From: Candidatus Methanoperedens sp.
GTDB taxonomy: Archaea > Halobacteriota > Methanosarcinia > Methanosarcinales > Methanoperedenaceae
Assembly (NCBI GenBank): GCA_012026835.1
Contig: VEPN01000002.1
Location: 1-64,000 of the forward strand
DNA: 64,000 nt
Direction of reading: 5' to 3'
The notes beneath the pieces are model-generated. The model saw nothing but the letters and a program-made list of their open reading frames with translations, was not told where the DNA came from and made no database searches. The translations under genes were made by a program, and so were the position numbers. Each line of letters opens with the position of its first letter. The first letter of the stretch is position 1. Positions 1-64,000 of the stretch are shown here, piece after piece.

Positions 1-105
1 AATAAGGCTCTCAACCATGTAGCAAACATGATCTTCAGGAATTAATTCTTCAATGCTTGGCGGAAACAACCATGTTTGATTTTTAAAAGATTTGATGAAT
101 GGCAT
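1..105 (-). CDS. Transposase N-terminus (IS1182/DUF772-like), cut by the window edge
   Basis: Reading leftward from an ATG, 35 codons stay open to the window edge. The peptide has the pattern WLFPPSIEELIPEDH at residues 12-26. This is the typical start of DUF772/IS1182-type DDE transposases, where a Pro-rich stretch precedes an (I/L)PEDH motif. The catalytic part lies outside the window, so I cannot tell whether the element is intact. The left insertion-sequence end should lie in the AT-rich stretch between this gene and about position 240, but no inverted repeat can be assigned without the other end. Seen: open frame and motif. Inferred: family. Confidence 0.6.
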   Translation of the reverse strand, partial: MPFIKSFKNQTWLFPPSIEELIPEDHVCYMVESLI

Positions 106-396
106 ATTATTAATACAGTAATTATATGATATAAATGTTTTTAAAATTATTCGAGTACAGTAGACAATATTAATAATATTCATTAAAACAGACATGGATT
201 ATTATTCAAAGTAATTATCGGACAGCCTGCCTTCAAGTACGGGGTATAGTGACTGCTCTCCGCACTCGTTCTCATGCTCTCGAAAGGCGATAGATACCCG
301 AACACTGACCGAAATGCTATAACTCAGGCGCCCATTCTATGCTTTCAATGATAATATTTATGTTGATGTACTATCCATATTACATGAGCGATAATA
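106..396. other. Intergenic stretch between transposase edge and antitoxin gene
   Basis: No convincing gene. The left part is AT-rich and should contain the end of the insertion sequence. Around 240-330 the composition becomes more GC-rich and unlike its surroundings. A TATA-like stretch (ataatatttatg, about 350-363) precedes the following antitoxin gene and is a plausible promoter. Confidence 0.4.
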
Positions 397-612
397 ATGT
401 TAAAAGTTAAATCAACAGAAAAAGGTATTTTTATTCCTCATGAACTCCTCGATCTGCCTGCTGGAACAGAGTTTTCAATCCATAGAAGTAAATACCATAT
501 CACCCTTGAGTCTGAAGGTCTTACGAATAAAACAGCCGGGCTGGTCAGAATTGGGAAGATAGATATAGATGAAGAAATCGGAAGAATGGTAGAATCAAAA
601 GTGATCGGATGA
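397..612 (+). CDS. Small antitoxin-like protein of a PIN toxin pair
   Basis: A 71-residue protein whose last codons overlap the next gene, a PIN-domain protein, by four bases (ATGA). Its N-terminus (MLKVKSTEKGIFIP) resembles a short beta-rich AbrB/DUF104-type antitoxin start, followed by an acidic helix ending in GRMVESKVIG. Size, overlap and neighbour suggest it is the labile partner that blocks the nuclease and probably represses the operon. The family assignment is by pattern and context only; it lacks a strong diagnostic motif. Confidence 0.6.
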   Translation: MLKVKSTEKGIFIPHELLDLPAGTEFSIHRSKYHITLESEGLTNKTAGLVRIGKIDIDEEIGRMVESKVIG

Positions 613-1121
613 ATCTTGAAGATTTCAAGAGTTCCGAAAAAATATATATAGATTCTGCTATTTTTATAAGTCACCACAGTAAAGACGCTGTTGATAGAAA
701 GGAATGCACAGCTTTTCTTAATAGTGTTGAAAAGGGGAAGATTAACGCAGTTACTTCCTATGTCGCTATCGATGAAACGGCTTATATTTTGTTAAAATTC
801 AAAGCAGCAGAGATCTTGGATACGGATAAACATTATAAAATCCTGGAATCCCTACGCCATGATAAGAATGTATTTGATGAGGCATGGGAGGTTGTGGAGA
901 TACATATTGATTTTGTTGACGCGCTCAGAGTAAAGAATGTCCTTCAGATAATAACTCAGACTGCTGACCCTCTTGAATTGAAAGACCTTGCTAAGAAATA
1001 TCAACTCTTACCAAGAGATGCTTCTCATCTTGGCATAATGCGCAGGAATATGATAAAGAATATTGCCACAAGTGATAGTGACTTCAAGAGAGTAGAGGGT
1101 ATAAAAATGTGGATGCCTTAA
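609..1121 (+). CDS. PIN-domain ribonuclease toxin (VapC-like)
   Basis: A 170-residue PIN-domain protein. The expected acidic residues are present in order: D15 (YIDSAIF), E56 (AIDET), D137 (LPRDASH) and D156/D158 (ATSDSDF). PIN toxins are magnesium-dependent endoribonucleases cutting tRNA, rRNA or mRNA. The target here cannot be read from sequence. It is longer than a minimal VapC (about 130 aa) because of extra helical sequence in the middle. It is translationally coupled to the preceding antitoxin-like gene by a four-base overlap. Confidence 0.8.
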   Translation: MNLEDFKSSEKIYIDSAIFISHHSKDAVDRKECTAFLNSVEKGKINAVTSYVAIDETAYILLKFKAAEILDTDKHYKILESLRHDKNVFDEAWEVVEIHIDFVDALRVKNVLQIITQTADPLELKDLAKKYQLLPRDASHLGIMRRNMIKNIATSDSDFKRVEGIKMWMP

Positions 1122-1145
1122 AAACAAGAAATATTGGTGGACAGA

Positions 1146-1949
1146 ATGATAATTGAGGTCACTGGATTCATAACTGGAATTATAGGCGTTATTCTTGCTG
1201 TTTATTCTATAATCAAACAGAGAGAACTTGATGCAAGAATAAAGGAAAAAGAAAAACTAAAAATGCTTTCAAAACAGCTTGAAAAAGATATTATCCCATC
1301 CATAAATTTAGTGATTGGTTTAATTAAAGATCCTTTAGATGATGAAGACGCCTCCACTCAAATTCAGTTATTGAGCCAAGGCATAGTTTCCAAGTCATTT
1401 GACGAACAAAATGATGTAATCAATGTTTCTACTGAAATAGAGATGCACGTTGAAGAAAAATCAAAACCAATACACGGAAAAGAAGAGAAAAAACTGCAAA
1501 TAAAGAATATCGAATTAGAGCACATAGAAGATGTGATCAAACGTTTCGAAGAAGGTACTTTGGATTTTATTACCTTTAATTGCATACTTGGAAGTGGTTT
1601 CAGCTACAGTTTGGATGACATCTTATTTCGGATTAAAAACTTCTTTTATCTTGTAATTGATTTAGAAAGGGAATTTGGAAATTTAATTGATGAGTTCAAA
1701 CCCGAATTAATAAAAAATTTAAAAATTTGTATCAAAGAAATATATATAATTATATTAAGATCTGCTATAAATTCCAAGGAAATAGAAATTAATACTAAGA
1801 AATTCAGAAAAACGGATGATATAGGCTTGTGGATTTATAATAAAGTCATAGGACGTGACGAATTGAATCCTTATTTAGATAAACTATTACAATCAAAAGC
1901 AGAACTTGAAAAATTTAGAGAAACTCTCATAATGACCAGTTATACCTGA
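1146..1949 (+). CDS. Membrane-anchored coiled-coil protein, function unknown
   Basis: About 267 residues. The chosen ATG has a GGTGG motif five bases upstream; TTG (1134) and GTG (1137) codons lie just before it in frame. One N-terminal membrane segment (GFITGIIGVILAVYSII) is followed at once by a charged, coiled-coil-like helix (KQRELDARIKEKEKLKML). The rest is a soluble, helix-rich, Lys/Glu/Ile-rich domain with no motif I recognise. It follows the PIN pair closely on the same strand and is AT-rich like it, so it probably belongs to the same accessory patch. I cannot assign a function. Confidence 0.6.
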   Translation: MIIEVTGFITGIIGVILAVYSIIKQRELDARIKEKEKLKMLSKQLEKDIIPSINLVIGLIKDPLDDEDASTQIQLLSQGIVSKSFDEQNDVINVSTEIEMHVEEKSKPIHGKEEKKLQIKNIELEHIEDVIKRFEEGTLDFITFNCILGSGFSYSLDDILFRIKNFFYLVIDLEREFGNLIDEFKPELIKNLKICIKEIYIIILRSAINSKEIEINTKKFRKTDDIGLWIYNKVIGRDELNPYLDKLLQSKAELEKFRETLIMTSYT

Positions 1950-2057
1950 CATTCCTGCGCCTGAACCGAACAAAATAGAAACAATCAAACCGACAGAAAT
2001 GCTAATCATCGAGCATCCTAATGATGCCTCGGCGCTTCAGCCCGAGGTCGTTGACTT

Positions 2058-2874
2058 CGTGCCTTGAAGCGATAGAAAGAAAGTCTAACAAACAGGACAT
2101 CTGAAAAAGACACCCCTTGGGGTGTCATGCCCAAAGGGTTAAAATCCCGCCTTCCGGGTCTGTTCCCGGATGAAGAGAAGGGAAGGGCAGTGCTGCGAAG
2201 CATTGTGCAGAGTTCCCGTATCGGCAACCACAGCCCTGAACACCAGTGAACCAATATTGGCCTTAATGCGATGCGACGTTCCAGTCACATGCGGAAGCTT
2301 GGACAGAGTAATGAACATTAGGGTGCTATGGCAGGGATGGCTGCGAATGCTTTCTATCGTGACCAGGGGAGGTCTTGCAGTGTCCTCCCTGAAGCTGGAT
2401 TAACACCCTACACGTTTCGGGTCACTGAATCCAACTGAAGGGATACAGGTAACAGAGGCATAACCTTACGGGAAAACCAAAGTAATGCACTGCAAGAAGT
2501 CGGAAGAACCAATAGTAGCGATGACGGTAAAGCCAATGAAATAGAGAACCTGCGTCGATGGATGCAGGGGGCGACTCTGTTGAGGTAAAACTTTGCCGAG
2601 CGAAGGAGTTCCAGTCTGGATAGAGTAGAGGTGAACAGCACGATAACACCAATCGGATTCAGAGAAAATGCCAGAAAGGTATGCATCGCTGAAATAGCGA
2701 TAAAACGCCATCTGGTTACAATATTTGAAGATAGTGGAATAACTGCTGCTAACCGAAATCGACGGAAATGTCCGTCTCCTGCAATGGGATATGCCAGACG
2801 AAAGCCGAATACCGGAAATCGGTCTGTTCGGTTTGATGAGGAGGCGGTGCCTGAAAGGGCACTGCTTTACTCTG
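2058..2874 (+). mobile_element. ORF-less group II intron (putative)
   Basis: A block of about 0.8 kb with no plausible gene and a base composition unlike its AT-rich neighbours. Near its 3' end is a 33-nt element matching group II domain V: it starts A-AGCC, has a GGAAA loop, a short bulge, and closes with UUCGGUUU. A domain VI-like hairpin follows (GGTGCC loop GGGCAC) with an unpaired A in TTTACTCT near the exit site. The left end GTGCC at about 2058 resembles the GUGYG start of group II introns. The reverse transcriptase gene is missing, and a short hairpin at 2761-2776 may be all that is left of domain IV. The exact ends are estimates; folding of domain I was not verified. Confidence 0.65.
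2802..2873 (+). ncRNA. Group II intron domains V and VI
   Basis: Domain V spans about 2802-2834. The outer stem pairs AAGCCGAA with TTCGGTTT, including the G-U wobble of the catalytic AGC triad. The inner stem ACCG/CGGT is capped by GAAA(U), with a small bulge (CT) on the 3' side. Domain VI follows from about 2835 as a long hairpin around a TGAAA loop, with the probable branch-point A at about 2869. The domain V stem is about one base shorter than the usual 34-nt form, so activity is not certain. Confidence 0.65.
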
Positions 2875-2953
2875 CGCTCTCCGCGCTCGTTTCTTGTGCA
2901 TCCGCCAGAATATCCTGAACTGCAAGGCAATGCAGATCCAATAAGGACACAGG

Positions 2954-3331
2954 TTAAAACAATATAAGATCTTCAAAGACTTCAAAATGTTTCTTATTAA
3001 AAGTAAATAATTTAAAACCTCTATTAATCGCTACTGCTGCGATCATAGTATCAAACCTTGGAATTTTATTACCTCTTTTCTCTGCTTTTACTTCAAGTTT
3101 TGCTGAAAGAGCCGCATCGCCTTTTGTAAATTCTGTGACTTCTAATAACAATATTTTCTCAATTTTTGAATTATTAGCATATTTATATAGATCAAAAAGA
3201 ATTTCATGCAGATTTAATGAAGTGGTTGTGATATCCTCTCTTGCTTCAACGATCTTTTTTAAGGCAGCTTCTCCCTTTTTTGAACCTTCATCAAGGATTT
3301 CAATTAGAACATCTGTATCAACAAGAATCAA
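2954..3331 (-). CDS. vapC: VapC-type PIN ribonuclease toxin
   Basis: A 125-residue protein of classic VapC size. The PIN acidic residues are visible: D5 (MILVDTDVLIE), E43 (NLHEIL) and D94 (PRFDTMIAA). The last position is N112 (FNKKHF), where an Asp or Asn is common. The start codon overlaps the stop of the upstream antitoxin gene by four bases, as in most vapBC operons. Expected to act as a magnesium-dependent RNase held inactive by its partner. Target unknown. Confidence 0.85.
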   Translation of the reverse strand: MILVDTDVLIEILDEGSKKGEAALKKIVEAREDITTTSLNLHEILFDLYKYANNSKIEKILLLEVTEFTKGDAALSAKLEVKAEKRGNKIPRFDTMIAAVAINRGFKLFTFNKKHFEVFEDLILF

Positions 3332-3543
3332 TATCTGGTCTCCTTTCGTTTCTCCAATATCTCTTTAAGAAGTACTTCTTTATTCTTGAATTCAATAGTG
3401 CCTCGTAATTCTTTGAGTTTATCAATATTGCTCCGAGATTTTACAAGTCGCTCGAAAAAATTGCTGAAGCTCTCATTGGTTCCTTTCAGGGAGAGGAGCA
3501 TTTTGTATATATCCTCTCGTATAGTTATTGTCTTGGCTGTCAT
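3328..3543 (-). CDS. vapB: VapB-type antitoxin (archaeal DUF217-like)
   Basis: A 71-residue antitoxin beginning MTAKTITIREDIY, the short strand-helix start of archaeal VapB/DUF217 proteins, with a helical middle and a charged C-terminus (KEILEKRKETRY) that should bind the toxin. The frame continues upstream but that part reads like non-coding sequence (Cys/Ile/Arg-rich). The ATG at 3543 fits the family start and has a perfect palindrome just upstream, a likely operator, so I chose it. Probably autoregulated, with vapC downstream in the same transcript. Confidence 0.8.
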   Translation of the reverse strand: MTAKTITIREDIYKMLLSLKGTNESFSNFFERLVKSRSNIDKLKELRGTIEFKNKEVLLKEILEKRKETRY

Positions 3544-3551
3544 AATACAAC

Positions 3552-3567
3552 ATATGTTTAAACATAT
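3552..3567. promoter_or_regulatory. 16-bp perfect palindrome, probable vapBC operator
   Basis: The sequence atatgtttaaacatat is a perfect 16-bp palindrome starting eight bases upstream of the antitoxin start codon. It also contains the AT-rich core expected for an archaeal promoter or start-site region. Dimeric VapB proteins bind such palindromes to repress their own operon. The role is inferred from position and symmetry. Confidence 0.6.
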
Positions 3568-3699
3568 ATTTAATTTCTCCTGTGCTCTTATTTGTTGATA
3601 AATTCCAAAATCGCGAATATCCAATAGAACCCTCATGCATCGATCCCGAGATGCATCGCGATTCATCGCGGTGTTCGTGACAAATACATAAGACCTGTT

Positions 3700-4773
3700 T
3701 CATGTGTACCTGAAGCGGATATTGATTTTTGCACTTTTATCCCCGGGCTGGATTATGATACCCTCGCCTTTTTTGGCAATGATTGCCCGGCTGAATACCC
3801 GTACTTGCTTAATCTCTAAAATAGAATTATAATTCCTGTTAGACAGGAAGTTATCATACTGTTCTTTACCTGATACAATGTAGATATTGATGTTTTCCGA
3901 CGAATCGATATCTATAGATACGGGAACATCAAAATCAAACGGATATGTGGGGTCATATAGATACCTGAATGCCACATAACCTGTATTCAATTCTATGTTT
4001 TCATTATGCTCCATTCCTGCAAAAACCATCACAGCATAGCAGGTTTTCACTTCACAATATACCCCCGCGCCGCCATCGCTGAACAACTCGTCCCTGTCCA
4101 TGATAGGCGACCTGTGGCCAGGACTTTCCATCCAGCCATTCACTATGGTCCTGCTGATATCTGTTGAACCATTCAATCCAGACAGCATATACAGGTTCTC
4201 TGCCGCCACAGTATAAAATATCCTGTTCTCTTTCAGCCTGTCCCCGGCATCTCTCCCTTCTATATCCTTATGGTGAAATCCTTCAATAGAAAGTATTTTG
4301 CTGTAATTCCTGGCAATCCATGATATTTTATCGTTCAATTTAAGGGTCTTTATTCCGCCCTTCTTTCTTTCCTTATTTATGAGAGAGAAAATCTCACTTT
4401 CAAGTTCCAAAGTATTAAGAACTGATGTGTTAAATATGGCATTTGCAAGCTCATTTGTGTGAACTGAGAACTCAATGCCGCTGTAATTCAAGTCCCTTTC
4501 CGGGAATTCAAAGAAAAATTCAAACTGCTGGTTATCATAAGTACCGTTTAAGGAAATAAGCCCTGGCCTTAATTTCTCAATACTCGTGGTAAAATTCCCG
4601 TTATTGGTATAGCCAAGCAGGTTGCCATTATTAAAAATATTACCATCCAAAGGCTCGTCTGTTTCATTAATGAAGAATCGCATTGTGTAGGAGCTGTTGT
4701 ATGATGTGCAGCCTGAAATCAGTATAACAAGTGCCATAATAAGGAATAAAAGAATTGTTTTTTTATGGTTCAT
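3700..4773 (-). CDS. Secreted CAP/SCP-domain lipoprotein
   Basis: The N-terminus has a hydrophobic signal with a lipobox-like ISGC, so the mature protein is probably lipid-anchored outside the membrane. A region rich in Asn and beta strands follows. The middle then matches the CAP (SCP/PR-1) fold: LINKERKKGGI, an Ala-rich helix, HHKDIEGRDAGDRL, AAENLY, and GWMESPGHRSPIMD near the end. A C-terminal beta domain of about 90 residues follows. An in-frame ATG eight codons upstream exists. I prefer this start because a TATA-like TTTTAAATATG lies about 25 bases upstream, which fits a leaderless transcript. CAP proteins are extracellular; their prokaryotic function is mostly unknown. Confidence 0.75.
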   Translation of the reverse strand: MNHKKTILLFLIMALVILISGCTSYNSSYTMRFFINETDEPLDGNIFNNGNLLGYTNNGNFTTSIEKLRPGLISLNGTYDNQQFEFFFEFPERDLNYSGIEFSVHTNELANAIFNTSVLNTLELESEIFSLINKERKKGGIKTLKLNDKISWIARNYSKILSIEGFHHKDIEGRDAGDRLKENRIFYTVAAENLYMLSGLNGSTDISRTIVNGWMESPGHRSPIMDRDELFSDGGAGVYCEVKTCYAVMVFAGMEHNENIELNTGYVAFRYLYDPTYPFDFDVPVSIDIDSSENINIYIVSGKEQYDNFLSNRNYNSILEIKQVRVFSRAIIAKKGEGIIIQPGDKSAKINIRFRYT

Positions 4774-4870
4774 GAAACATAAAATGTAAGTATTCATATT
4801 TAAAATTGGGGATTTTCATATTGAACTTCCCATAATATATTAAGTACCTGCGCACAATTATGTACAAATC

Positions 4871-6211
4871 ATGCCCGACCTTGTAATCAAGAACGCCAGG
4901 ATCTTCATAGATAATGCAATCCAGCCTGCTGAAATAGCAATAGATAACGGCAAAATCTCAAAAATCGGAAAAATAATAAATGCAGAAGAATTCAACCAGG
5001 TGATCGATGCAAAAGGCTCGCTCATCCTGCCCGGGGCAATAGATGTGCACGTCCATTTCCGCGACCCGGGAATGACAAAAAAAGAGGACTGGTACACGGG
5101 TTCATGTGCCGCCGCCGCAGGCGGTGTCACCACTGTCATCGACCATCCCAATACGATCCCCCCGACCACAGACCCGGATTCATTCAAGAAAAAACAAAAA
5201 GAGGCGAAAAAGTCAATAATCGATTACGGTATCAACGCCGGGGTAACAGGCAACCTGAAATATTTAAAAGACCTCTGGGAGCTTGGAGCAACAGCATTTG
5301 GCGAGATTTTCATGGCCGAATCCACAGGCTCCCTGAACGTGAACGACAGGACACTTGAGGAAGCGCTTGAGATTATCGAAAATCTGGGCGCTGTGGCCTG
5401 TATCCATGCTGAAGACGAGGAGACACGCAAAAGATTCATACATATCCTTAAAGGGAAAACTGAGCCTGAATCCTATTCAAAATCGCGCCCGCCTTTGTCA
5501 GAAAAAACAGCGGTCGAGAAAGCTCTCAAGCTTGCCGGAAATACAAGGCTCCATTTCTGCCATATCAGCGCCCGTGAAAGCCTTGAAATCATAAGAGAAG
5601 CAAAAGCAGGAAACAAAAATATTACATGCGAGGTCGCGCCTCATCATCTCTTTCTCTCCACAAGGGACTATAAGCGCCTTGGAACGCTTGGAAAGATGAA
5701 TCCGCCTCTGCGTGACTTCTATTCGCAGCAAAGCCTGTGGGAGGGCTTGCGGGACGGGACTGTTGATATGGTGGCCTCAGACCATGCACCCCACCTTGAA
5801 TCCGAAAAAATGACCGACATCTGGACCGCCCCCGCAGGCGTTCCGGGGGTGGAGACCATGATGCCGCTTATGCTGATGGCAGTCAAGCGGAATCTCCTTA
5901 CACTGAAACGGCTGATCGAGGTCACAAGTACCAGGCCCGCAGGCGTGTTCGGCTTAAGGAAAGGTGTGATAGCGCAGGGCTACGACGCTGATATGATAAT
6001 TATGGGCGATATACGGAATGATATGCAGGAAATCCGCAAAGAAAAAATGCACAGTAAAGCCGGATGGACGCCATATAACGGAATGGAGGGAATATTCCCT
6101 AAAATGACCATCTCAAGAGGGGATGTGATTTTTGAAGATGGTGAAATAATTGGGAAGCGGGGCAGAGGCAGGTTTATTTCAGGGAAAGGATTGAAAAAAG
6201 AAACCGAATAA
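4871..6211 (+). CDS. pyrC: Dihydroorotase
   Basis: A 446-residue amidohydrolase of the long dihydroorotase class. It interconverts carbamoyl-aspartate and dihydroorotate in pyrimidine synthesis. The zinc ligands HVHFRDPG (about residues 60-67) are present, followed by a Gly/Ala-rich stretch (AAAAGGVTTVIDHPNT), CIHAED, HFCHISA and the catalytic ASDHAPH. Length and motifs are normal, so it should be active. It is divergently arranged with the CAP lipoprotein gene, with about 100 bases between the two start codons. Confidence 0.92.
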   Translation: MPDLVIKNARIFIDNAIQPAEIAIDNGKISKIGKIINAEEFNQVIDAKGSLILPGAIDVHVHFRDPGMTKKEDWYTGSCAAAAGGVTTVIDHPNTIPPTTDPDSFKKKQKEAKKSIIDYGINAGVTGNLKYLKDLWELGATAFGEIFMAESTGSLNVNDRTLEEALEIIENLGAVACIHAEDEETRKRFIHILKGKTEPESYSKSRPPLSEKTAVEKALKLAGNTRLHFCHISARESLEIIREAKAGNKNITCEVAPHHLFLSTRDYKRLGTLGKMNPPLRDFYSQQSLWEGLRDGTVDMVASDHAPHLESEKMTDIWTAPAGVPGVETMMPLMLMAVKRNLLTLKRLIEVTSTRPAGVFGLRKGVIAQGYDADMIIMGDIRNDMQEIRKEKMHSKAGWTPYNGMEGIFPKMTISRGDVIFEDGEIIGKRGRGRFISGKGLKKETE

Positions 6212-6297
6212 GCTTTTTTATACCAGTTATGCCAATATGATATTATTGGAATTGAATCACTTTGAATTCAGGAATCTACATCAAAGGGGGGCTTTAG

Positions 6298-7059
6298 AGG
6301 TATAAGCGAATAGCACTGGTCACGGATGACTTCCAGCTATATCATTCCATTATAGAGGAGGCTCGGTCCCGCAGGCTGAAATTACTGGTTCTAACACCCT
6401 CCGAGCCGATCCCGGCATATGTAGGTGCAATTATAACGACTGAAAATGAATTTTTCCAGATAGACTATAGCCGCGACAAGATCATCATCGCTGACGGCAG
6501 GCCCCAGGCCATTTTGGATAAAGCCAATTCCCTGCTGATAGGTGAGGATTTTGACAGGATAATAATCGGAATCGACCCGGGGAAGTATCCGGGCATAGCC
6601 GTGATGGGGAACAATAAAACCATTTCAGTCCATCATGTATCTGCTAGCGAAGTCTGCCCGCTGATAAAACGGATCATGCGGGATTACAGGGATAAGAAAA
6701 TCCTTGTCAGGATAGGGCACGGGGCAAGGCTTATCCGTTCCAGACTTGTCAATGATATCCTTGACCTCGGCCTTGATGTAGAAATGGTGGATGAGACAGG
6801 AACAACGCCCCACCTCGGGAAAGGGGTTCACGGCCAGGTAATCTCAGATATCATAGCAGCGATAAATATCGCAAAGATCAACGGGATAAATGTGGGAAAG
6901 CAGTTCATAGAACCATCACAAGGCGAAGTGAGGGTCATCCAGGAACACAGCCGTGAATATTCAAACGGCCGCACCACCATACCGCGCCTGCTTGCCAGGG
7001 CCGTGGCAAAAGGGGAACTTACCCTTGATGAAGCTATGGAAAGACATAGCGGCCATTAG
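6298..7059 (+). CDS. Conserved archaeal protein with RNase H/RuvC-like motif; start codon unresolved
   Basis: The frame is open from 6298. The first standard start codon in it is a TTG at 6514, but the 72 codons before that look like real protein: RIALVTDDFQLYHSIIEEA and LLVLTPSEPIPAYVGAII. No ATG, GTG or TTG occurs there. Either an AUA or CUG near the beginning is used, since 'agagg' lies just upstream, or the start has mutated. The downstream part contains GIDPGKYPGIAV, a glycine-rich Asp motif like the first strand of RuvC/RNase H-fold proteins. It has no recognised partner. Function unknown, possibly nucleic-acid related. Confidence 0.7.
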   Translation, partial: RYKRIALVTDDFQLYHSIIEEARSRRLKLLVLTPSEPIPAYVGAIITTENEFFQIDYSRDKIIIADGRPQAILDKANSLLIGEDFDRIIIGIDPGKYPGIAVMGNNKTISVHHVSASEVCPLIKRIMRDYRDKKILVRIGHGARLIRSRLVNDILDLGLDVEMVDETGTTPHLGKGVHGQVISDIIAAINIAKINGINVGKQFIEPSQGEVRVIQEHSREYSNGRTTIPRLLARAVAKGELTLDEAMERHSGH

Positions 7060-7063
7060 CCTT

Positions 7064-8152
7064 TCAAAGCCCTGTCTTTGGAGACTTTGTTGACAGCCAG
7101 GCCCCTATTGTCGCTATGATAATCGCACCGATGCCTGTTGAAAATAAAAACTGGGATTTGTTCTCGATAACAGGAAAACCTTTCATTGCCTCGCTAAGTA
7201 CCAGGAGGTATGTGCTGCCTGCCCAGAAAAAAATCCCGACTGCTATAATAAAGAATGGATGTGCCCAGTTCTTGCCGATTTTTTCCTTGGCGAAATGTTT
7301 GTCTATAATCTTTCCTGTGGTTATCAGCACCCCGGCCAGTACATACCACCATATAGACGCATTTACATATCCCAATAGCGGTACAAGCACACCCTGCCAG
7401 ACGGCCTGGTCATAGTAATACCAGGACTCTATTGCTCCCTGGTAGGTTCCTATCAGGGACAGGATTATGGCTGCAAGATACATGACAAAAGTGGTTTTCC
7501 CGCCCTGCAGGGAACTCATCATCGATTCCTTGAAATCGCTGAGCGCATCATCAAGACCCCAGCCCCTGAAAAGCAAATAGACCCCGACAGTCCCCAAAAT
7601 AAAAATAACCGCGACTTCAGGGCTGCCAAAATACAATGAAATGGCGTATATCATGAAAGCAAGGCCTATAGGGATGAAGAATGTACTTGAGATTTTGGGA
7701 TTGTTAAAGGCCTGTTTGATAATATAATACGTGCTTTCAAGGTTTTCATGTTGCTGGACGATAATCCGGCGTACTGAATCCACTTTTATCCTGGACTGGA
7801 TGATGGGAAGAACCGATTCATCTTCAGCACCATCAGAAACAAGTATTGCCCTGTCAGGTTGCAGGTCTTCAAGTACCCTGTCAAGCTGGTCTGATATTCT
7901 CCTGTCTGCAAGGATACCGACCATCTTGTCCCCTGCTATTGAGACCAGTTCAACATCATTTTTTTCAGTTATTAATTTATCATATAAGTTTATTCCGCCG
8001 AAAATCGTGTTTATATCAGAATCCTCAGGATCACTTGAGGCAAGCCTGATAGCGGCATCAAGGTTCGCAGCCCGGCCTATTATGGGGCTTGTTACACCTG
8101 CTTTCTCCCCGAGATCGTTGTCCCTATCAATACATATGATAAGTGTCCTCAT
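7064..8152 (-). CDS. DUF373 family membrane protein
   Basis: A 362-residue protein of the archaeal DUF373 family. The N-terminal 140 or so residues are a soluble alpha/beta domain that starts MRTLIICIDRDNDLGEKAG and contains AILVSDGAEDE. The rest has about six membrane segments, including FFIPIGLAFMIYAISLYF, VIFILGTVGVYLLF, YLAAIILSLIG, WWYVLAGVLI, FFIIAVGIFFWAG and IGAIIIATIGAWL. The family is widespread in Euryarchaeota and has no known function. It ends five bases from the stop of the convergent RuvC-like gene. Confidence 0.85.
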   Translation of the reverse strand: MRTLIICIDRDNDLGEKAGVTSPIIGRAANLDAAIRLASSDPEDSDINTIFGGINLYDKLITEKNDVELVSIAGDKMVGILADRRISDQLDRVLEDLQPDRAILVSDGAEDESVLPIIQSRIKVDSVRRIIVQQHENLESTYYIIKQAFNNPKISSTFFIPIGLAFMIYAISLYFGSPEVAVIFILGTVGVYLLFRGWGLDDALSDFKESMMSSLQGGKTTFVMYLAAIILSLIGTYQGAIESWYYYDQAVWQGVLVPLLGYVNASIWWYVLAGVLITTGKIIDKHFAKEKIGKNWAHPFFIIAVGIFFWAGSTYLLVLSEAMKGFPVIENKSQFLFSTGIGAIIIATIGAWLSTKSPKTGL

Positions 8153-8275
8153 TGTACTCTTATATTTTCATATTTCTATAAATAGCCTCCGAGTACCTGG
8201 AAGAGAGCTTCAAGTTAAGGCCTCTTTTGGATTATAGGTAGGAAGATATCTTAGGAAGCAGCCGGCTTGATTTCC

Positions 8276-11050
8276 TCAATCCCGCACCATTTCGGCTTCC
8301 GTCCGCGTTACCTGTGAGCCTTCCATTCCCTTGTGCTCCACATCCATGTTTCCAAGTTCCTCTTGTTTCAGGTCAAGGGTCGCCTTTACCGTGTCATCAT
8401 TTGGGAACTCAAGAGTAAATCCCATTTCTTTCATAAGGCTGATAGCGCGGTAGTTATTAGGCAGCATCACAGCATGGACTTCATCAAGTTTTTTATCCTT
8501 ACTGATTTCAATTATGTAATCCACGAGTTTCAGCCCCAGTCCCATGCCCTGCCAGGGGTCGGCAACACCAAAGACTATCTCGCCGCTTTTTCCATCAGGT
8601 TCAACAAAAAGTCTTACCACACCCGCTATTTTTCTGCGCCCTCCATCTTCAGTCTCTGCTGCGATTGCTACTTCCCTGTCGTAATCTATATTGGTGTACC
8701 TGACGCTGAACTCATGCGCCAGAGGTTCTCTGATGGTTTCAAAGAACCTGAAGCGTCTGGACTCCTCTGAGAGACTGTGGAACATTTCAAGCCACAGGGG
8801 CTCATCCTCTGGCTTGATAGGTCGCAGGATGATTGTTTTTCCATTGCGCAGCTTCCATAAAGTCCTGTACTTTTCCGGATACGGGCTAATCACCAGGTGC
8901 GCATAAGGTTCAGTTTTTGCAAGTACGCGCTCTTTATCGATTACTGCCCGCGCATCAAGAACAAAAGCATCCTTTTCATCTATTAATAGCGGATTCATCT
9001 CAATTTCCCGAAACTGCGGAAAATCAACAAGCATCTGGGAAAACCGCACCATTATCTCCTCCAGAAGCAGAATATTGGCAGGCGGGATATCCCTGTAGCC
9101 TTTCAGAAGTTGATACACCTTAGTTTCCTCCATCATCCTTCTGGCTAATGTTTGATTCAGCGGTGGAAGCCCGACAGCAATGTCCCTGTAAAGCTCAACA
9201 TCAGTGCCTCCTCTCCCGAATACCATTACAGGACCAAAGAGAGGGTCGGTCCTGGCTCCAAGAATAATCTCATGACCGCGTTTTTTTACCATGGGCTGAA
9301 CTGTAACGCCCTGGATTTGTGCATTGGGTGCATATTCCCTGGCCCGGCGTAATATCTCATCAAATGCCATCCTGATTTCAGCCTCAGAATTAATATTAAG
9401 AATAACCCCTCCAGCATCTGTTTTATGGATTATCTGGGGTGAAAGAATCTTAAGAACCACAGGATAGCCAGTCTGCAAAGCGCACAGAACCGCTTCATCC
9501 GCAGTTTTTGCAACTAAAGTTTTTACAACCGGGATATTATAATGATCAAGCAGTTGTTTTGATTCCATTTCTGTCAATATTTCACGGTTTTCCAGGGCCG
9601 CTTCTTTTAAGATAATTACCAGTGGGCGTCTGGGTGGAGTACTGTCCACAGGCAGTTCTGCCGGAGTCTCGTAAAGTAACTCCAGGTTACGTTTATACTG
9701 GTACATGTACATGTACGTTGCAACTGCCTGTTCAGGCGTATAATATGTGGGAATGCCGCTTTCGGTAAAAATACGGTTTGCCTCTTCTACATCTTCATAA
9801 CCCATGAAGGATGTGAGGTAGGTCTTGCAGAAACCCTCGGCTTTACATATATCTACAATACTTTTTGCAATTTCAGCAGGGTCGGAACCGCCCTGGGGTG
9901 TATAGATTATCAGTACACCTTCAATATTTTTATCCCTGAAGCATGCCTCTACTGTAGTCCGATACCTGTCGGCTCTGGCATCTCCCAGGATATCGATGGG
10001 ATTTCCCCTGCTCCAGTAAGGAGGCAGAACATGGTTTAACGTCTCTATTGTTCCGGGACTCAGTTTAGCCAGCCTGCCTCCTCTGGCTATAAGCGCGTCC
10101 GCAGCCATTACCCCGGGACCTCCGGCATTGGTAATAATGACAAGGTTAGGGCCTCTTGGGAGGGGCTGCCTGCCCAGTGCCTCGGCACAGTTGAACAGGT
10201 CTGCTATTTCCTCGACGCGTACCACCCCTGCACGTTTAAAGGCTGCGTCATATACCATGTCTTCGCCTGTGAGCGACCCTGTATGGGAAGCTGCCGCCTT
10301 TGCGCTCTCAATGAATCTCCCGGCCTTTATCACTATCATAGGTTTAGTCCTTGCAAAGTGCCTTGCAGCGCTCATGAACTTCCTGGCGTTAGTAATCCCC
10401 TCAATATACATCAGTATGCTCTTTGTTTTCGGGTCTGTGCCGAAATAGTCTATCAAATCCCCGAAATCCACATCAATCATCGAGCCTACGGAAACGAAAT
10501 TACTAAAGCCGATATTTTCATGTGTAGCTATGTCCAGGATAGCTGAGCCCAGTGCGCCGCTCTGGGAAATGAATGCAATGCTGCCTGAACTGATGGTCTT
10601 GGGTATGAAAGTTGCATTAAGACCGATATCAGGGTGGATAATGCCCAGGCAGTTTGGTCCTATAATTTGCAGATTGTATCTCTTCTTTATCTCAAGAATT
10701 CTGTCTTCTAATACCTTACCTGCAGGTCCAATCTCCTTAAAGCCGGCTGAGATAATGATTATTCCGCTGATTCCTGCCCTTCCGCATTGTTCCAGCACTT
10801 CAGGAACGGTTTTAGCAGGGGTGGAAATTATAGCGAGGTCAACAACTTCAGGCAACTGCTCTACTGTCTTGTAAGCTTTAAAACCGAGAATCTCAGGTTT
10901 GCGGATGTTGACAGGATACACATTTCCTTTGTATCCGGGTTCTGTGAGGTTTTTCATTAATATATACCCGACAGAACCTTCTTCATCGCTTGCCCCGACT
11001 ATTGCAATATTTCTTGGACTAAATATCTTGTCCAGATTTAATGTAACCAT
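8276..11050 (-). CDS. ADP-forming acyl-CoA synthetase fused to a GNAT acetyltransferase
   Basis: About 924 residues from the ATG that precedes the family start VTLNLDKIFSPRNIAIVGAS. Domain order: CoA-binding Rossmann domain, succinyl-CoA-ligase-like domains with the catalytic-His motif ASHTGSLTGED, an ATP-grasp domain (GYPVVLKI, HKTDAGGV), and a C-terminal GNAT domain of about 150 residues with the acetyl-CoA loop WQGMGLG. The first parts match acetate-CoA ligase (ADP-forming), which makes ATP from acyl-CoA. The fusion matches the Pat/PatZ type of protein-lysine acetyltransferases. The His motif is kept, so I cannot say whether it acts as a synthetase, an acetyltransferase with a sensing domain, or both. 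Confidence 0.85.
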   Translation of the reverse strand: MVTLNLDKIFSPRNIAIVGASDEEGSVGYILMKNLTEPGYKGNVYPVNIRKPEILGFKAYKTVEQLPEVVDLAIISTPAKTVPEVLEQCGRAGISGIIIISAGFKEIGPAGKVLEDRILEIKKRYNLQIIGPNCLGIIHPDIGLNATFIPKTISSGSIAFISQSGALGSAILDIATHENIGFSNFVSVGSMIDVDFGDLIDYFGTDPKTKSILMYIEGITNARKFMSAARHFARTKPMIVIKAGRFIESAKAAASHTGSLTGEDMVYDAAFKRAGVVRVEEIADLFNCAEALGRQPLPRGPNLVIITNAGGPGVMAADALIARGGRLAKLSPGTIETLNHVLPPYWSRGNPIDILGDARADRYRTTVEACFRDKNIEGVLIIYTPQGGSDPAEIAKSIVDICKAEGFCKTYLTSFMGYEDVEEANRIFTESGIPTYYTPEQAVATYMYMYQYKRNLELLYETPAELPVDSTPPRRPLVIILKEAALENREILTEMESKQLLDHYNIPVVKTLVAKTADEAVLCALQTGYPVVLKILSPQIIHKTDAGGVILNINSEAEIRMAFDEILRRAREYAPNAQIQGVTVQPMVKKRGHEIILGARTDPLFGPVMVFGRGGTDVELYRDIAVGLPPLNQTLARRMMEETKVYQLLKGYRDIPPANILLLEEIMVRFSQMLVDFPQFREIEMNPLLIDEKDAFVLDARAVIDKERVLAKTEPYAHLVISPYPEKYRTLWKLRNGKTIILRPIKPEDEPLWLEMFHSLSEESRRFRFFETIREPLAHEFSVRYTNIDYDREVAIAAETEDGGRRKIAGVVRLFVEPDGKSGEIVFGVADPWQGMGLGLKLVDYIIEISKDKKLDEVHAVMLPNNYRAISLMKEMGFTLEFPNDDTVKATLDLKQEELGNMDVEHKGMEGSQVTRTEAEMVRD

Positions 11051-11110
11051 GAGAGAATCCCCTATTACGGAAGTATAGGCATGATGTAAAATAAAACTTT
11101 GCGTTACCAA

Positions 11111-11377
11111 AATACATATATATAAGCATACGCATGTAGATTCTAATTATAATGATGATTTAATTTTAGGAGCGAGCAGAGGGCAATGAAACTCCTTTAA
11201 TCAGTACACTATATCTATAAGTACGGTGGTGGCTAAAACGACAGCCTGTGGAGTGATAATCAAGGTTGTATATTAGGGATGACATAAAAACTTTTGCATA
11301 TCCATCAGCCTCGATTATGACCTGAAAATGTGAAACTTTGTAGTTTTTGTAATCGAAAAATTAAAGGAGGCAAGCCA
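11111..11377. promoter_or_regulatory. Divergent control region between acyl-CoA synthetase and the injection-system locus
   Basis: No gene in 267 bases. On the left a TATA-like run (acatatatataagc) points to the synthetase gene on the minus strand. On the right, ctatatctataag (about 11209-11221) and gacataaaaac (about 11280) are the best TATA candidates for the injection-system operon, whose first open frame starts at 11378 behind a strong aaaggagg ribosome site. No operator symmetry stands out. Confidence 0.4.
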
Positions 11378-11500
11378 ATGTCAGAAAAGAATAAATGGGC
11401 AGCAGATGCCCGTGGGAGACCGGGAATTCCGGCATCTCAAGTTAGTATCGTTGAAGACTATAACGCGATCAAATCACATATCTTAACGAGGAGGGTTTAA
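11378..11500 (+). CDS. 40-aa small protein at the head of the injection-system locus
   Basis: A 40-residue frame (starts MSEKNKWAADARGRPGIP, ends KSHILTRRV) has one of the strongest ribosome sites in the window, aaaggagg eight bases before the ATG. Its stop codon lies two bases before the sheath start, and the sheath ribosome site (gaggaggg) is inside its last codons. This tight arrangement indicates translation coupled to the sheath. I do not recognise the protein. It could be a small structural or assembly factor, or serve mainly to set sheath translation. Confidence 0.65.
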   Translation: MSEKNKWAADARGRPGIPASQVSIVEDYNAIKSHILTRRV

Positions 11501-11501
11501 A

Positions 11502-13772
11502 ATGCCAGTTCTACCAACCTATCCTGGCGTTTACATCGAGGAGATTCCCAGCGGCGTGAGAACCATCATGGGAGTCAGTACCTCAGTGGCAGGATTCATA
11601 GGAACAGCAAAAAGCGGTCCAATCAATAAAGCAGTTCACATCCTTAATTACAGCGACTATGAACGCCGTTTTGGCGGTCTGTCTGAAGATTCGGAGATGA
11701 GCTATGCAGTGCGCCAGTTTTTCAACAACGGTGGCACCGATGCCTGGGTAGTAAGAGTTGCCAAGGATGCCTCAGCAGCCTTTAAGGTTTTGCAAAATAG
11801 CACTGCTGAGGATGTATTGAAGATTACTGCATTGGATGAGGGCAAGATGGGTAATAATATAGAAGTCCGCGTAGATTATAAAGCCAGCAACCCTGCAAGC
11901 ACCTTCAACATAAGCTTTAATGATGAGACATTTTTAGATCTTTCAATGAACAGCCAGGACCCGCGTTATGTTGAAGACATTATTAACGGCGTATCCCAGT
12001 TAGTGGAAGTTAAAAGAGAACACGACCTTGCAGGCATTGGCACAGGTACAAGCATCAGTGGCGAAATTACAGATATAGCTGACTTACTCGATAATACTCA
12101 CGATCAGATGCGTATCTCGGTAAACGGCTCTCTGCCGGTTAGCGTGCAGATTGCCCTCCCTGTTGCTGGTGCTGACGTGGCAGCCAGGTTAGCCGCACTC
12201 TGCAGTGCAATCCAGGCGAAAGTACGTGCAGCTGCTAATGGTAATACAGCACTTTCCAGCTTTACCTGCGCCCCCAATGATGATGACAATCGTATAGTAA
12301 TGGCATCAGGCGAAGCAGGTGAATCATCCAGTGTACGCGTGTTAGCGGGTCTTCGCAATGATGCTGCGGGCCGTTTGAAACTTGGAACCATTAACGGAGG
12401 TGTTGAGACTGACGCCGTTTCTACCATCCGCCCGGTTGAGTGCCCTGATCACGGTACCCTTACCAGCGGCGTCATAGTCGCCGCTGACCTCACCGGCCCC
12501 CCGGCACTGCCCGGTGCTGATAATAGCAAATTCTATATAAGCATAGACGGTTACGGCCCTGACACCGTTGACATAGGCACCGGAGCCGCCGCCGGTGCCA
12601 CATTCCTGGAGCATCTCCAGAGCATTGCAAGCCGCATCCAGACCAAGGTGCGGGAGATTAAACCCGCCAATCCAGGTTACGCAAGCTTCACATGTACTGT
12701 TACCGATGCCCTGCAGAAGCGGCTGGTACTGGCTTCAGGCAGCCGCGGAGCTGGTTCTACGGTGGTAGTAAGCGGGGTCTCTGGAGATGGCCTGGCTGAA
12801 GGTTTGAAATTATTAACAGGTGCAACCGCCAACACTCCGGCTAATATAATGTTACAGGAAGGCAATGAGTTCCCCTTTACAGAAGCTGAAGCTTATAATA
12901 TCTATATAGCCAGCCGTTTGGACCGCAAAGGAATCTATGCTCTGGAAAGCGTTGATATCTTTAACCTGCTCTGCCTGCCCGGAGTTACAGATAGCGGTAT
13001 TCTGATGGATGCTGATGCGTACTGTAAAGAAAGAAGGGCTTTCCTTATTGCCGACGCACCGCGTACAACAAAGAAACCATCGGATATGGTCAAACTTATT
13101 TCAGGTACCGCACTTCCAAAAACAGATTACGGTGCAGTTTACTACCCGTGGATCAGGATAGGCAACCCATTAAAAGGCGGAAAGCTACGAACATGCGCTC
13201 CATGCGGCACGATCGCAGGATTATATGCCCGCACAGACAGTACGCGCGGTGTATGGAAGGCTCCTGCAGGTACAGATGCCACACTCAATGGAGTACAGGG
13301 AGTTGAATACACCCTGACCGATATGGAGAACGGTACTCTTAACCCTCTTGGGGTTAATTGCATACGTGTTTTCCCTGTCTTTGGCGCTGTAGGCTGGGGC
13401 GCCCGCACTTTGCGCGGGGCTGACCAGATGGCATCTGAATACAAGTATATCCCTGTCCGCAGGGTTGCGCTTTATATCGAGGAGAGTTTATATCGCGGCA
13501 CCAAGTGGGTGGTATTTGAGCCAAATGACGAGCCTCTCTGGTCGCAGATCAGATTGAACATCGGCGCTTTCATGCATTCCCTTTTCCGCCAGGGTGCTTT
13601 CCAGGGCAAAACACCAAAAGAGGCATACTTTGTCAAATGTGACAAAGAGACCACGACACAGGATGATATAAACCGCGGAATAGTCAACATCCTGGTCGGT
13701 TTTGCCCCATTAAAACCAGCAGAGTTCGTAATCATCAAGATCCAGCAGATGGCAGGTCAGATACAGACATAA
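11502..13772 (+). CDS. Contractile tail sheath protein (eCIS)
   Basis: A 756-residue sheath subunit. The N-terminus (PTYPGVYIEEIPSGVRTI) and C-terminal domain (RRVALYIEESLYRGTKWVVF, then NRGIVNILVGFAPLKPAEFV) are the signatures of phage-tail and Afp/PVC sheaths, which contract to drive the inner tube into a target. Between them lies a large insertion in which two stretches, about residues 195-300 and 330-442, repeat the same pattern: an ISV/ISI-x-G strand, a helix with QAKVRA/QTKVRE, SFTC, then MASG/LASG. This suggests a duplicated surface-exposed decoration domain. Only one sheath gene is present, whereas Afp has three. Confidence 0.95.
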   Translation: MPVLPTYPGVYIEEIPSGVRTIMGVSTSVAGFIGTAKSGPINKAVHILNYSDYERRFGGLSEDSEMSYAVRQFFNNGGTDAWVVRVAKDASAAFKVLQNSTAEDVLKITALDEGKMGNNIEVRVDYKASNPASTFNISFNDETFLDLSMNSQDPRYVEDIINGVSQLVEVKREHDLAGIGTGTSISGEITDIADLLDNTHDQMRISVNGSLPVSVQIALPVAGADVAARLAALCSAIQAKVRAAANGNTALSSFTCAPNDDDNRIVMASGEAGESSSVRVLAGLRNDAAGRLKLGTINGGVETDAVSTIRPVECPDHGTLTSGVIVAADLTGPPALPGADNSKFYISIDGYGPDTVDIGTGAAAGATFLEHLQSIASRIQTKVREIKPANPGYASFTCTVTDALQKRLVLASGSRGAGSTVVVSGVSGDGLAEGLKLLTGATANTPANIMLQEGNEFPFTEAEAYNIYIASRLDRKGIYALESVDIFNLLCLPGVTDSGILMDADAYCKERRAFLIADAPRTTKKPSDMVKLISGTALPKTDYGAVYYPWIRIGNPLKGGKLRTCAPCGTIAGLYARTDSTRGVWKAPAGTDATLNGVQGVEYTLTDMENGTLNPLGVNCIRVFPVFGAVGWGARTLRGADQMASEYKYIPVRRVALYIEESLYRGTKWVVFEPNDEPLWSQIRLNIGAFMHSLFRQGAFQGKTPKEAYFVKCDKETTTQDDINRGIVNILVGFAPLKPAEFVIIKIQQMAGQIQT

Positions 13773-13785
13773 GGAGGAAAAAAAT

Positions 13786-14304
13786 ATGGCACAATTTAGC
13801 GTAAATGCATCCAGGTTCGATCCGTATAAGAGCTTTAAATTCAGGGTAAAGTGGGATGGACGATACGTGGCAGGGATCAATAAGGTCAGCGCCCTCAAGC
13901 GTACAACTGATGTTGTCACATACCGCGAGGGAGGGGATCCAAGCTCAGTCCGCAAGTCCCCGGGACAGACCAAATACGATCCCGTAACACTGGAACGCGG
14001 TGTTACTCACGACAAGGATTTTGAACAGTGGGCAAACAAGGTCTGGAACTACGGGTCTAATATCGAGGTCTCACTCAAGGATTTCCGCAAGGATCTCATT
14101 ATCGAAGTCTATAACGAAGCAGGACAGCTTGCTATTGCCTATAAATTGTACCGTTGCTGGGTATCCGAATTCCAGGCCCTTCCAGGGCTTGATGCAAGCG
14201 GCAACGCCGTGGCGATACAGACCTTAAAGCTTGAAAATGAAGGCTGGGAACGTGACTACGAAGTAAGCGAGCCTGAAGAACCCACCTTCACTGAACCCAG
14301 CTAA
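13786..14304 (+). CDS. Inner tube protein (gp19/Hcp-like, eCIS)
   Basis: A 172-residue tube subunit beginning MAQFSVNASRFDPYKSFKF. It has the family core VKWDGRYVAGINKVSALKR, an RKSPGQTKYDPVTLERG stretch and a C-terminal beta half with YRCWVSEFQALPGLDASG. Such proteins stack as hexameric rings to form the tube inside the sheath, through which cargo can be loaded. It has a strong ribosome site (aaggagg) and follows the sheath by 13 bases, the usual order in contractile systems. Confidence 0.93.
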   Translation: MAQFSVNASRFDPYKSFKFRVKWDGRYVAGINKVSALKRTTDVVTYREGGDPSSVRKSPGQTKYDPVTLERGVTHDKDFEQWANKVWNYGSNIEVSLKDFRKDLIIEVYNEAGQLAIAYKLYRCWVSEFQALPGLDASGNAVAIQTLKLENEGWERDYEVSEPEEPTFTEPS

Positions 14305-14306
14305 CC

Positions 14307-15080
14307 ATGCTCTACCCGGCAACTATGCACTCCACGCGGCTAACCATGCGTCCCATGTCGGCACAGGACATCCTTAATACCTGGGAACAGGGGCAGAACC
14401 AGCATCCTCTGGATAAGGCGCTGACCCTGCTTTTCCCTTCTTTCCCTGATTCAACAAAGGATGAACTGGCGACGCTCACTATCGGACAGCGGGATGCCTT
14501 TCTCCTGTCGGCCAGGGAACTCGTATTCGGAGGCAGGTTAAATCTTTTTGCCAGGTGCCCACAGTGCCAGGAACGCCTTGAGTTCTCCATGTCAACAAAA
14601 GATATATGCGCGGTTAAGGAACCGCATGAACCGGGAAGTATCTTTGAACTGGCAGCAGGTGATTTCGTTCTGCGGTTCCGCCTGCCCGACAGTATAGACC
14701 TGGCAGAAACCGCAGGATGCAGGGATGTTGCCGCGGCGCGTATGATGCTTGTAGAGCTGTGTGTGCAGCAAGCATTCCATAATGGTACGGAAATTCCTGG
14801 CAGGGAGTTGCCTGAAGAGATAGTAGGGCGTCTCTCAAAGCGCATGGCTGAATGCGATACGAGGGCTGAGGTTCTGCTTGACCTGCGCTGTCCTGCATGT
14901 GATCACACCTGGCAGATGCTTTTTGATGTTGTATCGTTTTTCTGGGCAGAGATAAGTTCACACGCCAGGCGGCTGCTTGAAGAGGTACATACTCTTGCCC
15001 GTGCATACGGCTGGAGCGAGTCTGATATACTGTCAATGAGCCAGAGGCGGCGGCAGTTTTATCTCGATATGGTGGATTGA
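14307..15080 (+). CDS. gp26-like baseplate/assembly protein with two Cys pairs
   Basis: A 257-residue protein of the T4 gp26-like family found after the tube gene in eCIS loci. Starts MLYPATMHSTRLTMRPMSAQD and contains TIGQRDAFLLSARELVFGG. Two Cys pairs, ARCPQC (about residues 74-79) and LRCPACDH (about 193-200), could form a zinc ribbon. The C-terminal helix ends SMSQRRRQFYLDMVD. In related systems this protein helps baseplate or tube assembly. It starts two bases after the tube stop, and its own stop codon sits inside a tandem 19-bp repeat. Confidence 0.8.
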   Translation: MLYPATMHSTRLTMRPMSAQDILNTWEQGQNQHPLDKALTLLFPSFPDSTKDELATLTIGQRDAFLLSARELVFGGRLNLFARCPQCQERLEFSMSTKDICAVKEPHEPGSIFELAAGDFVLRFRLPDSIDLAETAGCRDVAAARMMLVELCVQQAFHNGTEIPGRELPEEIVGRLSKRMAECDTRAEVLLDLRCPACDHTWQMLFDVVSFFWAEISSHARRLLEEVHTLARAYGWSESDILSMSQRRRQFYLDMVD

Positions 15081-15111
15081 TGTTTAATTGGCGGATTGGT
15101 GTTTAATTGGC
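15074..15111 (+). repeat. Tandem 19-bp duplication across a stop/start junction
   Basis: Two direct copies of ggattgatgtttaattggc lie end to end, differing at one base (gga ttg A/G tg). The first copy contains the TGA stop of the gp26-like gene. The second contains the TTG start chosen for the next gene. Because 19 is not a multiple of three, gain or loss of a copy would change which upstream codons are in frame. Confidence 0.9.
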
Positions 15112-16345
15112 TGATTTTCTATCAAGACTGGTTGAAAGAACCTACGGTTTGACGCAGGTAGCGGAGCCATTAATCGCTCCATCCTTCGCCGCCGCATCTG
15201 TCATGGAATACACGGAAAGTCCGGTCTTTGATATCAAGGATGGGATGCATCAGGGTGTCTCCCAGCCGCGCGGTATTACGCAGGCTGTTGCGCATCCGGG
15301 TTACGATGCAGGCATAAAGGAAAATGGTACAATCACCGGTACCGGGAGTAGTCTTTTTGAAGTAAAGCCTGCCGGACATCAGGTGATATCAGGGCATGAA
15401 CAGCCCGGTTTTGATTTGATCCCGGGAGCCATGGCTGAGAAAGTGGGATTTGGCAGGAATATGACTGATGTCTCTCAACAGTTGCCCGAAGATATCCATG
15501 CTGAACATGCGCAGAATGGGGAAAAGACCATTTATCATCCCCAATCAAATTCAATGATCCCCGAAATACCGATTGAAAATGAAAACAGCCCTGAAAGCGG
15601 GAGAACTGAGATTATGGCGGCAGAAAAAAAGAGCGTCTACCAGCCTGAGAGAAACCTTAATATTACGGGGACGCCGGAGGATGAAGTGCCCGGTGATTCT
15701 AAAAAGGCAATCAAAGAAAACACGAAATCCTTGAAAGATACCCCTCGCGTTTTTCAGGTTCAACCGGAACGCATATCTCATGAACTGCAAACCGACAGCG
15801 CCGATCCGGGACACCTCCGGAAACCGGGGGATAAATATCAAACGATAGAAACTATTAATCAAAGCGAATTTCAGATTGCCGCAAGTCACGAGCTCTCTGC
15901 AATGATTAATCTGATGGACTCTGCCGAAAGGGAGCCTGCAAAACCAGGATATGTATATCACCATGCCATAAAGCCGGGAACAATGTTGCAGCATGAAATA
16001 TCTCTTCCTGACAGGAAAATATATCAAACAGATCGCACAGGCGAATCGTACATCTCCAATCAAAAAAGGCGTGAAATCCAGGATTCCCTGACTTTAGCAA
16101 CCATTGCCGGAACTCCTGATCCAAGAAGAAAGCTTTATCAGAATTCCAGTGCTGTGGCCAACAGGAACCCTCCTGAGAAACATATTGAGGAATCACATTC
16201 AACAAATCCTGCGATCAGGGTGACCATAGGGCGTGTAGAAGTCAGGGCTGCAACAAAGCCTGCACAGGTGAGCGTCCCTTCCAGGCAAAACCCCGCCCTC
16301 TCGTTGAATGATTATCTGAAAAAAAGAAATGGGAATACATTATGA
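15107..16345 (+). CDS. Low-complexity linker protein of the injection system
   Basis: A 412-residue protein with two ordered ends and a long disordered middle. The N-terminus ADFLSRLVERTYGLTQVAEP and the C-terminus (IRVTIGRVEVRA, then PALSLNDYLKKR) look conserved in eCIS loci as far as I recall. The middle is hydrophilic and rich in Pro, Glu, His and Ser, without repeats clear enough to define a fold. It probably bridges two parts of the particle or tethers it. It does not look like the long helical tape measure of Afp14. The start is a TTG in a 19-bp repeat; it overlaps the following gene by four bases. Confidence 0.7.
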   Translation: MADFLSRLVERTYGLTQVAEPLIAPSFAAASVMEYTESPVFDIKDGMHQGVSQPRGITQAVAHPGYDAGIKENGTITGTGSSLFEVKPAGHQVISGHEQPGFDLIPGAMAEKVGFGRNMTDVSQQLPEDIHAEHAQNGEKTIYHPQSNSMIPEIPIENENSPESGRTEIMAAEKKSVYQPERNLNITGTPEDEVPGDSKKAIKENTKSLKDTPRVFQVQPERISHELQTDSADPGHLRKPGDKYQTIETINQSEFQIAASHELSAMINLMDSAEREPAKPGYVYHHAIKPGTMLQHEISLPDRKIYQTDRTGESYISNQKRREIQDSLTLATIAGTPDPRRKLYQNSSAVANRNPPEKHIEESHSTNPAIRVTIGRVEVRAATKPAQVSVPSRQNPALSLNDYLKKRNGNTL

Positions 16346-17580
16346 GCAATTTCCTTGCTATAGCTACCGTAACTGCAACCCTGTGCCGGATGTTGCAGGC
16401 TGGCATGATCAATGATGTAACAGGAGCAGGTGCAACATCAGTCCGTCCTAACGCAACTGATAGCGGAACCCCCACTACAGGGGTGAATGTATATCTTTAC
16501 CAGGTCACCCCGAATGCATCCTTACGCGGCTGGGACCTGCCCACCCGTTCATCCGGAGGAGAGCTTGTCCAGCGCCCTTTGGTGGCCCTCGATCTTCATT
16601 ATTTATTGACCTTCTATGGAGAGGAGAGCGAGTTGCTGCCACAGCGTCTTCTTGGAAGCGCTGTAAAAGCTTTACATGCGCAGCCGGTTCTGACAAGGAA
16701 AATGATTGAACAAACGATACAGGAGACCGCATATCTGGAAAAATCCAACCTTGCGGATGCAATCGAGAGCATCAAATTCACTCCCATTCCTCTGTCCCTT
16801 GAAGAGCTGTCGAAACTCTGGTCTATCTTCTTCCAGACTGCATACAGGCTGTCAATAGCCTATCTGGGAACGGTCGTCATGATAGAAAGCGAAGATTCGC
16901 CGCAAAAGGCGCTCCCTGTCCGGGATCGAAATGTTTATGTCATGCCTTTCCGCCAGCCGGTAATTGAAAGGATTGTATCAAAGGATGGGGAGGAAAAACC
17001 CATATTTTCTGACAGCACGATTCTGATTCATGGAAAAAAACTTCGGGGAGATATCACAAAGGTTAGAATAGGAGGGATTGATATCCAGCCTCTTTCCGGA
17101 AATATACGCGATACACATATCAGTATGCAACTGCCGCCAGGTTTGCATGCAGGAATACTGGGTGTCCAGGTATTTCACCAGATTATGATGGGGACTCCGC
17201 CAGTTCCTCATAAAGGTGTTGAGTCAGCCATCGTGCCATTTGTCCTGTATCCATCTATTACAGATAACATCGATGTAACCGAATACCCCGAAGACGGCCA
17301 GGATCTGACAATCAAACTTAAACCCACCCTTGGAAAGAAGCAACGTGTGGCCCTGATGATGAATCCCCTGCCTGGCAATGAAGGAATATCATATTATTTT
17401 ACTGCGGTATCAAGAAATGAAGACTCGGATTCCATAACTATCCGTGTTTCTAATGTTGAGCCGGGCGATTATCTCGTCCGTGTGCAGGTGGATGGTGCAC
17501 AAAGTCCATTAATAGTGGATACCAATCCTGCCAGTCCCACGTTCAATCAGTATACCGGACCAAAGGTGACGATCCCATGA
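16342..17580 (+). CDS. Tail-end cap protein with DUF4255 domain (Pvc16/Afp16-like)
   Basis: A 412-residue protein. Residues about 1-190 match DUF4255: they start MSNFLAIATVTATLCRMLQ and include NVYLYQVTPNASLR and ALDLHYLLTFYG. This is the family of the cap that ends tube and sheath growth in Afp/PVC particles. Residues about 200-412 carry an Ig/IPT-like beta region (ILIHGKKLRGDITKVRIGG) and a second beta domain. The start overlaps the preceding stop (ATGA), and the ATPase start overlaps its own stop in the same way, indicating strict co-translation. Confidence 0.85.
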   Translation: MSNFLAIATVTATLCRMLQAGMINDVTGAGATSVRPNATDSGTPTTGVNVYLYQVTPNASLRGWDLPTRSSGGELVQRPLVALDLHYLLTFYGEESELLPQRLLGSAVKALHAQPVLTRKMIEQTIQETAYLEKSNLADAIESIKFTPIPLSLEELSKLWSIFFQTAYRLSIAYLGTVVMIESEDSPQKALPVRDRNVYVMPFRQPVIERIVSKDGEEKPIFSDSTILIHGKKLRGDITKVRIGGIDIQPLSGNIRDTHISMQLPPGLHAGILGVQVFHQIMMGTPPVPHKGVESAIVPFVLYPSITDNIDVTEYPEDGQDLTIKLKPTLGKKQRVALMMNPLPGNEGISYYFTAVSRNEDSDSITIRVSNVEPGDYLVRVQVDGAQSPLIVDTNPASPTFNQYTGPKVTIP

Positions 17581-19538
17581 ACAACTGGCATGAGGCAAAC
17601 AAGATATATCTGATGGCTGAACTTGCCATCGTTCGTGAGTCACTCGAATCCCGAAACGGCACTTCACAGGACAGGCCTGAAAAGAGCAGGATAGTCCAGG
17701 AGAACCTGGAAAAATCTTCTTCTGCCATGCCCGCCCCGCCAGCCATTGACACCCTGTGCGCGATTTTCGGTCTTTCCAGGTTTGAGCGAAATGTGCTCCT
17801 GTTATGCGCAGGCATGGAACTTGACTCCTCGTTCGCTTCATTGTGTGCCCAGGGAGATCCAAAGCGCGCCTTCCCCACTTTCAGCCTGGCACTGGCAGCC
17901 CTTCCTGAACCCCACTGGAGCGCAATTACACCTGTTTCACCCCTGCGCCGTTTCCGTCTCATAGAGATAGGGCCAGGGGATACAATTACCCAGAGTCCCC
18001 TCCGTATAGATGAACGGGTACTGCATTATCTTGCAGGAGTGCAGTACCTTGACGAGAGGCTTGCAGACATGGTCAAACCCCTTGAAGGGGCTGCTACTGA
18101 TATGGAGTCACGCCGGGAAATTGCACAACGGGTTGCCAGAACATGGCAGCAGAGTGCAGGCACTTCGAGTCTCCCGGTGGTGCAATTATGCGGGGATGAT
18201 GCATCGGCCAGCCGTGCCATCGCTGCAACGGCATGCGGCTTATTGGGAATGAGAGTGAACGTGATTTCTGCCAGTGCCGTTCCGACCGCACCGGGGGAGA
18301 TGGATGCTTTCATCAAATTGTGTGAGCGCGAGGCTGCCCTGGGTTGTATTGCGCTTTTGCTTGATTGCAATGAAACCGGCGACGCAGCACAGGAAAAAGT
18401 GATTAGCCGGCTTATTGAAGGAATAAGAAGCGCCCTTATCGTTACATGCCGGGACAGGCGGCCGGCAGGCAGGCGTTCGATGATTATATTCGATATTCCA
18501 GGTCTGACTTCGGGTGAGCAGTGTGAGATATGGAAGAGCGAACTTGGAATACTGGCACAGGGACTTAACGGTCAGGTGGAGGAACTTGTTTCACAGTTTA
18601 ACCTGAGCGACAGGGCAATACATAATGCCTGTGCACAGGTGAAGGGGCAGGACGGCAGAGGTTCTAAAAATCCGGATGAGACAGGTAATGCGCTCAGGGA
18701 AGTATGTCTTACACAGGTAAGACCGCAAATGGAGAACCTGGCGCAGAGAATCAAACCTGTAGCTAAATGGGATGACCTTGTACTCCCTGAAAAACAAAGC
18801 CAGATACTCAGGGAGATGGCTGCCCAGGTGCGCCACCGGACGAAAGTATATGAAAAATGGGGATTTGCGAAAAAGGAATCACGAGGCATGGGTATAAGCG
18901 CTCTTTTCGTGGGAGAAAGCGGTACGGGTAAAACGATGGCAGCCGAGGTTCTTGCAAATGAGTTGCGGCTTGACCTTTATCGCATCGACCTGAGCCAGGT
19001 AGTAAGCAAATATATAGGTGAGACTGAGAAGAACCTGAGGCGTGTGTTTGATGCTGCTGAGGAAGGAGGCGGGATACTCCTGTTCGATGAAGCGGATGCA
19101 CTTTTCGGAAAACGCAGCGAGGTTAGGGATAGCCATGACAGGTATGCAAATATCGAAGTGAGCTACCTGCTTGCACGCATGGAAGCATACAGGGGACTTG
19201 CAATCCTGACCACCAATATGAAAAATGCCCTGGATCCTGCCTTTCTCCGCCGTATCAGGTTTATAGTCAGGTTCCCGTTCCCTGATACTTCGCAGCGCAT
19301 AGAGATATGGAGCCGCATTTTCCCTGAGAAAAAGTTTACAGAAGGATTAGATGTGAAGAAGCTGGCGCAACTGAACGTGGCGGGAGGGAACATCCGCAAC
19401 ATTGCCCTAAATGCAGCATTTCTTGCGGCGGATGGCGATGAGCCGGTACGGATGTCGCATATTCTTCGCGCAGCCCGCAACGAATGTGCAAAACTTGAGA
19501 AATCGCTTTCTGAGGCTGAGATTGGAGGATGGGTATGA
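17577..19538 (+). CDS. AAA+ ATPase of the injection system (Afp15/Pvc15-like)
   Basis: A 653-residue ATPase. The N-terminal 400 or so residues are helical and include a wHTH-like region (LCAIFGLSRFERNVLLLCAG). The C-terminal half is an AAA+ module with Walker A GESGTGKT (about residue 446), Walker B ILLFDEADALFGKR (about 500), LTTNMKNALDPAFLRR with the arginine finger, and a helical lid. Homologues are present in essentially all eCIS loci and are thought to assist particle assembly or cargo loading. Length and motifs are intact. Confidence 0.92.
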   Translation: MNNWHEANKIYLMAELAIVRESLESRNGTSQDRPEKSRIVQENLEKSSSAMPAPPAIDTLCAIFGLSRFERNVLLLCAGMELDSSFASLCAQGDPKRAFPTFSLALAALPEPHWSAITPVSPLRRFRLIEIGPGDTITQSPLRIDERVLHYLAGVQYLDERLADMVKPLEGAATDMESRREIAQRVARTWQQSAGTSSLPVVQLCGDDASASRAIAATACGLLGMRVNVISASAVPTAPGEMDAFIKLCEREAALGCIALLLDCNETGDAAQEKVISRLIEGIRSALIVTCRDRRPAGRRSMIIFDIPGLTSGEQCEIWKSELGILAQGLNGQVEELVSQFNLSDRAIHNACAQVKGQDGRGSKNPDETGNALREVCLTQVRPQMENLAQRIKPVAKWDDLVLPEKQSQILREMAAQVRHRTKVYEKWGFAKKESRGMGISALFVGESGTGKTMAAEVLANELRLDLYRIDLSQVVSKYIGETEKNLRRVFDAAEEGGGILLFDEADALFGKRSEVRDSHDRYANIEVSYLLARMEAYRGLAILTTNMKNALDPAFLRRIRFIVRFPFPDTSQRIEIWSRIFPEKKFTEGLDVKKLAQLNVAGGNIRNIALNAAFLAADGDEPVRMSHILRAARNECAKLEKSLSEAEIGGWV

Positions 19539-19795
19539 AACCAAAGAGTATTGAACTGCATATAGAAGAACTTGTCCTGGATGGTTTTTCTCCCGGAGAT
19601 CATCTCGCTATCAGCGAGTCTGTCGAACGCGAGTTATCACGGATGTTTGCTGAACAGGAGTCACCCCAGTTAATGGAACAGAGTGGTAAGATTGAGAGCT
19701 TACAGACAGGAAAGTTTGATATAAAAGAAAATTCAAAAGATGATGTGATTGGTGTACAATTGGCGCGGACTATCTACGGAGGATTAAAAAAATGA
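19535..19795 (+). CDS. Small conserved injection-system protein, unknown role
   Basis: 86 residues starting MKPKSIELHIEELVLDGF. A GGAGG lies six bases before this ATG but directly against an earlier in-frame ATG (19529), which decides the start. The IELHIEELVLDGFSPGD stretch is typical of a short protein next to the ATPase in many eCIS operons, from memory. The remainder is charged, Gln/Glu-rich and probably helical, ending ARTIYGGLKK. It overlaps the genes on both sides. No function is known. Confidence 0.75.
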   Translation: MKPKSIELHIEELVLDGFSPGDHLAISESVERELSRMFAEQESPQLMEQSGKIESLQTGKFDIKENSKDDVIGVQLARTIYGGLKK

Positions 19796-20823
19796 ATATG
19801 CAAATGGTTAAGACTTCACCGGATTCTTCCTTTACTCCGGTGAACTCATGGCAAATACAGCGGCGAGGTAAGAATGAACGTGATGAGGATTGTCCCAAAT
19901 GCCGCAAGAGATTGCTAAATCGGCAGCGCAGTTCCGCTAACCTGCCCGAACCTTCCTCTGTGCCACAGGTTGTGCCGTCGATTGTGCACCATGTTTTGAA
20001 CTCACCGGGGCAGCCGCTGGATACAGGAACCCGCGCTTTTATGGAGCCACGGCTCGGACATGATTTCAGCAAGGTACGGGTGCATGCGGATATAGAGGCG
20101 GCGGAATCCGCACAGGCGGTGAATGCGCTGGCATATACAGTAGGACAGGATGTTGTTTTCGGGCCAGGGAAATATGCACCTAAGACAGATATAGGGAAGA
20201 AGCTGTTGGCTCATGAATTAATTCATGTTGTGCAACAGGACTCGGGTGAAAGGGGCATCCAGACCATGCTTACTATCTCCAGTCCTGATAATCCTTTAGA
20301 GCATGAAGCCAGGATGGGCGCAATGGCTATCATGAAGGATGAGATATTCACTCCCACACCCTTGCATGCTGTGCATATAGCGCGCCAGGATGCTGGCATA
20401 GCTGCGGCTGCTCCAAAGGTATACACATTCTCGATTACTACTGATGGATGCGATAAAGCACCATTCAATGACGCTACAGTCCGCGCTGCTGCAAGAGCTG
20501 CATTCGATAAAGTCTTAACCAGCAACTGTGTAAAAAGCCAGTCTTTAAAGGATGAAATATTGAGTGAATTCGATGGATTGAATATTGATTGCGAGCAGGA
20601 TAAGGATGGGCCTTGCGGTATGGCATCCAGATACTTTACCCAGACAGTCAACATTTACCCCCCATCACTTGACACGTCAAGGTGCGGGGCATTAGCATCA
20701 TCGATATTGCACGAGATTGTCCATTTAACCGAATGGAGACTCTTTGGACATGGCGAACTCGCAGATGCCTGCGAAAAATCTTGTTTCGGCTACGGCTCAG
20801 GTGATGCATCAAAATGCAAATGA
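19792..20823 (+). CDS. Putative cargo protein 1: DUF4157 plus C-terminal zincin-like domain
   Basis: A 343-residue protein. After an N-terminal linker with a CPKC pair, residues about 60-150 form a DUF4157 domain (SPGQPLDTGTRAFMEPRLGHDFSKV, here broken: MEPRLGHDFSKVRVH; then LLAHELIHVVQQ with HExxH). DUF4157 proteins are the commonest cargo-associated proteins in eCIS loci. A second domain of about 130 residues has LNIDCEQDKDGPCG and a second HExxH, ILHEIVHLTEW, suggesting a second metal-binding zincin. Three Cys near the end may form disulfides. It is the first of three tandem related genes. Whether it is a toxin or a loading adaptor is not shown. Confidence 0.8.
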   Translation: MNMQMVKTSPDSSFTPVNSWQIQRRGKNERDEDCPKCRKRLLNRQRSSANLPEPSSVPQVVPSIVHHVLNSPGQPLDTGTRAFMEPRLGHDFSKVRVHADIEAAESAQAVNALAYTVGQDVVFGPGKYAPKTDIGKKLLAHELIHVVQQDSGERGIQTMLTISSPDNPLEHEARMGAMAIMKDEIFTPTPLHAVHIARQDAGIAAAAPKVYTFSITTDGCDKAPFNDATVRAAARAAFDKVLTSNCVKSQSLKDEILSEFDGLNIDCEQDKDGPCGMASRYFTQTVNIYPPSLDTSRCGALASSILHEIVHLTEWRLFGHGELADACEKSCFGYGSGDASKCK

Positions 20824-20871
20824 CCCGAAATAGTTATGCATTAGAATTTTTCAGCGAGTTGATTTTCGGAC

Positions 20872-21675
20872 ATGTTATTGCAAACCGAGCCAAAAGCTAC
20901 GACACCGATACAATCATCAGTCAAGGTCGGTCCCTTACAGCGTAAAAGTGCCCGCAATAGTATTTCAGGTAATGATGGTAAACAAGAAGATAACCTGAAA
21001 ACAAGGTTAATGCTGCGGCACGGTACCGCAAGCGAAACAATGACTTCTATAGAAACTCCTGATGCCGGGGGATTACTGGGTTCGCAAGGACAGCCAGTTT
21101 ATCCGGCGAAACGTGAATTCACAAAGCCCGGTTTCGGGCACGATTTTGGTAAAGTGCAGGTATATTCTAATATGCCCGGGCGGATCCAAAGAATCGCATA
21201 CAACGGCAAAAGCGATTGCAGCCCGACCTGGTATGGGGAAGTGAGCCCGGAATTGGATTCAAGCGGAGAAAGATTCACAGGTAAACTGGTGGTAAAGTAC
21301 AACGATGCTGAATTGAAAGACCCATGTGTCCGTGAATGTGTAGAACTGCACGAGAGCATTCATGTAAAGCACCTTACGCCCATTGTTAAAAAGATACACG
21401 ATTGCGATGAAGCAGCCGGGAACGACTGGGATAAAAAAGAAAAATGCAACGCAATGGCTAATCGCGAACTGATGGAGGTTAATAGGTTCTCTGAGTGTGA
21501 AGCCTACAGGAAGAGCTTTACCTGCCTTACCCTGAAGGTTATCGATCCATCAAGCCCCTGCTCAAAACCGCCGCACAGGGATGAAATCCAGAAGCATCGA
21601 GGACACGAAGGGTGTGAGATGAAGAAGGCCTGCGAAGAAGCCGGAACCCCTGAAGCTGGAATTCCTAATACATAG
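20872..21675 (+). CDS. Putative cargo protein 2: partial DUF4157 remnant plus HExxH domain
   Basis: A 267-residue protein. It retains only the first part of DUF4157 (QPVYPAKREFTKPGFGHDF, then GKVQVYS) and lacks that domain's HExxH. The rest is a different Cys-rich domain with ELHESIHVKH (HExxH at about residue 160), a later NRFSECEAYRKSFTC and nine or more Cys. It sits 48 bases after cargo gene 1 and six before gene 3. The shortened DUF4157 could be a real minimal loading signal, or a decayed copy in which the C-terminal domain has been swapped. Confidence 0.7.
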   Translation: MLLQTEPKATTPIQSSVKVGPLQRKSARNSISGNDGKQEDNLKTRLMLRHGTASETMTSIETPDAGGLLGSQGQPVYPAKREFTKPGFGHDFGKVQVYSNMPGRIQRIAYNGKSDCSPTWYGEVSPELDSSGERFTGKLVVKYNDAELKDPCVRECVELHESIHVKHLTPIVKKIHDCDEAAGNDWDKKEKCNAMANRELMEVNRFSECEAYRKSFTCLTLKVIDPSSPCSKPPHRDEIQKHRGHEGCEMKKACEEAGTPEAGIPNT

Positions 21676-21690
21676 ATATAATTGAAATTT

Positions 21691-23178
21691 ATGAATATAG
21701 GATTACAAACCCCGGTAAAACCTGAACCAACAATATATCCAGCAGCAGCTAAGCAGTTGCATCGCATGTGCTCACGCTGCGACATTCTGGGCATGGAAAG
21801 CAGACAGGTTGAAGAGAAGACAAAGAAGCAGGTCTTAAACCGCAGTTCAGCAAATAAACCTGAACTTACTAATGCGCCTCCAATAGTCCACGATGTGCTT
21901 CGGTCACCCGGCAAACCGCTTGATAATGAGGTACGAAGATTTATGGAGCCGCGCTTCGGGCACGATTTTAGCAGAGTGCGTGTACATACGGATGAGAAGG
22001 CTGTGGAATCTGCACGGGCGGTGAATGCGCTGGCGTATACTGTTGGACGGGATGTGGTATTCGGTGCCGGGCAATTCGCACCAGGCACTGAGGCTACACG
22101 CAAACTGCTGGCACATGAGTTAACGCATGTAGTGCAGCAGGAAAGGCAGAATAATTTGCAGCTTCAGAGGTATTCAATTGACGGTTCATGCAGCAGCCCG
22201 GAAAAGTTCCCAGCCGAACAGCGGGGCAACATGCAATGCCAAGATGGCACGACTGTTCCAAACGGCACGGTCTATCAATTAAGCTTTGCCTCCCTGCCGA
22301 ACCGCTGCCCAAAGGACAACTATGAGAGGCATAGTCCGGACTTGATAGAGCAGGCTGTGAAGAAGGCGATATCCCGCATATCATCTGAGCGTCCTGCGCA
22401 CTGCCTGGAAGAGGAAGAATTCAGGCGTGGGGTTCTGGATACCCTCAATGACATTACAATTCAATGCGACAAGGACAGATCCGGCCCGCCGCATGCACTC
22501 GTTGTATCTAATACCATGCATCTTACCCACGGCAGCATTCACGGCAATGATGATGATGCAATCGAACACCTATCCAGTCTCATCTTCCATGAGGCGCTGC
22601 ATAACTGGGAGGGAAGGATAATCGGGGAGCATACAGGCATAGTAACACCCTGTACCGCCGCCTGCTTCCCGCGCTCAGGTCAGGCCATGGTGAACACTAA
22701 CCCTCTTGATTGCGTCATGCCCCCGCTTGTGAGGGGCTCATCCGTATCTGCCGGGCTGCAGGGTGAGGCCACCCGTGGAGGTGGCATGGGAATAACACTT
22801 TCTTACAGGCGAAGTCTCTTTACAGCACTTCACGGGCATCTGGCAGGCAAGCTGGGGATGGACATCTCATACGAATACCTTTTCTCACCTGATGCCCAGA
22901 TGCGTTATGGCAGTGAGCTTGTGAAACTTGCACCTGCCGCTGGACTGGAGTTCCGCCCCGGTGTAACGGACAGAAAGGGTCTCATATTCAACCTGGATGT
23001 TGCTCCCCAAGTAGAGATCGGCTCAACAGGTGTACGCCCAGGTTTCCGTTTTGATATGGGGACAGGGCTTGAGTTTGACTTCTTGTATGTGGGAGCTGGC
23101 GTAGGTATGGTCATACCGCTTTCAAGCGGTTCTGAAAAAACACTGGATATTTCGCTTCGCACAGGAATTTCATTCTGA
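21691..23178 (+). CDS. Putative cargo protein 3: DUF4157, zincin and beta-barrel-like tail
   Basis: About 495 residues from the ATG; a TTG three codons upstream is possible. The DUF4157 domain is close to that of cargo protein 1, even at DNA level: MEPRFGHDFSRVRVH, ALAYTVGRDVVFG, LLAHELTHVVQQ. A central domain with IQCDKDRSGPP and a second HExxH (IFHEALHNWEG) matches cargo 1. Unlike cargo 1 it has about 145 extra residues with alternating hydrophobic and polar strands, many Gly and aromatic residues, and a final Phe (SLRTGISF). This pattern resembles an outer-membrane beta-barrel. In an archaeon that would more likely act on a foreign target. Confidence 0.8.
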   Translation: MNIGLQTPVKPEPTIYPAAAKQLHRMCSRCDILGMESRQVEEKTKKQVLNRSSANKPELTNAPPIVHDVLRSPGKPLDNEVRRFMEPRFGHDFSRVRVHTDEKAVESARAVNALAYTVGRDVVFGAGQFAPGTEATRKLLAHELTHVVQQERQNNLQLQRYSIDGSCSSPEKFPAEQRGNMQCQDGTTVPNGTVYQLSFASLPNRCPKDNYERHSPDLIEQAVKKAISRISSERPAHCLEEEEFRRGVLDTLNDITIQCDKDRSGPPHALVVSNTMHLTHGSIHGNDDDAIEHLSSLIFHEALHNWEGRIIGEHTGIVTPCTAACFPRSGQAMVNTNPLDCVMPPLVRGSSVSAGLQGEATRGGGMGITLSYRRSLFTALHGHLAGKLGMDISYEYLFSPDAQMRYGSELVKLAPAAGLEFRPGVTDRKGLIFNLDVAPQVEIGSTGVRPGFRFDMGTGLEFDFLYVGAGVGMVIPLSSGSEKTLDISLRTGISF

Positions 23179-23327
23179 GACGGTAAAATTTGCCCAATCT
23201 TAATATCCAGCCCCTGTTGGAGGTAAAAAGGATAAAATAGACACCGCAAAGTCGGCTATGAACTTCCAGTTCATAGGTAACAATGAGAAAGACACAGCAG
23301 GAAGGAACACGGATTCACACGGATTGG

Positions 23328-23364
23328 ACGGATGTACACGGATTTGAAATCCGTGTACATCCGT
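23328..23364. repeat. Near-perfect 18-bp inverted repeat (hairpin) in the middle of the locus
   Basis: acggatgtacacggattt is followed after one base by its exact reverse complement. More copies of the word cacggatt precede it (from about 23308). It lies in the only sizeable gap (about 270 bases) of the locus, between cargo gene 3 and the second tube-type gene. It could end or attenuate the first transcript, or be a dispersed repeat: runs based on 'atccgtg' are common in environmental genomes. There is no T-run directly after the hairpin. Confidence 0.85.
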
Positions 23365-23447
23365 GAAATCCGCGTTCTATACCACATTGCTGTGCTTTTT
23401 TCATATAATTGAATATACATCATAAGGAAAGGAGGACACAAACAACC

Positions 23448-24077
23448 ATGAACACATTCCCCGGGCGCTTTCTTAAAGGCGCAATCGTGGGTATCGACCC
23501 GCTTAACCCTATTGCAAGCATTGTAATTTTCCAGTACAATCCTGAAAAGCTTACGCGCTCGCTCAATGCGCAGACAGTGGGAGGTGAAAGCAGCTCAGAA
23601 CCCATGCGCCTCAAGGGGGCGCCGACTGAAACAATCACGCTTGATACCGAAATAGATGCTGCTGACCAGCTTGAGAAAGGAGACCCCACAACAATCAGCA
23701 TGGGGATATACCCCCAGTTATCAGCCCTGGAGATGCTGATTTATCCCAAGACCCCTGTGGTAATAGCCAACGCGGCGCTGGCACTTGCCGGGTCGCTGGA
23801 ACTCATAGCTCCTGAGGCCCCCCTGACGCTTCTTATCTGGGGACCCAAAAGGGTGCTTCCTGTCAGACTCACCCAGTTCACTATCACGGAAGAAGCCTAT
23901 GACGGACAACTTAACCCCATCCGCGCAAAGGTTTCACTGGGCCTGAAAGTGCTAAGTTACAATGACCTGCCGCCCGCCCATAAAGGGTACGGCCTTTTCC
24001 TGGCACATCAGATAACCAAGGAAGCGATGGCTATGATAGGAAGCATGAATAACCTTGCTGCAGGGCTCAGTTTATAA
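23448..24077 (+). CDS. CIS tube-type protein (baseplate-proximal tube/LysM adaptor)
   Basis: 209 residues from the ATG MNTFPGRFLKGAIVGIDP; an open frame continues 13 codons upstream but without family sequence. The features IVIFQYNPEKLTRSLNAQ, ITLDTEIDAADQLE and LLIWGPKRVLPVRLTQFTITEEAYDG are those of the contractile-injection-system tube family (Afp5/Pvc5-like). These proteins make the first tube ring on the hub. A strong aaggaaaggagg precedes it. It begins the baseplate half of the locus. Confidence 0.85.
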   Translation: MNTFPGRFLKGAIVGIDPLNPIASIVIFQYNPEKLTRSLNAQTVGGESSSEPMRLKGAPTETITLDTEIDAADQLEKGDPTTISMGIYPQLSALEMLIYPKTPVVIANAALALAGSLELIAPEAPLTLLIWGPKRVLPVRLTQFTITEEAYDGQLNPIRAKVSLGLKVLSYNDLPPAHKGYGLFLAHQITKEAMAMIGSMNNLAAGLSL

Positions 24078-24086
24078 GGTGGTCCA

Positions 24087-24374
24087 ATGTTCGAACATAC
24101 AAGCAGATATTATGACCTGGAAAATGCAGCATTTATAGCTGCGGACGGTCGAAAAATGACTTACAAGCGCAGGCGTTTCCTGCCACATGGTGAAAATATG
24201 CCGCTCCTTGCCGAGGTCATCCCGATCCAGGGCGACCGCCTTGACCTTATCGCATTCCGTACCCTGGGAGATCCTCAACAGTTCTGGCGGATATGCGATG
24301 CAAACAATGCCATGAAACCTGAAGACCTGATAGAACCAGGCAGGATAATCCGTGTGGCTGTGCCGCATATATAG
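24087..24374 (+). CDS. Small LysM-like tail protein
   Basis: 95 residues, beginning MFEHTSRYYDLENAAFIAADG and containing GDRLDLIAFRTLGDPQQFW and ICDANNAMKPEDLIEPGRII. This is the short LysM-like fold found between the tube adaptor and hub genes (Afp7/gp53-like). It probably clamps hub and tube or wedge together rather than binding peptidoglycan, which this archaeon should lack. Nine bases separate it from each neighbour. Confidence 0.8.
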   Translation: MFEHTSRYYDLENAAFIAADGRKMTYKRRRFLPHGENMPLLAEVIPIQGDRLDLIAFRTLGDPQQFWRICDANNAMKPEDLIEPGRIIRVAVPHI

Positions 24375-24383
24375 GAGGTTGCG

Positions 24384-25523
24384 ATGGGCCTGCTCGGTAT
24401 CAATCTGACATTGATGATAGGACCTGCGATTGCAGTCCCTGCGCCCCCTATGATTATCGAGGCACTGCAAAGCGTGGAGGTTACCCACTCGGACGAGGGG
24501 CGTTCGGGTTTCCAGATAATTTTCCAGGCAGGGCGAAGCGGACAGGCCGACATGGTGGATTATGCGCTTCTTCGAAGTCCCCTGTTGAAGCCATGCAACC
24601 GCGTCATCCTTTTGGTCACCTTTGGCGCCATGCCCAGAGTGCTGATGGACGGCATAATCACCCATCAGCAGCTTTCGCCGGGCGGCGAGCCGGGTACTTC
24701 TATCTTTACAGTGACAGGGGAGGACGTGAGTGTCATGATGGATATGGAAGAGAAATCAGTTGAGCATCCTGCCCAGGACGAGACTATTATAGCTGCCAAG
24801 ATTATTTCCAGTTATGCAAAATTCGGGCTCATCCCTGATATCAGGCCGCCTCCTGTAATAGACCCTCCAATTCCCATAGAACGCGTACCCGTGCAGCAGG
24901 ATACCGACTTGCAATATCTCACTGAACTGGCACAGCGCTATGCATACGTATTCTATGTAACACCCGGTCCCGTGCCTGCTATGAACACGGCATACTGGGG
25001 CCCTCCCAAACACCTTGACGTGCCGCAGCGTGCGCTTTCATTCAACTTTGGCTCAATGACAAATGTCAGGTCTGTCAATTTCCAGAACAATGCCCTCTCA
25101 CCAACTACGGTTTCTGGAAAGGTGCAGGACCGCTCAACCAATAGCAGCCAGTCTGTACAAAATATAGCAAGCATGCGACCGCCGTTATCCAGCCAGCCAG
25201 CCCTTCTTACCCAGTCCTGCGTGCGTAAGAAATTATTCCGTGCCGAAGCAGGCTTGAACACAATGCAGGCAATGGCGCGTGCCCAGGCGATGACTGATGC
25301 TTCAACAAACGCGGTAACAGCCGAAGGTGAACTTGATTCGGTGCGTTACGGGGATATACTCCAGTCACGGGGGCTTGTAGGGCTTCGCGGGGTCGGATAC
25401 AATTACGACGGGATATATTACGTTAAAAGTGTGACACACAAGATTAAGAGAGGAGAATACGTGCAACAGTTTTCCCTTACAAGGGAAGGCGTGGGTGCAA
25501 TATCACCCGCGGTGATACCATGA
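24384..25523 (+). CDS. Baseplate hub protein (gpD/VgrG-hub-like)
   Basis: A 379-residue protein of the phage late-control D type. The order of motifs is standard: QSVEVTHSDEGRSGFQIIFQ near the start, VTGEDVSVMMDMEEKS in the middle, DLQYLTELAQRYAYVFYVTPG, and a C-terminal beta domain YDGIYYVKSVTHKIKRGEYVQ split by short linkers (YYVKSVTHKIKRGEYVQ). It forms the trimeric hub that carries the spike. It ends in a four-base overlap with the spike gene, so the two are made together. Confidence 0.88.
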   Translation: MGLLGINLTLMIGPAIAVPAPPMIIEALQSVEVTHSDEGRSGFQIIFQAGRSGQADMVDYALLRSPLLKPCNRVILLVTFGAMPRVLMDGIITHQQLSPGGEPGTSIFTVTGEDVSVMMDMEEKSVEHPAQDETIIAAKIISSYAKFGLIPDIRPPPVIDPPIPIERVPVQQDTDLQYLTELAQRYAYVFYVTPGPVPAMNTAYWGPPKHLDVPQRALSFNFGSMTNVRSVNFQNNALSPTTVSGKVQDRSTNSSQSVQNIASMRPPLSSQPALLTQSCVRKKLFRAEAGLNTMQAMARAQAMTDASTNAVTAEGELDSVRYGDILQSRGLVGLRGVGYNYDGIYYVKSVTHKIKRGEYVQQFSLTREGVGAISPAVIP

Positions 25524-26005
25524 AAAAATTTTTAGGAAAATTCCGGGGAAAAGTTGAAAATAATGTCGATCCGATGCAATTGGGCAGGATACAGGCAAGC
25601 GTACCTGCGGTGCTTGGCGAGGGTAAAATGAGCTGGGCAATGCCATGCGTACCTTATGCAGGGAGCGGCGTGGGTTTCTTTGCCATCCCACCTGTAGGTG
25701 CGAATGTCTGGGTGGAGTTTGAGGGTGGAGACCCTGATTATCCAGTATGGAGCGGCTGCTTCTGGGGTTCAGGGGAAGTGCCTGCCCAGCCTGCGGTAGC
25801 TGAGATGAAGGTGTTAAAGACCGATACCGGAACCATTACAGTAAACGACATTCCCGGAGCAGGCGGCATAACCATTGAGACCGCAACCGGGATGAAGATC
25901 GTTATCAATGCACAGGGAATAGAGATAACCAACGGACAGGGCGGGAGCATCAAACTCACAGGGCCGCAGGTATCGATCAACGGCGGCGCACTTGAGGTGA
26001 TTTGA
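25520..26005 (+). CDS. Central spike protein (gpV/VgrG OB-fold)
   Basis: 161 residues. The N-terminal OB-fold is clear: YRGKV-type start KFRGKVENNVDPMQLGRIQA, then AMPCVPYAG, GFFAIPPVGANVWVEFEGGD and YPVWSGCFWGSG. The C-terminal 60 residues form the short strands of a spike helix (GITIETATGMKIVINAQGI). It should be trimeric, sit under the hub and carry the PAAR-like tip encoded next. Its length is normal for gpV-type spikes without an effector extension. Confidence 0.9.
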   Translation: MKKFLGKFRGKVENNVDPMQLGRIQASVPAVLGEGKMSWAMPCVPYAGSGVGFFAIPPVGANVWVEFEGGDPDYPVWSGCFWGSGEVPAQPAVAEMKVLKTDTGTITVNDIPGAGGITIETATGMKIVINAQGIEITNGQGGSIKLTGPQVSINGGALEVI

Positions 26006-26340
26006 TGCCAGGTTACTTAATCCATGTCGGGGCGACCGCTATATGCCCCCACGGCGGTCAGGTTTCCATTATTTCGTCCAATACAAGGGTGCTTGTGGGC
26101 AGCCAGCCTGTGGCTACCCTTAATGACACATACCTGGTGGCTGGCTGTGCTTTCACGATACCTCCAGGTAAACCGCAGCCCTGTGTAAAAGTACAGTGGC
26201 TCGTTGCAGCTATGCGTGTGAAAGTCGGGGGGCAGCCCGTGATACTCCAGGCAAGCACAGGGCTGTGCCAGAGCGCTGAGCAGATACCTCAGGGACCGCC
26301 TAACGTGCTTGTTACACAATTAAGGGTGAAGGGAACATGA
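26005..26340 (+). CDS. PAAR-like spike tip protein
   Basis: 111 residues from the ATG that overlaps the spike stop (TGATG). The pattern is that of a PAAR-like tip: GATAICPHGGQVSII, VLVGSQPVATLNDTYLVAGC, then a second similar half with KVGGQPVILQASTGLCQ. It has His12-region and Cys residues that could hold the metal at the tip. Such proteins sharpen the spike that pierces the target membrane. It overlaps gp25 in the same way. Confidence 0.85.
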   Translation: MPGYLIHVGATAICPHGGQVSIISSNTRVLVGSQPVATLNDTYLVAGCAFTIPPGKPQPCVKVQWLVAAMRVKVGGQPVILQASTGLCQSAEQIPQGPPNVLVTQLRVKGT

Positions 26341-26726
26341 TGCAAAGAGACATGACGCAAAGAGACATGACGCAGATAGATCATCCGTTAAGAATAGACG
26401 GCAGCGGAAGGACTGCAACCACTGATCAGGACGCCCATATCCGCGACCTCATAGAACAGGTGCTTTTCACTTCGCCGGGCGAACGCGTCAACCGCCCCAC
26501 TTTCGGCAGCGGGATAATGCAGCTTGTTTTCGCACCCAACAGCCCAGAAGTTGCCGCTACTACTCGTTTTCTCATACAGGGTGCGCTCCAGCAATGGCTT
26601 TCGGATCTTATCCAGGTAAGGGATGTAAAGGTAGAGAACATCGATTCCAAGCTTGAGGTAACAATCCAGTATATTATCCTTCGCAACCAGCAGCAGAAGA
26701 CTGCTCAATTTTCAAGGGAGGTATGA
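26337..26726 (+). CDS. Baseplate wedge protein gp25-like
   Basis: 129 residues. The gp25 core is visible: LRIDGSGRTATTDQDAHIRD, LIEQVLFTSPGERVNRPTFG, SGIMQLVFAPNS, and the C-terminal strand VTIQYIILR. gp25 links wedge and sheath at the baseplate. The N-terminus is odd: a 15-base tandem duplication (gcaaagagacatgac twice) repeats QRDMT and gives four in-frame ATG codons, so the true start is uncertain by up to 11 residues. Confidence 0.9.
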   Translation: MMQRDMTQRDMTQIDHPLRIDGSGRTATTDQDAHIRDLIEQVLFTSPGERVNRPTFGSGIMQLVFAPNSPEVAATTRFLIQGALQQWLSDLIQVRDVKVENIDSKLEVTIQYIILRNQQQKTAQFSREV

Positions 26727-29300
26727 ATGGGAATACAATACTCGTGCAGGAATAAGAATCGCAGGAATAAACTCCTTTCAACAAAAATCGAAGGAGAACT
26801 GGAACTAAACGGGATAGATTATCTTGAAGTACTGGATAAGAACGCCCCGCAGGGAACCCCGCGCCAGCGCACACTCCTTGTACGCTGCTTCAAGCCCGTA
26901 ACAGACCTGAGCGGTAATAATGTAAGGATCAGGGGGGGCGTGCGCGACGACCCCAGAATCAATCCGGTAAGAGTTGAATGGGCATATCCGGCAGACCCTA
27001 CTGACTGGCATAATCCGCCGGATAATGAACATATCACCGCTGAAGAAATAGATTTATTCGAAAACCTCCCCGATCCCGGAAACGTACTTGTCGTCAGAAC
27101 CAGCAGTTACGGGGACTATTCAATTTATATTCTTTTACTGACTGCAAACGACGGGAAGCCTCTCGCAGGTTTTGACCCGCAGCTTTCAAGCGTGGAATTC
27201 TCTTTCAAGGTAGAATGCCCGGACGGATTTGATTGCAGGCAGAAGGAAGAGTGCTCTATAGAGCGGCTGTCTGAACCCCCCATCGATTACCTTGCCAGGG
27301 ATTTTGCAAGTTTCAGGCAGCTTATGCTTGACCGCATGGCTGTAATAATGCCTGGCTGGAAAGAGAGGAATCTTGCAGATGTGGGCATAACCCTTGTAGA
27401 ACTGCTTGCATATGCAGCTGATCACCTAAGTTATTACCAGGATGCGGTTGCCACAGAAGCTTATCTTGGTACTGCACGCAAACGGATTTCTGTGCGCCGT
27501 CATGCCAGGCTTCTTGATTATCCAATGCATGACGGATGCAATGCAAGAGCATGGGTCTGCATTGAGATCAATGACGATGAAGTATTTCTGGCTAAGGAAG
27601 ATGAAATAACAAAAAGCAGGACAAGGTTCCTGACCAGATTCGAGGATGCTCCTTTTGAGGACAGGAACAGGTTACGGGAGATGCTGTCACTTTATCATCC
27701 AGAAGTTTTTGAACCAATGCACAGCACCACCTTATACAGGGCTCATAACACGATATCATTCTATACCTGGAGCGATGACCTGTGCTGCCTGCCCGGCGGC
27801 GCAACGAAAGCCACGCTTGAAGATAATATTGCCAACCGTTTGCGCCTGTGCAAAGGTGATGTGCTGATCCTGGAAGAAAGGCTGGGACCCGCCACCGGGC
27901 TTCAGTCAGACGTCGATATTTCCCACAGGCATGCCGTGCGTCTCACAAGTGTAACGCCGGAAGCTGAAATTCTCGGGAACGGAAGAAGGGTTCCTGGCAG
28001 CCTGAAAATCGATCCCCTGACAAAAACACCTATAGTAGAAATTGAGTGGGCAGGACTGGATGCTTTACCGTTCCCGTTCTGCATTTCTACCGTAATAAAT
28101 GATGTGCCGTATGAGGACGTAAGCGTAGTACACGGAAATGTCGTACTGGCGGATCACGGTATGACCGATGACGAAGAACTTGAAGAAGAGGAATTGAAAT
28201 TCGAAATGCTTCAAGAAGGGCGATATCGGCCCCGGCTTACGAGAAGCGGCATAACCCACAGTGTTCCTTACAACGATGAAACGGTGCGCAGCAAGCCTGA
28301 GCCTGCCTCAAATGCGTTGTTACAGAAAGTCCTTGATGCGTTGCCTGCCGTAAAATTGCATGAGAATTCCGAGGTCTGGACTGCAAAACGGGATCTTCTG
28401 AACAGCGACAGGTTTGATCAGAGTTTTGTAGTGGAAATGGATGAGGAGGGATTTGCCCATTTGCGTTTCGGGGACGATATAATGGGAAAAAGACCGGTAA
28501 GCAGCATGAAAGCTACCTATCGTACGGGCAACGGTACCCGGGGAAACGTGGGATCGAATGCGATCCACCATATCATGCCGGCAGATGCCGCCCTGAGCTC
28601 CGATAGTGTCGGAAGGATATGGAATCCCCTGCCTTCACAGGGCGGGACCGATCCGGAATCCATTGAACAGGTGCGCCTTTACGCCCCCTGGGCATTCCGC
28701 ACCCAGAAACGTGCAGTCACTGAAAACGATTATGCCGAAGTTGCCCAGAGGCACCCGGATGTCCAGAGAGCGGTTGGAACCCTCCTATGGACAGGGAGCT
28801 GGTACACCATGTTCGTCACTGTTGACAGGAAAGGGGGAAGACCGGTAAATGATGAATTCAGGGCAGAACTGTTTGATTTTCTGGAAAGTTTCAGGCTTGC
28901 AGGCTACGACCTGGAGATAGAAAGCCCGATATTTGTTTCACTTTACATAAAAATGACGGTATGCGTTAAAACCGGCTATTTCAGGCCCGACGTTGAGTCT
29001 GCCCTGTTGCGAACATTCAGCAATATTGACATGTCAGGCAGAAAGCGGGGTTTTTTCCACCCCGATAATTTCACATTCGGAAAGCCGGTATATCTTAGCA
29101 GGGTAGTATCTGAGGCGATGAAAGTGCCCGGCGTTCTCTGGGTGGATGTAACGGATTTTCGCCGCTGGGGGCAGCCTCAGGGCAATGAACTGATAGATGG
29201 GGAGATATCTTTCAGCAGGCTTGAAATAGGCCGTCTGGACAACGATCCAAACGGGCCCGAGAACGGCAAGATAGAATTCAAAATGAAAGGAGGATCATGA
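26727..29300 (+). CDS. Baseplate J-like protein 1 (Afp11-like)
   Basis: An 857-residue baseplate wedge protein. An N-terminal beta domain is followed by the signature IDYLARDFASFRQLMLDRMA, then VELLAYAADHLSYYQDAVATEA split as seen (LLAYAADHLSYYQDAVAT) and RRHARLLDYPMHDGCNARAW. The C-terminal half has the J core: LRFGDDIMGKRP, GTRGNVGSNAI, APWAFRTQKRAVTENDYAEV and a beta end. A Cys-rich piece (CPDGFDCRQKEEC) precedes the core. Together with the next gene it should build the wedge ring. It overlaps the next start by four bases. Confidence 0.9.
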   Translation: MGIQYSCRNKNRRNKLLSTKIEGELELNGIDYLEVLDKNAPQGTPRQRTLLVRCFKPVTDLSGNNVRIRGGVRDDPRINPVRVEWAYPADPTDWHNPPDNEHITAEEIDLFENLPDPGNVLVVRTSSYGDYSIYILLLTANDGKPLAGFDPQLSSVEFSFKVECPDGFDCRQKEECSIERLSEPPIDYLARDFASFRQLMLDRMAVIMPGWKERNLADVGITLVELLAYAADHLSYYQDAVATEAYLGTARKRISVRRHARLLDYPMHDGCNARAWVCIEINDDEVFLAKEDEITKSRTRFLTRFEDAPFEDRNRLREMLSLYHPEVFEPMHSTTLYRAHNTISFYTWSDDLCCLPGGATKATLEDNIANRLRLCKGDVLILEERLGPATGLQSDVDISHRHAVRLTSVTPEAEILGNGRRVPGSLKIDPLTKTPIVEIEWAGLDALPFPFCISTVINDVPYEDVSVVHGNVVLADHGMTDDEELEEEELKFEMLQEGRYRPRLTRSGITHSVPYNDETVRSKPEPASNALLQKVLDALPAVKLHENSEVWTAKRDLLNSDRFDQSFVVEMDEEGFAHLRFGDDIMGKRPVSSMKATYRTGNGTRGNVGSNAIHHIMPADAALSSDSVGRIWNPLPSQGGTDPESIEQVRLYAPWAFRTQKRAVTENDYAEVAQRHPDVQRAVGTLLWTGSWYTMFVTVDRKGGRPVNDEFRAELFDFLESFRLAGYDLEIESPIFVSLYIKMTVCVKTGYFRPDVESALLRTFSNIDMSGRKRGFFHPDNFTFGKPVYLSRVVSEAMKVPGVLWVDVTDFRRWGQPQGNELIDGEISFSRLEIGRLDNDPNGPENGKIEFKMKGGS

Positions 29301-32300
29301 ACGACAGGGAAAATGTAAATGTCGATAAAACGAAGATGGATACCTGCGGATGCTGGGAGAGAAAGGAATCCCTGAATGAGCATCATAACCGCCCGGGTCT
29401 TCCTGCCATCGATTACCGCATCGGTACACATTCCACCTTCCTGCGCCGGATGCTTTTGAGCCTGTCGCTCAATATTATCAAGGACGGGCCAACCCTCGCC
29501 AGGCTCACCACCCGCAGCCCGGACGATCCTGCCATCGCCATGCTGGATGCATGGGCTACAGCAGCTGATGTACTTACCTTCTACCAGGAACGCATCGCGA
29601 ACGAAGGTTACCTGCGTACTGCTACCGAGCGCCGTTCAGTGCTCGAACTGTCAAGAGCAATAGGCTATGAACTGAGTCCCGGCGTTGCAGCCAGTGCATA
29701 CCTCGCATTCACGCTGGAAGATGCCCCGGGAGCTCCCGGACGCGCCACGATCGAGGAAAGACTCAAGGTCATGAGCATTCCCGGACAGGATGAAAAGCCC
29801 CAGACCTTTGAGACTGTTGAAAAAATCGAAGCCCGGAAAGAGTGGAACAGGCTGAAACCAGGGCTAACGGTGCAGCAGGAATTAATATACGGCACCACTG
29901 AACTCTATCTGGCGGGAGTAAATACCCGCCTGCTGCCGGGGGATGCGATACTGCTTGTGGGGATGGAGCGCGAGAAACTTTTTGTGAGCGAAAGATGGGA
30001 TTTCCGCATCCTTAAGACCGTCACACCCTTTCCTGAAAAGGAAAAGAATTATACCATTGTCACCTGGGAAACCGGCCTGGGCCATGATAAGCCGCCTGTC
30101 GATCCGTCTGACAAACCCAGGGTCTTTACTTTCCGGCAGCGTGCCGCGCTTTTTGGATACAACGCACCCGACTGGAAAGGGATGCCTGATACGGTTAAGA
30201 AGGCTTACGATCCTTCATACAATAAAGACGACTCAAGCACATGGAGGTCGGACTGGCCCGACTTTGAGATCAGGATCGGGAAAAAACTTTTGTTCAAATG
30301 GGATAATGTTCCCGGGAGTGATTGGGAGAAATTAAAAGAATATCTGATACAGACTTATGGTACTAACTGGATAGGTGCGCTTACACCCGTAAACAACGGC
30401 AGTGAAATAAATATTTCCCAGGAAAGAAATCTCCTCTCGATCCGGCTTAACAAAGAAAAGTCCAAAGCAACCAGGGCATACATGACAATTTCTGATGGCA
30501 GGACTGATGTATTCTTCGCAAAGATGGACAGTGAAAGAAAACTGAAAATTTATGAAAAGAATAAAATAGATCTGGATGCGGTCTATCCCAGGATTCTTTC
30601 CGGCAGCTGGGTAGTCCTGGTGAAGCCCGGTTACAAAGAACTATATGGAGCTCAGGAAGTTGAAACAGATGCACTTGCCGATTTCATGCTTACTGCCAAG
30701 ACCACGCGCATCACGCCCGATACGGTGAAACACCTGAGCTGGTTCGGGTTGCGCGATACAGTGGTATTTGCCCAGAGCGAAGAACTGGAAATGGCAAAAA
30801 GACCGCTGACCAGAACCATAGATGGAAAGAATATCGAACTTGATTGTCAGGTAGAGGGGCTTGAAAAGGATAAGAAACTCATAATCAGCGGAAAAAGGAT
30901 GTGCGTCAGGATCGCGGATGAAACTGAAGGATTGTCACTTGTTCCCCCATCTGATTTCATAAAGCCCAAGGAGCTTAAACCCGGAGAAATTCTCAGCATC
31001 ATCGAACCTCCTGTTATCGCCGATGATAGAATACGATGGCACCTGATGGACAGGGAAGGCTTCGATGGCTCCTTGAATATTGAACCTGGCGGGAAGCTTA
31101 TAATAAATAAAGGGATGGCACAAATTAAGGCGGATGATATTTCCTTTGTAAATAAGGATGGGAATATAGTGAGGCTGGATAGCGGTCAAGAATTTTACTT
31201 CCAGGACCCTCCATTTTCGGTGGCTGAAGGCAGATTGGAATGGCACCTGACAGATAACGAAGAAATAAACGATATAATTGTATCCATCGAGTCCGAAAAG
31301 ATCATACCGGTCCATTCGGAAAAAGATGATGAAACGATAAGTGAGGCGGCAATCATAGAATATGTGACCACTGGCCTTGAACGCACTGCCATAAAATTAA
31401 AAGAATCTCTTGCCAGCATCTATGACCGCCACACTGTATCGATATATGCCAATGTGGCCCTGGCAACGCACGGCGAGACCGTTTATAATGAAGTTCTCGG
31501 TAACGGTGATGGAACCCGCCCCAACCAGAGATTCAGGCTGAATAAGAATCCTCTTACTTATATTTCCTCTCCCACGCCAAGAGGTATCCAGAGCACCATA
31601 AAGGTGTATGTTAACGACGTGGAATGGAAAGAAACACCCTCCCTCCTGGATCTTGAGGCGAACAGCCAGAACTTCATTCTTCGCAATGACAATGATGGTA
31701 AAACATACCTGACTTTCGGGGACGGTAGGAAGGGCTGCCGCCTGCCGAGCGGCCAGGAGAATATCGTGGCGACCTACAGGAGCGGCATAGGCCCTGAGGG
31801 GGAAGTGGGAGCCAATAAACTATCCCTCCTCCAGAAAAGACCACTTGGCGTGCGTGAAGTAACAAATCCCATAGCCGCGAGCGGCGCAGCGCCGCCTGAA
31901 AAACTGGAGGATGCACGCACGAACGCTCCTTTTACGGTGCTCACGCTGGAACGAATAGTATCGCTGCGGGATTTTGAGGACTTTGCACGGGCTTTTTCCG
32001 GCATTGGCAAATCGCAGGCTGTCACATTCTGGATGGGTGAAAAAAAGATAGTTCACATCACGGTGGCTGCATCCGGCGGCAAACCGGTGGATCCCAAATC
32101 AAATCTTTACAAAAACCTTCGCAAAGGAATCGATGCCGTGAGACTTCCCGTGCAGCATGTGATCGTTGAAAGTTACCGGCCTGATTTCTTTAACCTGGAA
32201 GCAAGGGTGAAGATCGACCCCCGCTACATAAATGATAAAGTCCTTGCCGCCATTGAAAGCGCTCTTGAAAAAACATTTTCATTTGAAAACCGCTCCTTCG

Positions 32301-32524
32301 GGCAGGCTGCCACAGCCTCTGAAATAAATACCGTGATGCAGGATGTGGAAGGCGTAATATATGTCGATATTGAAAAACTTTACAAATCAACCGGCTCCCC
32401 CGTTTTAGACCAGATACTGACCGCATCCAGGGCATTTCTGGATGATATGGGGAATATCAGATCCGCTGAATTGCTGCTGATAAAACCAGGCGGAATAACA
32501 CTGACGGTGATCTTAAATGAATGA
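29297..32524 (+). CDS. Baseplate J-like protein 2 (Afp12-like) with inserted module
   Basis: A 1075-residue second baseplate protein. It opens with a short linker containing CGCW, then PAIDYRIGTHSTFLRRML, AMLDAWATAADVLTFYQERIA and the ELSPGVAASAYLAF stretch. The C-terminal J core shows FILRNDNDGKTYLTFGDGRKG, PEGEVGANKLSLL and LRDFEDFARAFSGIGKSQ. Residues about 329-422 are a module also present in two other genes of this window (LLFKWDNVPGSDWEKL to LKIYEKN). It interrupts otherwise familiar sequence before IDLDAVYPRILSGSWVVL. Overlaps the next gene by eight bases. Confidence 0.88.
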   Translation: MNDRENVNVDKTKMDTCGCWERKESLNEHHNRPGLPAIDYRIGTHSTFLRRMLLSLSLNIIKDGPTLARLTTRSPDDPAIAMLDAWATAADVLTFYQERIANEGYLRTATERRSVLELSRAIGYELSPGVAASAYLAFTLEDAPGAPGRATIEERLKVMSIPGQDEKPQTFETVEKIEARKEWNRLKPGLTVQQELIYGTTELYLAGVNTRLLPGDAILLVGMEREKLFVSERWDFRILKTVTPFPEKEKNYTIVTWETGLGHDKPPVDPSDKPRVFTFRQRAALFGYNAPDWKGMPDTVKKAYDPSYNKDDSSTWRSDWPDFEIRIGKKLLFKWDNVPGSDWEKLKEYLIQTYGTNWIGALTPVNNGSEINISQERNLLSIRLNKEKSKATRAYMTISDGRTDVFFAKMDSERKLKIYEKNKIDLDAVYPRILSGSWVVLVKPGYKELYGAQEVETDALADFMLTAKTTRITPDTVKHLSWFGLRDTVVFAQSEELEMAKRPLTRTIDGKNIELDCQVEGLEKDKKLIISGKRMCVRIADETEGLSLVPPSDFIKPKELKPGEILSIIEPPVIADDRIRWHLMDREGFDGSLNIEPGGKLIINKGMAQIKADDISFVNKDGNIVRLDSGQEFYFQDPPFSVAEGRLEWHLTDNEEINDIIVSIESEKIIPVHSEKDDETISEAAIIEYVTTGLERTAIKLKESLASIYDRHTVSIYANVALATHGETVYNEVLGNGDGTRPNQRFRLNKNPLTYISSPTPRGIQSTIKVYVNDVEWKETPSLLDLEANSQNFILRNDNDGKTYLTFGDGRKGCRLPSGQENIVATYRSGIGPEGEVGANKLSLLQKRPLGVREVTNPIAASGAAPPEKLEDARTNAPFTVLTLERIVSLRDFEDFARAFSGIGKSQAVTFWMGEKKIVHITVAASGGKPVDPKSNLYKNLRKGIDAVRLPVQHVIVESYRPDFFNLEARVKIDPRYINDKVLAAIESALEKTFSFENRSFGQAATASEINTVMQDVEGVIYVDIEKLYKSTGSPVLDQILTASRAFLDDMGNIRSAELLLIKPGGITLTVILNE
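30281..30562 (+). repeat. Recurring protein module, copy A (inside J-like protein 2)
   Basis: Residues 329-422 of the host protein. It starts KKLLFKWDNVPGSDWEKLKE, continues with a region ending RNLLSIRLNKEKSKA, then ISDGRTDVFFAKMDSERKL and closes KIY. The same order of motifs occurs in copies B and C. The host sequence on both sides is typical baseplate protein, so the module looks inserted in frame. Confidence 0.7.
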
Positions 32525-35051
32525 ACAGGACAAAGAACGATTATATAAACTGATGCCTGCAACCCACCGCATACGGGATGCAGCCGAAGGTGAACCCATC
32601 CGCGCTCTGCTGTCCGTGATAGAGCGCGAAATGAAGAATATCGAATCCGATATCGAAGGTCTCTATGATAACTGGTTCATCGAGACTTGCAAGGAATGGG
32701 TAGTGCCTTATATCGGTGACCTCCTGAAAGTCCAGGGTATCAGGTCTTTAGATATAGAAACTTTAAGCCAGCGTGCATTTGTGGCGCATACTCTTGCATA
32801 CCGCAGGGGTAAGGGCACGGCGGCTGTACTTGAACAACTGGCTTCCGACCTGACAGGCTGGCGTGCGAGGGTGGTTGAGTTCTTCCAGCTCCTCGCGCTG
32901 ACGCCGAATTTAAACCATATAAGGCTCAGGAAATCCCGCGCTCCTTCTCTTTGCAGCACCGTCAATCAGGAGCTTCTGGGAGGCACACCGGATCTTCGTG
33001 ATACAAACAGCCTGGAACTCCTGGAGGGACCTTTTGAGATAGCTGCACACAATGCCGATGTGCGAAGCGTTGCAGGCTGCGGAGGCAGGTATAATGTCCC
33101 GAATATCGGCATTTTCATGTGGAGACTCCAGAGCTACAGGGTAGAAAGGAGCACGGCGCGTGCTGTCGCCGATATTCCGGACGGGAGATATTCATTCGAT
33201 CCCCTGGGCAGGGATATCCCCCTTTTTAACATTCCAAGACCCGAACCTGAGATCGCGCACCTGGCAGAAGAATTCAACGTCCCCGGAAAACTCCGCCGCC
33301 GCATGCTTTATGACGAGCTTGAAAAATACCGGCCGGTTCCTGAAAAAGAAAGGAAATATATCTATTTTGACAGAGATGAGCCCGTGCTAAGGGTATTCAA
33401 GAACGGTGAACCGGTATCTCTTGACCAGATGCTTATTTGCAACCTCGGTGAATGGAAGCGCCCCCAGTCCTTAAAAATTGCAGTAGATCCAGAACTTGGG
33501 AGGCTGGCATTCCCTGAAGATGAGATACCTGAAAAGGTGGAAGTCAGTTATGCATACGGCTTCAGCGACGATGTGGGCGCAGGGCCGTACAACCGTTCTG
33601 TTTCAGTGAAGAGGTGGGTAAATCCACTCGATCCCGATTTTCGTAAGGTCACATGGCAGAAAGGAGTGACAAAAGACAGGGAGGCATTGAATAATGACAG
33701 CAGCCATCTGGTGGAAACAATGGAGGAGGCGGTAACTGAATGGAACCATTATGTGAGTAATAGTCCAGATCCCTTTCCATTCGGTCTTATCACGATTATG
33801 GATAACAGCACATATAAAGAAGAACTGACGGGAGCGAATCGAATATATATCATACAGGGGAGCAAGCTTGCAATTATTGCGGCAGACTGGGCTCTGGTAG
33901 ATGAACCTTCAGGGCAAAAAACACGCATTGTCGGGCAGTTGACCCCTGATGCTTACCGCCCGCATGTGCTGGGAAACATTTCCGTGCAGGGAGGAGACGA
34001 TTTCAGCAACAATCCCGGGCAATTGATCCTTGACGGGATCATGATCGAGGGTATGCTTAACGTTCTTGTGGGAAACCTGGGCAGCCTGACAATTGCACAC
34101 TGCACACTTGTGCCCGATAAAGGCGGGCTTAAAATTAATCCCTCTGCCGTAGAAGAAAGGACAAATCCCCGGCTTCATATCTCCATCGACCATAGCATCT
34201 GCGGTCAGATAATTGTGCCTGAGAACGTGCCTGAATTGAAAATCCGGGACAGCATAGTGGACAGCGTTGAGGAAGATTATACCATTTATGCCGGTGAACA
34301 ATCCGGGAAAATCATGCCCGGGCCATCAACATCCATAGAGCGGACAACAGTCTTCGGAAAGGTGTTAGTTGATCAGATGATACTTGCTTCTGAGGTTATT
34401 TTCACAGGCCAGGTGGAAGTGGAGAGGTTCCAGAAGGGATGCGTGCGTTTCAGCTACGTCCCCGGTGGTTCAAGGACACCCCGCCGCTACAGGTGTCAGT
34501 CAGACAGGGCACTGGATTACCTGTTCAGCTGGGATGAAATTCGGGATATCAAATACGAAAGATTGATTGAACTTTTAAAACCGTATTTCAACTTTAAATG
34601 GTTAAGTACCGGAAAAATAGACAGCATCACTTCCACTATGATTGCTGTATCTTCTGGGGATTCTCAACCGAAAGATGTTCTCTCGCTTACGCTCAACACT
34701 GATAAAACGAGAGTAATCCTTATGCTAAATTCCGTCAGGCTCGATGAATTCGTAGTTAAAATTGAAAATGGCATGATGAACGTATACACTGTGAAGAAAG
34801 CCGGCGCTGCCTGCGGTTGCAGGATCGGCTCAGGTCTCAAGCCGGCATTCACGTCCATCGTGTATGGCGATCCCGGCTACGCGCAGCTCGGTCGCAATTG
34901 CGCCGAAGAGATCCGCACGGGGGCGGAAGACGGATCTGAGATGGGGGTTTTCTGCAGCCTGAAACAACCTCAACGCGAAGCGAATTTTCGGACATCTCTG
35001 GATGAGCACCTCGGCTTTGGTCTTGAGGCGGGGATATTTTATGTTACTTGA
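32517..35051 (+). CDS. gpI-like tail/fibre-attachment protein with inserted module
   Basis: An 844-residue protein. The N-terminal 150 residues match tail protein I: LYKLMPATHRIRDAAEG, WVVPYIGDLLKVQG, AHTLAYRRGKGTAAVLEQL. A strand-rich middle region (LILDGIMIEGMLNVLVGNLG, HCTLVPDKGGL) looks like a beta-helix. The C-terminus has the conserved PAFTSIVYGDPGYAQLG and LGFGLEAGIFYVT. Between RYRCQSD and that end lies an inserted module (about residues 668-757) shared with two other genes here. Probably anchors fibres to the baseplate. Confidence 0.85.
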   Translation: MNEQDKERLYKLMPATHRIRDAAEGEPIRALLSVIEREMKNIESDIEGLYDNWFIETCKEWVVPYIGDLLKVQGIRSLDIETLSQRAFVAHTLAYRRGKGTAAVLEQLASDLTGWRARVVEFFQLLALTPNLNHIRLRKSRAPSLCSTVNQELLGGTPDLRDTNSLELLEGPFEIAAHNADVRSVAGCGGRYNVPNIGIFMWRLQSYRVERSTARAVADIPDGRYSFDPLGRDIPLFNIPRPEPEIAHLAEEFNVPGKLRRRMLYDELEKYRPVPEKERKYIYFDRDEPVLRVFKNGEPVSLDQMLICNLGEWKRPQSLKIAVDPELGRLAFPEDEIPEKVEVSYAYGFSDDVGAGPYNRSVSVKRWVNPLDPDFRKVTWQKGVTKDREALNNDSSHLVETMEEAVTEWNHYVSNSPDPFPFGLITIMDNSTYKEELTGANRIYIIQGSKLAIIAADWALVDEPSGQKTRIVGQLTPDAYRPHVLGNISVQGGDDFSNNPGQLILDGIMIEGMLNVLVGNLGSLTIAHCTLVPDKGGLKINPSAVEERTNPRLHISIDHSICGQIIVPENVPELKIRDSIVDSVEEDYTIYAGEQSGKIMPGPSTSIERTTVFGKVLVDQMILASEVIFTGQVEVERFQKGCVRFSYVPGGSRTPRRYRCQSDRALDYLFSWDEIRDIKYERLIELLKPYFNFKWLSTGKIDSITSTMIAVSSGDSQPKDVLSLTLNTDKTRVILMLNSVRLDEFVVKIENGMMNVYTVKKAGAACGCRIGSGLKPAFTSIVYGDPGYAQLGRNCAEEIRTGAEDGSEMGVFCSLKQPQREANFRTSLDEHLGFGLEAGIFYVT
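34518..34787 (+). repeat. Recurring protein module, copy B (inside gpI-like protein)
   Basis: Residues about 668-757 of the host protein: YLFSWDEIRDIKYERLIELL, then LSLTLNTDKTRVILML, RLDEFVVKIENGMMNVY. It shares LFSWDEI with copy C exactly, and the L-S-L/I-x-L-N-x-(D/E)-K core with copy A. It is placed just before the conserved C-terminal block of the host family. Confidence 0.72.
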
Positions 35052-35071
35052 TAGATAAAAGGAGGTAAATC

Positions 35072-35131
35072 ATGAAAACAAGGAGAGCATTTTTTGACAA
35101 TCTAATGGATAATATTGGAGGCAGACAATGA
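35072..35131 (+). CDS. 19-aa mini-ORF coupled to the fibre gene
   Basis: A 19-residue frame (MKTRRAFFDNLMDNIGGRQ) behind a textbook ribosome site, aaaggaggt six bases before its ATG. Its last codons contain the ribosome site of the next gene (ttggagg), and its TGA overlaps that gene's ATG (ATGA). The coding sequence is too short to prove, but the double ribosome-site arrangement is hard to explain otherwise. It may be a leader that regulates translation of the large fibre gene, or a genuine micro-peptide. Confidence 0.5.
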   Translation: MKTRRAFFDNLMDNIGGRQ

Positions 35132-38100
35132 AAGGAGATTTCAGCAGATCCACATTCAAACGGAAAAACCATTATAAGAGCGTCCGCATGCAGCAGGGTC
35201 GCGTCCAGCTCGATTCGGACTGGAACGAGCAGGCAGACATTAATAATTACCACATCGAGACCGACATGAAGGACGTCATTGGAAAATGCGGGGCACCATT
35301 CCATGAAAAGACGGGGGTCAATGATAACAGGAACTTCGAGATCAGGGTTACGGATGACAGGAAAGATTTTGAGATCGCCCGCGGGCATATCTATGTGAAC
35401 GGGATATTATGTGAAAACGACCTGGAGAGTTCCAGAGGTTCGGACCAGCCCGACCTTCCTCCTCTTCCAGAGGATGTTGATCTTACCGCGGACATGCCGT
35501 TCATACCTTTGAGGGACCCGCAGGTGTATTCCGGCGGGAAATATCTGGCCTTCCTGGATGTCTGGCAGCGGCATATCACATATCTTGATGACGAAAATAT
35601 CAGGGAGGTGGCTCTTGGAGGTCCTGATACGGCCACCCGGGCAAAAACAGTCTGGCAGGTAAAGCTGTTGAGCCTCGGGGAAGCGGAAGGCGATGTTAAC
35701 TGTCTCCTGGACGACCCGCGATTCAATACACTGGTGGCAGGCAGCACAGGCATGCTCAGCGCAAAAACGACTGATCCTGGTACCTTTGGTCCGGACCCCT
35801 GCATCCTTCCATCTGGAGGCGGATACCGCCGTCTTAAGAACCAGCTGTACAGGGTGGAGATACATGACGGGGGCGGCAGGGACACAGCCACATTCAAATG
35901 GTGCCGCGACAACGGAACTGTTGTTGTAAAATGGAAAAGCATCAAGGATGGAAACAAACTGACCGTTATAGACCCGGGACGGGGCATACTGTCCTGTTTC
36001 GCAGCGGGAAAGTGGATTGAACTGACAGATGATATACACGAATTATGGGGACTCCCTGGAAAACTTGTCAGGCTGGAAGATGTCCAGGATGAACTATTCA
36101 CTATCGATCCTGCCTCAATAACAGGCACCATTGATATGGCAGATTTCCCGGTGAACCCAAAGGCAAGGATGTGGGATTCGGAAGGTGCGGAGAAAGTCTA
36201 CCAGATACCCGGCGAAGACTGGGTACTGCTCGGGGATGACGGTATCCAGGTCAGGTTTGAAACCGGGACGTACAGAACAGGCGATTACTGGCTTATCCCT
36301 GCCAGGACAGAAACGGCTGATATCGACTGGGTCAAGGTCGCAGGGGAGCCCGAAGCTCAGAGACCTCATGGAATAAAACATCATTATTGCAGGCTGGCGC
36401 TTCTTGAGGCTAACGAGGGCGGTGACCTTACACTTATAAAAGATTGCCGCAACCTTTTCCCTTCCCTGACAGAACTTACAAGCCTTTCCTATATAGGCGG
36501 CGACGGGCAGGAGGCGATGCCCGGAGACCAGCTTCCTGAACCGCTGAAGGTCGGAGTGTCAAACGGACAATGGCCGGTGGAAGGTGCCCTTGTCAAATTC
36601 GTGGTCGAGGATGGAGGCGGCACACTGGCAGCAGCCGATCCTGTCAGCTCCCATCCCCTGATAGTTAAAACAGATCCCGGTGGCGTTGCGCAATGCGAAT
36701 GGACTGTGGGTCTTTTCCCGGACGGTTCGTACCCGTATCCCGGCCATCCGGACAACCCACCACCTCACCAGCAGGTGAAAGCAACACTTGTTGATGCCAA
36801 CCATAATGAAAAGTTCCGCCTTCCTGTATTCTTTAACGCTAACCTCAGTTTAGCAGGCCAGGTTGCTTATCTCCCCCAGGGCTGCACCAATATGAGCTCA
36901 ACGACAACTGTCCAGAATGCGATCGACAGGTTGTCCCACCTGACAGGTTTCTCATATATGTGCGGTGACGGACAGGAAGCCATGCCCGGTGACCCTCTTC
37001 CCCAGAAGCTGGCAGTGATCGTGACCAATAAATGCGGACCTGTGAACGGCGCCGTCGTGAGATTTGTAGCTGAAGGAAATGGCAGAGTAGCAGCCAGCAA
37101 GGTCCTGCTGGGAAACCCCGCTACCACAAACATATTTAATGCCACGGCAGGTCCGGGCGGGATAGCAGCCTGTTACTGGAAGCCGGACGCTAATGGTAGT
37201 TCCAGCCAGACCCTGACAGCAACTTTGCAGGGTGCAGGTATCAATCCGATCCATGAACAGGCTTCAATGATCTTCAATGCCAGCTTAAGCATAGCCGCAG
37301 AGGTTGCATACAGTCCCACCGAATGCGGGACAGATGCGAATCCGACGGTCAGATCAGGATTGGATATTCATGCCGATGATGACTCAAGTGTGGCCGATAT
37401 TCTTGACAAACTCCTTTGCGACTTCAACGCAACGCATCTTCCGATCCTGAAGGACGACGATTCGCTCTGTGGTCTGTTAAAAGACGATCCAAATGTTAAA
37501 ACTGTCCAGCAGGCACTGAATGCATTATGCAGAATCCAGAGAGGAAGCGGATGCTGTACTCTGGTAGGAACGGCCAGAGATATTGGCGAAACATTCAATA
37601 ATCTGAAAGACGGCGATGTCATCTGTCTTCTCAAAGGTGAACCTTATAACGGAGATATTAAGATATCCGGTCTGAATAATATAGTAATACGGGGTTGCTC
37701 AGGCGGCAGCAGATTGGATTCGACCATAAAGATTACAGAATGCTCCAATGTTACCCTGGAAAACCTGGAGATTTCGGGAAGTCTTATTTCTGAAAAAGTG
37801 AATGGGCTTTCCTTGAGAAAAAATAACATCTCGCTTGACGAAGGTCAGAATTTTAATATAATATCATGCTCAAATGTAATGATTGAGAAGAACACTATCA
37901 ACAGCCATTCTGTCATTTCTTTTTCTTCTGGAAACCACATCGAATTTTCCGATAACACTATTGATTATCTTGGAAACACAGAAGCTTTTTCATCGGGGAT
38001 TCATGCCCTGGACTGCGATCAACTGAAGATCCGGGAAAACAGGTTGAACGTGGATTCATCCGTGATTGCGGATAGTTATGTTCACATTGAAATCGTTAAA

Positions 38101-39159
38101 GGACAGCAGGTTGAGATCAGCGGCAATTGTATCCAGACTAAGATTTCAGATAATAAGGAAGAGAGAAACATTTCCGGGGTGAATATAACTGATTCGGGGA
38201 TATTGAACGGATGTGTGATTGTCAGTAACAATACAATAGAAGGTTCAAACGAAAGTGCAATACACGTTTACCAAAGCCACGATGTCAGGATCCAGGGGAA
38301 TAATATTTCAGGTCGTTTCAAACGCTGTGCAATAGAAGCCGGTAGAACAAGCAGATTGGAATTACTGGACAACCACATCGTTTCAGATCGTATGGCAATT
38401 GAAGTCTATATTAATAGATATTTGAATATGGGACGGAACCTGATCGAAACAAGCACAATTTCCTTTGTGGAAGATACAATAGAACGAAATTCCGTTGTAT
38501 ATATTCATGATCTGATTAAAGGGGAAATAACCGGAAACCAGATTAAGATCGCATATTCAAATAGTTTATCGAATAAATCAGTCTGGGGATTGTATGCCGA
38601 TGAAGTAAATGGTTTTTTTTCAGTGAACCACAACAGGATTGATGGATTGAATGCAAATACCATTTTTATGGATTTTCTATCTTCTGAAAAAAAAGGAATT
38701 TTTGACCTCCAAGGAAATTTATTCAATTCATTATGGCATAATAACTACATGCTTGACAAACTTTCCAAAAAAGAAATTGTTTCTAATGTACATGTCCGCG
38801 CGAATGATATCTCCTTTATCGGGAACAGATGTTCACTCGAAATAAAATATAATGAAAGCTTGTTATCTTTTCTGAAACAATATGAAACCCCTATCGTTTT
38901 TGATGTATTATTTTCAAGTGATTTGGAAGAAGGGGCCGTAACTGAAACAGGGAACTATCCAGGCTGGTACCAACCCCACGCCTTGTCCGAAGAAGGGGCC
39001 GTAACTGCAACGGGGAACAGATGCTTCGAGAACCTCGTAGATGCATCGATTTGTTCCATCAGTGCTGAACATCTAAAAGCAGCGATCCTTCTTGGAAACA
39101 TAACCACAAATAAGATCAGTCCACAACCGGATCACCTGAGGCTTAACCTGATCGGATAA
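35128..39159 (+). CDS. DUF6519 protein with Ig-like repeats and beta-helix: fibre candidate
   Basis: A 1343-residue protein at the 3' end of the locus. Residues 1-430 match the DUF6519 start (MKGDFSRSTFKRKNHYKSVR, then MQQGRVQLDSDWNEQADI). Two Ig-like repeats follow from about 450 and 608, each opening GGDGQEAMPGD or CGDGQEAMPGD. From about 810 to 1250 there are many short N-x-I/S-G strands typical of a right-handed parallel beta-helix. Near the end EEGAVT-x-TGN occurs twice. The architecture suits a receptor-binding or surface-anchoring fibre. DUF6519's role is not known to me. Confidence 0.75.
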   Translation: MKGDFSRSTFKRKNHYKSVRMQQGRVQLDSDWNEQADINNYHIETDMKDVIGKCGAPFHEKTGVNDNRNFEIRVTDDRKDFEIARGHIYVNGILCENDLESSRGSDQPDLPPLPEDVDLTADMPFIPLRDPQVYSGGKYLAFLDVWQRHITYLDDENIREVALGGPDTATRAKTVWQVKLLSLGEAEGDVNCLLDDPRFNTLVAGSTGMLSAKTTDPGTFGPDPCILPSGGGYRRLKNQLYRVEIHDGGGRDTATFKWCRDNGTVVVKWKSIKDGNKLTVIDPGRGILSCFAAGKWIELTDDIHELWGLPGKLVRLEDVQDELFTIDPASITGTIDMADFPVNPKARMWDSEGAEKVYQIPGEDWVLLGDDGIQVRFETGTYRTGDYWLIPARTETADIDWVKVAGEPEAQRPHGIKHHYCRLALLEANEGGDLTLIKDCRNLFPSLTELTSLSYIGGDGQEAMPGDQLPEPLKVGVSNGQWPVEGALVKFVVEDGGGTLAAADPVSSHPLIVKTDPGGVAQCEWTVGLFPDGSYPYPGHPDNPPPHQQVKATLVDANHNEKFRLPVFFNANLSLAGQVAYLPQGCTNMSSTTTVQNAIDRLSHLTGFSYMCGDGQEAMPGDPLPQKLAVIVTNKCGPVNGAVVRFVAEGNGRVAASKVLLGNPATTNIFNATAGPGGIAACYWKPDANGSSSQTLTATLQGAGINPIHEQASMIFNASLSIAAEVAYSPTECGTDANPTVRSGLDIHADDDSSVADILDKLLCDFNATHLPILKDDDSLCGLLKDDPNVKTVQQALNALCRIQRGSGCCTLVGTARDIGETFNNLKDGDVICLLKGEPYNGDIKISGLNNIVIRGCSGGSRLDSTIKITECSNVTLENLEISGSLISEKVNGLSLRKNNISLDEGQNFNIISCSNVMIEKNTINSHSVISFSSGNHIEFSDNTIDYLGNTEAFSSGIHALDCDQLKIRENRLNVDSSVIADSYVHIEIVKGQQVEISGNCIQTKISDNKEERNISGVNITDSGILNGCVIVSNNTIEGSNESAIHVYQSHDVRIQGNNISGRFKRCAIEAGRTSRLELLDNHIVSDRMAIEVYINRYLNMGRNLIETSTISFVEDTIERNSVVYIHDLIKGEITGNQIKIAYSNSLSNKSVWGLYADEVNGFFSVNHNRIDGLNANTIFMDFLSSEKKGIFDLQGNLFNSLWHNNYMLDKLSKKEIVSNVHVRANDISFIGNRCSLEIKYNESLLSFLKQYETPIVFDVLFSSDLEEGAVTETGNYPGWYQPHALSEEGAVTATGNRCFENLVDASICSISAEHLKAAILLGNITTNKISPQPDHLRLNLIG

Positions 39160-39299
39160 TCCCTGCTATCTATCCGCATCTTATTCAACTATAAATAACA
39201 TTCGCATTTTTTATAAATGCTCATCATATGATCAAATCATAAAATTTATTTGCCCCGGTTTTTATAGATAGTACAAAAATGGTTATGCAGAGGATATTG
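39160..39299. other. Spacer after the injection-system locus
   Basis: About 140 AT-rich bases without a gene. TATA-like stretches (tttataaatgc at about 39210; tttttatagatag at about 39260) could start transcription of the small genes that follow. No clear terminator hairpin is visible after the fibre gene. Confidence 0.35.
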
Positions 39300-39458
39300 A
39301 TGCCACCTGCCAGAACTCCGACTGAAGAGAAAGACCCGATTATTGCAGCCATTGTTTCATATCCTGGATGCCGCATATATCATGAGCCATCCTGCAACAG
39401 GATTTTTTCGTCTTTCATCATTACTGGACTGACACGGGGATGGTGGAATTGCAGATAA
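39300..39458 (+). CDS. Possible small Cys-containing protein (52 aa)
   Basis: An ATG preceded by gagg at a usable distance opens 52 codons: MPPARTPTEEKDPIIAAIVS, then YPGCRIYHEPSC. It overlaps the start of the next small gene in another frame. Codon use is not convincing and the C-terminus (TRGWWNCR) looks arbitrary. It may be the decayed first half of the next zinc protein or chance. Confidence 0.25.
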   Translation: MPPARTPTEEKDPIIAAIVSYPGCRIYHEPSCNRIFSSFIITGLTRGWWNCR

Positions 39459-39640
39459 GAAAAGCCGTAATCTGTACAGGGTGCAAGCTGCAAATAGCAG
39501 GTGAGTATATCGTGCTAAAAAAGAACAATATAGAGGGGTTCTTCCATCCGCAATGCGCAAAAAGCACCGGGATGTTGAAGCTGCCGGTGCAGATAAGATT
39601 TACGCAAGAATATGATGAACCGAAGAGAGACTCAAGCTAA
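39440..39640 (+). CDS. Small putative zinc-binding protein
   Basis: 66 residues. VICTGCKLQI followed by FHPQC at about residue 40 gives a CxxC...HxxC arrangement that could bind one zinc. The rest is charged. Not assigned to a family. It is on the same strand as the injection-system locus but separated from it, and has no obvious partner. Function unknown. Confidence 0.45.
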   Translation: MVELQIRKAVICTGCKLQIAGEYIVLKKNNIEGFFHPQCAKSTGMLKLPVQIRFTQEYDEPKRDSS

Positions 39641-39723
39641 GACCCTGTTGAACCGAGGTACATAACAACCAGTAGATTCATGAACTTGCTAAAAAACAAA
39701 AAAGATGTTATGTATTTTTTGGC

Positions 39724-39960
39724 CTACTTTTTCACCCATTTTCCTGACTCGTCCTTTTTATATTCCTTTTCAACGGCAGACCATGCTACCTTGAACGTAA
39801 CTTCCTCGCGCGACTCTTTCTGGCCGCCTCTTCTTTTCTCAGGCTCTTTGTATTGCTTCCATGCGTTATTGAACGCCTCCATGAATATGTGCTGCGCATG
39901 CTCAGGCAGGTTATTGCGGACCCGTTCAGGCAAATCTTTTAAGCTGTTATAATACGGCAT
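39724..39960 (-). CDS. ChaB family protein
   Basis: 78 residues. The ChaB core is clear: YNSLKDLPERVRNNLPEHAQ followed by IFMEAFNNAWKQY, then a basic linker and VAWSAVEKEYKK. ChaB-like proteins are small helical proteins, named for a supposed regulator of cation transport but with no firm biochemical role. The Lys/Arg-rich middle (PEKRRGGQKESRE) is as usual. Stands alone on the minus strand, divergent from panE. Confidence 0.88.
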   Translation of the reverse strand: MPYYNSLKDLPERVRNNLPEHAQHIFMEAFNNAWKQYKEPEKRRGGQKESREEVTFKVAWSAVEKEYKKDESGKWVKK

Positions 39961-40207
39961 TTATTCCACTCCCGATTATATTTTTATTTAAAGCCTTCTG
40001 GTATGTTTTTAGCTTTTCCGTTAATGCAGATTAATATTGGTTTAGATGAGTTATAAATCTTATTCTCATGGCCTTTCTGGAGTTAGTTAATCCGATTGGA
40101 AAACATCTTGAGTGCTACAAAAGAAGAAATTGCAGAAGTAGAGAATTGCATAACATATAAGTGGAGCAGGCTGCATCTACATACAAGACAGGCTCTAAAG
40201 GAGTAAT

Positions 40208-41170
40208 TTGGCTGAAATGAAAAACTTACCCCGCAAAGTCAAAATCGCAATAATGGGTGCTGGAGCTATAGGCTCAGTTATAGGTGGTATGCTCGGTAGA
40301 AAAGGTCACAAAGTTACATTAATAGGCAGGAAACCGCACATAGATACTATTAGGAAAAATGGTCTTCACATCAGTGGAATCTGGGGGGATTTTACGGTAC
40401 ATACTTTAAATGCAGTTACAGAGCCTCCTCATGAATACCAGGATATTATTTTTCTGACGGTTAAATCCTTTGATACGGTAAAGGCTGCCAAAGAGACAAT
40501 GCCTATGGTGGGAACAAACACTGTTGTTGTGTCTATACAGAATGGGCTTGGAAATATTGAAACGCTGGTTGAGATTTTCGGGAAGGAAAAAATAATTGGT
40601 GGGATGGCGATATTCGGTGCAATCCTGCATGAACCTGGAAACGTGAAGGTAACTGTTATAGCCTCAGAGACTCTTGTGGGAGAACTTGATAGTTCACTGA
40701 CCTCACGTATTAAAGACATTGCAGACATACTTGACAGTGCTGGTATACCTGCAAAAACATCTGATAACATCATGCGTGATATCTGGCATAAAGTATTATA
40801 CAATATTGCATTGAACCCTTTATCAGCAATATTCGGGGTTTCATATGGGGAAATAGCTGATAACTCTCATACCAGGTGGCTGATTAAGCAAATGATTTCA
40901 GAAGCATTTCAGGTTGCGAAGGTATCGGACCAGTCTTTAGGCATCAATACATCAGATGAATATCTGGAGATATTGTGGAATCAGAAACTTCCTCCTACAA
41001 GAGACCATAAATCATCCATGCTTCAAGATATCCTGCATGGTAAAAAAACAGAAATTGATTATATCAATGGGGCGATTATAAAACTCGGTGCCAAACATGG
41101 GGTAGAAACACCTTATAACAGTGCAATTGCCAGTATGGTCAAAGCAAAAGAATCTCTTGGTCATCGGTGA
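40208..41170 (+). CDS. panE: 2-dehydropantoate 2-reductase (PanE/ApbA family)
   Basis: 320 residues. The NADP-binding start is KIAIMGAGAIGSVIGGMLG with VTLIGRK, followed by FLTVKSFDT, SIQNGLGN and the C-terminal helical domain with WHKVLYNIALNPLSAI and SSMLQDILHGKKTEIDYING. These are the family motifs, including the catalytic Lys. It reduces ketopantoate to pantoate in CoA synthesis, although several family members act on other 2-oxoacids. The ribosome site aaaggag is five bases before the TTG start and 13 before an in-frame ATG (40217), favouring TTG. The cupin gene follows six bases later. Confidence 0.85.
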   Translation: MAEMKNLPRKVKIAIMGAGAIGSVIGGMLGRKGHKVTLIGRKPHIDTIRKNGLHISGIWGDFTVHTLNAVTEPPHEYQDIIFLTVKSFDTVKAAKETMPMVGTNTVVVSIQNGLGNIETLVEIFGKEKIIGGMAIFGAILHEPGNVKVTVIASETLVGELDSSLTSRIKDIADILDSAGIPAKTSDNIMRDIWHKVLYNIALNPLSAIFGVSYGEIADNSHTRWLIKQMISEAFQVAKVSDQSLGINTSDEYLEILWNQKLPPTRDHKSSMLQDILHGKKTEIDYINGAIIKLGAKHGVETPYNSAIASMVKAKESLGHR

Positions 41171-41176
41171 ATAAGT

Positions 41177-41500
41177 ATGGATATACAGACAGTCAAATTT
41201 GAAAACGAAATGAAAAAACTGAAATCACCAAGGCGTCCCCTTGATATTATAAATGTAGGTGACTCCGTACTCCGTGCGGTAATATGTGAGGGTGAAGGTA
41301 AATGGTACATTCACGATTATGATGAGTTTTTTCTATATTATAAAGGCGATGTTGTGGTTGAATCCGATAATTCCTCCTGCAAATTAAAACCAGATGAAGG
41401 CGTGCTTGTTCCCGCAGGCATCAGGCACAGGACAAATTCGCGGGAAACTTCCATATTCCTGGTTTTCAGACATAAGCAGACGGCCTGTACGCTGGCGTGA
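41177..41500 (+). CDS. Small cupin-domain protein
   Basis: 107 residues forming one cupin barrel: HDYDEFFLYYKGDVVVES with the Gly of motif 1, then GVLVPAGIRHRTNS for motif 2. Metal ligands are partly kept (the H of motif 1 at IHDYDE and the H of IRHRTN). Substrate unknown; small cupins may be enzymes, isomerases or binding proteins. It probably shares a transcript with panE. Confidence 0.8.
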   Translation: MDIQTVKFENEMKKLKSPRRPLDIINVGDSVLRAVICEGEGKWYIHDYDEFFLYYKGDVVVESDNSSCKLKPDEGVLVPAGIRHRTNSRETSIFLVFRHKQTACTLA

Positions 41501-41694
41501 CTGGTAAAGAAGTTAGCCCGGATGTACTGGCACACTTTTTCTTCAGCCGCTTCTCTATTTTTGTATCTGTACCTTCATATCTGGCGATTTTAGTAGAGCG
41601 TGCTGTATTTCCTCCTTGCAAATAATGTAGCTTGCCACCTACGCCTGTGTTCACAATGTCAACATTTATATCGGCGAAATAAAATCTAATAGTC

Positions 41695-42237
41695 ATGCAA
41701 GAAAAATTAAAAGGCCTGCTGCAAATTGTTTTTGCGATTTTTATCGTTATAGTTGTCTTTTATGCCAGCAAATATATTGAACATTTCTCGACTCTTGGTT
41801 ACTTCGGCGTATTTATAATATCCCTGATAGGTAATGCTACAATATTGCTCCCTGCTCCTTCATGGGTGCTGGTTTTTAGCCTTGGCGGTGTACTGAATCC
41901 TTACCTGGTCGGGATAGCAGCAGGGGTCGGTTCAGGATTGGGAGAAATAACGTCTTACATTGCCGGGAGAGGAGCTTCTCACCTGGCACACGTTGATGAA
42001 AGGTTCGAGAAATATAAAGATTGGATTAGGAAAAACGACCTCATCGCTATTGGACTCCTGGCAGCTATCCCTAATCCCCTGTTTGATGTTGCAGGCCTGG
42101 CTGCAGGAAGTATAGGGATCAATATGTGGAGATTTTTAATAGCCTGTATAATCGGCAGGACATTTAGATATATTATCCTGGCATATGCGGGGAGTATGTG
42201 GCCGGACGCATTAAGGTTTTTAACAAACTCTTTTTGA
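41695..42237 (+). CDS. DedA/VTT-type membrane protein
   Basis: 180 residues with about four membrane segments. The core has LIGNATILLPAPSWVLVFSLGG and the glycine-rich GIAAGVGSGLGEITSYIAGRG typical of VTT (DedA/TMEM41/TMEM64) proteins, followed by LLAAIPNPLFDVAGLAAGS, each shown here in pieces (NATILLPAPSWVLVF; GSGLGEITSYIAGRG; AIPNPLFDVAGLAAG). In other organisms this family moves phospholipids or polyprenyl phosphates across the membrane. A TATA-like tttatatcgg lies about 30 bases upstream. Confidence 0.82.
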   Translation: MQEKLKGLLQIVFAIFIVIVVFYASKYIEHFSTLGYFGVFIISLIGNATILLPAPSWVLVFSLGGVLNPYLVGIAAGVGSGLGEITSYIAGRGASHLAHVDERFEKYKDWIRKNDLIAIGLLAAIPNPLFDVAGLAAGSIGINMWRFLIACIIGRTFRYIILAYAGSMWPDALRFLTNSF

Positions 42238-42266
42238 GCTACAGGAAAAATGGCAGGGCTCCTGCC

Positions 42267-43025
42267 TTATTTCACGTACAGCAGCCCCTTCCCTGAGACA
42301 ATGACATCGCCTGTATATTTCCTGTAAGTGACACCATCCACGGCTTCACTGCCTTCAAGCTTGAAAACAGGCATCATTTCTTCCACAGTCCCATTGACTA
42401 TGATAGTACCTTTGACCATTTCGCTCCCTGGCCTGCTGGTATTGCCTTCGATCACAATCTTTCCGCCGTTGTTGCTCAGGCCGGGAAGTATCCCTGCGTT
42501 GCCCTTAACGACAATCTCGCCACCGCACATGTGGTCACCAACATAATCAAGGGCGCTGCCCATAACCGTGATCTTTCCTCCGCGCATGCCGCATGTTTCG
42601 CCCCTGGCCCCTCCCCCGAGGTAATATCCGGCATCCCCTTCGATAATTATCTCGCCGCCTTTCATTTCTCTTCCTGCCCAGGAGTCTGCATTCCCCGATA
42701 CCGTTATTTTTCCGCCATTCATTTTGGCGCCAAGATGCATATCAACATTCCCTTTGATGATGATAAGCCCGGCAGTCATGCCTTCACCGATTCTCTTGAC
42801 GCGCGAGAGGTCGCCTTCCATAACAATTTTCGTATCTGCTGCAGTGCCTGAACCTTCAACTTTAACGGAGAAAAGGTCCCCGAGCGTTGTCTTCTGGTTT
42901 CCCATCCAGGCTTCTATGGCCTGTATCTCTTTTTCGGATTTGCCTGCGAATCTATCGGGTGTGATATTTTCAACTTCAACCGATATTTTCATTTCTTTTT
43001 TGGGCTTCAATGTTACAGTCTGCAT
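42267..43025 (-). CDS. fwdC: Formylmethanofuran dehydrogenase subunit C
   Basis: 252 residues; a repeated GxxGxxG/GGxIxxxG beta-helix such as MNGGKITVSGNADSWAG and MRGGKITVMGSALDYVG. This domain also occurs in glutamate synthase. FwdC is the scaffold subunit of the enzyme that fixes CO2 onto methanofuran, or releases it in reverse methanogenesis. It is the last gene of D-B-A-C, one base after fwdA. Whether the complex uses molybdenum or tungsten (fmd versus fwd) cannot be told. Confidence 0.92.
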   Translation of the reverse strand: MQTVTLKPKKEMKISVEVENITPDRFAGKSEKEIQAIEAWMGNQKTTLGDLFSVKVEGSGTAADTKIVMEGDLSRVKRIGEGMTAGLIIIKGNVDMHLGAKMNGGKITVSGNADSWAGREMKGGEIIIEGDAGYYLGGGARGETCGMRGGKITVMGSALDYVGDHMCGGEIVVKGNAGILPGLSNNGGKIVIEGNTSRPGSEMVKGTIIVNGTVEEMMPVFKLEGSEAVDGVTYRKYTGDVIVSGKGLLYVK

Positions 43026-43026
43026 A

Positions 43027-44739
43027 TTATCTCACCTCCACAGGGATAACCCCGGCCTTAACGACCTGCGGGTGTGTGAGGTATGCATCCTGAACCATGT
43101 AATTTGCAAGATTTATGGAGTAATAATTCTTGAATTTCATGCGGATATCCTTCATCATTATTTCGGTATGCTCAGCAGGCACGGATGCATCCACCCAGTA
43201 CGTCCTTCCCATGGGTGTAGCAGTTATCTGGCCGTCTTTCACAACAACCTCGCCGCCTTTTATCGTATATGCAGCAGATGAAAGAGCGCTCTTTACTTTT
43301 GCATGCTCGACCGACGGGTCAACCTGGTCGGGCTTGATATCGAATACCGATATGTCCGCATCTGCGCCGACTCCCAAGTGGCCTTTTGTATCAAGAAGTC
43401 CCAGGACTTTAGCCGGACCTGCCCGCGTCATTGCTGCTATCTCGCTCCAGCCAAGCTCACGGTCGATTCCCGGTATCTTTGTCCTTTTATGGACAGCCTC
43501 ATGGAGCGTCTTGATCTCTTCCTGGCGTTTCTTGTTGCTCATCAGGAGGGTGACCACCTCAGGGTAATTCACGAACGGCCCGCCGTTCGGGTGATCTGTG
43601 GTCAGCAGGACCTTGAACGGGTCTTTTGTGAGCAATGCAAGTTCAAGTCCCATAGCCCACATAATAGCATGGACTGATATCTGTTTGACATAGTAAATGG
43701 GTACAACGCCCGATGCATCTTCAAGCTCAACGTCGCCGTTGGCCCACTTTGCATGCAATAGTTTCGCATTTGCATACTGGACAGGGCCGTCTGCGGTCAT
43801 GGTCGTGGCGCTGCCGAATATAAGCTGTCCCATATCGGTAGTTATATTTTCGCTGTTGTTCAGGTAATTTGCTATTTCATCTGCTTTAGATTCAAAATCA
43901 CCCCAGTTTGTCCCGCCCCACACGTTGAACGTGAGATGCGTTACATGCAACACCTGCCTGTCTCTGCTGGGTTTCACCTGTTTTGCAAGTTCCATGCTCG
44001 CAAGTGTGGTTGTATAATTGCCGGGTTTTCCAAGGTTGTTACAATGAAGATGCACGGAATGCGGAAGTCCGAGCATCTCGTTGACTTTCATCAGTGATAC
44101 GATAATCTCCCGCGGCGTAACATCAAAATTCGGGACAACATCATCAAGACTCGTGACGTTCTTGCCGAATCCCCACATCTCACCGCCGCCAGGGTTCACG
44201 ACCTTGATGCCAAAGCCTCTTGATGCAAGCAGCCCCCATGCAACATAAGCTGCAAGTTTATCCATATCCTTCTCCCGCACATAATCCATTGTGGGCCAGT
44301 TGCTCCCGAAAAGGGTGAGCGCACCTTTGTCTATTATCGGTATTTCCTCAAGTTCCTCATGGGTATGTCGTGCTTTCATTATTGCCTGCGCGGCCTCAAA
44401 AACCGTGGTATAGCCCATCTGAGCGTAGCGGTATCCCATGGCATAGACATTCGGAACCGTATATCCCGTCCATGGTCTTGTGATCTTGGTTCTGGGTTTT
44501 ATTCCTGACCGCGTATCTTCGGGTCGCATAATTCTTCCTACATTCACCTTTGCCCCGGCTATGTGGGAATGGGCATCAACGCCTCCTGCCATCACAAGCC
44601 TTCCGCCTGCGTCTATCACTGTGGCTCTGCTGCTGACATTATTCACGATTTTCCCGTCTTTGATCGAAATATCAGTCTTGTCGCCTTTGATGCCGTTCAC
44701 AGGGTCAAATACCGCACCGTTCTTTATCAGAAGTTCCAT
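43027..44739 (-). CDS. fwdA: Formylmethanofuran dehydrogenase subunit A
   Basis: 570 residues, an amidohydrolase-fold subunit. The metal site is visible as DAHSHIAG (H57, H59), FGIKVVNPGGGEMWG with the expected bridging Lys, HLHCNNLG, HVTHLTF and TTDHPNGG with the catalytic Asp. FwdA exchanges the formyl group between formate made in FwdB and methanofuran. Full length. Lies between fwdB (two bases upstream) and fwdC. Confidence 0.95.
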   Translation of the reverse strand: MELLIKNGAVFDPVNGIKGDKTDISIKDGKIVNNVSSRATVIDAGGRLVMAGGVDAHSHIAGAKVNVGRIMRPEDTRSGIKPRTKITRPWTGYTVPNVYAMGYRYAQMGYTTVFEAAQAIMKARHTHEELEEIPIIDKGALTLFGSNWPTMDYVREKDMDKLAAYVAWGLLASRGFGIKVVNPGGGEMWGFGKNVTSLDDVVPNFDVTPREIIVSLMKVNEMLGLPHSVHLHCNNLGKPGNYTTTLASMELAKQVKPSRDRQVLHVTHLTFNVWGGTNWGDFESKADEIANYLNNSENITTDMGQLIFGSATTMTADGPVQYANAKLLHAKWANGDVELEDASGVVPIYYVKQISVHAIMWAMGLELALLTKDPFKVLLTTDHPNGGPFVNYPEVVTLLMSNKKRQEEIKTLHEAVHKRTKIPGIDRELGWSEIAAMTRAGPAKVLGLLDTKGHLGVGADADISVFDIKPDQVDPSVEHAKVKSALSSAAYTIKGGEVVVKDGQITATPMGRTYWVDASVPAEHTEIMMKDIRMKFKNYYSINLANYMVQDAYLTHPQVVKAGVIPVEVR

Positions 44740-44741
44740 GA

Positions 44742-46040
44742 TTACTCACCCCTTATCTCTTTAACGCGTTCAGTTAGTTTTTCAAGTATTTCAATATCAG
44801 TCGGATGTGTGGGTTCGATCATCTTCCTGTATCGCAAGGATACCCCGTCCATCCTGTATGCCGTTCCCTCGACCTCAACGCCGCAGATGGCCACAGGTAT
44901 CACCACATTTGCCACTTCTGTAGTGGGATTCCAGTAGGGGTCAACCTGTACCACAGGTATCCTGGCAAGGTGGCGCACCGAATCCGCCGGGAAATGCGCC
45001 CCTGCATCGCCTGCTATGATCATCGCTGCATCCGTTTCTTTCCTTGTCAGCACATCATTGGCTGCCGTCTCGCCCGGATTATAGTACGGGGCCCCGCGTG
45101 CGAGATCGACAGCAGTTGCAAATCCTGTCTCCCATGTGCAGACCTGCCCGAAACCTGTAACATTATAATGCCCGCGCATGGGGGTGATAACGTGTTTCCC
45201 GAATGAGTTCAATTCTGTTATCAGGGATACGGCATTATCGATATTCTTATACCTTGCCTGGCTCTGTGTAAGTCCCATACCAAAGAAAGTTGCGCCAAAT
45301 TTTGCGGCTTTTAAAGTATCGACAAGTTTTACAAGCTGTTCTTTTGTGACGCCGCCCACGGAATCAGGGACAACATCCGCATGTCCTGAAAGTATTGCCC
45401 GCAGGGCCGAGATGACAAGGTAATCGCTTCCCTGCTGCACCTGTACGAATTCATCGGCCACGTTAACAGTGTCCGTTCTGCGCACATCTACTACTATGAC
45501 CTTCCGTCCCCTCCTTCCTTTGTCCTGGAAAAATCCCTTTGCAAAAACAGAATAGCGTCCCATATGCCTGGGATGGGCATGGACCGGATTGCATCCCCAG
45601 AAAACAACCACATCGGCCCTGTTCTTTACTTGTCCTAGAGTGGCTGACGGCAGGCCTTTCTCGTGGACTGCAAGCGTTGAGGGGCCGTGGCAGACAGTAG
45701 CGGTATTATCGATTATCGCGCCGAGCTCTTCGGCAAGGAGAACGCCTTTCTTGTGGACTTCGCATAACGCAGAGGCCCAGCCGTACAACAGGGGCCTTTT
45801 TGATTCAGCAAGGATATGCGCCGCCGCATCTATGGCCTCGTCGTATGAGACCTCCTTAAAATCGCTTTTCTTATCTGTCCTCATCATGGGCGCTTTTATC
45901 CTGTGGTGCCCCATTATCTTGGCCGCGCCTATCTTGCAGGCATGTTTTGCCTCGATTATCTTATTATTCTCTGTCACGACCGTGATATCGTCGCACATGC
46001 AGCCGCAGAAAGGGCAGAGAGCATCGGTTATTACTGCCAT
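44742..46040 (-). CDS. fwdB: Formylmethanofuran dehydrogenase subunit B (catalytic)
   Basis: 432 residues, the molybdopterin/tungstopterin subunit. The N-terminal cluster motif CPFCGCMCDD with C35 binds a 4Fe-4S centre. The metal ligand is C117 in TATVCHGPS, encoded by TGC, so this is not a selenocysteine form. Other landmarks are FWGCNPVHAHPRH, GMGLTQSQARY and VIPVAICGVEVEGTAYRMDG, given here in part. It reduces CO2 to formate with electrons from ferredoxin-type partners; FwdE/F/G are not encoded here. Start overlaps the fwdD stop (TAATG). Confidence 0.95.
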   Translation of the reverse strand: MAVITDALCPFCGCMCDDITVVTENNKIIEAKHACKIGAAKIMGHHRIKAPMMRTDKKSDFKEVSYDEAIDAAAHILAESKRPLLYGWASALCEVHKKGVLLAEELGAIIDNTATVCHGPSTLAVHEKGLPSATLGQVKNRADVVVFWGCNPVHAHPRHMGRYSVFAKGFFQDKGRRGRKVIVVDVRRTDTVNVADEFVQVQQGSDYLVISALRAILSGHADVVPDSVGGVTKEQLVKLVDTLKAAKFGATFFGMGLTQSQARYKNIDNAVSLITELNSFGKHVITPMRGHYNVTGFGQVCTWETGFATAVDLARGAPYYNPGETAANDVLTRKETDAAMIIAGDAGAHFPADSVRHLARIPVVQVDPYWNPTTEVANVVIPVAICGVEVEGTAYRMDGVSLRYRKMIEPTHPTDIEILEKLTERVKEIRGE

Positions 46041-46414
46041 TACTTATACCTCGCAATCAATTCTTTCATTAATAATACTTTATCCTTCGTTATTTCAATC
46101 TCAGCCTGTACTCCTTTAAAACCAGGCATCCCGCATCCCTTCGTATCGGGGTCAACTACAGCGTTCGCCCACGGACCCATGGGGATGAACGCCATGCTAT
46201 CAGGATTGCCGTTGTTCTCTTTCAGTTTAACGACGACGTCCCCGTGTTTTGTTTTTACCCGCACGTTGCTCCCTGCTTTTCCTAAAAGCCCTATATCTTT
46301 CGAGTTCAATTCACAATATGCTGTTGCGTCCATATAATCAGAAGAAGTCTTATTTTCAATAGTTGCTCCCTGATTGATGGTTCTTCCTGTTATCAAAGTT
46401 ACTTTTAATGTCAT
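46040..46414 (-). CDS. fwdD: Formylmethanofuran dehydrogenase subunit D
   Basis: 124 residues: the molybdopterin-dinucleotide-binding domain that completes the FwdB active site. Starts MTLKVTLITGRTINQGATIE and contains GLLGKAGSNVRVKTKHGDVV and MAFIPMGPWANAV. First gene of the D-B-A-C operon, behind the ribosome site agaggc. About 110 bases upstream separate it from DUF356 on the same strand. Confidence 0.93.
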   Translation of the reverse strand: MTLKVTLITGRTINQGATIENKTSSDYMDATAYCELNSKDIGLLGKAGSNVRVKTKHGDVVVKLKENNGNPDSMAFIPMGPWANAVVDPDTKGCGMPGFKGVQAEIEITKDKVLLMKELIARYK

Positions 46415-46526
46415 CTGAGCCTCTTTTTTAACTATGGTTTCGTTAATTACTTCCTTACTTAAAAAGTATGTGATTTTGTTCGACCCAGATACTTACCAGA
46501 AAAATAGTCTAAAATCACAAAAAAAA

Positions 46527-46946
46527 TTATATTTCAACGTCTGCCGTCTGTTGAGTGGCGTATTCAGCCTTTGGCTCAAACGTCAGGTCCACTTCAGGCA
46601 AAATATCTACATAATTGACCAGTTCATGGAATATCTCATGCCTTGGACTTACGATTATTACGTGGGCCGGCGGATGGATCTTCCGGAGTCGCCCTATTGC
46701 TGCGCTTGGCTCATCTGCCAGGGGCACTATTGATGCGGCCTCGCAGCATGTCCTCAGCGGGCTTTTCATTACCTGGATCAGGATATTATCTGCAAAGCCC
46801 GGTTCCAGCCTCCTGGCTTTATCAGCAAAACTCAGATGACCATATCTTACCAGATCGCATAAAGCGGTCTTGACTTTTGACATATCATCTGCCCTGACCA
46901 CAGCCAAGGAATTGATTTTTTCACCCTGTTTTTGAAATACTTCCAT
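46527..46946 (-). CDS. DUF356 family protein
   Basis: 139 residues. Family start SLAVVRADDMSKVKTALCDL, then a central CCEAASIVPLADEPSAAIGR, PAHVIIVSPRHEIFHELV and an acidic tail. DUF356 is confined to methanogens and relatives; its function is unknown. The two Cys (CCEA) and nearby acidic residues are the only obvious binding candidates. Sits upstream of the fwd operon on the same strand and shares a control region with the divergent helicase gene. Confidence 0.85.
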   Translation of the reverse strand: MEVFQKQGEKINSLAVVRADDMSKVKTALCDLVRYGHLSFADKARRLEPGFADNILIQVMKSPLRTCCEAASIVPLADEPSAAIGRLRKIHPPAHVIIVSPRHEIFHELVNYVDILPEVDLTFEPKAEYATQQTADVEI

Positions 46947-46961
46947 TTTTTCACACTGTAC

Positions 46962-46998
46962 TATTTAGTAACACCAATATATACGCTGTTACTAAATA
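46962..46998. promoter_or_regulatory. 12-bp perfect inverted repeat in a divergent promoter
   Basis: tatttagtaaca and its exact reverse complement tgttactaaata flank a 13-base spacer that contains a TATA-like ccaatatata. The element lies between the DUF356 and helicase start codons. Placement over the promoter core suggests an operator for a dimeric regulator. A half-site, tgttactaaa, recurs at 49332-49341 upstream of the small gene at 49363. Confidence 0.75.
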
Positions 46999-47078
46999 AG
47001 TAGTACATATTTATTACCTTTATGTTTTAGTGGAGGTAAACGCACGGTTTATATCATGTCAGCTTATTATACCCCCTG

Positions 47079-49250
47079 ATGAACAGGGACTATACAGCCT
47101 ACTTCCCAAAAAAGTCATGCTATCCGAACCAGCTTGAAGCAATGGACGCCATACACCTGGCGCTGACCAAAAAGCAGATTGTTCTTTTCGAGGGGGCATG
47201 CGGCACAGGGAAAACCCTGAGCGCGCTTGCGCCTTCCCTTCATATCGCAAAACAGGAAAAGAAAACAGTGGTCATTGCCACCAATGTCCACCAGCAGATG
47301 GCGCAGTTCATAGAAGAGGCGCGGGAAATACAAAAAAAGAATAATATTAAGGTCGTCGTCCTGAAAGGCAAGATGCTGATGTGTCCCAGGCCGAACATGG
47401 ATTATGATACATGCAGCCTGCTGCGGGACAATACCTATAAACTGATCGAGCAGGAAAAAGACCATACGCAGCTTAAGAACGAAATAATGTCTGTCAGGGA
47501 CAAGCAAAAGAGGGTAAAAGATACAGGCCTTGTCGATCTACAGAGGGAATTGAGCCGGGAATCTGATAAATACGAGCGGCAACTCCATGACCTGAAAAAG
47601 AACTCATGTGATAAGCTTCTTGAGTTACTGAAAAAGGATAACGACGATTTCAGGAGCTGGCTCTTTTCTGGCGTCCGGACACCTGAAGAAGTTGCGGAGT
47701 GGGCTTTTTCAAATAATAGCTGCGGATATGAATTATTGAAACGCTGCATGAAAGAAGCCGACCTTTTGATATGCAATTACCACCATTTTCTCAATGAAGA
47801 TATCCGCACGAACGTGCTGGGATGGATGGATAAGAGTTTGAAAGATATTATGATCATTTTTGACGAGGCCCATAACATCGAATCAGCCGCACGTTCCCAT
47901 TCATCCATGACGCTTACCGAACTTACCATAAACCGGGCGCTTGATGAGGTCAAGGCGAACAAGGATACCCTGACTTCAGAAGATATTGAGACCTTCTTAC
48001 GCGTTCTTCTTGATACGATGAAATCCACTTATAATGCAAGGTTCAAGTTCGGTGAACGGGAAAGGGTGGGAAGCGAATGGTACGACCTGCGAATAGCAGA
48101 CCCGGATGAGCGCATCGATCTTTTCAGGGTCAAGCTTTTAAAAGAGATGGAAAAAGCTGGAATTAAGAAACCAGATGAAACTATAGAACACATCAGAAGT
48201 GTAGGATTAAAAATCGATGCCTTCTATGAGAAACAGTTTGCAGAAGGGAAAAGCCCTGTCAAGAAATTATGCAGCAGCCTGATAGCAGCCGAGTTTCTAT
48301 CAAACTACATGAAATATTCAAATGACAGGAACTATTACCCCATCCTGAGCGTCAGGCGACAGAATAATGAGATATACGGAAGACTTGAATTATTTACCTG
48401 CATACCGAAGAATGTAACTGCGCCTCTCTTTAGCCCTGTACATGCAGCCATACTCATGTCTGCCACGCTTGCCCCGTTTGAGACCATAAAGACCACACTT
48501 GGCATAACCAGGGAGACCTGCGAACTGTCTTTTGGCCTTTCGTTCCCGAAAGAAAAAAGGCTTACGATTGCAGCATCCATCCCTGCCCTATTTGCCAAGG
48601 ACAGGGACAATCCTGCAACAAAGGAATTACTTACAAAAGTACTGACTGAAATAATAGAGCAATCCGACGGCAATGTGCTCATTTTCTTTCCGAGTTTCAA
48701 CGAGGCAAGCCATTACAAGAACAGGCTCAAATGCGATGTTCCGGTTTTCCTGGACGAAGTGGGGGTTTCTGCCCAGTCCATCAGGGAAGAGTTCTTCAGC
48801 ATAGGCGAAGCTGGTAAAAAAGCCGTGCTTATATCCTACATGTGGGGAACGCTGACAGAGGGCGTGGATTATAAGGACGGGCGGGGCAGGACCGTGGTCA
48901 TCGTCGGTGTGGGTTATCCCGCCCTCTCTGACAGGACACGCGCCGTTGAATCCGCCTATGAGGCAGAGTTCGGGCACGGATGGGATTATGCAATCGAGAT
49001 CCCAACTATTCGAAAAGTAAGACAGGCCCTTGGCCGGGTTGTCCGTTCACCCGGGGACTACGGTGTCAGGGTGCTCCTTGACGGGCGATATACATCCTCA
49101 TCCGTTAAGCGCTGGGGAAAATACTCTGTATTCAAGATCTTCCCTGAGAATGAGCGCGCCGAGATCATCGATGTGGAACCAGGGAAGGTGAAGTATTCGC
49201 TTATGAACTTTTTTAACGATATAAAGAAACACAAGAATAATGTCTCATAG
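47079..49250 (+). CDS. Rad3/XPD-type ATP-dependent DNA helicase
   Basis: 723 residues. Walker A EGACGTGKT (about residue 40), DEAH box IIFDEAHNIES, then SATLAP and the C-terminal helicase motifs GVDYKDGRGRTVVIVG and RQALGRVVRSPGDYGVRVL. Cys residues in the region C112-C124 and at CGYELLKRCMKEADLLICNYHH (CMKEADLLIC) fit the 4Fe-4S cluster of XPD/DinG helicases. It unwinds DNA 5' to 3' and works in repair. The ATG at 47079 precedes the family start DYTAYFPKKSCYPNQ. Divergent from DUF356 with a shared promoter palindrome. Confidence 0.88.
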   Translation: MNRDYTAYFPKKSCYPNQLEAMDAIHLALTKKQIVLFEGACGTGKTLSALAPSLHIAKQEKKTVVIATNVHQQMAQFIEEAREIQKKNNIKVVVLKGKMLMCPRPNMDYDTCSLLRDNTYKLIEQEKDHTQLKNEIMSVRDKQKRVKDTGLVDLQRELSRESDKYERQLHDLKKNSCDKLLELLKKDNDDFRSWLFSGVRTPEEVAEWAFSNNSCGYELLKRCMKEADLLICNYHHFLNEDIRTNVLGWMDKSLKDIMIIFDEAHNIESAARSHSSMTLTELTINRALDEVKANKDTLTSEDIETFLRVLLDTMKSTYNARFKFGERERVGSEWYDLRIADPDERIDLFRVKLLKEMEKAGIKKPDETIEHIRSVGLKIDAFYEKQFAEGKSPVKKLCSSLIAAEFLSNYMKYSNDRNYYPILSVRRQNNEIYGRLELFTCIPKNVTAPLFSPVHAAILMSATLAPFETIKTTLGITRETCELSFGLSFPKEKRLTIAASIPALFAKDRDNPATKELLTKVLTEIIEQSDGNVLIFFPSFNEASHYKNRLKCDVPVFLDEVGVSAQSIREEFFSIGEAGKKAVLISYMWGTLTEGVDYKDGRGRTVVIVGVGYPALSDRTRAVESAYEAEFGHGWDYAIEIPTIRKVRQALGRVVRSPGDYGVRVLLDGRYTSSSVKRWGKYSVFKIFPENERAEIIDVEPGKVKYSLMNFFNDIKKHKNNVS

Positions 49251-49262
49251 TATGGTATGAAG

Positions 49263-49310
49263 CTATTCCTCCACCCTCGCCACGTTCATGTTCTTCGAAA
49301 GCTTCATCCC
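49263..49310 (-). pseudogene. Duplicated 3' end of a DUF89 gene (remnant)
   Basis: Read on the minus strand, this encodes MKLSKNMNVARVEE and a stop. The intact DUF89 gene 1.4 kb away ends MGLSKNMNVARVEG and a stop. The two DNA segments match over about 40 bases with five differences. No other part of the gene is found here. The remnant and the intact end bracket the toxin/antitoxin islet, suggesting that the islet entered at the 3' end of the DUF89 gene. Confidence 0.75.
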
Positions 49311-49362
49311 AAATTGCACTAAAGTTTTATATGTTACTAAACTCAATTATACTTGAATGTAA

Positions 49363-49578
49363 ATGGCTGAAGCAGAACTTATCAGAAGAATGGCGGATGA
49401 TATGGCAACTTTAAAAGAGCAAATGAGCCGATTAGAGATTGTCATTAATGAAATTGATCAAGACCTTCACAGGGAAGTAAATCCCCGATATCTGAAAAAA
49501 TTAGAAAAAATAAAAAAACAAAAAGGCATTAAATTCAAAAGTATTGAAGAATTTGATGAATATTTTTCAAAAATATAA
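49363..49578 (+). CDS. Small antitoxin-like protein
   Basis: 71 residues, highly charged and helical: EAELIRRMADDMATLKEQMS, then PRYLKKLEKIKK and FKSIEEFDEYF at the end. The long helix plus a C-terminal 'KxIKFKSIEE' tail is the usual form of archaeal RelB-like antitoxins. The RelE-like toxin expected right after it is 830 bases away, past an AT-rich gene. A TATA-like gttttatatg lies about 35 bases upstream beside a half-site of the nearby palindrome. Confidence 0.6.
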   Translation: MAEAELIRRMADDMATLKEQMSRLEIVINEIDQDLHREVNPRYLKKLEKIKKQKGIKFKSIEEFDEYFSKI

Positions 49579-49669
49579 CAGAAATCTATTTATAGAAGAG
49601 GTTAGTATAGGTATTAGTTAAGTATTAGTCAGGTAAATTTTATATACTGGACTGTACAATGTAACTAAT

Positions 49670-50425
49670 ATGTTTAAAGCAAAATCTAAAAGACATTTAT
49701 TTTCTTGGGATGAAATAAAAATAGATAATCCACGATTCTTGAAATTTCTACGAAACTTTGACATCAACGAAACCGCACTGAGTATTGAAAAAATCGATAA
49801 CGATAGAATTATAAATATATTCTCTGAAAATAAACACTTATTACTTAGCCTTGACAATGAAAGAACAAAAGCAATCCTTAAAATTGATGATTTTAGGGAA
49901 ATTGAATACGCTGCAAAGAAAGAGAACGGAAAGCTAAACATTTATCCCAAACCCAAGGTAAATGATTTAATAGATAGATGGATTCTCCCTGTGAATAAAT
50001 ATCATTTCAAAATCTGGGTCAATTCCACAAATGATGTTTATTATCACCCTTCAATAGGAATTGGACTGGGAACAATATCCAAACCTAACATATTTTCATA
50101 TGCAATGTTGAATGATATATCCGTACAACGGTTTGAAAATGCTTTAAAAGAATCCATTGATAATTATAAAAATATTAAAATAATAAACAATACAAAGGAT
50201 CGCAAAATTTTGTGGGAACGAAAGATAGAAGTTGATAAATTAAAAAAAATTAGTATTATATTATCTGTAGTACAAAATGAGGAAAAAAAATCAATAAATT
50301 TGATGTTAAACTCAAAGGCTTTTTTGTATACAGATTTATATCCCGAAGATATTGATTGGATATTAACAACTATATCAATAGCAAAGAATAATTTGGAGGA
50401 TATGCATAATCATGAAGCAAAATAA
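49670..50425 (+). CDS. Unknown AT-rich gene splitting a toxin/antitoxin pair
   Basis: 251 residues, Lys/Ile/Asn-rich. Residues about 9-93 are the recurring module seen twice in the injection-system proteins (HLFSWDEIKIDNPRFLKFL to ENGKLNIY). The rest contains WILPVNKYHFKIWVNST and a C-terminal mixed alpha/beta region, not recognised. It overlaps the RelE-like gene by 14 bases and has its own TATA-like box (ttttatatac, about 49636). It may be a third component of the toxin system, or a passenger gene. Confidence 0.6.
   Translation: MFKAKSKRHLFSWDEIKIDNPRFLKFLRNFDINETALSIEKIDNDRIINIFSENKHLLLSLDNERTKAILKIDDFREIEYAAKKENGKLNIYPKPKVNDLIDRWILPVNKYHFKIWVNSTNDVYYHPSIGIGLGTISKPNIFSYAMLNDISVQRFENALKESIDNYKNIKIINNTKDRKILWERKIEVDKLKKISIILSVVQNEEKKSINLMLNSKAFLYTDLYPEDIDWILTTISIAKNNLEDMHNHEAK
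49694..49948 (+). repeat. Recurring protein module, copy C (N-terminus of the splitting gene)
   Basis: Residues 9-93: starts HLFSWDEI, continues through LLLSLDNERTKAILKIDD, REIEYAAKKENGKLNIY. It follows the motif order of copies A and B, but here forms the beginning of a gene of its own. Of the three it has the cleanest boundaries. Confidence 0.72.
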
Positions 50426-50699
50426 ACCTCCATTAGAACCTTATTTTTTTGAAATAAAATCAGATCTTGAAAAAAAATTAATAAAATTGAAAAAAAGGGA
50501 TCCTTTGCTTTTTACACGAGTGAAAAAGAAAATTTCGGAGATTATAGTGAATCCCACACATTATAAGCCTTTGAAGCATGGTTTGAAAAGTATAAGGCGT
50601 GTACACTTAGACCCGTATGTCTTGACTTTTATCCTACACGAAGATGAACAACTCGTTGAATTTTTAGATTTTGATCACCACGATAAAATATATTTATAA
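50412..50699 (+). CDS. RelE/ParE-like toxin
   Basis: 95 residues. The middle and end match RelE-type toxins of archaea: LIKLKKRDPLLFTRVKKKIS, PTHYKPLKHGLKSIRRVHLD and a final strand LVEFLDFDHHDKIYL. This fold cuts mRNA on the ribosome (RelE) or poisons gyrase (ParE); the Arg/His near the C-terminus fit an RNase. Its start overlaps the AT-rich gene by 14 bases. The expected antitoxin is not adjacent. Confidence 0.75.
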   Translation: MKQNKPPLEPYFFEIKSDLEKKLIKLKKRDPLLFTRVKKKISEIIVNPTHYKPLKHGLKSIRRVHLDPYVLTFILHEDEQLVEFLDFDHHDKIYL

Positions 50700-50732
50700 A
50701 TCTTTGTTTAAAAAATTAAAATAACCTGTCTC

Positions 50733-51614
50733 TTACCCTTCCACCCTCGCCACATTCATATTCTTCGAAAGCCCCATCGCTTCCGCCACTGACTCGCATT
50801 TGGTTTTTAAAAGATACGCTATCGGCCTGAAACCGTACTCTGACATAGTCTCATAGTTAGCCATGCCCTTGCTGATAACAAGCGATGCGCTCTTCAATGC
50901 CTCAACAAGTTCGCCTGGCGCTTCCACAAGGCATACCCCGATTGCATTCGAGCCCGTTGTCAGTACCCTGTCCACCTTTTTATCAAGGCCGAGTTCGATA
51001 ACCTCTTTCATGGTAACATCATTGAGTATGGGCGCGCCTCTCACCACAAGGGTTATCCGCCCTCCCGTTTTTTTTATCTCCTCGAACAATAGGGTGTCAA
51101 ATATTATCTCACCGCAGTTATCCGCAAGATATACAACGTTCCCCAGCAATCCTTTCATCTTATCCGAATCGTCAATATCAAGGCCATGCTCGAATTGCTT
51201 CAATATCATTTCTTTTCCGATTTCTTTGTCTGCATCAAAGCCCAGCACCCCGAAATCAAACGAGTTTCCTGCGATCGATACAAGCACCGCGCGCCTGAAC
51301 GAGTCTTTCCCTGACACGAAATCCCTTGCAAAAGGCAGGAGCTTTTTCGCAGCTTCGTTGCTCTGCTGCTTTTTTACTCTATAGGGATCGATGTCTCCAA
51401 GTATCCTGTACGCTTCCCTGTGTATCTCTGTACTCAGGTGTGTTGCAGGCGCACCGTCAACAAGATACTTCCTGAGCACTTCTATTCCCGCAAGCACTGC
51501 CTTTTTTTGCAGGGCTATATCATTCGTTGAAAGCTCTGCCTCGAACTGTACTCTTGATAATAAGCACGGCGCGCATCTTGGATGGATTTTCACTTTTTTC
51601 TCCTTAAAATTCAA
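50733..51614 (-). CDS. DUF89 (ARMT1-like) metal-dependent phosphatase
   Basis: 293 residues. The N-terminus CAPCLLSRVQFEAELS is followed by a helical lobe. The active-site half shows YLADNCGEIIFDTLL with the metal-binding Asp and Asn, RGAPILNDVTMKEVIELG and VISKGMANYETMSEYG. In archaea DUF89 proteins are thought to remove phosphate from damaged sugar or cofactor metabolites. It overlaps the end of the DNA polymerase gene by 11 bases, so it is the second gene of that transcript. Its 3' end exists as a second, partial copy about 1.4 kb away. Confidence 0.85.
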   Translation of the reverse strand: MNFKEKKVKIHPRCAPCLLSRVQFEAELSTNDIALQKKAVLAGIEVLRKYLVDGAPATHLSTEIHREAYRILGDIDPYRVKKQQSNEAAKKLLPFARDFVSGKDSFRRAVLVSIAGNSFDFGVLGFDADKEIGKEMILKQFEHGLDIDDSDKMKGLLGNVVYLADNCGEIIFDTLLFEEIKKTGGRITLVVRGAPILNDVTMKEVIELGLDKKVDRVLTTGSNAIGVCLVEAPGELVEALKSASLVISKGMANYETMSEYGFRPIAYLLKTKCESVAEAMGLSKNMNVARVEG

Positions 51615-54192
51615 ACAATTGCCTTTGCTTTGTTTCGGTCTGCACCTTCTTTTCTCCCATCCATCTTAACATTTCCCCCGTCACGCCGAAATCAGATAAT
51701 ATTCTCTCAACTGGTGGAAGTATCTGTTTATTTACATAATAATCCACATCCAGGGGCAGGTTTTTTTCACGTGCATAATCCGGGTCTTCCGCACGCTCAA
51801 CGAACAGGCCTTTACCTGCAAGTATCACAAAAGGTATGCGGTCCCCGATATTGGCTATTATTCCGCGGCTTTTCAATTTATCCACAACTGTTATATGCGG
51901 CTGTCTGCTCTTATAGCTGCTCGGCTTTTTTGTGTACTGGCGGGTTAAAATCAGCTCATCAAAAAGCTTGTTATCTTTACTTGTATCCATTGACCTTAAG
52001 GTACTGATGGTGTTTTTAACAAGTTCCACTGCATCATCCACTTTCCCTTCTTTAAGGACAAGCTCAAGAACCTTTTCCACGGTTTTTGTAGTCAATTCGC
52101 ACCAGTCGCGGCGGACTGTCTCCATTCCCTTTACTTTTATCTTTTCTTTCATTCCCTTCGCGGTTTTTTCCATTATAAGGAGAGCATACCGTTTCTTGGC
52201 AAGGAATATGGCCCGCCTGGCAAAGGAATCAAAAACAAGCTCCATCGGCTTGACAAGAGAATTGGTTACAGTACTTGCGATTGAATCTCCCACAAGCTGC
52301 GCCTCGTCAAAAGTTACCTCTTTATCAAGGAGATGCACAAAAACGCTATCTGTATCCCCATAGACCACAGACAGAACGATGTGTTTACCGCCTGTGGTTT
52401 CATCTTTTTTGAAAGCTTTCCCGTCCTTCAGGGTTATTTCCCGTATGTCCTTCTCTATCAAATCCTTCGTGCGCAGGATATTTTCGCGCCCGAAGCTTGT
52501 CACGGCACTTGCAAGCGTCAGACTGTAGAGCCGTGCCCTTGCATATCCTGAGTAGCCATAGAAACTGTTAAGAAGTATCTTGAGGGCAAGCTGCGTGGCG
52601 TCAAGTACACGTTTATCTTCCTCGTTTGCGTCCTTCATCTTTGCACGCGTCTCCTGCCTGCGGTTTAATAAATCTTCAAGTATGGAAGGCATAATGCCTT
52701 TTACAATATTGCGGGAAACAAAAACCCCGCCTGTAGGCGCAACGACCACATCGTCAGGTCTCTCGCTTACCACCACTGTAGTATAGCACAGGTTGTGCGC
52801 CATCATTATGGTCGGGTAAAGTGACTTGTAATCCAGTATCACGATATTTTCAAGCAGTCCTTTCTTCGGCGGAAGCACCTCCGCGCCCGCCAGTTCCTCC
52901 CCTTCATCATATCTCTCATCCGACATCTCGCCTGTAGGACGTGCAGGCAGGACACGGTCATGTTTCATATATTCGCGAAGCATCAGGTTCTCGACCATCT
53001 GGGTCTGGCCGCCATCAAGGATGTCCTGCAGCAGGCTTCCGCTTACCCTTGCAAGAGCGATGTATTTATCAATGAGCCTGAGTTTTAAAAGAAAAAGAAG
53101 CGCGAGTTCAGCATCGCGCCTTGCATATTCGATGAATTTCGAAAGCTTTTCACCGTTATCCTTCCAGTATGTCTCCATCTCAAGGAACGGTATCTCAAGT
53201 TTCTCACTTGAAAGGAGTTCTTTTGCTGCGTTCCTGAGGGTGTATTGTTTAAGTGAGAATTCCCTGCGCAAAAGCGGCAGTACATCCACTGCGATGCGAC
53301 CCATCACACTTACTCTTGTGACATTCCCGATTCTGCGGTAATAGAGCGACCTGCCGTCCCGCCCTGCTGCCGGCTTTATTCGTGCTCCTTTTTTGTTCAG
53401 TACTTTTATCCTGTCAACAATATACGGGATATCGAAACTATTGGAATTGTAGCCCACAAGGATATCCGGGTCATATTTTTTAACAATATCGAAAAAACGC
53501 TGCAGCATAACTTCTTCGCTGCCGCAGCTCTCTGTCTCTATGCCGGCTTTTGCATCCTTCCCAACGAGCACAAGTGTTTTTTTACCCTCAAAATCAGGCG
53601 TAAAAGCAAGGCTCATAAGGATGATAGGAGAATTTTCAGGAGTCGGCATTACACCATTTACCGGCAGGCATTCAATATCAAATGCAAGATGACGAAGCGG
53701 GGCATTTCTCAGGATGTCCACGGGCCTGACGTTTCTCGAGATTATTTTTATGCAGCTCTCCACCTCTATTCCTGCTAGGTTTTTCTCAGGTTCCGCATTC
53801 GCCCAGCCCATCCCGCCAAGGCCTTTGTCCACCATGTACCTGTTCCTGAACAGGATATCGGTCTCATAAATCTCATCAACCATTTTTTTCACTTCATCGC
53901 GGATGACAGGCACATCTTTCGGGTCAAAAAGAATTATTTTAAGCATGCTGACCGGTTTTCTGAAATAGCCGATAGGTTCAAACCGTAAAACGGGCTCAAT
54001 GTTTTTTATATGCTCTTTGAATTTTTCCTTCAGGATTCCCGCCATTTCAGGCTTTGCTTTCGCATAAAAATAGGGCTCAAAGCCTGGTACAAAGCAGCAG
54101 ACACTATTCCCGGATTCATCTCTCCCGTAAAGTCTTACGACAGGCCTCCCATCGCTGTATGTGTAATCGGCGTCGAGAATCTGGAAATTCAT
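51604..54192 (-). CDS. polB: Family B DNA polymerase
   Basis: 862 residues, of usual length for an archaeal replicative polymerase. The 3'-5' exonuclease motif LAFDIECLPVNG is intact, as are GYNSNSFDIPYI and YARRDAEL. The polymerase site shows DYKSLYPTIMMAHN (motif A), LKILLNSFYGY (motif B) and VYGDTDSVFVH (motif C). The very C-terminus TKQRQLFEF fits a PCNA-binding box. It probably replicates the chromosome. The DUF89 gene overlaps its stop. Confidence 0.95.
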   Translation of the reverse strand: MNFQILDADYTYSDGRPVVRLYGRDESGNSVCCFVPGFEPYFYAKAKPEMAGILKEKFKEHIKNIEPVLRFEPIGYFRKPVSMLKIILFDPKDVPVIRDEVKKMVDEIYETDILFRNRYMVDKGLGGMGWANAEPEKNLAGIEVESCIKIISRNVRPVDILRNAPLRHLAFDIECLPVNGVMPTPENSPIILMSLAFTPDFEGKKTLVLVGKDAKAGIETESCGSEEVMLQRFFDIVKKYDPDILVGYNSNSFDIPYIVDRIKVLNKKGARIKPAAGRDGRSLYYRRIGNVTRVSVMGRIAVDVLPLLRREFSLKQYTLRNAAKELLSSEKLEIPFLEMETYWKDNGEKLSKFIEYARRDAELALLFLLKLRLIDKYIALARVSGSLLQDILDGGQTQMVENLMLREYMKHDRVLPARPTGEMSDERYDEGEELAGAEVLPPKKGLLENIVILDYKSLYPTIMMAHNLCYTTVVVSERPDDVVVAPTGGVFVSRNIVKGIMPSILEDLLNRRQETRAKMKDANEEDKRVLDATQLALKILLNSFYGYSGYARARLYSLTLASAVTSFGRENILRTKDLIEKDIREITLKDGKAFKKDETTGGKHIVLSVVYGDTDSVFVHLLDKEVTFDEAQLVGDSIASTVTNSLVKPMELVFDSFARRAIFLAKKRYALLIMEKTAKGMKEKIKVKGMETVRRDWCELTTKTVEKVLELVLKEGKVDDAVELVKNTISTLRSMDTSKDNKLFDELILTRQYTKKPSSYKSRQPHITVVDKLKSRGIIANIGDRIPFVILAGKGLFVERAEDPDYAREKNLPLDVDYYVNKQILPPVERILSDFGVTGEMLRWMGEKKVQTETKQRQLFEF

Positions 54193-54241
54193 GATGGTTA
54201 AATTTAATTGAACAGGTTTATAGATTTTCTTAATATGTACG

Positions 54242-55285
54242 TCAAATCGTCTTTATCTCAAAACCCTCAAACATTTTTCTCATTATTGTATCCTGGCATG
54301 AGCCAAAACCCGTTGTGGCGATCTTTTTGCCGTTGAAATCATCAAGGGACTTTATATCGGAATCCTTCTTCACCACAAGCGCGGAGCCACCCGTATTCAC
54401 CCCGTTTATTATATGGATTCTTCCATTATCGTTTATCCTGTACCTTAATAGCACCACTGTGCCAAGATTTGCCACGTCCAGCTCCCTGTGCTTGAAGGCA
54501 TCTGTCATTGCGCGACCGTTGCGATACCCCGTAAACTGGATATTTTTTCCTGGTGTAAGTCCGACTTTATCAAAATAACCTTCTTTCTGGGCTATGTACA
54601 TCCCAAGATAATGGATATTGCCTTCAATATATCCGAACCTGAGGCTGCCGTTGGCTGCTGGAGGCATCCATTCGGGGTTTTCTTCCAGTTTATTCCTGGT
54701 TTCTTTGTAATATTTATCAACGAATATGTCGGACAGGAAATCATCAACGTCTTTATACCCGATTGTAGTTACGGGGTTTTTGAAAGCGCCTGCTGTATCC
54801 AGTATCTCAAATCCTTTTTTAGTCTGGTTCAGGTCAGGGAATTCAATATACACAGTATTATCGATCGCCTTGGCCGCCATGCTCCTGTCAAGTCCTGAGA
54901 ATTCCCGGGCATATCCAATGACTTTCTCCCTGTTTGCCGGGTCGTTGATGAACCTCGTCCCTTTTACATGCACCCAGACAAGGGCTTTGATCGTGTCTTC
55001 GTCTTTTATATCATCAGAGATTGCCAGGTCGCATGAAGGATGGTTCTCCCAGGCATCTTTGGAATTAACAAGATACCTGCCAGTACCTTCATATTCAGCT
55101 TTTGCGGGGAAAGGTTCCCATACGATAAAACCATCGATTGTGCCGTTGGCCAGGGCTGCTGACATCTCATTTGCAGTCATGGAAACAACATAAACCGACT
55201 TTTGGGCACGTGATCTCTCATATCCGATAAACCCGGCGGATACGAGTATCAGCACTAATATAAGTATGTAAAAATATTTTCTCAT
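54242..55285 (-). CDS. Membrane-anchored substrate-binding protein with permuted lobe order
   Basis: 347 residues with an N-terminal signal or anchor helix (YFYILILVLILVSAGFIGY). The rest is clearly related to NMT1/SsuA-type ABC binding proteins, but in reversed order. Residues about 33-205 correspond to the usual second half (SMTANEMSAALANGTIDGF, HPSCDLAISD, RFINDPANREKVIGYA). Residues about 213-347 correspond to the usual first half (LRFGYIEGNIHYLGMYIA, NTGGSALVVKKDSDIKSLDD, KIATTGFGSCQDTIMRKMF). Its start overlaps the histidine kinase stop by four bases, so it is probably a ligand sensor for that kinase rather than a transporter part. No permease or ATPase gene is near. Confidence 0.8.
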   Translation of the reverse strand: MRKYFYILILVLILVSAGFIGYERSRAQKSVYVVSMTANEMSAALANGTIDGFIVWEPFPAKAEYEGTGRYLVNSKDAWENHPSCDLAISDDIKDEDTIKALVWVHVKGTRFINDPANREKVIGYAREFSGLDRSMAAKAIDNTVYIEFPDLNQTKKGFEILDTAGAFKNPVTTIGYKDVDDFLSDIFVDKYYKETRNKLEENPEWMPPAANGSLRFGYIEGNIHYLGMYIAQKEGYFDKVGLTPGKNIQFTGYRNGRAMTDAFKHRELDVANLGTVVLLRYRINDNGRIHIINGVNTGGSALVVKKDSDIKSLDDFNGKKIATTGFGSCQDTIMRKMFEGFEIKTI

Positions 55286-57093
55286 AGTACTACCTTTTTC
55301 AATCTGAAACTGAATAAACTACCTTTTCCTGGTTCACTTTCTACACGGATTTCACTCCCGTGGGCTTTTATGATTCCGCTTGATATTGAAAGCCCGAGTC
55401 CGCAGCCACCGATTTTCCTCCTCGATGAGCTATCCACCTGGTAAAATTTATCGAATATCTTATCCAGTTTTTCTTTCCCTATTCCGATACCCGTATCTTT
55501 CATACTTATCATTATACTATCTCCATCATCCTTTGCAGATAGAACTATATTTCCCCCAGGCTGGGTGAATTTCAATGAGTTCTCAAATAGATTATTCAAC
55601 ACGATAATAAGCTTATCCCTATCTGCCATTACAGGAGAAAGCCCATCCGGGATGTCCACTAAAATCGTAATATTTTTTTTCAAAGCGAGCTGGCTGATAG
55701 TCTCAAGCACCACTTTCGAAATTTCATTGATGTCTGTACTATCCAGCTGGAGTTCCAGTTTTCCAGCTTCCATCTTTGAAAGGTCAAGGATATCATTGAT
55801 AAGGCGCGTCTGCCGGTCGATATTCCGGATTATTATCTCCAGCAGTTCTTTCTTTACATCGGTATTCACATTCTCCTGGGATTCAAGAAATTCTGCAGAT
55901 ATCCTGACTGCTGACAGGGGAGTTTTTAACTCGTGCGAGACAAGAGAGATAAAATCGGATTTTAATTCATCGAGTTTTTTTAACTCTTCATTGGCTGCAA
56001 TAAGTTCCCTGTTTTTTTCTTCCAGGTCTTTATTCGCAATTTCGATTTTTGCTTCAAGTTTTTTTCTGATCTCCAGGAGCTCGGAAGCCATCTCGTTAAA
56101 TATGTTTGTCAGTTTGCCTATTTCGTTTCCTGAGGACACGGGGATGGGTTTGAAGTTCCCCTCAACAAGACCGAGAGCCCCGTTCTCCAGGGATTTTATG
56201 GGTTGTGTAAATCTTCTTGAGAAAATAATTGCAAGAAGAACGACTCCCGTAACCGCAAAAGAAGATACCAGGACCATCTGCCGTCCGAGGTTTACAAATC
56301 CCGCATAGGCTTCATCTATATTTTTTTCAACGACAATTCCCCACCTGTAAAGCGGTAACCAGTAGTAGGAAGCCACTACTTTTTCACCCTCATTATTCAC
56401 ATACTCGGCTATCCCGTTCTTTTCATATGTAACTTCTTTTACAGCGAAATTATCCTTGATATTGGTAAGCAGGATCCCGGATCTGTTTTCCTGGAAGATT
56501 ATATCCCCTTTGTTATTGACTATATATACCTTCCCGGATTTACCTACGTCGATACTTTCAATTATTCTGTATAAATTTTCCAGACTCACTCTTGCAGCAA
56601 GGATTCCTTCTATCGTCCCGTTTTTTTTAATAGGGTTTGTAATAATAAGTTCCGGGGAATTTGCAGATTGTGAGAGAAAAACATGGGATATATACAATTT
56701 TCCTTTTGCAGCTTCAGTAAAATAACTCTCATTGGCTCTGTTTCCTGTGCGGGAAAGGGTCGAGAATGTTATATTCCCGCTCATATCGAGTATAAAGAAC
56801 TCCCTGTACACTCCCTGATACTCATTTTCAAATGTTTCCAGATATTCGTCGAGCTGTTTTTTTTCGGTGTAATTGACTATTCTGGACTGGGAAATCACGC
56901 GGATATCATCTTTTCTTGAATCCATCCAGTTATCAATGGCACTTCCTGTATTTTCGGTTGCACCCCACAGGTTTGCAATAACAGAATCGCTGATGGGATC
57001 TTTGCTGTATTCATATGAGAGGTAAACCACAAGGGATAGGGGTATCACTGATATTATCAGGAAAAAGAGTATCAGTTCAGACCTTATGCTCAC
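55282..57093 (-). CDS. Membrane sensor histidine kinase
   Basis: 603 residues. Order: membrane segment (LILFFLIISVIPLSLVVYL), an extracellular dCache sensor of about 240 residues (VSLENLYRIIESIDVGKSGK, VYIVNNKGDIIF), a second membrane segment, HAMP (RRFTQPIKSLENGALGLVEG), a coiled coil, then HisKA SLVSHELKTPLSAVRI with the phospho-His, and HATPase with NNLFENSLKFT and DTGIGIGKEKLDKIFDKFY. All key residues are kept. Lies between response regulator and binding protein in one operon. Confidence 0.93.
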   Translation of the reverse strand: MSIRSELILFFLIISVIPLSLVVYLSYEYSKDPISDSVIANLWGATENTGSAIDNWMDSRKDDIRVISQSRIVNYTEKKQLDEYLETFENEYQGVYREFFILDMSGNITFSTLSRTGNRANESYFTEAAKGKLYISHVFLSQSANSPELIITNPIKKNGTIEGILAARVSLENLYRIIESIDVGKSGKVYIVNNKGDIIFQENRSGILLTNIKDNFAVKEVTYEKNGIAEYVNNEGEKVVASYYWLPLYRWGIVVEKNIDEAYAGFVNLGRQMVLVSSFAVTGVVLLAIIFSRRFTQPIKSLENGALGLVEGNFKPIPVSSGNEIGKLTNIFNEMASELLEIRKKLEAKIEIANKDLEEKNRELIAANEELKKLDELKSDFISLVSHELKTPLSAVRISAEFLESQENVNTDVKKELLEIIIRNIDRQTRLINDILDLSKMEAGKLELQLDSTDINEISKVVLETISQLALKKNITILVDIPDGLSPVMADRDKLIIVLNNLFENSLKFTQPGGNIVLSAKDDGDSIMISMKDTGIGIGKEKLDKIFDKFYQVDSSSRRKIGGCGLGLSISSGIIKAHGSEIRVESEPGKGSLFSFRLKKVVL

Positions 57094-57117
57094 ATATCTC
57101 TCCGGGGCATGGGGTTA

Positions 57118-57630
57118 TTAGTTTCCAGATCTTCTAAGTACACTTTTTATCCGGGCTTTTAATTCGTTAAGATTGAAAGGTTTTGTTACATAATCATCCG
57201 CGCCTGCTTCCAGGCCTTTTACAGTATCTCTTTTTGTGTCCCTGGCTGTCAGCATGATTATCGGGATATTTTTTGTGAACTCATCTTTTTTTAACCTGGC
57301 GCATACTTCATAACCGTCCATTCCCGGAAGCATCAGGTCAAGAAGTATAATATCAGGTATCTCGGTTCTTGCCTTGTTAATGGCTTCCTGGCCATCAAAT
57401 GCTTCAACAACAAGATAATCTTCCACTTCAAGCGATTTCTTTAATGCTAAAAGCGTATCCATCTCGTCGTCAACTATCAGTATCTTTGATCTTGTATCAG
57501 AGAATTTCCCTATCCGTGCCGCAACTTCTTCCTCAGGTATTCCAAGTATGCGGGATATCTCTTTATTTGATATCTTCTCATCTTTCCCGACCAGTTCAAG
57601 GATTTTATCATCAATAGAATCTTTGTTCAT
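57118..57630 (-). CDS. Response regulator with N-terminal helix-turn-helix-like region
   Basis: 170 residues. The first 45 look like a small HTH (LVGKDEKISNKEISRILG, IPEEEVAARIGKF). A receiver domain follows: ILIVDDEMDTLLALKK, phospho-acceptor in LLDLMLPGMDGYEV, IIMLTARDT and DDYVTKPFNLNELKARI. The order (HTH before receiver) is opposite to bacterial OmpR-type regulators. It should receive phosphate from the adjacent kinase. Overlaps the wHTH gene by four bases. Confidence 0.9.
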   Translation of the reverse strand: MNKDSIDDKILELVGKDEKISNKEISRILGIPEEEVAARIGKFSDTRSKILIVDDEMDTLLALKKSLEVEDYLVVEAFDGQEAINKARTEIPDIILLDLMLPGMDGYEVCARLKKDEFTKNIPIIMLTARDTKRDTVKGLEAGADDYVTKPFNLNELKARIKSVLRRSGN

Positions 57631-57935
57631 CGCTTACCACCCGCATGGTTCAACATGATTTTTAAATCGTTATTGACTTTAAGCAAATATTGTGTCAGTT
57701 CATTTTCCTGGTTTAATTTAAAGACGCGTATTTGCTTTCCAAGAGGCGTCTCTTTTATAATATCCATTTTCAGGAGCGGCTCGATCACTCTTGATACAGT
57801 GGAATGAGAAAGGCCTGTTTCAACAGCGATCCCTGAAAGATACGTGTCTGTATCCTTATTATTGAGCAGGTATTCTAAAACTACGAGTTGTGCGGTTTTC
57901 CCAAAGATTTTTTCAAGAAAATTGGAGGATGGCAT
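57627..57935 (-). CDS. Winged-helix transcription regulator
   Basis: 102 residues. FLEKIFGKTAQLVVLEYLLN starts a winged helix; the recognition part is YLSGIAVETGLSHSTVSRVI followed by PLLKMDIIKETPLGKQIRVF. It is of the archaeal MarR/ArsR-like type. It is the first gene of the sensory operon and may be the DNA-binding output of the two-component pair or an autoregulator. Confidence 0.88.
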   Translation of the reverse strand: MPSSNFLEKIFGKTAQLVVLEYLLNNKDTDTYLSGIAVETGLSHSTVSRVIEPLLKMDIIKETPLGKQIRVFKLNQENELTQYLLKVNNDLKIMLNHAGGKR

Positions 57936-58126
57936 ATCAGGTATTAATTTAACCTCATTGTTATATAAGATTATCTTTTTTCTTATATAACATTGTCTTT
58001 TTTTATGAGGCCTGGATTTTTAGACTAAAGCTTAAATACTCATTAAAAAACATATATTTGTTTATACACGCTGTAATTTTTTTGTGCTGACTTAACCGCA
58101 AATATTAAATACTATAAACTCAATGG
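57936..58126. promoter_or_regulatory. AT-rich divergent control region
   Basis: About 190 bases, very AT-rich, with no gene. On the left (ttatataagattatc, about 57960) is a plausible promoter for the winged-helix/two-component operon on the minus strand. On the right aatattaaatactataaac (about 58101-58119) is a good TATA candidate for plus-strand transcription into the small-RNA candidate and uvrC. Confidence 0.45.
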
Positions 58127-58192
58127 ATTAACCTGTCGAAATATGGTCGGTGCAGGTTGGGGATGTGGTGGTCTGCCACATCTTTCTTTTTT
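58127..58192 (+). ncRNA. Candidate small RNA or leader with two hairpins
   Basis: Just past a strong TATA-like stretch lies a 66-base GC-richer block. aacctg pairs with caggtt across 17 bases, with a smaller cga/tcg pair inside. Then gatgtgg pairs with ccacatc around a 7-base loop, followed at once by ttctttttt. Hairpin plus T-run looks like an intrinsic terminator, so this could be a short independent RNA or an attenuator upstream of uvrC. No known family is recognised. Confidence 0.4.
58162..58192 (+). terminator. Hairpin plus T-run
   Basis: Stem gatgtgg/ccacatc with a seven-base loop, directly followed by a run of nine T in ten bases. It lies 80 bases before the uvrC start on the same strand. 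Euryarchaeal termination needs mainly the T-run; the hairpin strengthens the case. Confidence 0.5.
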
Positions 58193-58272
58193 ATGAAGGA
58201 AAAATATTTCCTGTTAAAGCTAAATTCATTAAATCATCTATGAATATGACCCAAATATTGAGGATTTAGACC

Positions 58273-60048
58273 ATGAGTATTTCCATAAAGCCTGACAGGT
58301 TTTTCAAAGATGTAAAAAAACTGCCAGCTTCACCGGGCGTTTACATTATGAAAGATAAGGATGGCGGGGTGATCTATGTGGGAAAGGCGGTATCGCTCCG
58401 TGACAGGGTAAGCCAGTATTTCAGGGGATATGATTCCCCGAAAACCCGCACGCTTATGCAGAACCTGGAAAATTTCGAGTATATAGTGACAGAAAACGAG
58501 GTTGAAGCCCTTGTGCTTGAATCAAACCTCATAAAAGAACACAGGCCAAGGTATAATGTGCGCCTGAGGGATGATAAGGCATATCCTTTCATAAAAATAA
58601 CAAATGAAGAATACCCCCGCATCTGCATCTCCCGCAGGAAAGAACATGACGGAGCGCGGTATTTCGGTCCCTATCCCGACGCAAAGGCTGCGCGGGAACT
58701 TATAAAAATGGCATCAACCTTTGGTATCAAACGATGCAAGAAAAAATTTCCATGCCGCCCGTGCCTGAATTATCATATAAAACAATGTGCAGCCCCATGT
58801 GTCGGCAAGGTGAGCAGGGAGGAATACCTGGATATTATAAAAAACGTTTCGGGTTTCCTGAAAGGAAAAAGCACAGAGCTCATCGCGTCCCTGAAAAAAG
58901 AGATGGACAGGCTGTCAGAGATGCAGGAGTATGAAGCTGCTGCGCGCTTACGTGACCAGGTAAACGCACTTGAGGAACTATCTGAAAAACAGCGTGTGAA
59001 TACGTCAGGCAGGAAAGAGCAGGACTTAATAGCGTATGCGATCTCAGGAAATACAGGTAGCCTGCAGATATTCCATATAAGTGAAGGAAAACTGAGAGGC
59101 CGGAACACCTTTTCGCTGAACACGGCAGGTTCGGATGAAACTGAAGTGCTATCAAGCTTTATTAAACAGTACTACCAGGATGTAAATCCCCCGGAAGAGA
59201 TAATCATCCCCGTCGAACTTGCGGATGAGTCGATATCACGCTGGCTCTCGGACAGGGATTCAAGACTGAAAACCCCGAAAAATAAAGCAGAGCGGGGACT
59301 TATGGATCTCGGGAAGGAGAACGCCCGCCTGCTGTTAGACCAGAAGATGATAGAGGGGGCAAAAGACAGGAATGGGGCGATCCTTGACCTGCAAAAGGCT
59401 CTTGGATTGCCTGTTGCGCCCTCGGTTATCGAGGCCTTTGATATTTCAAATATAGGGGGAGCATACGCGACCGGTTCTCTTGTGGCATTTGAGAACGGCG
59501 AGCCGGATAAAAAGAGTTACCGCAGGTTCAGGATAAAGACGATTACCGGAGCAGATGATTTTGCCATGATGGCAGAGGTGATTTCGCGTGCATATTCGCG
59601 CCGGATGGAAGAGGGAAAAAGGATGCCTGACTTAGTATTGCTGGATGGGGGGAAAGGACAGTTAAATGCCGCCGTCTCATCACTTTCCGGGCTTGGCCTC
59701 AAGCTGAACACGGCAGCGCTTGCAAAGGAGTTTGAACATATATTCATTCCTGAAAGGGATGCGCCTGTAATTCTTCCCAGGGGTTCACCTGCCCTTTCAC
59801 TTTTGCAAAGGGTCAGGGACGAAGCCCACAGGTTCGCACTCACATATCACAGGAAACTGAGGGGGAAAAGTCTTGTCAGGTCAGAGCTTGATGGGATAAA
59901 AGGGATCGGTGAAAAGAAAAAACATGCGCTTTTGAAATATTTCGGGTCTGTTGGGGCATTAAAGAAAGCAGAGGTCTCAGCGATAAGGAAAGTGCCGGGG
60001 ATAACGGGGAAAGATGCCGAGTCGGTTTATAAATATTTTCATGCCTGA
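58273..60048 (+). CDS. uvrC: Excinuclease ABC subunit C
   Basis: 591 residues, near the normal size. Domains in order: GIY-YIG nuclease (SPGVYIMKDKDGGVIYVGKA), Cys-rich linker (KKKFPCRPCLNYHIKQCAAPC) seen in pieces (CRPCLNYHIKQCAAPC), UVR motif (MQEYEAAARLRDQVNALEEL), RNase H-like endonuclease half (IEAFDISNIGGAYATGSLVA, LVLLDGGKGQLNAA) and two C-terminal helix-hairpin-helix motifs (IKGIGEKKKHALLKYFG). It makes both incisions in nucleotide excision repair together with UvrA/B, which are not in this window. In archaea this system is of bacterial origin. Confidence 0.95.
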   Translation: MSISIKPDRFFKDVKKLPASPGVYIMKDKDGGVIYVGKAVSLRDRVSQYFRGYDSPKTRTLMQNLENFEYIVTENEVEALVLESNLIKEHRPRYNVRLRDDKAYPFIKITNEEYPRICISRRKEHDGARYFGPYPDAKAARELIKMASTFGIKRCKKKFPCRPCLNYHIKQCAAPCVGKVSREEYLDIIKNVSGFLKGKSTELIASLKKEMDRLSEMQEYEAAARLRDQVNALEELSEKQRVNTSGRKEQDLIAYAISGNTGSLQIFHISEGKLRGRNTFSLNTAGSDETEVLSSFIKQYYQDVNPPEEIIIPVELADESISRWLSDRDSRLKTPKNKAERGLMDLGKENARLLLDQKMIEGAKDRNGAILDLQKALGLPVAPSVIEAFDISNIGGAYATGSLVAFENGEPDKKSYRRFRIKTITGADDFAMMAEVISRAYSRRMEEGKRMPDLVLLDGGKGQLNAAVSSLSGLGLKLNTAALAKEFEHIFIPERDAPVILPRGSPALSLLQRVRDEAHRFALTYHRKLRGKSLVRSELDGIKGIGEKKKHALLKYFGSVGALKKAEVSAIRKVPGITGKDAESVYKYFHA

Positions 60049-60109
60049 GAACGAGTTCCAATGATAACATTCATATGACCAAACATTCATTAACGGCACT
60101 GGTGATTTA

Positions 60110-60352
60110 ATGAGTGAATGTTTCCTTTGCCATGCTGCTCTTGAACCGGTTAACGATTCCGAGATTGAAGGGGTCGATCTGTGCACTGACTGCTGTGATA
60201 ATCTTGATACTGTAGTCCGGGATTACCTTACTTCGAGTCCCGGAGGCTTAGACCTTATTCTCGATGTAATAGCAGAAGACCTGTCAAATACCGAAAGCAG
60301 GCTGAAAGAACCCCTGAAGGACCTTATAAAAGAAGTAATAGCAGAAAAATAA
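60110..60352 (+). CDS. Small double-CxxC protein
   Basis: 80 residues: MSECFLCHAAL and VDLCTDCCDNL give two Cys pairs about 20 residues apart, a probable zinc knuckle. The rest is an acidic helix with LDLILDVIAEDLSNTESRLK. Same strand as uvrC, 60 bases downstream. No function known. Probably real because of the Cys pattern and coherent codon use. Confidence 0.65.
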   Translation: MSECFLCHAALEPVNDSEIEGVDLCTDCCDNLDTVVRDYLTSSPGGLDLILDVIAEDLSNTESRLKEPLKDLIKEVIAEK

Positions 60353-60378
60353 AAGGTTTCACAAAAATATCACAAAGG

Positions 60379-60418
60379 ACTTTAAATAGTTATGAATATC
60401 CTCTCTCATGTATGAGAG
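60379..60418 (+). promoter_or_regulatory. TATA-like box followed by a short inverted repeat
   Basis: gactttaaatag is a good archaeal TATA candidate. About 15 bases downstream, ctctcat and atgagag form a 7-bp inverted repeat with a 2-base centre. It lies about where transcription of the secreted-protein gene would start, so it could be an operator or a 5' hairpin. Inferred from position. Confidence 0.45.
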
Positions 60419-60516
60419 GCATTGGTTTTTCCTCCACAGATAACTACTATGTGATTTTCACCTTTAGTCAGTACAGGGGACAGGCCGAAAAATGGGGCAT
60501 TGGCGGAAGGTGAAAT

Positions 60517-61095
60517 GTGAGAACAATAGTAATCTTTGCGCTGTTATTAATTCTGGTGGCCGCAGTTTCAGGTTTTATCAAAATCAAAGATGGAAAGCCG
60601 GGTATTGGTAGCTTCAGCGTCGAGAATATCCCGGATAATTACCGCATAGTCGCAGGTGACATATCAAAAATCCTCGATATGATGATGGGAAAGATCTCAA
60701 AGCCGCCCCCGAACTATGAACTTCATGTAACAGAGACACGGTATCTAAAGGAATGTATTGAGATAACCATTGATAAAAAAGAGCCATGTCTTTTTGTCAA
60801 TCTTGAAATTTTTAATAATCACAGTGAAAGGGTGGATTTTGAGATGGCAGGAAAAACAATCGTTACCAACGATGGAAAACAGATTGAAAGGTATGGCGGA
60901 TTGTTCAACACCAAGCAATTGAACGGTGAATGTGATTCCTCTGTTTATTTTAAACTGTTCCCGAATGCGCGCACAAATACAGGCCTTTGTTTCCCAACAG
61001 TAGGCAAAAGCGATGACCCTGTAATGTATATTAAGATGATAGCGAACGGGAATCAAAAAGAGCATAGTTTTGACCTGAAGCCTCTTATTCCATAG
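60517..61095 (+). CDS. Secreted or anchored protein of unknown function
   Basis: 192 residues from a GTG behind ggaaggtga. A signal or anchor helix (IVIFALLLILVAAVSGF) is followed by a beta-rich domain, with LFVNLEIFNNHSERVDF and a late GLFNTKQLNGECDSSVYF resembling DUF4352/immunoglobulin-like extracellular domains. Cys residues (CIEI, CLFV, CDSS, CFPT) may pair. Faces the outside of the cell. No recognisable partner. Confidence 0.65.
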   Translation: MRTIVIFALLLILVAAVSGFIKIKDGKPGIGSFSVENIPDNYRIVAGDISKILDMMMGKISKPPPNYELHVTETRYLKECIEITIDKKEPCLFVNLEIFNNHSERVDFEMAGKTIVTNDGKQIERYGGLFNTKQLNGECDSSVYFKLFPNARTNTGLCFPTVGKSDDPVMYIKMIANGNQKEHSFDLKPLIP

Positions 61096-61164
61096 CATTT
61101 TCCTATCCCGTGCATACTTTCTATCCTTATTTTAATATACTCCCCCGTCCTATCATAGCCCATC

Positions 61165-62616
61165 ATGCCCCCAATCTTTGAAATTACACACAAGGATATC
61201 TGCGGCCGCGTAGGACGGCTTGAAACACCGCACGGCATCATTGAGACGCCTGCCATCATGCCTGTTGTCAATCCCAATATACAGACACTCAAGCCTGCCG
61301 AACTTCGAAAGTTAGGTGCAGACATTATTATAACGAATTCTTATATAATTTTTCGCAAACCTGAACTTGCTGCGCGCGCCAGGAGCTATGGGTTGCACTC
61401 GCTTCTTGGTTTTGATGGCCCGATAATGACTGATTCGGGCTCGTACCAGTTATCGGTATATGGGGAAGTGGAGGTAAATAATGAACAGATAGTGAAATTC
61501 CAGCAGGAGATAGGCTCTGACATCGGCGTGCCGCTTGATATTCCCACGCCTCCCGATGTTTCGCGCGGGCGTGCAGAATCCGAACTTGGAATTACAATAA
61601 AGAGGGCAGAGGAAGCACTGGAATTGAAAAAATATATGCTGCTGGCTGCACCTGTGCAGGGCTCCACATATCCCGACCTGAGAGAGCAAGCGGCATGGCA
61701 GCTTGGTAAATCTGGTTTTGATGTGTATCCCCTGGGTGCAGTTGTGCCGCTCATGGAGTCATACCGTTATTCCGACCTTGCAGATGTCATCGTGGCCTCA
61801 AAAAAGGGCCTCCCGCCTTCGGCACCTGTCCATCTTTTTGGCGCCGGGCACCCGATGATGTTCTCCCTTGCTGTGGCGCTGGGATGCGATCTGTTCGACT
61901 CGGCCTCATATGCACTCTATGCAAAGGAAGGGCGCTACATGACTGTGCGCGGAACGTATCATGTGGACAAACTCCAGTACCTGCCGTGTTCCTGCCCTGT
62001 GTGCGCCTCAAATGACGCCGGGGAATTAATCAATAGCGAAAAGCGGGTAGAACTGCTTGCACGCCACAACCTGTACGTTACCTTTGCCGAGATGAGGGAA
62101 GTAAAACAGGCAATAAAAGAAGGAAGCCTCTGGGAACTCGTTGAGCAAAGATGCAGGGCACATCCCCGGCTCCTTGATGGCCTAAAACGCATGCTTTCAC
62201 ATTCAGACTGGCTTGAACGGTTCCAGCCCGTACCCGTCTCCACGTTCTTTTACAGCGGCCCTGAATCATCGCATCGCCCGGAGGTAGCAAGGTACAGGAA
62301 AAAGCTTAAGAATTTTGATTTAAAGGGCAAGGTATTGATAAGGACACACAGGCTTGCGGGTGAAGGTGATTTTGACCGCGTGCTTGATTTTAAACCGCCT
62401 TTTGGGGCGTATCCCCCGGAACTTAAGGAAACCTATCCCTTTAATGCAGAAGTGACAGATGAGCCGGATTACGAATCATTGACTGTTGCGCTTCAAAATA
62501 CCCTGGAGTTGATAGAGTTGAATCCTGATGCCGAGTTCACTTTCGCGTGCGGGAGAGAACATCCGCTGATGGCCAGGATTGCACAAAAAGCAAGACTGGT
62601 GGATGTCCAAGAATGA
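61165..62616 (+). CDS. tgtA: tRNA-guanine(15) transglycosylase (archaeosine)
   Basis: 483 residues. It replaces G15 in tRNA by preQ0, the first step to archaeosine. Features: GRVGRLETPHGIIETPAIMP, DGPIMTDSGSYQLSVYG with the catalytic Asp, APVQGSTYPDLREQAA, and the zinc site PCSCPVCASND. The C-terminus has an extra domain (STFFYSGPESSHRPEVARY, then AEFTFACGREHPLMARIA). It is shorter than the full 580-residue archaeal form, so the PUA domain is probably a separate gene, as in some Methanosarcinales. Confidence 0.93.
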   Translation: MPPIFEITHKDICGRVGRLETPHGIIETPAIMPVVNPNIQTLKPAELRKLGADIIITNSYIIFRKPELAARARSYGLHSLLGFDGPIMTDSGSYQLSVYGEVEVNNEQIVKFQQEIGSDIGVPLDIPTPPDVSRGRAESELGITIKRAEEALELKKYMLLAAPVQGSTYPDLREQAAWQLGKSGFDVYPLGAVVPLMESYRYSDLADVIVASKKGLPPSAPVHLFGAGHPMMFSLAVALGCDLFDSASYALYAKEGRYMTVRGTYHVDKLQYLPCSCPVCASNDAGELINSEKRVELLARHNLYVTFAEMREVKQAIKEGSLWELVEQRCRAHPRLLDGLKRMLSHSDWLERFQPVPVSTFFYSGPESSHRPEVARYRKKLKNFDLKGKVLIRTHRLAGEGDFDRVLDFKPPFGAYPPELKETYPFNAEVTDEPDYESLTVALQNTLELIELNPDAEFTFACGREHPLMARIAQKARLVDVQE

Positions 62617-62654
62617 TACCGCAGGTTTTGCCGGGGATTGTTACTTCAATAAAC

Positions 62655-63152
62655 CTATTTTTTGAAAATTTCTTTTTGGCTTAAGATTTCATTTAGATGA
62701 ATTGTATCGATCCCAATCTGTTTGCATTTACCGTATAATGGAAAATCATCCGTAATAACTAATGCATTATTTTTCCTTGCAGTTAAAACAATTGAAATAT
62801 CCGTAAATCCGAATTTGATGATTTCAATATCCGAGAGTATATTTGTTTTTGAGACATATTCTTCATCAATTCTCTCAAGTATTGGTCTATTTGCATCAAT
62901 GAATTCAGAGAATTTATTTTCTTTTAATTTTGTTGCAAAATTTGATACTTCGGTTAAAATATGAGGTGTTACTAAAATCTTTTTCTTTCTGATGAATTGC
63001 AAGAGTAATTCGTAATCCTCTATTTCATAATTTTTATTTGAAAGTCTTTTAAAATTAGCTATGCACTCTTTGTCATACAAACCCATTAGAATCAACAATA
63101 AAGGGCTAGTATCAGGTATTACGGTTTTGCTTTTAATATATAAATTTAGCAT
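62655..63152 (-). CDS. PIN-domain protein
   Basis: 165 residues. PIN acidic residues: D14 (VIPDTSPLLL), E68 (ILTEVS), D118 (FGFTDISIVL) and D135/D136 (LVITDDFPLYG). Larger than typical VapC because of an insert of about 30 residues rich in Lys and Glu. A nuclease is likely, its target unknown. The small gene 11 bases upstream on the same strand is probably its partner. Confidence 0.75.
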   Translation of the reverse strand: MLNLYIKSKTVIPDTSPLLLILMGLYDKECIANFKRLSNKNYEIEDYELLLQFIRKKKILVTPHILTEVSNFATKLKENKFSEFIDANRPILERIDEEYVSKTNILSDIEIIKFGFTDISIVLTARKNNALVITDDFPLYGKCKQIGIDTIHLNEILSQKEIFKK

Positions 63153-63163
63153 AAATTTGCTTT

Positions 63164-63409
63164 TTAGAGACTATTAGCTGACAAATCATGCGTTATTTCT
63201 TTTACATAAAGAATATCTCCCGTCCTATTATCCACGCCTACTTTGAATGAGTGAGGTATCTCTTCAAAAACATTTTGAATCATACATATAACTGTCCATT
63301 TTTGTTTTATATTATCAAGTTCAACATTTTTTACTTCAAAGAAAAATTTTATTTTTTTAATGCTTTCAAAATAATCTCTTACAGCCATTGTAGCTTGTTT
63401 TGCGTCCAT
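63164..63409 (-). CDS. Small protein paired with the PIN gene
   Basis: 81 residues from the ATG with a GGTGAT at usable distance; an earlier in-frame start exists. MDAKQATMAVRDYFESIKKI is followed by a short beta domain ending FKVGVDNRTGDILYVKEI. I recall similar short archaeal proteins next to PIN genes. The 'NRTGDIL' turn resembles PepSY-like folds. Probably an antitoxin or accessory factor; not proven. Confidence 0.6.
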   Translation of the reverse strand: MDAKQATMAVRDYFESIKKIKFFFEVKNVELDNIKQKWTVICMIQNVFEEIPHSFKVGVDNRTGDILYVKEITHDLSANSL

Positions 63410-63510
63410 TATTATCACCACTTTCTGCAATTGAAATTATTAATTGTTTTTGGATATGTTCTTGCTGAATAATACTGCTTCTCATGTTCTGAGACCATGA
63501 AGGTTGCTAT

Positions 63511-64000
63511 TTATTCATTTTTTAATTTACTTTGATGCTCTTTTAAATATCTTTTAAAAAACCATTTTAGAAATATGGCTTCATATTTTTGTATCTGAGA
63601 CCGCTCCAAAGAACTATAATATCCCGCTCTTTTCTCATAAGGTATGTTAAGCATAGGGAATCCATGCTTATTTAAAACAAAGTTCATCATCAGCCTGCCA
63701 ATCCTTCCATTCCCATCAGCAAAGGGATGGATGGTCACAAGTTTCAGGTGGACAAGTGCCGCAAGTTCCACAGGGTGCATCTTGTCTTTATTTTTGCGGT
63801 CCCATCTGAAAAAATCCATTAGCAGAGGATATACTTCCGCAGGAAAAGGCGGGGCAAATTTACTTCCTGCAATCGTCACCTGATGCTGCCTGATCTTCCC
63901 TGCTATGTCCTTTTTCGTGTCATCAAATAATTTTTTGTGGAAGTACAGTATAAGATTAAGCGATAAGTCTTTTTTATAATCAAGTGCCTCATAAAATAAA
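63511..64000 (-). CDS. Fic-family protein, 5' end beyond the window
   Basis: The frame stays open to the window edge. The Fic motif HPFADGNGRIGR is complete, with the catalytic His and the Gly/Asn loop, preceded by LALVHLKLVTI-type sequence (AALVHLKLVTIH) and the DIAGKIRQHQV lead-in seen before the nearest in-frame GTG (about 63879). Fic enzymes attach AMP or other groups to target proteins; in prokaryotes many are toxins or housekeeping modifiers. The (S/T)xxxE(G/N) inhibitory motif, if any, is outside the visible part or absent. Ends QSKLKNE. Confidence 0.85.
   Translation of the reverse strand, partial: LFYEALDYKKDLSLNLILYFHKKLFDDTKKDIAGKIRQHQVTIAGSKFAPPFPAEVYPLLMDFFRWDRKNKDKMHPVELAALVHLKLVTIHPFADGNGRIGRLMMNFVLNKHGFPMLNIPYEKRAGYYSSLERSQIQKYEAIFLKWFFKRYLKEHQSKLKNE

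Follow-up and report, generated by a model that had tools for sequence, protein, structure and literature searches.

Background

Natural circular permutation of a substrate-binding protein (SBP) was described for Tp0684/TpMglB-2 of Treponema pallidum and its relatives, which constitute type Ic or cluster Bc (PMC4990184). This seems to be the only other case reported in the open-access literature that was searched, in which neither a permuted SsuA-type SBP nor any permuted archaeal SBP was found. In LuxP-LuxQ and HptA-HptS, a double-PDC kinase is paired with a distinct binding protein (PMC8534201). For Methanosarcina acetivorans, an ssu transporter specific to coenzyme M (ssuA/ssuC) was described (PMC12068725).

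The window, a stretch of 64,000 nucleotides from Candidatus Methanoperedens sp. (contig VEPN01000002.1), encodes at positions 54242-55285 a protein confirmed here to be an SBP of SsuA/NMT1 type (class II) with a natural circular permutation. Like TpMglB-2, it is a naturally permuted, membrane-tethered SBP from a group possibly involved in both transport and sensing. TpMglB-2, however, has a bacterial type I/cluster B sugar-binding fold whose first-lobe strands were moved to the C-terminus, whereas the present SBP has the archaeal type II SsuA/NMT1 fold, is cut in the second lobe and belongs to a separate sensor clade. It falls outside cluster Bc/type Ic, its matches being type II NMT1/SsuA profiles with no cluster B family reported.

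Permuted domain order

The SBP gene, its parts and the other genes of its operon are listed below.

54242-55285, minus strand: circularly permuted SsuA/NMT1-type SBP of the sensor clade, 347 aa (profiles, rejoining, model, tree)
55202-55285, minus strand: N-terminal membrane helix (residues 2-24) and short tether, aligning with the transporter lipoprotein leader but without the cysteine
54650-55201, minus strand: C-terminal part of the family, placed first (residues 29-212; profile match 28-123), with the WEP and H82 motifs
54245-54649, minus strand: N-terminal part of the family, placed last (residues 213-347), with the GxGxxQD motif
55282-57093, minus strand: histidine kinase with extracytoplasmic dCache, HAMP, HisKA and HATPase domains; its stop overlaps the SBP start
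57118-57630, minus strand: response regulator, an AsnC-type HTH followed by a receiver domain
57627-57935, minus strand: small MarR-like winged-helix protein (below the Pfam cut-off), first gene of the conserved operon

The SBP starts with an ATG overlapping the TGA stop of the kinase gene. The 347-aa protein matched PF13379 (E 5e-23) and PF09084 (E 8.9e-11), both above the gathering score. According to the Pfam searches, residues 28-123 corresponded to positions 151-248 of NMT1_2 and residues 224-343 to positions 2-116 of NMT1, while the NCBIfam search assigned residues 215-336 to positions 1-120 of TIGR01728. The second half of the family thus comes first and the start of the NMT1 and TIGR01728 profiles last (residues 215-343), as the original prediction had stated.

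The colinear domain order of SsuA/NMT1-type class II SBPs was absent from the native chain and appeared only after rejoining, that is, with residues 214-347 placed ahead of 31-213. The rejoined sequence matched NMT1_2 in one stretch (profile 8-248, E 1.5e-26) with 94.2 bits against 82.6 in two pieces, and TIGR01728 in one stretch (1-235 of 290) with 105.4 bits against 96.4 for the native chain. The NMT1 score rose from 42.5 to 51.5 bits, so that rejoining raised the score for every main family, and the expectation that joining the C-terminus to the mature start would restore a normal family sequence was borne out. The rejoined SBP also aligned colinearly to SsuA (PDB 2x26) over chain residues 5-180. 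As read from the sequence, the junction RKMFEGFEIKTI + KSVYVVSMTANEM matched the helix, turn and strand of normal members, with essentially no residues missing or duplicated. The protein therefore shares its family and, once rejoined, its full domain with the SsuA/TauA/NMT1 SBPs (TIGR01728, PF13379, PF09084; 2x26). Apart from its permutation, it differs from them in its low TIGR01728 score, 96-105 bits against the 163.5 cut-off of the SsuA aliphatic sulfonate subfamily, which was reached by neither the native nor the rejoined form.

Structure prediction had been proposed as a check, and AlphaFold2 modelled the whole permuted chain confidently (pLDDT 88.5, pTM 0.83; 34 sequences in the alignment). 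Strands and helices alternated as in an SBP; helix 2-24 formed the membrane anchor, strand 30-35 was the first of the domain and 343-346 its last. The chain break lies in the second lobe, between the helix following the GxGxxQD motif and the next strand. The anchored N-terminus thereby emerges from the second lobe, and a linker about 20 residues long connects the old termini. Foldseek, whose comparison depends on chain order, retrieved glutamate receptors and SBPs as best PDB matches (TM about 0.3, rmsd up to about 30); these were uninformative and were not retained as homologs. A TM of only about 0.3 to SBPs is expected, since a permuted topology is not colinear in an order-dependent search.

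Distribution and search for tandem forms

In most genomes of the genus, the permuted order was present from one end of the protein to the other. The 60 relatives gathered there comprised two permuted groups, one with identities of 50-93% and another of about 30%; named matches of the latter and its kin came from Candidatus Methanoperedens, Methanohalarchaeum, Archaeoglobus, Ferroglobus and Geoglobus. Within the order, the sensor type was present in 28 of 186 genomes. Across the phylum, 26 of 295 genomes gave a strong match, nearly always full-length and colinear with the permuted profile; most of these came from a single family (f9), which the tree placed with Archaeoglobaceae. No permuted form was seen on bacterial plasmids, where 164 records matched and none covered 80% of the query. 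An order conserved over the full protein length in dozens of independent genomes is neither chance nor assembly error.

Splitting all fetched frames by half-profiles yielded 142 permuted (324-400 aa) and 24 normal-order frames, both counts including overlapping loci of the same gene. Tandem intermediates had been suggested as something to look for, and a longer tandem protein in relatives as grounds for abandoning the permutation; no fetched reading frame carried two copies of either half. It is hardly credible that the gene represents part of a longer tandem SBP, or that it is a decay product or assembly chimera merely looking permuted. Duplication followed by truncation is the usual route to permutation, and decayed copies do occur in some relatives (L077, L079, L080), but none of the 142 permuted frames from many independent assemblies was tandem and the model was confident over the whole chain. 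The fragment explanation was consequently rejected. The decayed copies of the sensor SBP consisted of a frame break at L077:1001-2379 and lone C-terminal fragments at L079:5111-5401 and L080:4746-5036.

Phylogeny and direction of change

In a tree of rejoined sequences, a single branch (SH-aLRT 100) divided the 79 permuted rows from the 22 normal ones, and the 31 sensor rows came together in a single clade (support 100). Halves treed separately agreed, the permuted group receiving 88 with the N-terminal and 96 with the C-terminal part, and the sensors 100. As permuted rows grouped together in the whole and half trees, one permutation event suffices.

A permease lay downstream in 20 of the 22 normal-order rows. 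Permuted rows outside the sensor clade had one directly downstream in 45 out of 48, and a histidine kinase in none. Because transporters make up the normal-order relatives and nearly all of the remaining permuted rows, the sensor state is most simply explained as derived; the sensor clade probably goes back to a permuted SBP that served an ABC importer, rather than the other way round. The proposal that permutation was allowed by a sensor freed from transporter constraints was not supported: permuted SBPs also occur in ordinary ABC-importer operons, as one inherited group, so that permutation did not need a sensor role. Sensor specialisation was likewise discarded as the cause, the transporter forms being equally permuted. 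The permuted form, its halves exchanged but its fold retained, was inherited by a broad archaeal group; in some members it serves the import of a compound and in others, such as the present one, apparently its sensing.

Operons of the sensor clade

Sensor operons displayed the order HTH protein, response regulator, kinase and SBP, often adjoined by uvrC. The kinase ectodomain of the window matched dCache_1 (E 5.8e-25), placing it among double-PDC kinases. A histidine kinase lay directly upstream of the SBP in 29 out of 31 sensor-clade rows, and the predicted sensor role is well supported by this context. A permease beside the SBP, as expected of an importer SBP, was encountered in none of the 31.

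None of the 31 sensors carried the lipobox cysteine of archaeal lipoproteins, which was found at the matching place in practically all permuted transporter SBPs; five of the latter escaped the lipobox regex but displayed a GC motif by eye. The anchor is consequently not a new attachment, as had been supposed: transporter relatives possess an ordinary lipoprotein leader at the same place, and the sensors merely lack the cysteine.

The pocket-type residues H225, D270, G275, N297, Q331, W56, E57, P58, S75, W79, H82 and C85, which are among the most conserved of the transporter forms, were kept in sensors as well. This bears on whether the sensor SBP binds any ligand or is only a structural stabiliser of the kinase. 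The latter would fit a protein that has left the importer and has no named ligand; it is nevertheless quite improbable, as motifs invariant in the transporter forms were equally invariant in the sensor clade.

Two sensor-clade paralogs had no adjacent kinase, namely G000:C26 (L009:8644-9735) and G011:C71 (L056:172-1263). Kinase remains were sought at both loci and none was convincing; regulator genes were still present at L056. Genomes G046 and G058 (f2) carried a permuted sensor SBP, yet a normal-order SBP in their XRE-linked transporter.

Transporter operons and a possible coenzyme M link

Operons of a permuted lipoprotein SBP, permease and ATPase were found in Archaeoglobaceae, Methanoperedenaceae and other families. 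Many genomes displayed the same arrangement for permuted and normal SBPs: a divergent XRE-type regulator, then SBP, permease and ATPase. The coenzyme-M SsuABC system of Methanosarcina acetivorans (PMC12068725) likewise couples an SBP of SsuA type to a permease and an ATPase. Next to the XRE regulator, the permuted transporter takes up what seems to be the equivalent operon slot, in which relatives have the normal order.

Permeases of permuted SBPs formed one group (98), while ATPases and regulators were mixed. In G000, G016 and G012 (loci L010, L162 and L163), a normal SBP and permease were accompanied by an ATPase grouping among Methanoperedens permuted operons, and in the first two of these genomes (L010, L162) the XRE regulator grouped with permuted operons as well. 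G000:C54 (L010:6457-9643) presents the normal-order SBP and permease in this mixed arrangement. The single permease group among mixed ATPases and regulators suggests that SBP and permease were exchanged together, and they seem, judging from these sequence groupings, to have moved as a cassette.

These results also bear on whether the permuted sensor-clade SBP is an orphan receptor of an importer encoded elsewhere, merely co-transcribed with a kinase that relies on its own dCache domain for ligand sensing. Its relatives do serve importers and two paralogs persist without a neighbouring kinase, but all 31 sensor-clade members lack both a lipid anchor and a neighbouring permease, and permuted SBPs track one permease lineage. 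Moreover, no permuted transporter SBP of that lineage was seen in the genome of the window, where a normal-order SBP, accompanied by a permease of its own, takes the slot. Such an orphan receptor is therefore unlikely.

In the L146 operon, the genes for the permuted SBP, permease and ATPase follow those for two enzymes that take part in making coenzyme M, cysteate synthase (above cut-off) and sulfopyruvate decarboxylase. From this one operon and from synteny with normal-order transporters, coenzyme M, or some other small sulfonate, is a candidate ligand. The same locus (L146:506-7963) also includes an SBP-like 292-aa protein without obvious signal peptide, and an MtnA-like gene after the run. 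At L147:743-4299, genes for a B12-binding corrinoid protein, a RACo-like and an MtrH-like protein lie just upstream of the permuted transporter, with similar-sized genes at the same place in Geoglobus/Archaeoglobus relatives; with such neighbours, the ligand may differ between lineages.

Proposed function

The preferred reading, to which we assign about three chances in four, is that the naturally permuted SBP acts as a membrane-anchored external ligand sensor for the adjacent dCache kinase. It would be held outside the membrane by its uncleaved N-terminal helix, and its ligand would be small, with coenzyme M or some other sulfonate as candidates. Whether the docked SBP is open or closed would be read by the dCache domain and would set the activity of the kinase, which would then phosphorylate the response regulator of the same operon. 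The likely mode resembles LuxP-LuxQ and HptA-HptS, in which the binding protein senses and the double-PDC kinase reads; by this analogy, the SBP may dock on the dCache domain. Unlike those binding proteins, the present SBP is archaeal, permuted and anchored by its own N-terminal helix, and its interaction with the kinase is presumed. Against this reading, two sensor-clade paralogs persist with no kinase beside them, and the dCache domain of the kinase could also bind a ligand directly.

A broader scenario can be put forward only tentatively. One ancient permutation may have founded a separate class of archaeal type II SBPs together with a co-inherited permease lineage, the two being exchanged as a cassette within an operon for coenzyme M/sulfonate import. 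From this class, a membrane-anchored external sensor of coenzyme M (or a sulfonate) might have evolved in methane-oxidising archaea. The permutation would then set which lobe is tethered, and hence docking.

Implications

Permuted archaeal SBPs were found widely and in conserved form, with one transporter and one sensor branch, and normal-order relatives occupy an equivalent operon slot. This amounts to a natural experiment, in which the effect of chain order and anchor position, if any, on the docking of an SBP to permease or kinase can be assessed. As permuted SBPs score below subfamily cut-offs, their annotation can be wrong. Were coenzyme M the ligand, the sensor branch would point to external sensing of a cofactor of methane metabolism.
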